A stretch of DNA of 21,547 bases, from IMG/VR virus record IMGVR_UViG_3300046512_000082, positions 1-21,547 of that record; one strand, given 5' to 3'. The position numbers and the translations under genes are program-made. Under the pieces are notes generated by a model. That model was given only the letters and a program-made list of their open reading frames with translations. It was not told where the DNA came from and did not search any database. Each line of letters opens with the position of its first letter. Position 1 is the stretch's first letter. Source of the DNA: a virus. This document shows, piece after piece, positions 1-21,547 of the stretch.

Positions 1-1161
1 GGTGACCTTCCATCCTGCGGCAAGAATATCGGTGCCCCAACCACCAATTCCGGTGACGATGACGCCATAGCCATTGGCTGTCGTTCCGACGCCAGGGACT
101 GTGGCGCTCGGCCACTTGAACTTGGTAGCCCAAGACACCGTGCGGTTGCCCGTGGCGTCCTGCATGAGAACAATCTCGATCGGCTGGCCGTTCTTGAGGT
201 TCGACACGTCAACAGTGACGTTGCCCGTCATGACGCCGTAGAAACGGCACCCGTTGTTTGCGTTGATGGTGATAGCGCCGGTGACATTGCCGAGATCGAC
301 CCACTGAGAGGCGTCCCACGCCTTATCGTTCGTCACGATGGCATTATTCGCCTTAGATCGAAGTTCTGCGGCAGTGGCCGCGCTCCGCGTGGCTGTGTTA
401 CCAAGCTCAAGCGAGGTGCGGGCGACCCCTTTGTCAGTGAGACTTGCGAGATTGTCCTCTTTCGCGAGATAGTTTTGCGGGTCCCACACCTCAGCGCGAT
501 TGGCCGCCGCGATGGCGGCATCCCGTGCAGAGATTGTCGTCGCTGTATCGGAGCCGGTCTGAATTCGATCCGAAGCAGTCCTTGCTGCGTCGGCAGCGGC
601 GCTGGTGCGCGACGCAAACGCGTTAACGCGGGCCGCTTCGATTTGGGCCAGGTATGCCTGAGCCGCAAGCTGAGAACCCGCGGTAGCACTGATGATCCAG
701 TCGTTGAACGGGCCAGCGTTGCCGTAGATCGACATAACCCGGACCACCATCTTTCCGGTCAGGCGATCATAGGAGACGCGCCGGCCGATGGCGTAATCAG
801 TCGCATTCGACGCGCGAGTGACGGCGACGAAAGGAGTTGGAACGAACAGATCTCGCTTGATCTCGTCGTCGATGAAGAACGTAACATCAGTGTCGTTAAC
901 CAACGTCACTTCAGTCGTGGAGTCCGCAGTCAGAAAGCCGAGACTTGCAAGCTGCTGAATGCGCTCGTACGCAGGATAGATCGTCTCATTCAGTCGGATC
1001 AGACCAACGAGACGAAGCTCGTCGACCGCCGCCTGCCACGAAGGAGTGAAAGGCTCAAGAGCCCGCAGACGCGCATCGAGCGTCTGCATGGCCTTGTTCA
1101 ATCGGTCGGCGTTGAAATCCTCGTCGTCCGAGAATTCAAGATCAGGAAAGTTGCTTGACAT
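1..1161 (-). CDS. Tail fibre protein, 3' end cut by window edge
   Basis: The frame is open from an ATG at 1161 to base 1, giving 387 residues with no stop codon. The N-terminal part (about residues 1-170) is mixed and ends in a region rich in V, D and T. Residues about 175-250 are Ala-rich and helical (for example AARVNAFASRTSAAADAAR), as in trimeric fibre shafts. The last ~90 residues carry NGCRFYG, NRTVSWATKFKWPSATVPG and GGWGTDILAAGW, the W- and G-rich C-terminal module common in phage side-tail fibres, so probably only a few residues are missing. It overlaps the upstream 61-residue gene by 20 bp, which implies translational coupling. By position after gene I it corresponds to P2 gpH: host recognition at the baseplate edge. 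The fold type is seen in the sequence; receptor specificity cannot be read. Confidence 0.85.
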   Translation of the reverse strand, partial: MSSNFPDLEFSDDEDFNADRLNKAMQTLDARLRALEPFTPSWQAAVDELRLVGLIRLNETIYPAYERIQQLASLGFLTADSTTEVTLVNDTDVTFFIDDEIKRDLFVPTPFVAVTRASNATDYAIGRRVSYDRLTGKMVVRVMSIYGNAGPFNDWIISATAGSQLAAQAYLAQIEAARVNAFASRTSAAADAARTASDRIQTGSDTATTISARDAAIAAANRAEVWDPQNYLAKEDNLASLTDKGVARTSLELGNTATRSAATAAELRSKANNAIVTNDKAWDASQWVDLGNVTGAITINANNGCRFYGVMTGNVTVDVSNLKNGQPIEIVLMQDATGNRTVSWATKFKWPSATVPGVGTTANGYGVIVTGIGGWGTDILAAGWKVT

Positions 1162-1327
1162 CGGCCACTACTCCAGCCTCCGTCATCGCGTCGAAAATGA
1201 CTTGATCCACCACATGCTCGTGAGCAGGCGAGTAGAAGAAGCCCTCGTGATCGAAGCGAGCGGAGAGCTTGACGTCGTAGCGAACGTCAGCGCCCGCCTT
1301 AGCGGCGGGCTGCTGGTTCTTTGCCAT
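1142..1327 (-). CDS. Small conserved-looking tail-region protein, 61 aa, unknown function
   Basis: ATG-started 61-residue frame with AAGGA about ten bases before the start, in the 27-bp gap after the large structural gene. The N-terminus is Lys/Ala/Gln-rich (MAKNQQPAAKAGADVRYDV), followed by a mixed region containing FDHEGFFYSPAHEHVVDQVIFDAM. There is no signal peptide or membrane segment. Its 3' end overlaps the start of the fibre gene by 20 bp, so the two are probably translated together. Small proteins between baseplate and fibre genes can be assembly factors or structural linkers, but nothing in the sequence assigns a function. Confidence 0.7.
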   Translation of the reverse strand: MAKNQQPAAKAGADVRYDVKLSARFDHEGFFYSPAHEHVVDQVIFDAMTEAGVVADVKQLS

Positions 1328-1354
1328 TGGTTGGTCCTTGTGGGTTGCAGCGCC

Positions 1355-3610
1355 TTAGAGCGCGTAGTCCTTCTGCCAGGCGACGTGGAAGACGCGCTGG
1401 TTGGTCGATGTCGCAAGCTCCGTCTGCACCCGGAACTGCGTGACCGCAGCGCCGAGGTTGAAGACGTAGGTCCGCTCGTACGAGCCATCGGCCGGGTCGA
1501 TGTAGGTCGACGTGGACGACGGTGCGACTTCCGTAGCGAAGGTCGCGCCCGTGCGGAGCTTGACGCCCGCGGTGTGGTAGGTCGGGTTGAAGAACTCGTA
1601 GCGCTCGATCACTCGAATTTGCGTCGAGGGAACGGGCAGCGTGCGGGTCTGCGTGATGTGGCGAGCCGAAACGTCCGGCCGGGTAACCGAAACCGAGCTG
1701 TCCAACAGGTTGATCGCCGGCATACAGTCGACCGAACCGTTGAACACGGCGCGGAACGGCAGAAGCGGCGGGATCGTGCCACCCTGCCCCAACATGTAGT
1801 TGTCGGTGTCGAGCAGGTTGTACCAGCTGGAGCCTACCTGGATCTCGTAGGAGAGCGAGGTGCCTTCCGGAACGATCGTGCCTGCGATCAGATCGATCGC
1901 GAGGATGCCGCCGGAGAGCTGCAGAGGCTGAAGCGTGATAACCTGGCGAGCCTGGTTGAAGCGGCAGCGGTGCAGTCGGAACCAAAGATCCTTGAACGCA
2001 TCGCCCTGCGCATATGCGCCGTCGAGAACGTAGAAGAACGTGCCCTGCGAGAAGTTCGGGACCGTGCCGACCCAGTGGTCAGCGGAGGTGGTCAGAACCA
2101 GTGCGTAGCGCTTGCCGGCCTGCAGATACGTCGGCTGCAGCGTGACGGTCGTTTCGCCGCCGAGAACCATCTGCTCACGCAGGATGGTGGTCGTTGCGAT
2201 TGCCGCCTTGAGGTTGGGCAGACCGAAGTCCGAAACCTCGACGATCGCGACGTGGCAGGTGCCTGCCGCCGCAAGGCGGGTGAAGCAAACGCCGACAGCA
2301 TCGAGCCACATGTTCTGGCCCTGGAGCCAGGTCTGGGCGATCTGCGCACCGTTGACCGAGATGGTGTTGGTCACCTTCTCCCAGTACGGTTCGTCGTAAT
2401 TGTCGATCCAGATCTGCTTGAGGCGGACCCAGTTGTGGCCGGGGTAATCGATCATCGTGATCGACTCGACCTCGTAGATTTCGCCGGCACGATAGAAGCG
2501 CGAGCCGCCATCATACTGACCGGTCTGCCACCAGAGGCTGTTCGAACAGACGGTGAAGGCATCGCCGTAGCGGATGCGCTGACGCGACATGGTCTTCTGG
2601 ATCATGTTGAACGTCGTCTGCGAGTACGAAGAGATCTGCGTGTCGGCGGTGATGCCGCCTGACGTGAACCACGCTTCGCGGGTGTAGGCCGGGAACATGA
2701 TGCCTGCCTTGATCGTCGCGCCGCTGTCGAGCGGGTTGAAGATCTGCAGCGCCGAGAGACCCTCGGCAGCGTTCGGCATTCGGATGCCCTCTTCGACCTT
2801 TACGTGCGACAGCGGGTCGTCGAGCTTCGACTTGACCGTATCGAGGAAGAAGTTTGCGTTGGAGTCGACTGCGTTCTGCAGGACGCCGTTCTTGGCTTCG
2901 AGAACCGCGAGGCGCTGAAGCGTGCGGCCAAGCGACGCCTGGTCGGCCTGACCACGCGAGTTGGCTTCCTTGAGCGCGGCGAGATCGGACGAAAGCGTCT
3001 TGATCTGGAAGCCGGCAGACACCTCGAACTCTTCGAGGTCTTCGATGCGGTCTTCGTGATCCTGGATGCTCGGCAGCTTGGTGGCTTCGAGCATCGTCAC
3101 AGTGTCGACGCCGGTGGCAGTCAGAACGACGCGGGCGATTACCGTGTAGCCTGCGTCAACGATCGGGTCAGTCGGGTCAGGAGCTTCCGCGCCGAGCACA
3201 ACCTGAAGGTTGGCGACACGAGCATGAACCATCGGGACGGCCTGAGGCTCGGCCTGGCGGGTCTCGGCGTTGATCAGGAACTGGCGAGGGCGGACGTCGG
3301 TGTCAGACTCGGAGCCCCAAGTCACCAGCAAGGCGACGCGCTTACCAGCGACCGGCAGCTGCGTGAGGAAGTCCCGCGTCCAGGCGGTGGCGCCGGATGC
3401 GTAAACCTTACCTGCGGAATACAGACGACCGGGCTGGACCTCGATCGAAGTGACGCCGGACTTGGAGGCGTTGAAGCCGGTGTAGCGGGCGTTCAGAGTG
3501 ATCGCGTCGCCAACTACGTGATCGATCGCACCTTCAACGAAGTCCTGCAACCGAGTGAAGTCGGTCGGATCGTCGTCGATGTTGGCGTGAAAGATGATCT
3601 TATTTTCCAC
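1355..3610 (-). CDS. Large baseplate/tail structural protein, 751 aa
   Basis: GTG start at 3610 with AGGAG six bases upstream, 18 bp after gene I. Residues 1-175 form a beta-rich N-terminal domain that includes VQPGRLYSAGKVYASG, a pattern seen in baseplate-attached phage proteins. Residues about 183-250 look like a coiled coil (DHEDRIEDLEEFEV, then heptad-like Leu/Ala spacing around LQRLAVLEAKNGVLQ). The remaining ~500 residues are beta-rich with many W, Y and G residues, such as SNSLWWQTGQYDGGSRFYRAG. The N-domain, coiled-coil, beta-region order suits a trimeric baseplate or fibre-network component. It recalls DUF4815-type phage proteins, but I cannot confirm that family. Its place between I and the fibre suggests it links baseplate and fibre. 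Confidence 0.8.
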   Translation of the reverse strand: MENKIIFHANIDDDPTDFTRLQDFVEGAIDHVVGDAITLNARYTGFNASKSGVTSIEVQPGRLYSAGKVYASGATAWTRDFLTQLPVAGKRVALLVTWGSESDTDVRPRQFLINAETRQAEPQAVPMVHARVANLQVVLGAEAPDPTDPIVDAGYTVIARVVLTATGVDTVTMLEATKLPSIQDHEDRIEDLEEFEVSAGFQIKTLSSDLAALKEANSRGQADQASLGRTLQRLAVLEAKNGVLQNAVDSNANFFLDTVKSKLDDPLSHVKVEEGIRMPNAAEGLSALQIFNPLDSGATIKAGIMFPAYTREAWFTSGGITADTQISSYSQTTFNMIQKTMSRQRIRYGDAFTVCSNSLWWQTGQYDGGSRFYRAGEIYEVESITMIDYPGHNWVRLKQIWIDNYDEPYWEKVTNTISVNGAQIAQTWLQGQNMWLDAVGVCFTRLAAAGTCHVAIVEVSDFGLPNLKAAIATTTILREQMVLGGETTVTLQPTYLQAGKRYALVLTTSADHWVGTVPNFSQGTFFYVLDGAYAQGDAFKDLWFRLHRCRFNQARQVITLQPLQLSGGILAIDLIAGTIVPEGTSLSYEIQVGSSWYNLLDTDNYMLGQGGTIPPLLPFRAVFNGSVDCMPAINLLDSSVSVTRPDVSARHITQTRTLPVPSTQIRVIERYEFFNPTYHTAGVKLRTGATFATEVAPSSTSTYIDPADGSYERTYVFNLGAAVTQFRVQTELATSTNQRVFHVAWQKDYAL

Positions 3611-3628
3611 AATGGTCTCCTGGGCCGC

Positions 3629-4861
3629 TTACGCGACCTGCTTGATTTCGCCGAGTTTGAAGGTGCCGAGCTTCCGCCTGTCGCCGAGCCGCACGGTGCG
3701 GTGGGTGACCGTGTCCACGAGGACGGTGTCGCGAAGGGGCTTCGCTGCGACGATTGCGTCACAGGCGTCGTAGAGCTTCGAATTGTCGGCAGGGATGCGA
3801 AAGCCGTTACGGAATTTGCCGCCGAAGCCGCGCCCGTATGGCCGTTTGTCGTTGATCGCGACGGTCGCCTGCGCCGTGAAGGCGGGGATGCCGTAGCGTG
3901 AATGGCCGCGGTACCACTTGGCGACCAACCCGGAGGGCAGGTCTTCCTTGTAGTGCAGCGACAATCGTTCGTAGATCCAGTGAGGCGCCTCAGTGTCTCG
4001 GCGGAAGTTTCCACCACCCCGAAACGACTTGCTGAAGGATCGAAAATTCTCTGCAGGGCGCGGCGTGTGGCGCTCGTAGATCGGCACCGGCTTGATGTTC
4101 TGAGGCGTCAGGCCCGGCGTCGCCGATATGAACTGCTTTCCGGCGTCAGAGAGGCGGACAGTGACCACGTTCTCCGCGGCATCGCTCAGCTCGTAGAAGC
4201 CGTGACCTCGGAAGCCGGTAGTCCGGAAATCCCGCTTCGTATTCGAAGCGAACATCAGGCGCTCGACAGCGGCGCCGGTGAAACCGGACAGCGCCTCGAT
4301 GCGAGCCGGCACCTCTACTCCGTTGCGAAACAGAGTGGCGCGGCGACCGTAGATGTTCGGGCCGATCGACTTCTCTCGGAAGTTATCGTTCCGGAAGGTC
4401 TTGCTGGCCACGCGGAAGTCGCGGGGGCCGGCAGGATCGCGGATCAAAAAGGGGTAGACGCGGATCTGAGGCAGCATCAGCAGCCAGTCTAGGAACTGCT
4501 CGTTCGTCATCGCCGGGATGCGGTAGCCGCGGGCCGGCGGGACGATGAGGTTCTTTAGCTTGGCGTCGACCAGGTCGAGGTACGTGGCCATTCCGGCCTT
4601 CGTGCCCTTCATCCTGTGATGCGCGACGGCGTCAGCGACGACGCGGCGCTTCTTGATCTCGTCCCAGTTGGGGTCCCAGATATCGACCGACATTGCCCAA
4701 GCGAGGTAGGGCAGATCGTCGATGTGACAGAGGAAGGGGTCCCACAGGCGCCGCAGGCGGTCGGTGCTCAGATTGAGCAGCCTGTCGACCTGCGAGGCCA
4801 AGGTTCGTTCGTACAGCGTGGCATTCGGAGCGAGGATCTGATCCATCATGCGCTCGGCCAT
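3629..4861 (-). CDS. I: Tail protein I-like baseplate protein with FR-rich repeats, 410 aa
   Basis: ATG at 4861, three bases after the stop of J, with AGGAG seven bases upstream. Residues 1-140 match the P2 gpI (Tail_P2_I) pattern: LLNLSTDRLRRLWDPFLCHI, then LPYLAWAMSVDIWDPNWDE, then HHRMKGTKAGMATYLDL. In P2 and Mu, gpI/gp48 works with gpJ in baseplate wedge assembly. P2 gpI is about 180 residues, so this protein carries more than 200 extra residues. That extension has related segments at about 148-182 and 272-300 (FRxxSKxFRxxxNFR, later IYxR), plus shorter FR/G-rich pieces at 211-222 and 342-355. The extension may be a lineage-specific wedge or fibre-docking domain. Family assignment rests on the N-terminal third and on synteny. 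Confidence 0.88.
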   Translation of the reverse strand: MAERMMDQILAPNATLYERTLASQVDRLLNLSTDRLRRLWDPFLCHIDDLPYLAWAMSVDIWDPNWDEIKKRRVVADAVAHHRMKGTKAGMATYLDLVDAKLKNLIVPPARGYRIPAMTNEQFLDWLLMLPQIRVYPFLIRDPAGPRDFRVASKTFRNDNFREKSIGPNIYGRRATLFRNGVEVPARIEALSGFTGAAVERLMFASNTKRDFRTTGFRGHGFYELSDAAENVVTVRLSDAGKQFISATPGLTPQNIKPVPIYERHTPRPAENFRSFSKSFRGGGNFRRDTEAPHWIYERLSLHYKEDLPSGLVAKWYRGHSRYGIPAFTAQATVAINDKRPYGRGFGGKFRNGFRIPADNSKLYDACDAIVAAKPLRDTVLVDTVTHRTVRLGDRRKLGTFKLGEIKQVA

Positions 4862-4864
4862 TGA

Positions 4865-5734
4865 TTACTCCTGACGTGCGGTGAGCACGTTCACGCTGGC
4901 CGAGTTGATCCACACGCAGGCGCTGGTGCCGACGTCGATGTCCTGAAATTCAGTCTCGACGTTCTGCACGCCCTCCTGCGTCAAAGCGGCGAGGACGGCG
5001 GAGCGCTTCAGATCGCGACCGATAAGGGCGATGCGGTTGCGCAGGTTCGTGAGCGCCTTATTGACATCGGCGAGAACGAGCGACTGGTCGGGGCCAGGGT
5101 AAAGCGTGACGTTTGCGACGATGTCCGTGGCGATTTTGGTGACCGGCACTACAGAGATGTCGTCGGTAAGAGGCTTGATGGCGTCGGACATCAGCTTGTC
5201 GTAGACAGCGTCAACGACGGCGGACGACGGCACCGGATTGTTGCCGTTAGCCATGATGGTGATGCGCACCCTGCCCGTCCCGCGCTCCGCAACGGCGGAC
5301 ACGTCCCGGATCGTCGGAGACACGGACATGGCGTGGTAGATGTACGCGCCGTGGGCGCCGGCAGTCGTGTAGGTCTCCATCGAGACCTGAATGCGCCTGC
5401 GGAAATGGTCATCTTCTTCGTTGGGAAGACGAAGACACTGGAAGCGAGCGCCGATGACATCGAGATCAGAGAACTTCGCGAAGGGAAGCATACTGGCTCG
5501 CGCCGCGGCGTTGATGCGCTCGCGTACGATCATCTCGCCGTAAGCTTCAGCTTCCAGAATGATATTGGTCGGAGACTGCTCAAGGTTGAGCGCCGCGGCG
5601 AGAGCCGGGTTCTTCTCCAGGACTTCAGCCTTGTAGATCGCGAGAAGGACTTCGTAGTCGATCTCTTCGATGACCTGCGGGGGAGGCAGTCGGGCGAAGT
5701 CGATATAAAGGCGGGGTGACTCGAACGAAGGCAT
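4865..5734 (-). CDS. J: Baseplate protein J
   Basis: 289 residues, close to P2 gpJ length. It begins with PPPQVIEEIDYEVLLAIYKA, has ARASMLPFAKFSDLDVIGAR in the middle, then a FRRRIQVSMETYTTAGAHGAYIYHAM core and VSAVAERGTGRVRITIMANG, all characteristic of the Baseplate_J family (P2 gpJ, Mu gp47, T4 gp6 core). It forms the inner baseplate wedge that holds the spike complex and triggers sheath contraction. It is followed after three bases by I and preceded by W, the P2/Mu order. The start at 5734 has GAGGG five bases upstream, and that site lies inside the 3' arm of a 9-bp hairpin (5735-5763), so initiation may depend on opening the hairpin. Confidence 0.93.
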   Translation of the reverse strand: MPSFESPRLYIDFARLPPPQVIEEIDYEVLLAIYKAEVLEKNPALAAALNLEQSPTNIILEAEAYGEMIVRERINAAARASMLPFAKFSDLDVIGARFQCLRLPNEEDDHFRRRIQVSMETYTTAGAHGAYIYHAMSVSPTIRDVSAVAERGTGRVRITIMANGNNPVPSSAVVDAVYDKLMSDAIKPLTDDISVVPVTKIATDIVANVTLYPGPDQSLVLADVNKALTNLRNRIALIGRDLKRSAVLAALTQEGVQNVETEFQDIDVGTSACVWINSASVNVLTARQE

Positions 5735-5763
5735 TGTCCCTCTTCACGGAATGGAGAGGGACA
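5735..5763 (-). promoter_or_regulatory. Hairpin hiding the ribosome binding site of J
   Basis: On the minus strand a 9-bp perfect inverted repeat, TGTCCCTCT and AGAGGGACA, encloses an 11-base loop. The 3' arm ends directly at the J start codon and contains the only Shine-Dalgarno sequence, AGAGGGA. Folding would therefore hide the ribosome binding site. Seen in sequence; a regulatory effect is inference. Confidence 0.6.
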
Positions 5764-5777
5764 GCGCGCATCAAGGA

Positions 5778-6134
5778 TTAGACGGTCGTTTTCACGACCC
5801 TCTGGTTCTGCTCGATGAGGTCAATGCCCTCGATGGTGATGACGATTGCCCCGGTGACATCGAGATCATCGATCGAGCATCGGCGGACCTTGAACTCTGG
5901 CTCATAGGTGTTGATCGCGGAGATTGCCGCCATCATGCCCATCATGAGCGTCTCCTCATTGCCGGGCTTGTCCTGCATGTTGAGGAAGTTCGATCCCCAC
6001 CACAGCCGCATCAATCTGACGCGAAGGCGTGTGGTGAGGATGGTCTGGATGCTCTGCTTGATGCGTGGCCAACCGGAGATCAGCTCGCCGGTGAACCGGT
6101 CGATATCGACCAAGTGCTCAGTAGCGAGAGCCAT
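5778..6134 (-). CDS. W: Baseplate wedge protein, GPW/gp25 family
   Basis: 118 residues, typical for P2 gpW, Mu gp46 and T4 gp25. It has RIKQSIQTILTTRLRVRLMR followed by LWWGSNF, which matches the GPW_gp25 signature in which a helical segment of the form IxxILxTxxGxRxMR leads into a short conserved loop. Then comes a two-strand region ending in GAIVITIEGIDL. gp25 proteins join the sheath to the baseplate inner ring and nucleate sheath assembly. Residues TTRLRVRLMRLWWGS replace the more usual TxxGERxMxPxxG, so the loop is divergent. It lies 12 bp after a small gene and 14 bp before the J hairpin, between V and J as in P2. Confidence 0.87.
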   Translation of the reverse strand: MALATEHLVDIDRFTGELISGWPRIKQSIQTILTTRLRVRLMRLWWGSNFLNMQDKPGNEETLMMGMMAAISAINTYEPEFKVRRCSIDDLDVTGAIVITIEGIDLIEQNQRVVKTTV

Positions 6135-6146
6135 GCCGGCCTCCGC

Positions 6147-6398
6147 TTACTTGCGCTTGCGGGCCGGCCTGTCGTCGGCGTCCGCTTCCACGGTCTCGAC
6201 GGCGAAGGTGGTCTGCACCTCCGGCTCGTCAGCAACCTCGGGGGCGGCGACGGGCGCCGGTGCGGTCACGGTCTTGGTTTCCTTGAGCGCGTGCTTGAGG
6301 TATTTGGCTTCCGCATCCGTCAGGGATACCGGGTCACCTTCAACCACAAGATTGCCGTGCCGCCAGAAGGCGGCCATCGCGGTGTAAGTCTTCTTCAT
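6147..6398 (-). CDS. Small acidic-tailed protein between V and W, 83 aa, unknown
   Basis: ATG at 6398 with AGGA about eleven bases upstream, separated by an A-rich stretch. Residues 1-40 look folded (AAFWRHGNLVVEGDPVSLTD, then AKYLKHALK). The rest is Ala/Pro/Val/Glu-rich and disordered (about 41-75) and ends in a basic RPARKRK tail. The N-terminal piece resembles short phage modules that begin with a strand-turn and then DAEAKYLKHAL, often seen in head- or tail-associated linkers, but I cannot name a family. It sits 11 bp after V and 12 bp before W, so it is probably co-translated with the baseplate genes. Confidence 0.72.
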   Translation of the reverse strand: MKKTYTAMAAFWRHGNLVVEGDPVSLTDAEAKYLKHALKETKTVTAPAPVAAPEVADEPEVQTTFAVETVEADADDRPARKRK

Positions 6399-6409
6399 TT
6401 TTTTCTTTC

Positions 6410-7822
6410 CTATGACGCCGGGATCGGGAAGCCGGTCTGAGCCGGTCCAGCCATGACATCCGTGTGCTTGTGCGTGGCGCCGACGTTCTTGTTGTCATGA
6501 GACATCTTGCCGCCGGTCTGCTTGAAGCCTTCGCCGGTGAACTCCCACTCGACGCCGCCGGCAGTGATCTTCAGGCCGCCGGCCTGCTGAACGAACGTGC
6601 TGGCGTCACCGACATTCGTGGTGATGGCGTTGTCGCGGATGCTGATCATGGACTCGCCCTTGGCGGCCTTGATCGTGTCCTCCGACATTTCAAGCTTCGA
6701 ACCGTTCTTGGCGGTGACGGTGATGAGATCCTCGGTCAGCGACAGCTTGGTGTCGCCCTTGGAAATCTTCGCCTCCTCCTTGTTGACGTGGAAGGCCATC
6801 TTCTCGTTGACGATGAAGATGTCGTTCTCGTCGACAGCGATCGAGGTTTTCGACTTGCCGTGCGTGAGCAACCAGCCCTTGTCGGTGGCGAGGACTTGCA
6901 GCGTCTTCTCGGCGCCCTCTTTCGGGACGTCGGGCATCTCGCGCTTTTCCTGGGTCTTGCGACCCTCCCCCTGGGACTGGCCCTCGGGGTTCTGCTCCGG
7001 CTTGCGGCCGATGACGAGGTGATGAGTGTTGCTCGCCTCGCGCGTCCACACGTTCTGCTTGTCGGTCTTGGCGTCGTTCTTCGCCTGCATCAGGCCCTGC
7101 ATCTTGCCCTGCAAGAAGCCCATCATGTTTCCGGCTGCGCTCTTGATCGCCTGCTGGATCGAGGCTTTCGCCATCGCGATGGGGTCACTTGCCGGGCCGA
7201 TCACCTGGTTGGCGAGGCCCTGCACCGACTGAATGTCGGGGATCTTGATGCCGTTCGGGCCGAAGTTGAGGACCGAAGGATCGATGCCGGCTTCACGGAG
7301 CTTCGAGAGCCCCATGCTGATCGGATCGGAGCTGATGTTGACGAGAGCAAATGAGCCGGTGCTGCCAGATCCAAAGATGGACGGCGCCTGCTCGGTCTTC
7401 TTGCTGTTCTCTTCGTGCTCTACCAGCGTGACGACCTCGTCCTTCTTGCTGCTTGGCGAAGGATTTTCCGGACCGTAGTGATAGGGCTCGACAACGGCCT
7501 GTTCGCCTGACCCACCTGGGGAGCGCATGACCGCGTACTGCCCCTCCTTCGGAGGGATCGACGTCTTGATGGTGGCATGAGAGAAGGCCGCCCACGGCAG
7601 CCAATCACTCTTGTAGGTCAGGTTGCTGAACGCATCCGCCGAGCCTGACGAACTGCCCTGCTCTTCCGAGCCGAACGGCTTATCGTCCGATCCGTCGTTG
7701 AACTTGACGAACCAGCGCTGGTTCTCGGACTTGACGGCCACGATCTTGCCGCGGCGCTCTTGGTTCTGAAACGCGCGCTCCAGATCCTGGAGGCGCCGTT
7801 CCATGTTCATGACCTGACGCAT
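6410..7822 (-). CDS. V: Baseplate spike protein, gpV/Mu gp45-like, with helical insertion
   Basis: The ATG at 7822 overlaps the stop of the upstream gene by one base (TGATG) and has AGAGG seven bases upstream; the frame stays open further upstream, but only by reading across gp37. The 470 residues run: an N-terminal helix (MRQVMNMERRLQDLERAFQ), an OB-like domain (about 25-120, including RGKIVAV and PPKEGQYAVMRSPGG), a Gly/Ala/Ile-rich helical stretch (about 155-250), a second linker (about 265-305), and a repeated beta region (about 306-435: SIAVDENDIFIVNE, KLSLTEDLITVTAKNG, KLEMSEDTIKAAKG). The C-terminus contains THKHTD; H451 and H453 match the HxH iron-binding tip of P2 gpV. It pierces the outer membrane on contraction. 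P2 gpV is about 211 residues, so this one is more than twice that size. Confidence 0.92.
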   Translation of the reverse strand: MRQVMNMERRLQDLERAFQNQERRGKIVAVKSENQRWFVKFNDGSDDKPFGSEEQGSSSGSADAFSNLTYKSDWLPWAAFSHATIKTSIPPKEGQYAVMRSPGGSGEQAVVEPYHYGPENPSPSSKKDEVVTLVEHEENSKKTEQAPSIFGSGSTGSFALVNISSDPISMGLSKLREAGIDPSVLNFGPNGIKIPDIQSVQGLANQVIGPASDPIAMAKASIQQAIKSAAGNMMGFLQGKMQGLMQAKNDAKTDKQNVWTREASNTHHLVIGRKPEQNPEGQSQGEGRKTQEKREMPDVPKEGAEKTLQVLATDKGWLLTHGKSKTSIAVDENDIFIVNEKMAFHVNKEEAKISKGDTKLSLTEDLITVTAKNGSKLEMSEDTIKAAKGESMISIRDNAITTNVGDASTFVQQAGGLKITAGGVEWEFTGEGFKQTGGKMSHDNKNVGATHKHTDVMAGPAQTGFPIPAS

Positions 7823-8406
7823 CAGTCGACCTCTGGTGTGATATCCAGCTGGTCGCGAAGTTCCTGGCCGGCTTCGTTGTGGATGTAGCCAAGCGCTAAG
7901 TCTCGCTTGTTCGGAAACTGCGTGACGCGCTGGCCGTTGAACACGACCGTGTCGCGCTCGCGGGCGCGGTTGGTGCCGATCGTGATGTCGCTTTCCCATT
8001 CCACAACGCCGATCGTGATGCCCTCGCGCCGGAGAGCCGGCTGGCTGAGGCGTCGGAACTTGACGTTGGTGGCAGGGCCGGCATTGGGATCGCCGAACTG
8101 ATTGAGGTTCGCCATCAAGGCGACGCTCTCGACCATTTCCCAGGCGCGGGCATCGCCGTCGAGTTGGGCGAACCGGTTCTCGTCGATGATGACGCAGACC
8201 ACCCGAAGGCAGGTGCTGATCTCGCCGGTGACGTGATGCTTGGCCGGCGCGTTCATGACGGCGACGCGGGCGCAGGGCACCTTGACGGTCCACTCTGCGA
8301 CGTCATGCTCATCGAACAGACCGTCGTACCAATCAATGTCAACGCCGGGGATTGTCTCCCTGACCTTGTCTATAACGCGCTCGCGGAAGTCGACGATCTT
8401 ACTCAT
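7822..8406 (-). CDS. Mu gp37-like tail protein (DUF1834-like)
   Basis: 194 residues. The start overlaps the upstream stop by one base (TGATG), and the stop overlaps the V start in the same way. Visible features are an N-terminal helix (IVDFRERVIDKVRETIPGVD), strands with ACARV-like VPCARVAVMNA, RVVCVIIDEN, and a C-terminal strand region ITIGVVEWESDITIGTN. This resembles Mu gp37-type DUF1834 proteins, thought to act in head-tail joining or tail completion, because they lie between gp36/gpG and the tail genes. Here it sits directly before V. The family call is from remembered pattern and synteny, not a search. Confidence 0.72.
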   Translation of the reverse strand: MSKIVDFRERVIDKVRETIPGVDIDWYDGLFDEHDVAEWTVKVPCARVAVMNAPAKHHVTGEISTCLRVVCVIIDENRFAQLDGDARAWEMVESVALMANLNQFGDPNAGPATNVKFRRLSQPALRREGITIGVVEWESDITIGTNRARERDTVVFNGQRVTQFPNKRDLALGYIHNEAGQELRDQLDITPEVD

Positions 8407-8900
8407 CAGGCCTCCTTCAGCGCATCGGCAAGGTGTTTACGGAGCATCTGGGAGATGCGGCGGTTGTTGGCATCCGAGAAGCCCATAAACGGGCGCGCTG
8501 GGACGCTGGTCTTTCCGGCGGCGCGCTGCCGTTTGTTCGGCTTGCGGCGACCGCGGTGATTGAAGCCGTCCTGCATGTAGGAGGCGTATTCTTTGTCGGT
8601 GGTGACCGTAACCTCTCGGTCCGACACGTCCTCGACGTAGAAGCTGCGTCCAAGTTCACCGCTGTCCACGAGGATGTTGTCACTCCCCTTGGATTGGATG
8701 GTGGATTGGGCGAGCCTTGCCCAGGCGGCCCCGCTTGGCGACTGCTTCTGTTGAAAGATGCGGTTGCTGTGCGATCGCACCATGTAGTCGCCGATGTCCT
8801 CCATAACTGGCTGGAGGTGGGCGCCGGCTTCCATGACGGCCTTGAGCTTCTTGTTGAGGCGGACGAGATCGAGGTCGATCTTCGCTGATATCCCGGCCAT
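8406..8900 (-). CDS. Phage virion morphogenesis protein, Mu gpG / P2 gpS family
   Basis: 164 residues, near the family's usual ~150. It has HLQPVMEDIGDYMVRSHSNR, then FQQKQSPSGAAWARLAQSTI, then ILVDSGELGRSFYVEDVSDR, VTVTTDKEYASYMQDGF, and VPARPFMGFSDAN. The run of R.F..e..P.G..W, then L..tG.L..S, then YA..hq.G, then ipaRpflG is the signature of Phage_tail_S proteins. P2 gpS and Mu gpG act in tail completion or head-tail joining. Starts and stops overlap neighbours by one base (TAATG and TGATG), which shows a tightly coupled operon. A basic segment HRGRRKPNKRQRAAGKTS before the last motif is longer than usual. Confidence 0.9.
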   Translation of the reverse strand: MAGISAKIDLDLVRLNKKLKAVMEAGAHLQPVMEDIGDYMVRSHSNRIFQQKQSPSGAAWARLAQSTIQSKGSDNILVDSGELGRSFYVEDVSDREVTVTTDKEYASYMQDGFNHRGRRKPNKRQRAAGKTSVPARPFMGFSDANNRRISQMLRKHLADALKEA

Positions 8901-9328
8901 TATGCACGACCGGTGTCGAACGCCTTTCCGCTGCGCTTCACGTTCGGGTCGGTGACCGTGGTGGAGCCGTCAGGGTTCGTCGTTGTCGCCGGAGGGAGGC
9001 CGAGGCCAACCTTGCCGGTGGAAATCTTTTCCAGCAATGAAAGCGCGTCTTCGTAGCGCACTCGCATTTCGTCGGTTCGACCGGAGCGACCGAGCGCCAT
9101 CTTGTAGACGGCGATATCGATTGCACAGGTCTTGACGACTCCCGGCGCCGGAACGAGCGGGACAGTGTACTGAGCCGACAAGTAGGCGTCACAGACCTCG
9201 TCTGCGGACGCCAACGCGCGGGCGATGACTGCGGGATCAGCGTTGCCGTCCCGATCATAATCGGCTACGCGAACAAGAAGATCGGTGCCGTAGAGGTTCT
9301 CGATGTCTTCCTGTGTCGCGTAGGGCAT
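8900..9328 (-). CDS. Head-tail connector protein, Mu gp36-like (DUF1320)
   Basis: 142 residues, the normal size for the family. It starts MPYATQEDIENLYGTDLLVR, then has VIARALASADEVCDAYLSAQ, VPLVPAPGVVKTCAIDIAVY and YEDALSLLEKISTGKVGLG, all typical of DUF1320 / Mu gp36 proteins. The tail of the protein is Gly/Pro/Thr-rich and ends in RSGKAFDTGRA, like the FSR-type tail motif in relatives. These proteins form a helical ring at the portal base that receives the tail. The start at 9328 has AAGGA seven bases upstream, and the stop overlaps the gpG start by one base. Confidence 0.9.
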   Translation of the reverse strand: MPYATQEDIENLYGTDLLVRVADYDRDGNADPAVIARALASADEVCDAYLSAQYTVPLVPAPGVVKTCAIDIAVYKMALGRSGRTDEMRVRYEDALSLLEKISTGKVGLGLPPATTTNPDGSTTVTDPNVKRSGKAFDTGRA

Positions 9329-9337
9329 CCTCAGTCC

Positions 9338-9760
9338 TTACTTCTTGGCCTTGGCGGCCTTCTTCGCGGCGGCAGCGGCAGCGGCAGCCTTCTTCGCGGC
9401 ATCGGCCTTCTCAGCGTCCGCCTTCTCAGCCTCAGCCTTGTCGGCGGCTTCCTTGAGAGCGGCAGCGGCAACTGCATCAGCGTCGACATCGCCTTCGACC
9501 TTCTCGCCATCGCTGTCAGCGGGCGTCTCGGTGTCGGCAGGCGTCTCAACGTGAGCCGGCGTTTCGGCGGTAGTCGCCGTTGGGATCTCTTCGGTCTTTT
9601 CGACCTTGACGGCGACGGTCACGTATTCGTCGTCGGAAACGTCGCCAGCTGCTTGCAGCACGGCGAAACGAGCGGCACGAACTTCATCCGAGACGAGCCG
9701 GCGGTTATTGCGCAGCTTTGCTGCGTTCTCACGGGCTCGGAAGCCCTTCGCACCAAACAT
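9338..9760 (-). CDS. Ala/Lys-rich head-region protein, 140 aa
   Basis: ATG at 9760 with AGGAG six bases upstream, following the major capsid gene. Residues 1-50 are mixed and basic (RARENAAKLRNNRRLVSDEVRAARF). Residues 51-95 are acidic and Thr/Pro/Glu-rich. Residues 95-140 are almost only A, K, D and E (for example KADAEKADAAKKAAAAAAAA), a predicted long charged helix with a strongly basic end. The coding DNA there is a GCN/AAG repeat, so replication slippage is possible. A basic head-associated protein next to the capsid gene might be a minor capsid or DNA-binding component. I do not recognise the family, and low complexity would make homology matches misleading. Confidence 0.75.
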   Translation of the reverse strand: MFGAKGFRARENAAKLRNNRRLVSDEVRAARFAVLQAAGDVSDDEYVTVAVKVEKTEEIPTATTAETPAHVETPADTETPADSDGEKVEGDVDADAVAAAALKEAADKAEAEKADAEKADAAKKAAAAAAAAKKAAKAKK

Positions 9761-9783
9761 TCAATTCTCCTGGGAACGGGAAG

Positions 9784-9807
9784 CCCTCCCGGATTTCTCC
9801 GAGAGGG
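9784..9807 (-). other. Stem-loop with GAAA tetraloop after the capsid gene
   Basis: On the minus strand a 10-bp stem (CCCTCTCGGA with TCCGGGAGGG, one T-G pair) closes a GAAA tetraloop. It lies 18 bp after the capsid stop and before the Shine-Dalgarno of the next gene. There is no following T-run, so it is more likely a transcript-stabilising or processing element than a terminator. Confidence 0.55.
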
Positions 9808-9824
9808 TTCGCGCTTGTTTTGGC

Positions 9825-10802
9825 TTAGGCGGCCAGCTTGTGCTTGAACGCCACGATGCGCACGATCTTCGGATCGTAGACGCGCTGCCAGTTGGTGGTG
9901 GTGGCCAGTTCGTCGTTCGTCGGGGTCGGGCCAGCGGCGCTGCCGATCCACTTCACGCCGCGCGGATGCATGACCCACTGGCGACGGTTGACGATGAACT
10001 CCTGGCCCATGCCGACCAGCTCTTCGCGGCCCACGGCGACCGGCACCTTCGGCGACTTCTCGCCGTAGCCGATGGCGCCCTGACCGAAGAGGTAGGTCGT
10101 GAACACGCGGTTCGCGCCGCTGCCTTCGAAAGGCATGCTGTCATCTTCGATGACCTGCTTGCCCATGTAGACCGGCACGGTCAGTTTGCCTTCCGAGTCC
10201 GGCACGTAGTCGATGAGGTCGGCCTTCACCATCGCCTTGAGCGTCTGGCTGTGGACGGCAACACCCGACAGACCGCCCTGCTCGTCACCGAGCAAGAACG
10301 CGGTGTCGATGAAGGAGTCGGCGTCGAAGTATTCTGCGCCGCCGGTCAGACCGGAGATGTCGTTGACGTTCGCAGCCATCGAAGCTGCGCCCATCGCACC
10401 CTTCAGGGTGGAGAGCAGAGCGCGCTGCATGCGCTTGTTCCACCAGTCGGCGAAACGGTTGGCGATCGCGTCGATCGGGTCAGCGCCGGACAGGTCAGCG
10501 GACAGATCGGAGGCACCGAATGCCTTACCGCGCAGCAGCTTCACTGCGATGTCCTGACCAACCGTCATCTTACCGACAGCGAGGGTCTTGGTGTCGTCGA
10601 GCACGACTTCCGCGTCCTCGGCGTCGAGGTCGTTGAAGAACGGCATATTGACGCTCAGACCGGCGATCTGGTCGTCGATCGTGGAGGTCAGGTCGGTGAT
10701 GATGCCCGACTGGAACAGGCGCGACTTTTCGGTCGACAGAACCTGAACGTAGTCGTTGAACTCGGTCGGGACGATCATGTCCGCAAGGCGGGTCTCAGTC
10801 AT
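9825..10802 (-). CDS. Major capsid protein
   Basis: 325 residues, starting MTETRLADMIVPTEFNDYVQ with AGAGAG five bases before the ATG. It has an N-terminal region with TSTIDDQIAGLSVNMPFFND, then KMTVGQDIAVKLLRGKAFGA, ADLSGADPIDAIANRFADWW, AEYFDADSFIDTAFLLGDE, a beta-rich GVAVHSQTLKAM, and VPVYMGKQVIEDDSMPF with a C-terminal strand ending in WQRVYDPKIVRIVAFKHKLA. This resembles gp13-like phage coat proteins, thought to have the HK97 fold. It assembles the icosahedral head with the upstream scaffold-like protein. A strong Rho-independent terminator (10845-10872) lies just upstream and a GAAA hairpin just downstream, so the capsid cistron is bracketed by RNA structures. No promoter is visible in the 42 bp between terminator and start. 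Confidence 0.88.
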   Translation of the reverse strand: MTETRLADMIVPTEFNDYVQVLSTEKSRLFQSGIITDLTSTIDDQIAGLSVNMPFFNDLDAEDAEVVLDDTKTLAVGKMTVGQDIAVKLLRGKAFGASDLSADLSGADPIDAIANRFADWWNKRMQRALLSTLKGAMGAASMAANVNDISGLTGGAEYFDADSFIDTAFLLGDEQGGLSGVAVHSQTLKAMVKADLIDYVPDSEGKLTVPVYMGKQVIEDDSMPFEGSGANRVFTTYLFGQGAIGYGEKSPKVPVAVGREELVGMGQEFIVNRRQWVMHPRGVKWIGSAAGPTPTNDELATTTNWQRVYDPKIVRIVAFKHKLAA

Positions 10803-10844
10803 TTTTCTCTCTTGGAGTTTTGACTGGCTCCGGCGGCTGAAACG

Positions 10845-10872
10845 AAAAAAGCCGCCCCCGAAGGGACGGCTT
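10845..10872 (-). terminator. Rho-independent terminator between scaffold and capsid genes
   Basis: On the minus strand the 9-bp stem AGCCGTCCC / GGGGCGGCT (one T-G pair) has a TTCG tetraloop and is followed by six Ts, a textbook intrinsic terminator. It lies about 32 bp after the scaffold-like stop codon and 42 bp before the capsid start. Confidence 0.88.
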
Positions 10873-10903
10873 CAATACTTGCTAGGGCGCTGCCTTATTG
10901 AGG

Positions 10904-11806
10904 TCAGACGCCGGCCGCGGCTTTCAGCTGCTTGGCCAGTTCTGGGTTTTGTTTCGTGAGCAACATCTGCTGCGTCACGTTGCGCGTCTCCTTCGCCCAG
11001 GGGTTGACCTGGCCGTTGGGGACGTTCGCTTGGTTTGCCGGCTTAACCCCGAAGCTCGGCTTGTCTTCAGCTTTGAAGAGGCCGGGGCGGCTGTCGCGGA
11101 TCTCGCTCATGAGATCGGCCACAGTCACAGGGGTGCCGAGGTGGTCTTTCACCCGCGGAATGCCGTCCGGTCCGACGACCGAAACCTGGACCTTCCCGTT
11201 GACCAGTTCGGTCTTCAGGAATTTCTGTGCCAGGAGTTCGATCGCCTCGTGGGCGTCGTCCAGTGGGTTGAGTTTTGCAAGTTCCGACTTGACGGCGTTG
11301 TCGCGCATCAAAGTCTGGAGCTGCCCCGTGAGGCCGCCGATCGTTTCGTCCTGGCCCGTGATCTTGCTGGTCAGCTCGGTTTCGCGTGCGGTCCACTGCG
11401 TGGTGAGCTGGCCCTTCAAGGCCTCGAACTTGGTGGTGGCGATCTGGTCAGCCTGCTTCTCGGGATCGAGTGCTGTCAGTCGTGTGGCGGTCTCGATAGC
11501 CGTGCGGGCGGCGTCCGGAGTGATGTCGCCGTAGGCGTTAACGCGCTCCAATGCAGAGCGGGCTGCCGCGGGGTCCATACCCTCGAACGGGCGGAACTGT
11601 TCGGTCAGGCGAGAGACGTTGTGTCGCTCGGAGCCGAGGGCGTTCTTGAGGCCCTGGACGTTATCGAGTTCATAGCCTTCGGCGGCGGTCACGTTGAGGA
11701 AGAACTTCCCGTCCTTCTGAACGTAAAACTCGCGATGAGCTTCGGCTACGGTGTTGATGTCAGTTACGACTGCTTTAAGCATATCCATCCCGGAAATGCG
11801 GGGCAT
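10904..11806 (-). CDS. Scaffold-like capsid assembly protein
   Basis: About 300 residues. The front (VVTDINTVAEAHREFYVQKDGKFFLNV) matches the start common to phage scaffold or capsid-assembly proteins, with D/E-rich YV.kDGKF. The middle (about 80-170) is Ala/Leu/Gln-rich helix, and residues about 225-300 include SFGVKPANQANVPNGQVNPWAKETRN and QNPELAKQLKAAAG, a basic C-terminus of the kind that contacts coat protein. Its place just before the major capsid gene fits scaffold. Three starts compete: ATG 11806 has GAGG six bases upstream, ATG 11788, and ATG 11782 (MLKAVVTD), which fits homologues better and has GGGA nearby. I keep 11806 because of its Shine-Dalgarno. A terminator follows the gene. 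Confidence 0.75.
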   Translation of the reverse strand: MPRISGMDMLKAVVTDINTVAEAHREFYVQKDGKFFLNVTAAEGYELDNVQGLKNALGSERHNVSRLTEQFRPFEGMDPAAARSALERVNAYGDITPDAARTAIETATRLTALDPEKQADQIATTKFEALKGQLTTQWTARETELTSKITGQDETIGGLTGQLQTLMRDNAVKSELAKLNPLDDAHEAIELLAQKFLKTELVNGKVQVSVVGPDGIPRVKDHLGTPVTVADLMSEIRDSRPGLFKAEDKPSFGVKPANQANVPNGQVNPWAKETRNVTQQMLLTKQNPELAKQLKAAAGV

Positions 11807-11955
11807 CCCGCCCCTCGTGAAGAAGAGGTCTCAAGCGCATCCCGCGCAAAAGACCGGTGTCATCCCCGAGAGACCGGGGAAGAAGGTAAGCCACGACTGT
11901 GCGATCCGAGGGCCATCCCGGCTCCTGCTCGGCGATCAGTCGTGGCAAATTGGAT
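11807..11955 (-). other. Structured leader before the scaffold gene
   Basis: About 150 bp without a gene between tRNA-Tyr and the scaffold-like gene. It holds a 10-bp inverted repeat (separate entry) and a second stem-loop CCCCG-AGAGAC-CGGGG (plus-strand 11864-11879 area). Around the first start codon the bases GGGGC GGGAT GCCCC can also pair and cover the ATG. I see no clear -35/-10 promoter and no T-run, so this is best described as a structured leader or spacer. Confidence 0.5.
11890..11946. repeat. 10-bp inverted repeat with nested stem
   Basis: The arms GCCACGACTG (11890-11899) and CAGTCGTGGC (11937-11946) are perfect complements separated by 37 bases. Within the loop CCGAG and CTCGG can pair again, and GGGCC...CCC offers a short inner pair. 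It lies 9 bases 3' of the tRNA-Tyr CCA on the minus strand. No T-run follows, so it is not a clear terminator. It could be an RNA-processing stem or a protein-binding site. Confidence 0.6.
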
Positions 11956-12042
11956 TGGTGCGTAGGGCTGGAGTTGAACCAGCACAGCATTAAGCGGCCC
12001 GGTTACAACGGGTTGGACTCGCCAGTGTCACAGTGCCTACAC
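11956..12042 (-). tRNA. tRNA-Tyr (anticodon GUA)
   Basis: 87 bases including encoded CCA, which is the length of a type II tRNA. The acceptor stem GTGTAGG pairs with CCTACGC (one T-G), followed by discriminator A and CCA. The anticodon loop is TTGTAAC on a CCCG/CGGG stem, giving anticodon GTA. A long variable region (CCGCTTAATGCTGT) and the T-arm GCTGG-TTCAACT-CCAGC follow. The D-stem is weak (ACT/AGT) with GG in the loop. Bacterial tRNA-Tyr is class II, which agrees with the long variable arm. Confidence 0.85.
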
Positions 12043-12175
12043 ACGAAGCTTTCAGCGGCGGCGCGGGCGTGCGGCGCGCTCTTTGGCATCTCTGTTCGTC
12101 TTGTGCGGGAATGCGAACTGAGACCGCTGAGGACGCGCTCTACCGGGTAAGTTCCGGGGCGCGAAGCTCGGTCAC
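12043..12175 (-). other. Non-coding structured spacer with long hairpin and a D-arm-like piece
   Basis: Between the terminator of the 99-residue gene and tRNA-Tyr. It contains an inverted repeat TCTC-T-GTTCG / CGAAC-T-GAGA (12089-12098 with 12114-12123, one mismatch). On the minus strand it also contains ACCCGGTAGAGC, which looks like a tRNA D-loop, but no matching acceptor or proper T-arm was found. No reading frame here looks coding. Confidence 0.45.
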
Positions 12176-12204
12176 AAAAAAGGCCCGCCAGAAACTGACG
12201 GGCC
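12176..12204 (-). terminator. Rho-independent terminator after the 99-aa gene
   Basis: On the minus strand GGCCCGTCAG and CTGGCGGGCC form a 10-bp stem with one T-G pair and a TTT loop, followed by six Ts. It lies 28 bp after the stop codon at 12233 and would end the transcript from the promoter at 12559-12588. Confidence 0.9.
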
Positions 12205-12232
12205 GTTTATGAGATGCCTGGGTGCAGAGGGC

Positions 12233-12532
12233 TTAAGCCGCGATCTGCAATGAGTCCGAGGAGCTGAGAGCGACTTCCGTAAAGCGCTCGTCGAAGCTCT
12301 CGGGCTTCTCGAATGAAATTGTATCGTCGTCCCAGAGAACGATGATGTCGCCTGCGAGGCAGTCCATCACACCCCATGGGGTTCGGTGAGTGAAGCCGCC
12401 GAAGGAGTTGATCACCAAATCGCCAGACTGAATGCGCTTCACCAACCATTGTGGCGGCGTTTCGTCAGCAGGCCGACCCCAGAGGGGCAGTTTGAAGATC
12501 TGAACAGTCGCGCTGCGCTCGAACAGTGTCAC
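12233..12532 (-). CDS. PGDxI-type small phage protein, 99 aa, own transcription unit
   Basis: I start it at GTG 12532, which has GGAG five bases upstream; a longer frame exists, but its extension crosses the promoter. The central part reads LVKRIQSGDLVINSFGG, then TPWGVMDCLAGDIIVLWDDD, then FEKPESFDERFTEV. This resembles a widespread small phage protein with the pattern GTxxVxPGDWII.g.xGExYPxKPDIFexTYexV, whose function is unknown. It is not coupled to neighbours: it has its own promoter and operator upstream and a strong terminator downstream. That isolation inside a late region suggests separate timing of expression, possibly a moron-like gene. Function cannot be assigned. Confidence 0.8.
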   Translation of the reverse strand: MTLFERSATVQIFKLPLWGRPADETPPQWLVKRIQSGDLVINSFGGFTHRTPWGVMDCLAGDIIVLWDDDTISFEKPESFDERFTEVALSSSDSLQIAA

Positions 12533-12540
12533 GGTCACTC

Positions 12541-12560
12541 CATTTGCATTATTGCAAATG
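12541..12560. promoter_or_regulatory. 8-bp palindromic operator candidate
   Basis: CATTTGCA-TTAT-TGCAAATG is a perfect 8-bp inverted repeat that begins at the end of the -10 box and runs to the Shine-Dalgarno of the 99-residue gene. A further TGCAAATG half-site is at 12618-12625, upstream of the -35. Either a repressor site or an RNA stem covering the ribosome binding site would fit. Confidence 0.6.
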
Positions 12561-12588
12561 TATACGCGCGGTACCGCCCTTCTGTCAA
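12559..12588 (-). promoter_or_regulatory. Sigma70-type promoter
   Basis: On the minus strand TTGACA (12588-12583) and TATACA (12564-12559) are separated by 18 bases. The -35 is a perfect consensus and the -10 is 5 of 6. The start of transcription would fall about 12551, inside the inverted repeat. The local AT content is clearly higher than in neighbouring genes. Confidence 0.75.
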
Positions 12589-12627
12589 TAGCCTTCGACA
12601 GAAAAAGCGAATAAAAATGCAAATGCC

Positions 12628-12813
12628 TTATTTTGGCCCGAATAGGACCCAGAGCAGCAGTAGGCCGGGGATCGACCAGACCAGAAGAATGCCGATGCCG
12701 GCCCAGGACAGGAACGACCAGGCGATACTCGGGCGAGCTACGGTCACCTGGGCTGCTGGCTGCGCCGGAGCGTCGACCTGGGGATTGCCCCAGGGGCGCG
12801 CAGGCGCTCGCAT
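12628..12813 (-). CDS. Small membrane protein, 61 aa (82 aa if started upstream)
   Basis: ATG at 12813 follows the previous stop after one base, as elsewhere in this operon. An alternative ATG at 12876 (82 residues) has GAGGAAA about twelve bases upstream but overlaps the previous gene by 62 bp. The C-terminal half (about residues 30-58) is one long hydrophobic stretch, IAWSFLSWAGIGILLVWSIP followed by GLLLLWVLFG, with a Pro/Gly kink, able to form one kinked or two short membrane helices. The N-terminus is Pro/Ala/Gln-rich and probably flexible. A small inner-membrane protein between portal and scaffold genes could be lysis-related, but there is no further support. Confidence 0.6.
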   Translation of the reverse strand: MRAPARPWGNPQVDAPAQPAAQVTVARPSIAWSFLSWAGIGILLVWSIPGLLLLWVLFGPK

Positions 12814-12814
12814 A

Positions 12815-13081
12815 CTAGACCACTCGTAGGGGCCGAGTGCCTGGGCGATCTTCTTGCGGGCGGCTTGCCACGTCATCTTTAACCGGTTTCCTCGTCTTGG
12901 CATGGAATTTTGGCTTGAAGCAGATGGCGCAGCAAAAATACTCGTCGCCGATCAGCTTTCCGAAAGCCACCACTGACATTGGGATCATGCGCACCAGCTC
13001 CTGTACGAGGGTGCCCTGTTTTGCAGAGCACTCCTCGCAGGAATAGGCCTGGACCTTCAATGTCAGTGTTTGCTTTGCCAT
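12815..13081 (-). CDS. CxxC zinc-ribbon-like protein, 88 aa
   Basis: ATG at 13081, 38 bp after the portal stop. C15xxC18 (SCEECSAKQG) and C51xxC54 (FCCAICFKP) form two knuckles about 35 residues apart, enough for one zinc site. The C-terminal ~30 residues are basic and probably disordered. A small metal-binding protein at this position could be a regulator or a head-associated protein, but I recognise no specific family. The four cysteines are what the sequence shows; zinc binding is inferred. Confidence 0.72.
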   Translation of the reverse strand: MAKQTLTLKVQAYSCEECSAKQGTLVQELVRMIPMSVVAFGKLIGDEYFCCAICFKPKFHAKTRKPVKDDVASRPQEDRPGTRPLRVV

Positions 13082-13119
13082 GTTCCACTTCCAGTAGCAT
13101 GCGCATTTGCGCTCTGCAA

Positions 13120-14661
13120 TCAGATTTGCCTTTGAGGGCGGGTCTGACCAGATGGAAAGTCGGGAAGCGGCTCATCAGTTCCCGCAGCCGGATCGGCTTC
13201 CTCGGCCGCGGGATCGGCGGCGCCTGGTTCAACGCCGTTGCCGGCGGCGTTCTCTGCCGCGATTGCAGCCAGCTCGACCTCGACGATGAAGTCGTCGCCG
13301 AACATGCTGCGGTTGCGCAGCTCCTTGAGCAGCAGTTCGCGGGAGACGCCGCGCTTTTCCCAGGCCTTGATAAGGGCGTTGACTTCGCCCAGCCGGTCCT
13401 TGGTGTTGGAGAACTCCTTGTTCAGAACGACTGTGACATTGGAGTAGTCCTTGCCGGTCCAGTTGGCCATGAAGCCTACGGCCTTCTCCAGCGTGTCCTG
13501 GCAGTTCAGCGCCAAGTCGTGGATGACCGAGGCCACGCGGGTTTCGGCGAGATCGCGCTCATTCTGTGCGACATACTGGCGGTGCGTGCCCTGGATCGGG
13601 TTCAGCGCCATCATGTCCATCTGGATTTCCAGATGCTCAAGATCCTTGAAGCCGGACTCGATCGCCGTGCCGCGAGGCTCGACGTAGTACCAGCGACCGT
13701 TTGCCTCAGGAGCATACAGAACCTTGAACGGACCGATGCCGAACGCCTTCTCGTCATCTTCGTCGAGCTGCACGCCGGAGCATGCCAGCATCGGGAAGCG
13801 GCCGGCCGACAGGATGGAGCGCTGATCCGAGGATGAGATCCAGTGCTCGATCTGCTTATAGGCGAGATCGATGAAGACGGGGCGAGCGAGATAGTCCGCT
13901 TCCTTTTCGCCGGCATAGAGCGTAGCGAACGGGACTTCGGTCATGTTGTCGATCGGCGTCTCTTCGATGAAGTTCCAGCTCGATGCGCCGGCACCGGCCT
14001 TCTGATCCCAGAGCTGCACGATGCCCTTGCCCGTATTGGGGTCGACCTCGATGACGCGCATCTCGTTGTAGAGAACTTCCTTGAAGCCCTCGCGCTCGGC
14101 GCGCTGGCCGCGGATGCGGACGTGGACCGTCTTGTTGTCGCCTGCGACATACTGGTCGTAAGCAGCGGCGACGTCGTCGACCTTGAAGAGCTTGAAGAAT
14201 GGACGGGCGCCGGAAGCCCGCTGCTCGCCCAGGTTCTTCATGTTCGCGGTGCTGGGATGATCGACCAGGATGTGAGCCATGCCGTCGATCAGCGCGTTGT
14301 TGAACAGCTGATGGCCGAAGATATGCATATGGTTGCCCTGCATATCGATGTCCTGCGACCACAGCTCAAGCTCGGGGTCCGCGTTGTTCAGCTTCAGCAG
14401 CGTGCGGAACGGCTTGGCGGAAGCGGCGTCGACCGCCTCGCGCATCTTGTTCAGCGCGAAGGTGGATGCGAGGCGAGCGGCGTAGCGCGTGTCGCTTTCC
14501 TTCTCGTACTGCGGGAGGAAGTCCTTTTCCTTCGCCCGCATGGTCTGCGTGCCGCCATAGACGGCTCGGAGCATGGAGGTGCGCTCCTGCATGGCCTTGA
14601 TTGCCGCAGACAGCTCTCCGGGGTTCCCCTCCTTGGGGGAGGCGATGTACTTGATATCCAT
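13120..14661 (-). CDS. Portal protein, DUF4055-like
   Basis: 513 residues, 18 bp after terL. An N-terminal region (YIASPKEGNPGELSAAIKAM) leads to a segment with FLPQYEKESDTRYAARLAST. The centre has YKQIEHWISSSDQRSILSAG followed by RFPMLACSG, close to the S.DQrniLh.aR.PiLf..G signature of DUF4055, and GTHRQYVAQNERDLAETRVA introduces the long helical stem region. The C-terminal ~45 residues are Ala/Pro/Asp-rich and disordered. The portal is the dodecameric ring at one head vertex through which DNA is pumped by TerL. Its place directly after terL is the standard order. The family call is from pattern memory and position. Confidence 0.88.
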   Translation of the reverse strand: MDIKYIASPKEGNPGELSAAIKAMQERTSMLRAVYGGTQTMRAKEKDFLPQYEKESDTRYAARLASTFALNKMREAVDAASAKPFRTLLKLNNADPELELWSQDIDMQGNHMHIFGHQLFNNALIDGMAHILVDHPSTANMKNLGEQRASGARPFFKLFKVDDVAAAYDQYVAGDNKTVHVRIRGQRAEREGFKEVLYNEMRVIEVDPNTGKGIVQLWDQKAGAGASSWNFIEETPIDNMTEVPFATLYAGEKEADYLARPVFIDLAYKQIEHWISSSDQRSILSAGRFPMLACSGVQLDEDDEKAFGIGPFKVLYAPEANGRWYYVEPRGTAIESGFKDLEHLEIQMDMMALNPIQGTHRQYVAQNERDLAETRVASVIHDLALNCQDTLEKAVGFMANWTGKDYSNVTVVLNKEFSNTKDRLGEVNALIKAWEKRGVSRELLLKELRNRSMFGDDFIVEVELAAIAAENAAGNGVEPGAADPAAEEADPAAGTDEPLPDFPSGQTRPQRQI

Positions 14662-14679
14662 TTGAAGAGGCTGGTCCTG

Positions 14680-16143
14680 TTACCAGTCAACGATCCGGGC
14701 TTTACGGGGACCGAGAAGTTCGTTGAAGGCGTCGGCTGCGGCGTCGACCTGGTCGTCATGGACGCCAAGCGGAAACATCGACAGTTCGTCGGTGAAGCAC
14801 TCATTCCAGTGCCCCTTCACGAGCTTCACGTTCCGTCCTTCGCACTGCGCAGCGAATGCGGCAGCGCGGATCTCTTTCGAGCCGGTGGGACGTTGAGCTT
14901 TGATTTTGTAGCCGGCGAGCCGGCGGATGAAGTTCTGGGCCTGGGCGACGCCGGCCTGTCCTGGGTCCTGCGGGATCACGATCTGGACCGACCGACCGTC
15001 ACTGCGAGCGGTGTCCTGGATCTTCTTCTCGACTTCGAGTGGAGAGCCGCGAAAGCGGATCACGTTCTCGATGTAGAAGATGCCTTCCGTGTCCTTCGAC
15101 ATCAGAACGCCGACAGTCCAGTCGCCGTCCTTCGACGCCGCCAAGTCCCATGCCCGCACGCGAACGCGCTTGGCCGGGATCTCCTTCGGCGCCTCGAACC
15201 ACGAAGCCTGGAACATGCCGCCATCGGCGGCCATCGGACGCTGCTGATACAGCGCGGAGAACGAGCGCTCGCCCATAACCTCCTGACGATCCATCAGCGC
15301 TTCGTACGAAAACCGGTTCGGCGCGAGTGGCTCGGTCGGCTTGCGGCGCAGCGGGTCGTTCGGCACCGTGCCATCCTCGTTAAGGATGATGGTGGAGGTG
15401 CCGTCCTCGTGTTTGATCTTCTTGGGCTCGGGCAGTGCCGGCAGCAGGAGGATTTCCCAGGGGAGACCCTTGCCTTCGTTCATCATCTCGATGAGACGGC
15501 CGGCGATGTCGTCGTAGTGCCAGCGCGTGAGCGTCAGAACGATGGCCGCGTCTTCTTCAAGACGGGTGTAGACGACGTCTCGGTACCAATCCCATTGATC
15601 CTCGCGGAAGCCAGCGCTTTCAACTTCCTTTCGATCCTTGATCGGATCGTCGATGAGGAAGAGATGGGCGCCCTTACCGGTGGTGCCTGAACCGACACCG
15701 ACCGCGTAGTACTGGCCGCCCTGCTCCAGCTGCCAATCGTCGGCAGCGCGCTGGTCGGATCGGATGCGGATATCCGGGAATAGCCGGGCAAACTCCTTGC
15801 CCTTGATGATGTCGCGGACGTTTCGGCCGAATGAGGTCGCGAAGTCTGCGTTGTACGATGCGCTGATGATGTTCTTGTCGGGGTTCCTCGCCATGAAGTA
15901 GGCGGGGAAGCGGCGCGTAGACAGCTCGGACTTGCCGTGCCGTGGCGGCGCGAAGATCATGAGACGCTTGATCTCGCCGCGCTCGACCGCCTCCAACTTC
16001 TCTGCAACGAGATGATGGAAGGGGTCGGCGTAATATTTGGCGAGGGTGTACTCGGTGAAGCCGATGAGGTTTTCACGACCTCTCCGACGACGCAGGATCT
16101 CGGCCGCCGCCTCCTCGGGGGAGACGTCGGTATATGGGTTCAC
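14680..16143 (-). CDS. terL: Terminase large subunit
   Basis: 487 residues; GTG start at 16143 with only a weak GAGAA upstream. ATPase: Walker A APPRHGKS (65-72), Walker B LFLIDDP (161-167), and a coupling motif LTLTRWHYD (203-211). RNase H-like nuclease: D333 in RAWDLAAS, D393 in PQDPGQAG, and the D463-D467 group in VHDDQVDAAADAF. These are the expected metal ligands and suggest an active enzyme. The C-terminal part resembles the psiM2-type putative large terminase family (TIGR01630). It cuts concatemers and drives DNA into the head. It is separated from the small subunit gene by two SGNH hydrolase genes (about 3.0 kb), which is unusual. Confidence 0.96.
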   Translation of the reverse strand: MNPYTDVSPEEAAAEILRRRRGRENLIGFTEYTLAKYYADPFHHLVAEKLEAVERGEIKRLMIFAPPRHGKSELSTRRFPAYFMARNPDKNIISASYNADFATSFGRNVRDIIKGKEFARLFPDIRIRSDQRAADDWQLEQGGQYYAVGVGSGTTGKGAHLFLIDDPIKDRKEVESAGFREDQWDWYRDVVYTRLEEDAAIVLTLTRWHYDDIAGRLIEMMNEGKGLPWEILLLPALPEPKKIKHEDGTSTIILNEDGTVPNDPLRRKPTEPLAPNRFSYEALMDRQEVMGERSFSALYQQRPMAADGGMFQASWFEAPKEIPAKRVRVRAWDLAASKDGDWTVGVLMSKDTEGIFYIENVIRFRGSPLEVEKKIQDTARSDGRSVQIVIPQDPGQAGVAQAQNFIRRLAGYKIKAQRPTGSKEIRAAAFAAQCEGRNVKLVKGHWNECFTDELSMFPLGVHDDQVDAAADAFNELLGPRKARIVDW

Positions 16144-16225
16144 GATGTTCTCGTAGGTTTAGACTCCGGCCGCGGCCTTGCGGCTAACACCCCCGAAGCG
16201 GTGACTTGGCCAGAGTGATTGGGCC
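16144..16225 (-). other. Intergenic leader of terL with short stem-loops
   Basis: 82 bp gap, the largest inside this gene group. The minus strand carries GCCGC-AAGGCC-GCGGC (16169-16184) and a short CACC/GGTG pair. No T-run and no clear -35/-10 boxes are visible, so no terminator or promoter is called. Confidence 0.4.
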
Positions 16226-17965
16226 TTACTGGCCAGCAGGCACCTTGCGAACGTAAGGACGTCCGAAGGTCACGTCGGCAGCGACAGCGCCGGCAGCGAA
16301 CGTCAGGTAGGCCTGAAAGCTCGTCGAGGCGTCGGTGCCAGCCAGTGGCGCGGTGATGGGCGTACGCAGCGTGCCGGACAGCGCCCCTGCCCCGTCCATA
16401 ACGACGCTTGCAGTTGAGCTGGGCGACAGAGCGGTGTCACAGGACAGCGACAGGGCGCGGAGGCCTGCGTGACCCGCAGCGAGAGTGAAGTCGATACACG
16501 CCTCGACCTGATCGCCGGCGATGCCGGAATAGGCCGCGGTGTTCTGGAAGTTGACCAGACGGCCAGCCGCATTGCTCGTGCCGGAGACGACGATCTTCTG
16601 AGCGGCAGCGCCGTTCAGCGTGGTCTTCGAGGCGACGATGGTCATGGCGCCGTTTTCGGTCAGCGTCCAGGTGTCGGCCACTTCTCCGGTCGGAGCGGTC
16701 GTGCCAGACTTTGTGCCGGTCGTGCCGGTCAGTGCCGGGTTGCGGCTCACGCCAACGAGCAGGTTGCTCGCATCGAGATACAGGTCGTTCAGCGTCGAGG
16801 TCTGCTGCATCAGCGTGTTGGCGACCGCCGCGATCCCATCGCCGAGCTTGATGGCGCCCAGCCAGTTCGGGTGCAGCTGGTCACCCATATCCGTTGCCGG
16901 AACGATGACGCTTTCCATGTCGACGACGTGGATCTTGTACTTGTAGGCGGCCAGATCCGGGTCGGTGAAGAAATTTCCGATCAGATTATTCAGCGTGACG
17001 CGGTCAGCCTTACGAGCGGCGGAAAGAGCATTCCACGTCGCGTCGCTGCGGGGCAGAACCTTGATCGCGATGACGTGCTTGGCGCCGCCGTCGATGTAGG
17101 CCTTCCAACAGGTCTTCAGGTTGTTGTAGATCACTGCTGGCGTGTCGGCGCTGCCGGTGAGGTCGTTGGTGCCGGCGAGCAGCGAGACCAACATGGGAGA
17201 CAGAGCGACGACACTCGCGGTCTGGAGGGCCATAGCTGCCGCGGTCTCGCCGCCGGTGGCCTTGTTGTAGCCAAAGGGCAGGAAGAACCGTCCGCGGGTC
17301 TTGTTGATGAACTGCCAGAGCCAGGTCGGACCGTTGGAGCCAGCAGTGATGCTGTCACCCTCCGCGACGAAGCGGGCATTCAGGGCCTGCAGCGCGACGG
17401 TGGTCGTGATTGCGATGACCGAGGACTTGGGCGAGTTGGTGCCGAGGACGTTGCTTTCCGTGATCGTGTAGTTGACAGATCCTGGCGCCGAGGCGGAGAT
17501 CCCGACCACGAGAGCGGACTGGTCTGCATTGAAGGTCACGCGACCATCGTTCGGCGAGATCGACAGGACCGATCCGGGCGTCTTGCCGACGATGTTTCCG
17601 ATCACCGTGCCGGCAGCGGCGGTCTCGACGAAGGTGGAAGCGGATAGCGTCAGGGTGCCGAGCGCGACGGGAAGACGCGGAACAACGGACGACTTCGCCC
17701 CGATGATACCAGCCCATGTGATGATGGAGCCGCCAGCGGGCGCCGTGGTGAAGGTGAAGGACCATTCGCCCTTCGAGTTCGCGGTGGCAGTGCCGGCCGA
17801 GGTGCCATCCTTGTACACGGTGACGGTGGACCCGGCCTTTACGCCGAAGCCAAGCCAGGTTTTGTTGTCGAGCGAGCCCGGCATGGCCGGCTCAAGGATC
17901 TGCAAGATCGGCTTGCGGCTGCCGTACAGACGCCACTGACCTTTGCGGAATTTGGAAATAGCCAT
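16226..17965 (-). CDS. Multidomain SGNH/GDSL hydrolase with Ig-like domains, 579 aa
   Basis: SGNH blocks: GDSITAG (G203 D204 S205), block III GTND (N267) and block V DQLHPN (D362, H365). The Ser-His-Asp set and the oxyanion Asn are all present. The N-terminus (20-95) looks like a bacterial Ig-like domain (GSTVTVYKDGTSAGTATANS then WSFTFTT); 100-190 is a second beta domain with NYTITESNVLGTNSP; 400-579 is a beta sandwich of the carbohydrate-binding kind. The domain set suggests a hydrolase held on a surface polymer. Likely substrates are O-acyl groups on capsule or exopolysaccharide, by analogy with phage tail esterases. It has no Sec signal peptide. It lies 25 bp after a second, different SGNH gene and upstream of terL. 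Confidence 0.88.
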   Translation of the reverse strand: MAISKFRKGQWRLYGSRKPILQILEPAMPGSLDNKTWLGFGVKAGSTVTVYKDGTSAGTATANSKGEWSFTFTTAPAGGSIITWAGIIGAKSSVVPRLPVALGTLTLSASTFVETAAAGTVIGNIVGKTPGSVLSISPNDGRVTFNADQSALVVGISASAPGSVNYTITESNVLGTNSPKSSVIAITTTVALQALNARFVAEGDSITAGSNGPTWLWQFINKTRGRFFLPFGYNKATGGETAAAMALQTASVVALSPMLVSLLAGTNDLTGSADTPAVIYNNLKTCWKAYIDGGAKHVIAIKVLPRSDATWNALSAARKADRVTLNNLIGNFFTDPDLAAYKYKIHVVDMESVIVPATDMGDQLHPNWLGAIKLGDGIAAVANTLMQQTSTLNDLYLDASNLLVGVSRNPALTGTTGTKSGTTAPTGEVADTWTLTENGAMTIVASKTTLNGAAAQKIVVSGTSNAAGRLVNFQNTAAYSGIAGDQVEACIDFTLAAGHAGLRALSLSCDTALSPSSTASVVMDGAGALSGTLRTPITAPLAGTDASTSFQAYLTFAAGAVAADVTFGRPYVRKVPAGQ

Positions 17966-17990
17966 CGTTTATCGATGCTTTCTTTTTTGC

Positions 17991-19148
17991 TTATTGAAGG
18001 AAAACGGGGGCGAGGTGGTTTGCCATCTCCTCGTATCCAGACCCGTTCGGGTGGATGCCGTCGAAATAGAGAGGCTCGAAGGTGCTGTAGGGACGGAACA
18101 GGCTGCTCATGTCGAAGACAGGCAAGCCGTTCGAAGCGCCGATCTCATGGATGATTGCGGCCCACTGGACCGCGAGCGCTTCATCTTCATTCACGCCTTG
18201 CGGCTCGATCATCAGCATGACGTCGCCGGAGATTTTCGCGGCGTCGATCACCTTCTGATATTCGGTCTTGAAATCTTCCGGGGTGATGCCGGTGCCGGGA
18301 TCATTCACAGTCATGGCGATTACAGTCATGTCTGGACGAAGGGCTTGTATGCCGCCGAGCGTTGCGCCCGTCAGATTGCCAATCGTGGCGCCGAACCAGC
18401 CGGCGCGCATGACGAGCACTTCAGGACGATCCGAGTTCGAGGCGATCAGGCCGCTAATCAGGCCCGCATTTGCCCAGTGCTCAACGCTGATCGTCGAGTG
18501 ACCCTGGCCAAGATCGATAGGGCTGCAAATGGTCGCGTCGCCGAAGCGCTGCGAGCTGTACATTGTCACGCTGGCAGCGGAGGGTTCTTCATCGGCGGAG
18601 ACGTAGATGCCCCATTCACCGTTGTAGATGCCCAGCACTTCGACAGTGTCGAATGCCGACGAAGGGGTGAACGAAAACTTCACGCCAGTTTCGCCGAGCG
18701 CCGCTAGGACGTTCGCGCCGATGGAGCCAAGGCTGTAATCTGTCCAGCCTCCCATATCGATGCGATTGTCGTGAGCGTGCCAGTCGGCTTCGAACTGGCC
18801 GCCGATGAACGAGTTCCAGGACGCCGGCAGCGCAGAGGCGTTCAGCTTTTCGGCGAGCTTGGTCGGATACGAGAACGCAGCGGCATTGTTCTTCTGGTAA
18901 GTGCCAGTGGTGTCGCCCGTGGCGCCGGAGCCAGCGGTGATAGAGTTTCCGACGAACAGCAGGCGTGCGTTTCCGGTGCCGCTGACCACAGCGCTCTTGG
19001 CTGCGGCCCAGCGGGCGGTGTTTGATGCCGACCAATTAGTCAGGCCACGCACATCTTTCGGCGTCTGGTGTTTAGCGCGATCCTTGCGGCTCCTGCTGGA
19101 GAACCAATAGGCAAAATAACGATTGGACTTGAAACGACCCATCCTCAT
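17991..19148 (-). CDS. SGNH/GDSL-family hydrolase, 385 aa
   Basis: The ATG at 19148 overlaps the terS stop by one base (TGATG); a second in-frame ATG is at 19142. Block I reads FVGNSITAG (nucleophile S69), so the usual GDS is GNS. Block III is TVND (N282), and block V is FDGIHPNG (D363, H366). About residues 155-235 form an inserted beta-rich region (VEVLGIYNGEWGIYVSADEE) that may bind sugar. The basic, aromatic N-terminus (KSNRYFAYWFSSRSRKDRAK) is not a signal peptide. The enzyme probably removes acyl groups from host surface glycan. It is clearly different from the SGNH protein encoded next to it, so the two may have distinct substrates. Confidence 0.88.
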   Translation of the reverse strand: MRMGRFKSNRYFAYWFSSRSRKDRAKHQTPKDVRGLTNWSASNTARWAAAKSAVVSGTGNARLLFVGNSITAGSGATGDTTGTYQKNNAAAFSYPTKLAEKLNASALPASWNSFIGGQFEADWHAHDNRIDMGGWTDYSLGSIGANVLAALGETGVKFSFTPSSAFDTVEVLGIYNGEWGIYVSADEEPSAASVTMYSSQRFGDATICSPIDLGQGHSTISVEHWANAGLISGLIASNSDRPEVLVMRAGWFGATIGNLTGATLGGIQALRPDMTVIAMTVNDPGTGITPEDFKTEYQKVIDAAKISGDVMLMIEPQGVNEDEALAVQWAAIIHEIGASNGLPVFDMSSLFRPYSTFEPLYFDGIHPNGSGYEEMANHLAPVFLQ

Positions 19149-19684
19149 CAGTGAACCGTGCCTTTCTTGTCTGGAACGGGACCGGTCGAGCGCGACGCGA
19201 TTTCGAGGAGCTGCTCCTCGGTCATCTCGGTGGCGACCTTGTTCACGTTGAGATTGGTGTGGTTCTCATCCTTCTGGGCGAGGTAGTTCTTGCCGAGGAA
19301 GATGGCCGCCGGAGCATTGCGATCGGCGAGGCCGAGCTGCTTGCGGCGAAGGGAGATCTTGGCGAACTGAATGCCGTCGTCCCACGCATTGCGTGCGTCT
19401 TCGCTGTTGGACAGGAAGGAGGCAAAGGTGCGCAGCGACACGCCGAGAACAGCCGCGGTCTCATCCTGCGTGCAGAACAGCTTGCCGAGTTCGGAGATTG
19501 TGCGGAGGGTATCCTCGTCGGCGGTAAGCAGCGTCTTACGGCGCTTGACCGGCTTGGCGAGGACTTCGTCGAGGAAGGCGCCCTCCTCTTCCTTGTTCTT
19601 CGAGGCTTCTTTGGCAGCGGCCTCGCGGGCAGCCGCCTCTTCCTTCGTCGGGCGACCCCGACGACGGGGAGGAAAGTCAGTCAT
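19148..19684 (-). CDS. terS: Terminase small subunit-like DNA-binding protein
   Basis: 178 residues. The start is PPRRRGRPTK, an AT-hook-like RGRP core, followed by an Ala/Glu/Lys-rich helix. Residues 62-110 hold a helix-turn-helix (ISELGKLFCTQDETAAVLGV then SLRTFASFLSNSEDARNAW), and KISLRRKQLGLADRNAPAAI followed by FLGKNYLAQKDE is the oligomerisation motif common in alphaproteobacterial phage small terminases. It recognises the packaging site and loads TerL. Here TerL lies about 3 kb downstream. The HTH and C-terminal motif are seen; the exact family name is inferred. Confidence 0.85.
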   Translation of the reverse strand: MTDFPPRRRGRPTKEEAAAREAAAKEASKNKEEEGAFLDEVLAKPVKRRKTLLTADEDTLRTISELGKLFCTQDETAAVLGVSLRTFASFLSNSEDARNAWDDGIQFAKISLRRKQLGLADRNAPAAIFLGKNYLAQKDENHTNLNVNKVATEMTEEQLLEIASRSTGPVPDKKGTVH

Positions 19685-19711
19685 TATTTTTGCTCTTGCT
19701 TGTGACTGGAG

Positions 19712-19942
19712 TCAGTGGGTGGCTTCGTTGGTCACCTCATCCGGGAAATCGCGGAGGTCGTAGGAGACGTACATTCCGTCGCCCGGCAGCCGCACAACGA
19801 CGACCACTGTTTCTTCGCGGCTGTCGGCCATCTCGCCGTTCCGGTCCCAACTGCTGAGGATCGGGACGGAGTAGCCGCCTTCGAAGTCGATGACCCCGCG
19901 GTCGAGATCGAGGATGAAGCCCAGATCGCTACCGTCGCTCAC
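19712..19942 (-). CDS. Hypothetical protein, 76 aa, coupled to thioredoxin gene
   Basis: The GTG at 19942 overlaps the thioredoxin stop by four bases (GTGA), so translation is coupled. A longer frame starting at 20002 would only read through the end of the thioredoxin gene. The protein is acidic with strands: GFILDLDRGVIDFEGGYSVP, then ETVVVVVRLPGDGMYVSYDL. No motif, membrane helix or signal is visible, and I do not recognise the family. It ends 27 bp before terS. A small acidic beta protein after a thioredoxin could be its partner or merely a neighbour. Confidence 0.75.
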   Translation of the reverse strand: MSDGSDLGFILDLDRGVIDFEGGYSVPILSSWDRNGEMADSREETVVVVVRLPGDGMYVSYDLRDFPDEVTNEATH

Positions 19943-20268
19943 AGCGGCTTTTCGCCGGACAGGGTCTGCTCGACCCAGGCGGCGAGTTCGGACTGCGGGC
20001 ACGAGCCCGGCTTCCTGGAGACGACGGCGCCGCTCTTGAATGCGATGAAGGTCGGGACCTTCTGGACGCCGAACTGGGCTGCGGTCGACGCCACGTCATC
20101 GATGTTGGCGGTGACGAAGTGGGCGCGATCATCGAACCGATCGGCCACGGCATCCCACGCCGGCTTCATGGCGCGGCACGGAGCGCACCAGTCGGCATGA
20201 AACTTGACGACGGTCAGGACGTCGGAGGCCAGAACGTCGTGGATGGTGATTTCGGAGACGGACTTCAT
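19939..20268 (-). CDS. Thioredoxin-fold protein with WCAPC active site
   Basis: 109 residues, like a normal thioredoxin. The ATG at 20268 overlaps the holin-like stop by four bases (ATGA). W27-C28-A29-P30-C31 matches the WCxxC active site, but Ala replaces the usual Gly of WCGPC. The cis-proline is P72 (KVPTFIAFKSG). The core strands LTVVKFHADWCAPC and HFVTANIDD are as in thioredoxin, and F/W pattern and the final helix (SELAAWVEQTL) agree. It is cytoplasmic (no signal). Possible roles are redox supply for phage ribonucleotide reductase or a processivity factor for a phage polymerase, as host Trx is for T7; neither enzyme is in this window. Confidence 0.93.
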   Translation of the reverse strand: MKSVSEITIHDVLASDVLTVVKFHADWCAPCRAMKPAWDAVADRFDDRAHFVTANIDDVASTAAQFGVQKVPTFIAFKSGAVVSRKPGSCPQSELAAWVEQTLSGEKPL

Positions 20269-20675
20269 TTCGAGAAGATCTTCTTGATGCTGGAGACGCC
20301 CGCCACGCCGCACACGGTCAACACGATGTTGTACTGCATGCTCTCGTAGATGCCGGGGAGCTTGGAGATCTGCCACGAGCCGATGACGTGCCCGAGCAGC
20401 GGGATGCTGTCGAAGACGATGGCTGCGATGTGCAGAATGAAGATGCCGAACGCGACCGGCACCATCCATGCGGTGAACCAGTGTTCGCGGTCGTCCTTGC
20501 GCATGCCGGCCACGAGGCGTGCGACCTCGACCTTGGCTTGCAGCTCGGCAATGTTGAGCTGAACGTCGCCGCCGACCGCCGTCTTGAATTTCTCAAGGTC
20601 GGTGTCGGCCTTCTTGTTCAGCCATGTGAGGAGACCTGACACGAAGCCGGGGATTAGAGAGAGGAGACCGAACAT
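20265..20675 (-). CDS. Holin-like membrane protein, three predicted helices, 136 aa
   Basis: ATG at 20675, one base after the previous stop. Three hydrophobic stretches are visible: about 2-19 (FGLLSLIPGFVSGLLTWL), 70-96 (MVPVAFGIFILHIAAIVF then IPLLG) and 115-130 (NIVLTVCGVAGVSSI). Between the first and second is a charged helix with QLNIAELQAKVEVARLVAGM, like the central helix of gene-transfer-agent holins (GTA_holin_3TM). It ends in basic KKIFSK. A holin would release lysis enzymes from the cytoplasm. No endolysin gene is in the window, so the lysis role is likely but unproven. It is coupled by ATGA to the thioredoxin gene. Confidence 0.72.
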   Translation of the reverse strand: MFGLLSLIPGFVSGLLTWLNKKADTDLEKFKTAVGGDVQLNIAELQAKVEVARLVAGMRKDDREHWFTAWMVPVAFGIFILHIAAIVFDSIPLLGHVIGSWQISKLPGIYESMQYNIVLTVCGVAGVSSIKKIFSK

Positions 20676-20676
20676 A

Positions 20677-20817
20677 TCAGGTCTCGTTCGCCAGCTTTCG
20701 CAGAGCGTTGAACGCTCGCGACCACTGCTTGCTCTCGGCGGGTGTCCAGCGCTTCTTCTTCAGCGCGGACTTGATCAAATCGTTGGACGCCTTCAGCGCC
20801 GCTTCCTGGATTGACAT
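20677..20817 (-). CDS. Small basic protein, 46 aa, unknown
   Basis: ATG at 20817 with weak AGAGAC upstream, 16 bp after the tRNA-Trp gene. It is Lys/Ala/Ser-rich, MSIQEAALKASNDLIKSALK then KKRWTPAESKQWSRAFNALR, and looks like two helices. A longer frame upstream is only the reading of the tRNA. It precedes the holin-like gene with a one-base gap. No family is recognised. The size and basic helices are compatible with an antiholin or nucleic-acid-binding peptide, but that is a guess. Confidence 0.62.
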   Translation of the reverse strand: MSIQEAALKASNDLIKSALKKKRWTPAESKQWSRAFNALRKLANET

Positions 20818-20833
20818 TAGTGTCTCTGATGGT

Positions 20834-20905
20834 TGGCACCGGCGTAGGGTATCGAACCCTCTGATCGAGGTTTTGGAGACCTGACCGCGACCTACGCTCG
20901 CCGAT
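20834..20905 (-). tRNA. tRNA-Trp-like (anticodon CCA), short D-arm
   Basis: The acceptor stem ATCGGCG pairs with CGCCGGT (one T-G), then discriminator G and encoded CCA. The anticodon loop is CTCCAAA on CAGGT/ACCTC (outer C-C mismatch). The T-arm GAGGG-TTCGATA-CCCTA has one outer mismatch. The D region is only about 13 bases with a GCG/CGC stem, shorter than usual, so the total is 72 bases. It may be a working but degenerate tRNA or a decaying copy. Confidence 0.7.
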
Positions 20906-20997
20906 GTAATTGAAATGGACCCCAACCCGATTTCTTCACGCGACGGTCGAACCAGTCGTCGGGACGCTATGGGGGTATGCGTGCGCCTTTCGGCTTT
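20906..20997 (-). other. Inter-tRNA spacer with small hairpins
   Basis: 92 bp between the two tRNA genes. The minus strand carries GCC-GAAA-GGC just after tRNA-Asn, and CGACG-ACTGGTTCGAC-CGTCG. The GGTTCGACC piece looks like a T-loop, but no acceptor or anticodon arm fits around it. No gene seen. Confidence 0.4.
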
Positions 20998-21073
20998 TGG
21001 CTGGGAAGGCAGGACTCGAACCTGCGACTGGCGCATTAACAGTGCGCTGCTCTACCAACTGAGCTACAACCCA
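20998..21073 (-). tRNA. tRNA-Asn (anticodon GUU)
   Basis: 76 bases with encoded CCA. The D-arm GCTC-AGTTGGTA-GAGC, anticodon arm GCGCA-CTGTTAA-TGCGC (anticodon GTT) and T-arm GCAGG-TTCGAGT-CCTGC are all perfect. The acceptor stem TGGGTTG / CTTCCCA has two adjacent T-T mismatches, which is unusual. Discriminator is G. Confidence 0.9.
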
Positions 21074-21383
21074 AGAAAAGTAGGCCGTTAACTGGCGGCA
21101 TTTGCCTTGCCTGTTTTAATTCGGAGGGACACGGCACTCACATCATCCGAATTTCGCGGCGGCTTGGCGCATGGCCCCATTTAACCTGCCACCCCTATGT
21201 CTTCAGGTGACGATCGGCAGGCACCGCAGATGAAATCGAAAATACCCAGGCGTTTGCAGCGAAGCTGATTTGTTCTGGGAGCCACGAGGGGTAAAGGAGG
21301 AGAAACCCCCACGGGCGGCCGGGCTCATCCAGCGGTCAGCGCTCTTGGCGCCGCTCCCCGGATGGATGCTCCGACGATCTCTT
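21074..21383 (-). other. Non-coding, structure-rich region
   Basis: About 310 bp with no convincing gene. It holds a bulged stem-loop at 21326-21364 (CATCC, AGCG and GCGC arms paired with GCGC, CGCT and GGATG, with 4-base bulges) and GGGG-...-CCCC at 21288-21309 whose loop is TAAAGGAGGAGAAA on the plus strand, the complement of a CCTCCTTTA sequence on the minus strand. A 30-residue frame (21088-21180) has poor support. It may contain a small RNA or be an untranslated region for the tRNA genes. Confidence 0.45.
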
Positions 21384-21409
21384 GACCCCGCATGTCGCAT
21401 GCGGGAGTC
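21384..21409 (-). terminator. Strong hairpin after the edge gene (terminator-like, no T-run)
   Basis: CCCGCATG-TCG-CATGCGGG is an 8-bp perfect stem, extended by GAC/GTC around a one-base bulge to 11 bp. It starts two bases after the stop codon of the partial gene. The minus-strand sequence after it is AAGAGATC, so intrinsic termination is doubtful; a 3'-end protecting or Rho-linked role is possible. Confidence 0.5.
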
Positions 21410-21411
21410 GC

Positions 21412-21546
21412 TTACTCGGTATGCTCCTGCGGTATGCGCCAGCTCGGCGGCACAGTGGTGCAGGTCATGTACAGTTTTGGCACCAGCTTCTCTAACACCC
21501 AGTCGCTATGGGCCTGCTCGACCCCCTCCCCCGGTCGGACGAGTTT
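21412..21546 (-). CDS. C-terminal end of an unrecognised protein, cut by window edge
   Basis: An open frame enters from the right edge and ends in TAA at 21414-21412, giving 44 residues. It reads GVEQAHSDWVLEKLVPKLYM and then CTTVPPSWRIPQEHTE. No start is in the window. Amino-acid use is normal for a real protein and a strong hairpin follows its stop, which supports a gene end here. I do not recognise the family. Confidence 0.55.
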   Translation of the reverse strand, partial: KLVRPGEGVEQAHSDWVLEKLVPKLYMTCTTVPPSWRIPQEHTE

Positions 21547-21547
21547 G

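Follow-up and report, generated by a model that had tools for sequence, protein, structure and literature searches.

The interval between the genes of the small and large terminase subunits (terS and terL) is a variable cargo (moron) slot in the phage group represented by a 21.5-kb virus record. In this record, which was analysed over its full length of 21,547 nucleotides and is called the window below, the slot is occupied by two genes, A and B, whose products look, to judge from their sequences, like distantly related and catalytically competent SGNH esterases. We favour, with moderate confidence, the reading that both are O-acyl esterases directed at acylated host-surface glycans, carried as slot cargo, probably made late and acting outside the cell, either on the virion or after lysis.

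The variable terS-terL slot

All structural genes of the window lie on its minus strand (Table 1). The gene order runs from a tRNA-Asn through a holin-like gene (so labelled solely from its hydrophobic segments), a thioredoxin-like gene, terS, A, B, terL, portal, a scaffold-like gene and capsid to Mu-like tail genes, baseplate J, tail protein I and a 751-aa protein, which matches a PHROG without known function and is perhaps, judged by its position, the tail fibre. Profile matches make the identification of TerL firm, as they do that of the portal (PHROG and Pfam). PHROG 309, 'terminase small subunit', is matched by seven of the eight TerS family members, with a best E value of 2.1e-6 and matches counted at the permissive limit of E <= 1; the window protein alone reaches E 0.0027, so that the assignment draws on the family as a whole rather than on this one sequence. 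The window TerL is 82% identical to that of the Bradyrhizobium phage BDU-MI-1, and this likeness makes Bradyrhizobium the probable host.

Table 1. Features of the terminase region and their positions (window numbering unless a locus is named)
Feature	Position	Strand	Size and basis
terS	19148-19684	minus	178 aa; PHROG 309 terminase small subunit
SGNH hydrolase A	17991-19148	minus	385 aa; Pfam Lipase_GDSL_2, conserved residues, dN/dS
Putative insert in SGNH core of A	18429-18806	minus	~residues 115-240; CBM35-like by analogy with Ape1
SGNH hydrolase B	16226-17965	minus	579 aa; Lipase_GDSL_2 1.6e-11, PHROG 6102 3.7e-61
Ig-like domain of B	17702-17878	minus	~residues 30-88; Big_6 0.00069 and GxPGS_dom 9.4e-5, both below curated cut-off; strands in model
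Middle domain of B	17387-17662	minus	~residues 102-193; tblastn 38% identity, E 1e-6
SGNH core of B	16799-17380	minus	~residues 196-389; CE3 esterase 5b5s match
C-terminal beta-sandwich of B (predicted)	16241-16720	minus	~residues 416-575; model strands, Foldseek
terL-proximal intergenic stretch	16144-16225	minus	mostly conserved whatever the cargo (alignment of 13 loci)
terL	14680-16143	minus	487 aa; PHROG 38 at 3.3e-109, Pfam Terminase_6C
tRNA-Asn(GTT)	20998-21073; L015 3087-3162; L024 14287-14362		

Relatives were gathered by their TerL, with BDU-MI-1 added, which gave 29 contigs carrying both terS and terL (window included; not dereplicated, several near-identical). Between conserved flanking genes, the terS-terL interval ranges from about 200 to 3,325 bp. 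It measures about 200-300 bp and holds no protein gene in five contigs, and extends over about 1-3.3 kb in the other 24, so that the adjacency of terS and terL, taken as normal in the original prediction, does not describe this group. At least six kinds of cargo were encountered. Genes for a ParA-like ATPase, for AAA_28 kinase-like and SNase-like proteins, for a 73-aa protein, for tRNA-Cys or tRNA-Gly and for SGNH B occur in different combinations; locus L062 carries a hydrolase of PHROG 16653 with a further match to a tail-fibre family, and L067 a P-loop ATPase that is PhoH-like by eye. The commonest cargo, a P-loop protein of ParA/CbiA-like type, has a proline-rich N-terminus (5584-6432 of L010, with homologues in most relatives; 8752-9783 of L024). 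SGNH B was found in the slot of three relatives; the order terS-SGNH-SGNH-terL, with A and B together, occurred among the 29 contigs in the window only.

The position of the two hydrolases had originally been considered unexpected, a view that is difficult to maintain since the slot is variable in this group and since other phages carry such hydrolases close to their head, tail and lysis genes. Phages commonly have cargo inserted among their structural genes. A packaging role deduced from the position was rejected, because the interval of five contigs is free of protein genes and its content is variable. Neither a description of the variable slot of this phage group nor anything useful on a terS-esterase-terL order was found in the open-access papers searched, and no SGNH or lipase appears in a paper on 16 Bradyrhizobium phages. 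Two short-pattern scans of bacterial genomes, by which close relatives only would be caught, detected no copies of TerL or A.

Non-coding elements are conserved in the same interval. In the alignment of 13 loci, the terL-proximal stretch is common to the window and seven others (L014, L015, L016, L018, L019, L020 and L024). Its element of about 70 nt, CACTCTG..C.AGT..CCGCTTCGGGG...GGAGTCTAAAC, stands directly 5' of terL irrespective of the cargo and could be a promoter, a leader or a packaging site. A second element, ...GACGGGATCGATCGTGGCAG...AAGTCCTGA...CAGGACGATCC...TTGGCCAG.GGGCGTGGGGTC, lies in the terS-terL interval of L016, L020, L022, L006, L009 and L024, seems absent from the window and matched no Rfam family at the gathering threshold. 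In the window and in L015, the tRNA-Asn(GTT) precedes the holin-like gene; most relatives have it between the portal and scaffold-like genes, from which it follows that this tRNA has moved. The skipping-rope RNA family (RF02924) matches right after a tRNA-Met in L016 (1104-1218) and L020 (1826-1940), and none was found in the window.

Catalytic residues and folds of A and B

Both proteins match the Pfam family Lipase_GDSL_2 above its curated cut-off of 32.9 bits (A with 64.2 bits and E 2.9e-17, B with 45.5 bits). B is also matched over its full length by PHROG 6102 (profile positions 24-440 of 442), to which A shows a partial match only (6.3e-8). The genes lie where they had been predicted and the catalytic sets are exactly as proposed, namely S69, N282, D363 and H366 with the block I motif GNS in A, and S205, N267, D362 and H365 with GDS in B; to these can be added a glycine of block II, G253 in A and G239 in B, and the sets occupy blocks I, II, III and V. 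All these residues, glycines included, are fully conserved among the four A-type sequences, and across 17 B-type sequences they are invariant or nearly so. Compared with the closest relative, dN/dS is about 0.23 in the core of A (0.114/0.495) and about 0.13 in B (0.062/0.485), which indicates that both genes are under purifying selection. Profile matches, conserved residues and selection together bear out the claim of two dissimilar hydrolases with complete catalytic sets. A comparison of A with B gave a BLASTP E value of 0.035; an origin as recent tandem duplicates was rejected because the similarity is limited to short motifs and the domain plans differ, and gene decay was rejected because dN/dS is low and the catalytic blocks are intact.

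The model of B has a mean pLDDT of 62.9 and is usable for the core and the C-terminal domain. The core matches the CE3 esterase 5b5s (Z 22.1, rmsd 2.2, 179 aligned residues) and is also like other SGNH esterases and O-acetylesterases (Z ~18-22). Foldseek returned for B a hyaluronan-binding module (4d0q) and the tailspike structures 8iq5, 7xyc and 5w6h (Klebsiella, CBA120); the output comes without ranges, and the beta-sandwich matches were assigned to residues 416-575 by match length. On this model, the C-terminal domain would be a beta-sandwich of glycan-binding type. Among viral structures, B is matched best by phage GDSL lipases and by a Vibrio tail fibre; the PP99 tailspike ranks below them. 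Its middle domain recurs in Rhizobium phage proteins and, in RHph_Y68, stands immediately ahead of a pectin-lyase-fold protein. The 'lipases' of PHROG 6102 (for example gp167 of the Otagovirus phiPsa374) and the nickie-type GDSL lipases combine an SGNH core with a C-terminal beta-sandwich at the same length as B, although the identity to B is about 20-30%. In phiPsa374, gp167 is followed by genes for minor tail and head-fibre proteins, in a position upstream of terL; nickie encodes three GDSL lipases grouped around a particle-associated lyase, ahead of the holin and lysozyme genes. In the Rhizobium phage PPF1, a sialate O-acetylesterase and an SGNH hydrolase precede the endolysin. More than one SGNH protein or esterase per phage is thus already known from nickie and PPF1, and the enzyme types of A and B are known in phages.

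A was modelled with four homologues, and its model is of low confidence (mean pLDDT 48), so that the matches serve as leads. The first of them is the peptidoglycan O-acetylesterase Ape1 (Z 17.1, 278 aligned residues, residues 34-385 of A), followed by the next family at Z 14.3 and the tail fibre G7C gp63.1 (4qnl) at Z 13.7. Like the predicted A, Ape1 (4k3u, 8gkd, 8gld) carries a beta domain inserted between blocks I and II of the SGNH core; the identity is 13-14% on this low-confidence model, and A differs in being a phage gene product without a signal peptide. In their order and spacing, the residues of gonococcal Ape (S80, G236, N268, D366 and H369) parallel those of A, and so does its insert, located at 104-221 in the solved enzyme (PMC6174289). 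The Pfam core match within A begins only at residue 229, and the pLDDT of the putative insert is mostly below 50. There are few relatives of A in named phages, and only Gordonia phages were matched across most of its length. Their hydrolases (for example DumpsterDude gp31) share about 29% identity with residues 36-377 of A and possess all catalytic residues; they come from phages of actinobacterial hosts, where their genes come after those of a cutinase and a minor tail protein.

The differing domain plans of the original prediction are recovered in the Ig-like N-terminus of B, and in the insert of A and the C-terminal beta domain of B, which appear as gaps or extensions around the Pfam core and as predicted folds. 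The structure prediction and fold search proposed at the outset cover the core and C-terminal domain of B, and provide a low-confidence model only for A. The expectation of esterases with extra domains agrees with the intact catalytic sets, the glycan-binding-type appendages and the nearest solved folds of A and B, among which are O-acetylesterases of carbohydrate and of peptidoglycan and, in the case of A, SGNH tail-fibre proteins of phages. G7C gp63.1 and Aristophanes gp41 share the SGNH fold with A and B but are large tail proteins, whereas A and B are smaller, separate proteins in which searches of Pfam, PHROGs and NCBIfam recognised neither a virion-anchor or particle-binding domain nor a fusion to a tail protein. 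A hydrophobic N-terminal segment was found in neither.

Relocation between the slot and the tail region

Relatives of A and B adjoin tailspike, tail-fibre, head or other structural genes, and relocation between loci is evident. In L015 (contig G003), the slot contains B, whereas A is found about 5.5 kb ahead of terL, on the upstream side of the holin-like gene. The slot of BDU-MI-1 holds, directly after terS, a relative of B (ARQ95357.1, hypothetical protein) that is 61% identical to B residues 192-577, lacks the 190-residue N-terminal part of B, has a leader like that of A instead and is followed by three further cargo genes; a second, different SGNH and a PHROG 16653 protein are encoded upstream of the tail fibre. 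The slot hydrolase of L062 belongs to the same family as this PHROG 16653 protein (24% identity), and both A and the PHROG 16653 hydrolase family are found in the slot as well as upstream near tail genes. Contig G006 has a B-family SGNH about 7 kb ahead of terL, and in G008 and G009 such a gene stands immediately before that of a 1060-aa protein; the N-terminus of this protein in G008 matches the solved tailspikes 4ru5 and 4ru4. The second SGNH of BDU-MI-1 (L080, 7452-8756; record positions 91451-92755) matches PHROG 9703, 'head decoration', at 1.1e-8, a hint that some such esterases may decorate capsids.

Between the window and L015, the synonymous divergence of A and B (0.49 each) is lower than that of the backbone genes terL (0.74), portal (0.79) and terS (1.14), which suggests an exchange after the backbones had diverged. 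Judged by these sequence comparisons, A and B behave as exchangeable cargo. The start of A overlaps the stop of terS (TGATG), and the same overlap exists in BDU-MI-1. The leader of A and that of the SGNH in the BDU-MI-1 slot are alike (score 50, shuffle P 2e-4), and the homology between A and its relative begins only near residue 33, which fits a recombination joint. The leader of B is unlike those two (P 0.16-0.5), the relative of A in L002 carries a different one, and a search of phage records for the A-type leader gave no other credible match. The idea that all slot genes bear a common N-terminal tag was rejected, as the leader is common only to A and the BDU-MI-1 SGNH. It seems improbable that Bradyrhizobium phages maintain the slot specifically to swap glycan-active, virion-attached enzymes with a distant tailspike locus, with the N-terminal leader as a shared attachment tag and two complementary esterases on each particle.

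Proposed function and alternatives

As O-acyl esterases of host-surface glycans, A and B would remove O-acyl groups, most likely O-acetyl groups, and each would consist of an SGNH core and a glycan-binding-type domain, inserted in A and C-terminal in B. It is the predicted folds and these domains that point to O-acyl groups on glycans. The location of A and B in the run of packaging and structural genes and the overlap of A with terS suggest that both are probably made late. Since A and B have no export signal, they would probably reach a surface polymer outside the cell only, either by being carried on the virion or by release when the cell lyses. Acyl removal might help the phage to bind or cross the exopolysaccharide, or free the progeny from debris. 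In B. diazoefficiens USDA110, the sugars of the exopolysaccharide are mannose, glucose, galacturonic acid and either galactose or 4-O-methylgalactose, and its gene cluster has a predicted acyltransferase (PMC8707904), which makes an acylated exopolysaccharide a plausible target by analogy. Precedents are a nickie-type phage GDSL lipase, for which esterase activity on C2-C10 substrates was reported (PMC12173070), and the Peru-2 and Aristophanes enzymes considered below. Counting against this reading are the low confidence of the A model, the lack of a recognised virion-anchor domain in A and B, the filing of PHROG 6102 under moron/host takeover, the other slot genes (ParA-like, kinase-like and SNase-like), which are not virion-type, and the action of Ape1, the best match of A, on peptidoglycan.

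A narrower form of the same explanation, which differs from it by location only and which we entertain tentatively, holds that A and B are never virion parts, but are freed at lysis and loosen the exopolysaccharide for the progeny. It is consistent with the lack of a recognised virion anchor and with the lysis-cassette role that has been proposed for the nickie-type lipase, in a paper that also cites a lysate-released Bacillus phage enzyme (PMC12173070). However, relatives adjoin tailspike or tail-fibre genes, and a GDSL esterase is abundant in purified Peru-2 virions (PMC13320782, preprint).

Peptidoglycan as the target of A is a serious rival on the structural model, even if we consider it unlikely. 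A, perhaps not B, would then be a peptidoglycan O-acetylesterase that clears, during lysis, the O-acetyl groups that block the endolysin. The lead of Ape1 over the next family along almost the whole chain of A and the parallel in residues and insert speak for this role, as do the holin-like gene that lies close to A both in the window and in L015 and the position of its Gordonia relatives a few genes after endolysin and holin. Against it stand the low confidence of the A model and the experimental deacetylation of capsule by the SGNH tailspike Aristophanes gp41 (PMC8471582), for whose SGNH domain Ape had served as the model; no endolysin gene was recognised near A. An intracellular role as metabolic or host-takeover esterases or thioesterases, with which the category of PHROG 6102, the other slot occupants and the missing export signal would agree, is quite doubtful given the glycan-binding-type appendages predicted in B and probably in A, the relatives beside tailspikes and tail fibres and the nearest characterised folds, which act on extracellular glycans. 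Relatives that carry both genes as ordinary metabolic genes, the case that had been named against the original prediction, were not seen, yet the remaining cargo of the slot is not virion-type.

The analysis documents a variable terS-terL cargo slot in a little-studied group of soil phages and is a warning that function should not be read from a location beside terminase genes. It adds two candidate esterases, one of them (A) with an Ape1-like plan, to the set of tools with a possible action on the surface polysaccharide of rhizobia. If A and B indeed remove acyl groups from the exopolysaccharide of a soybean symbiont, as the favoured reading proposes, they would provide a handle on the passage of phages through that layer.
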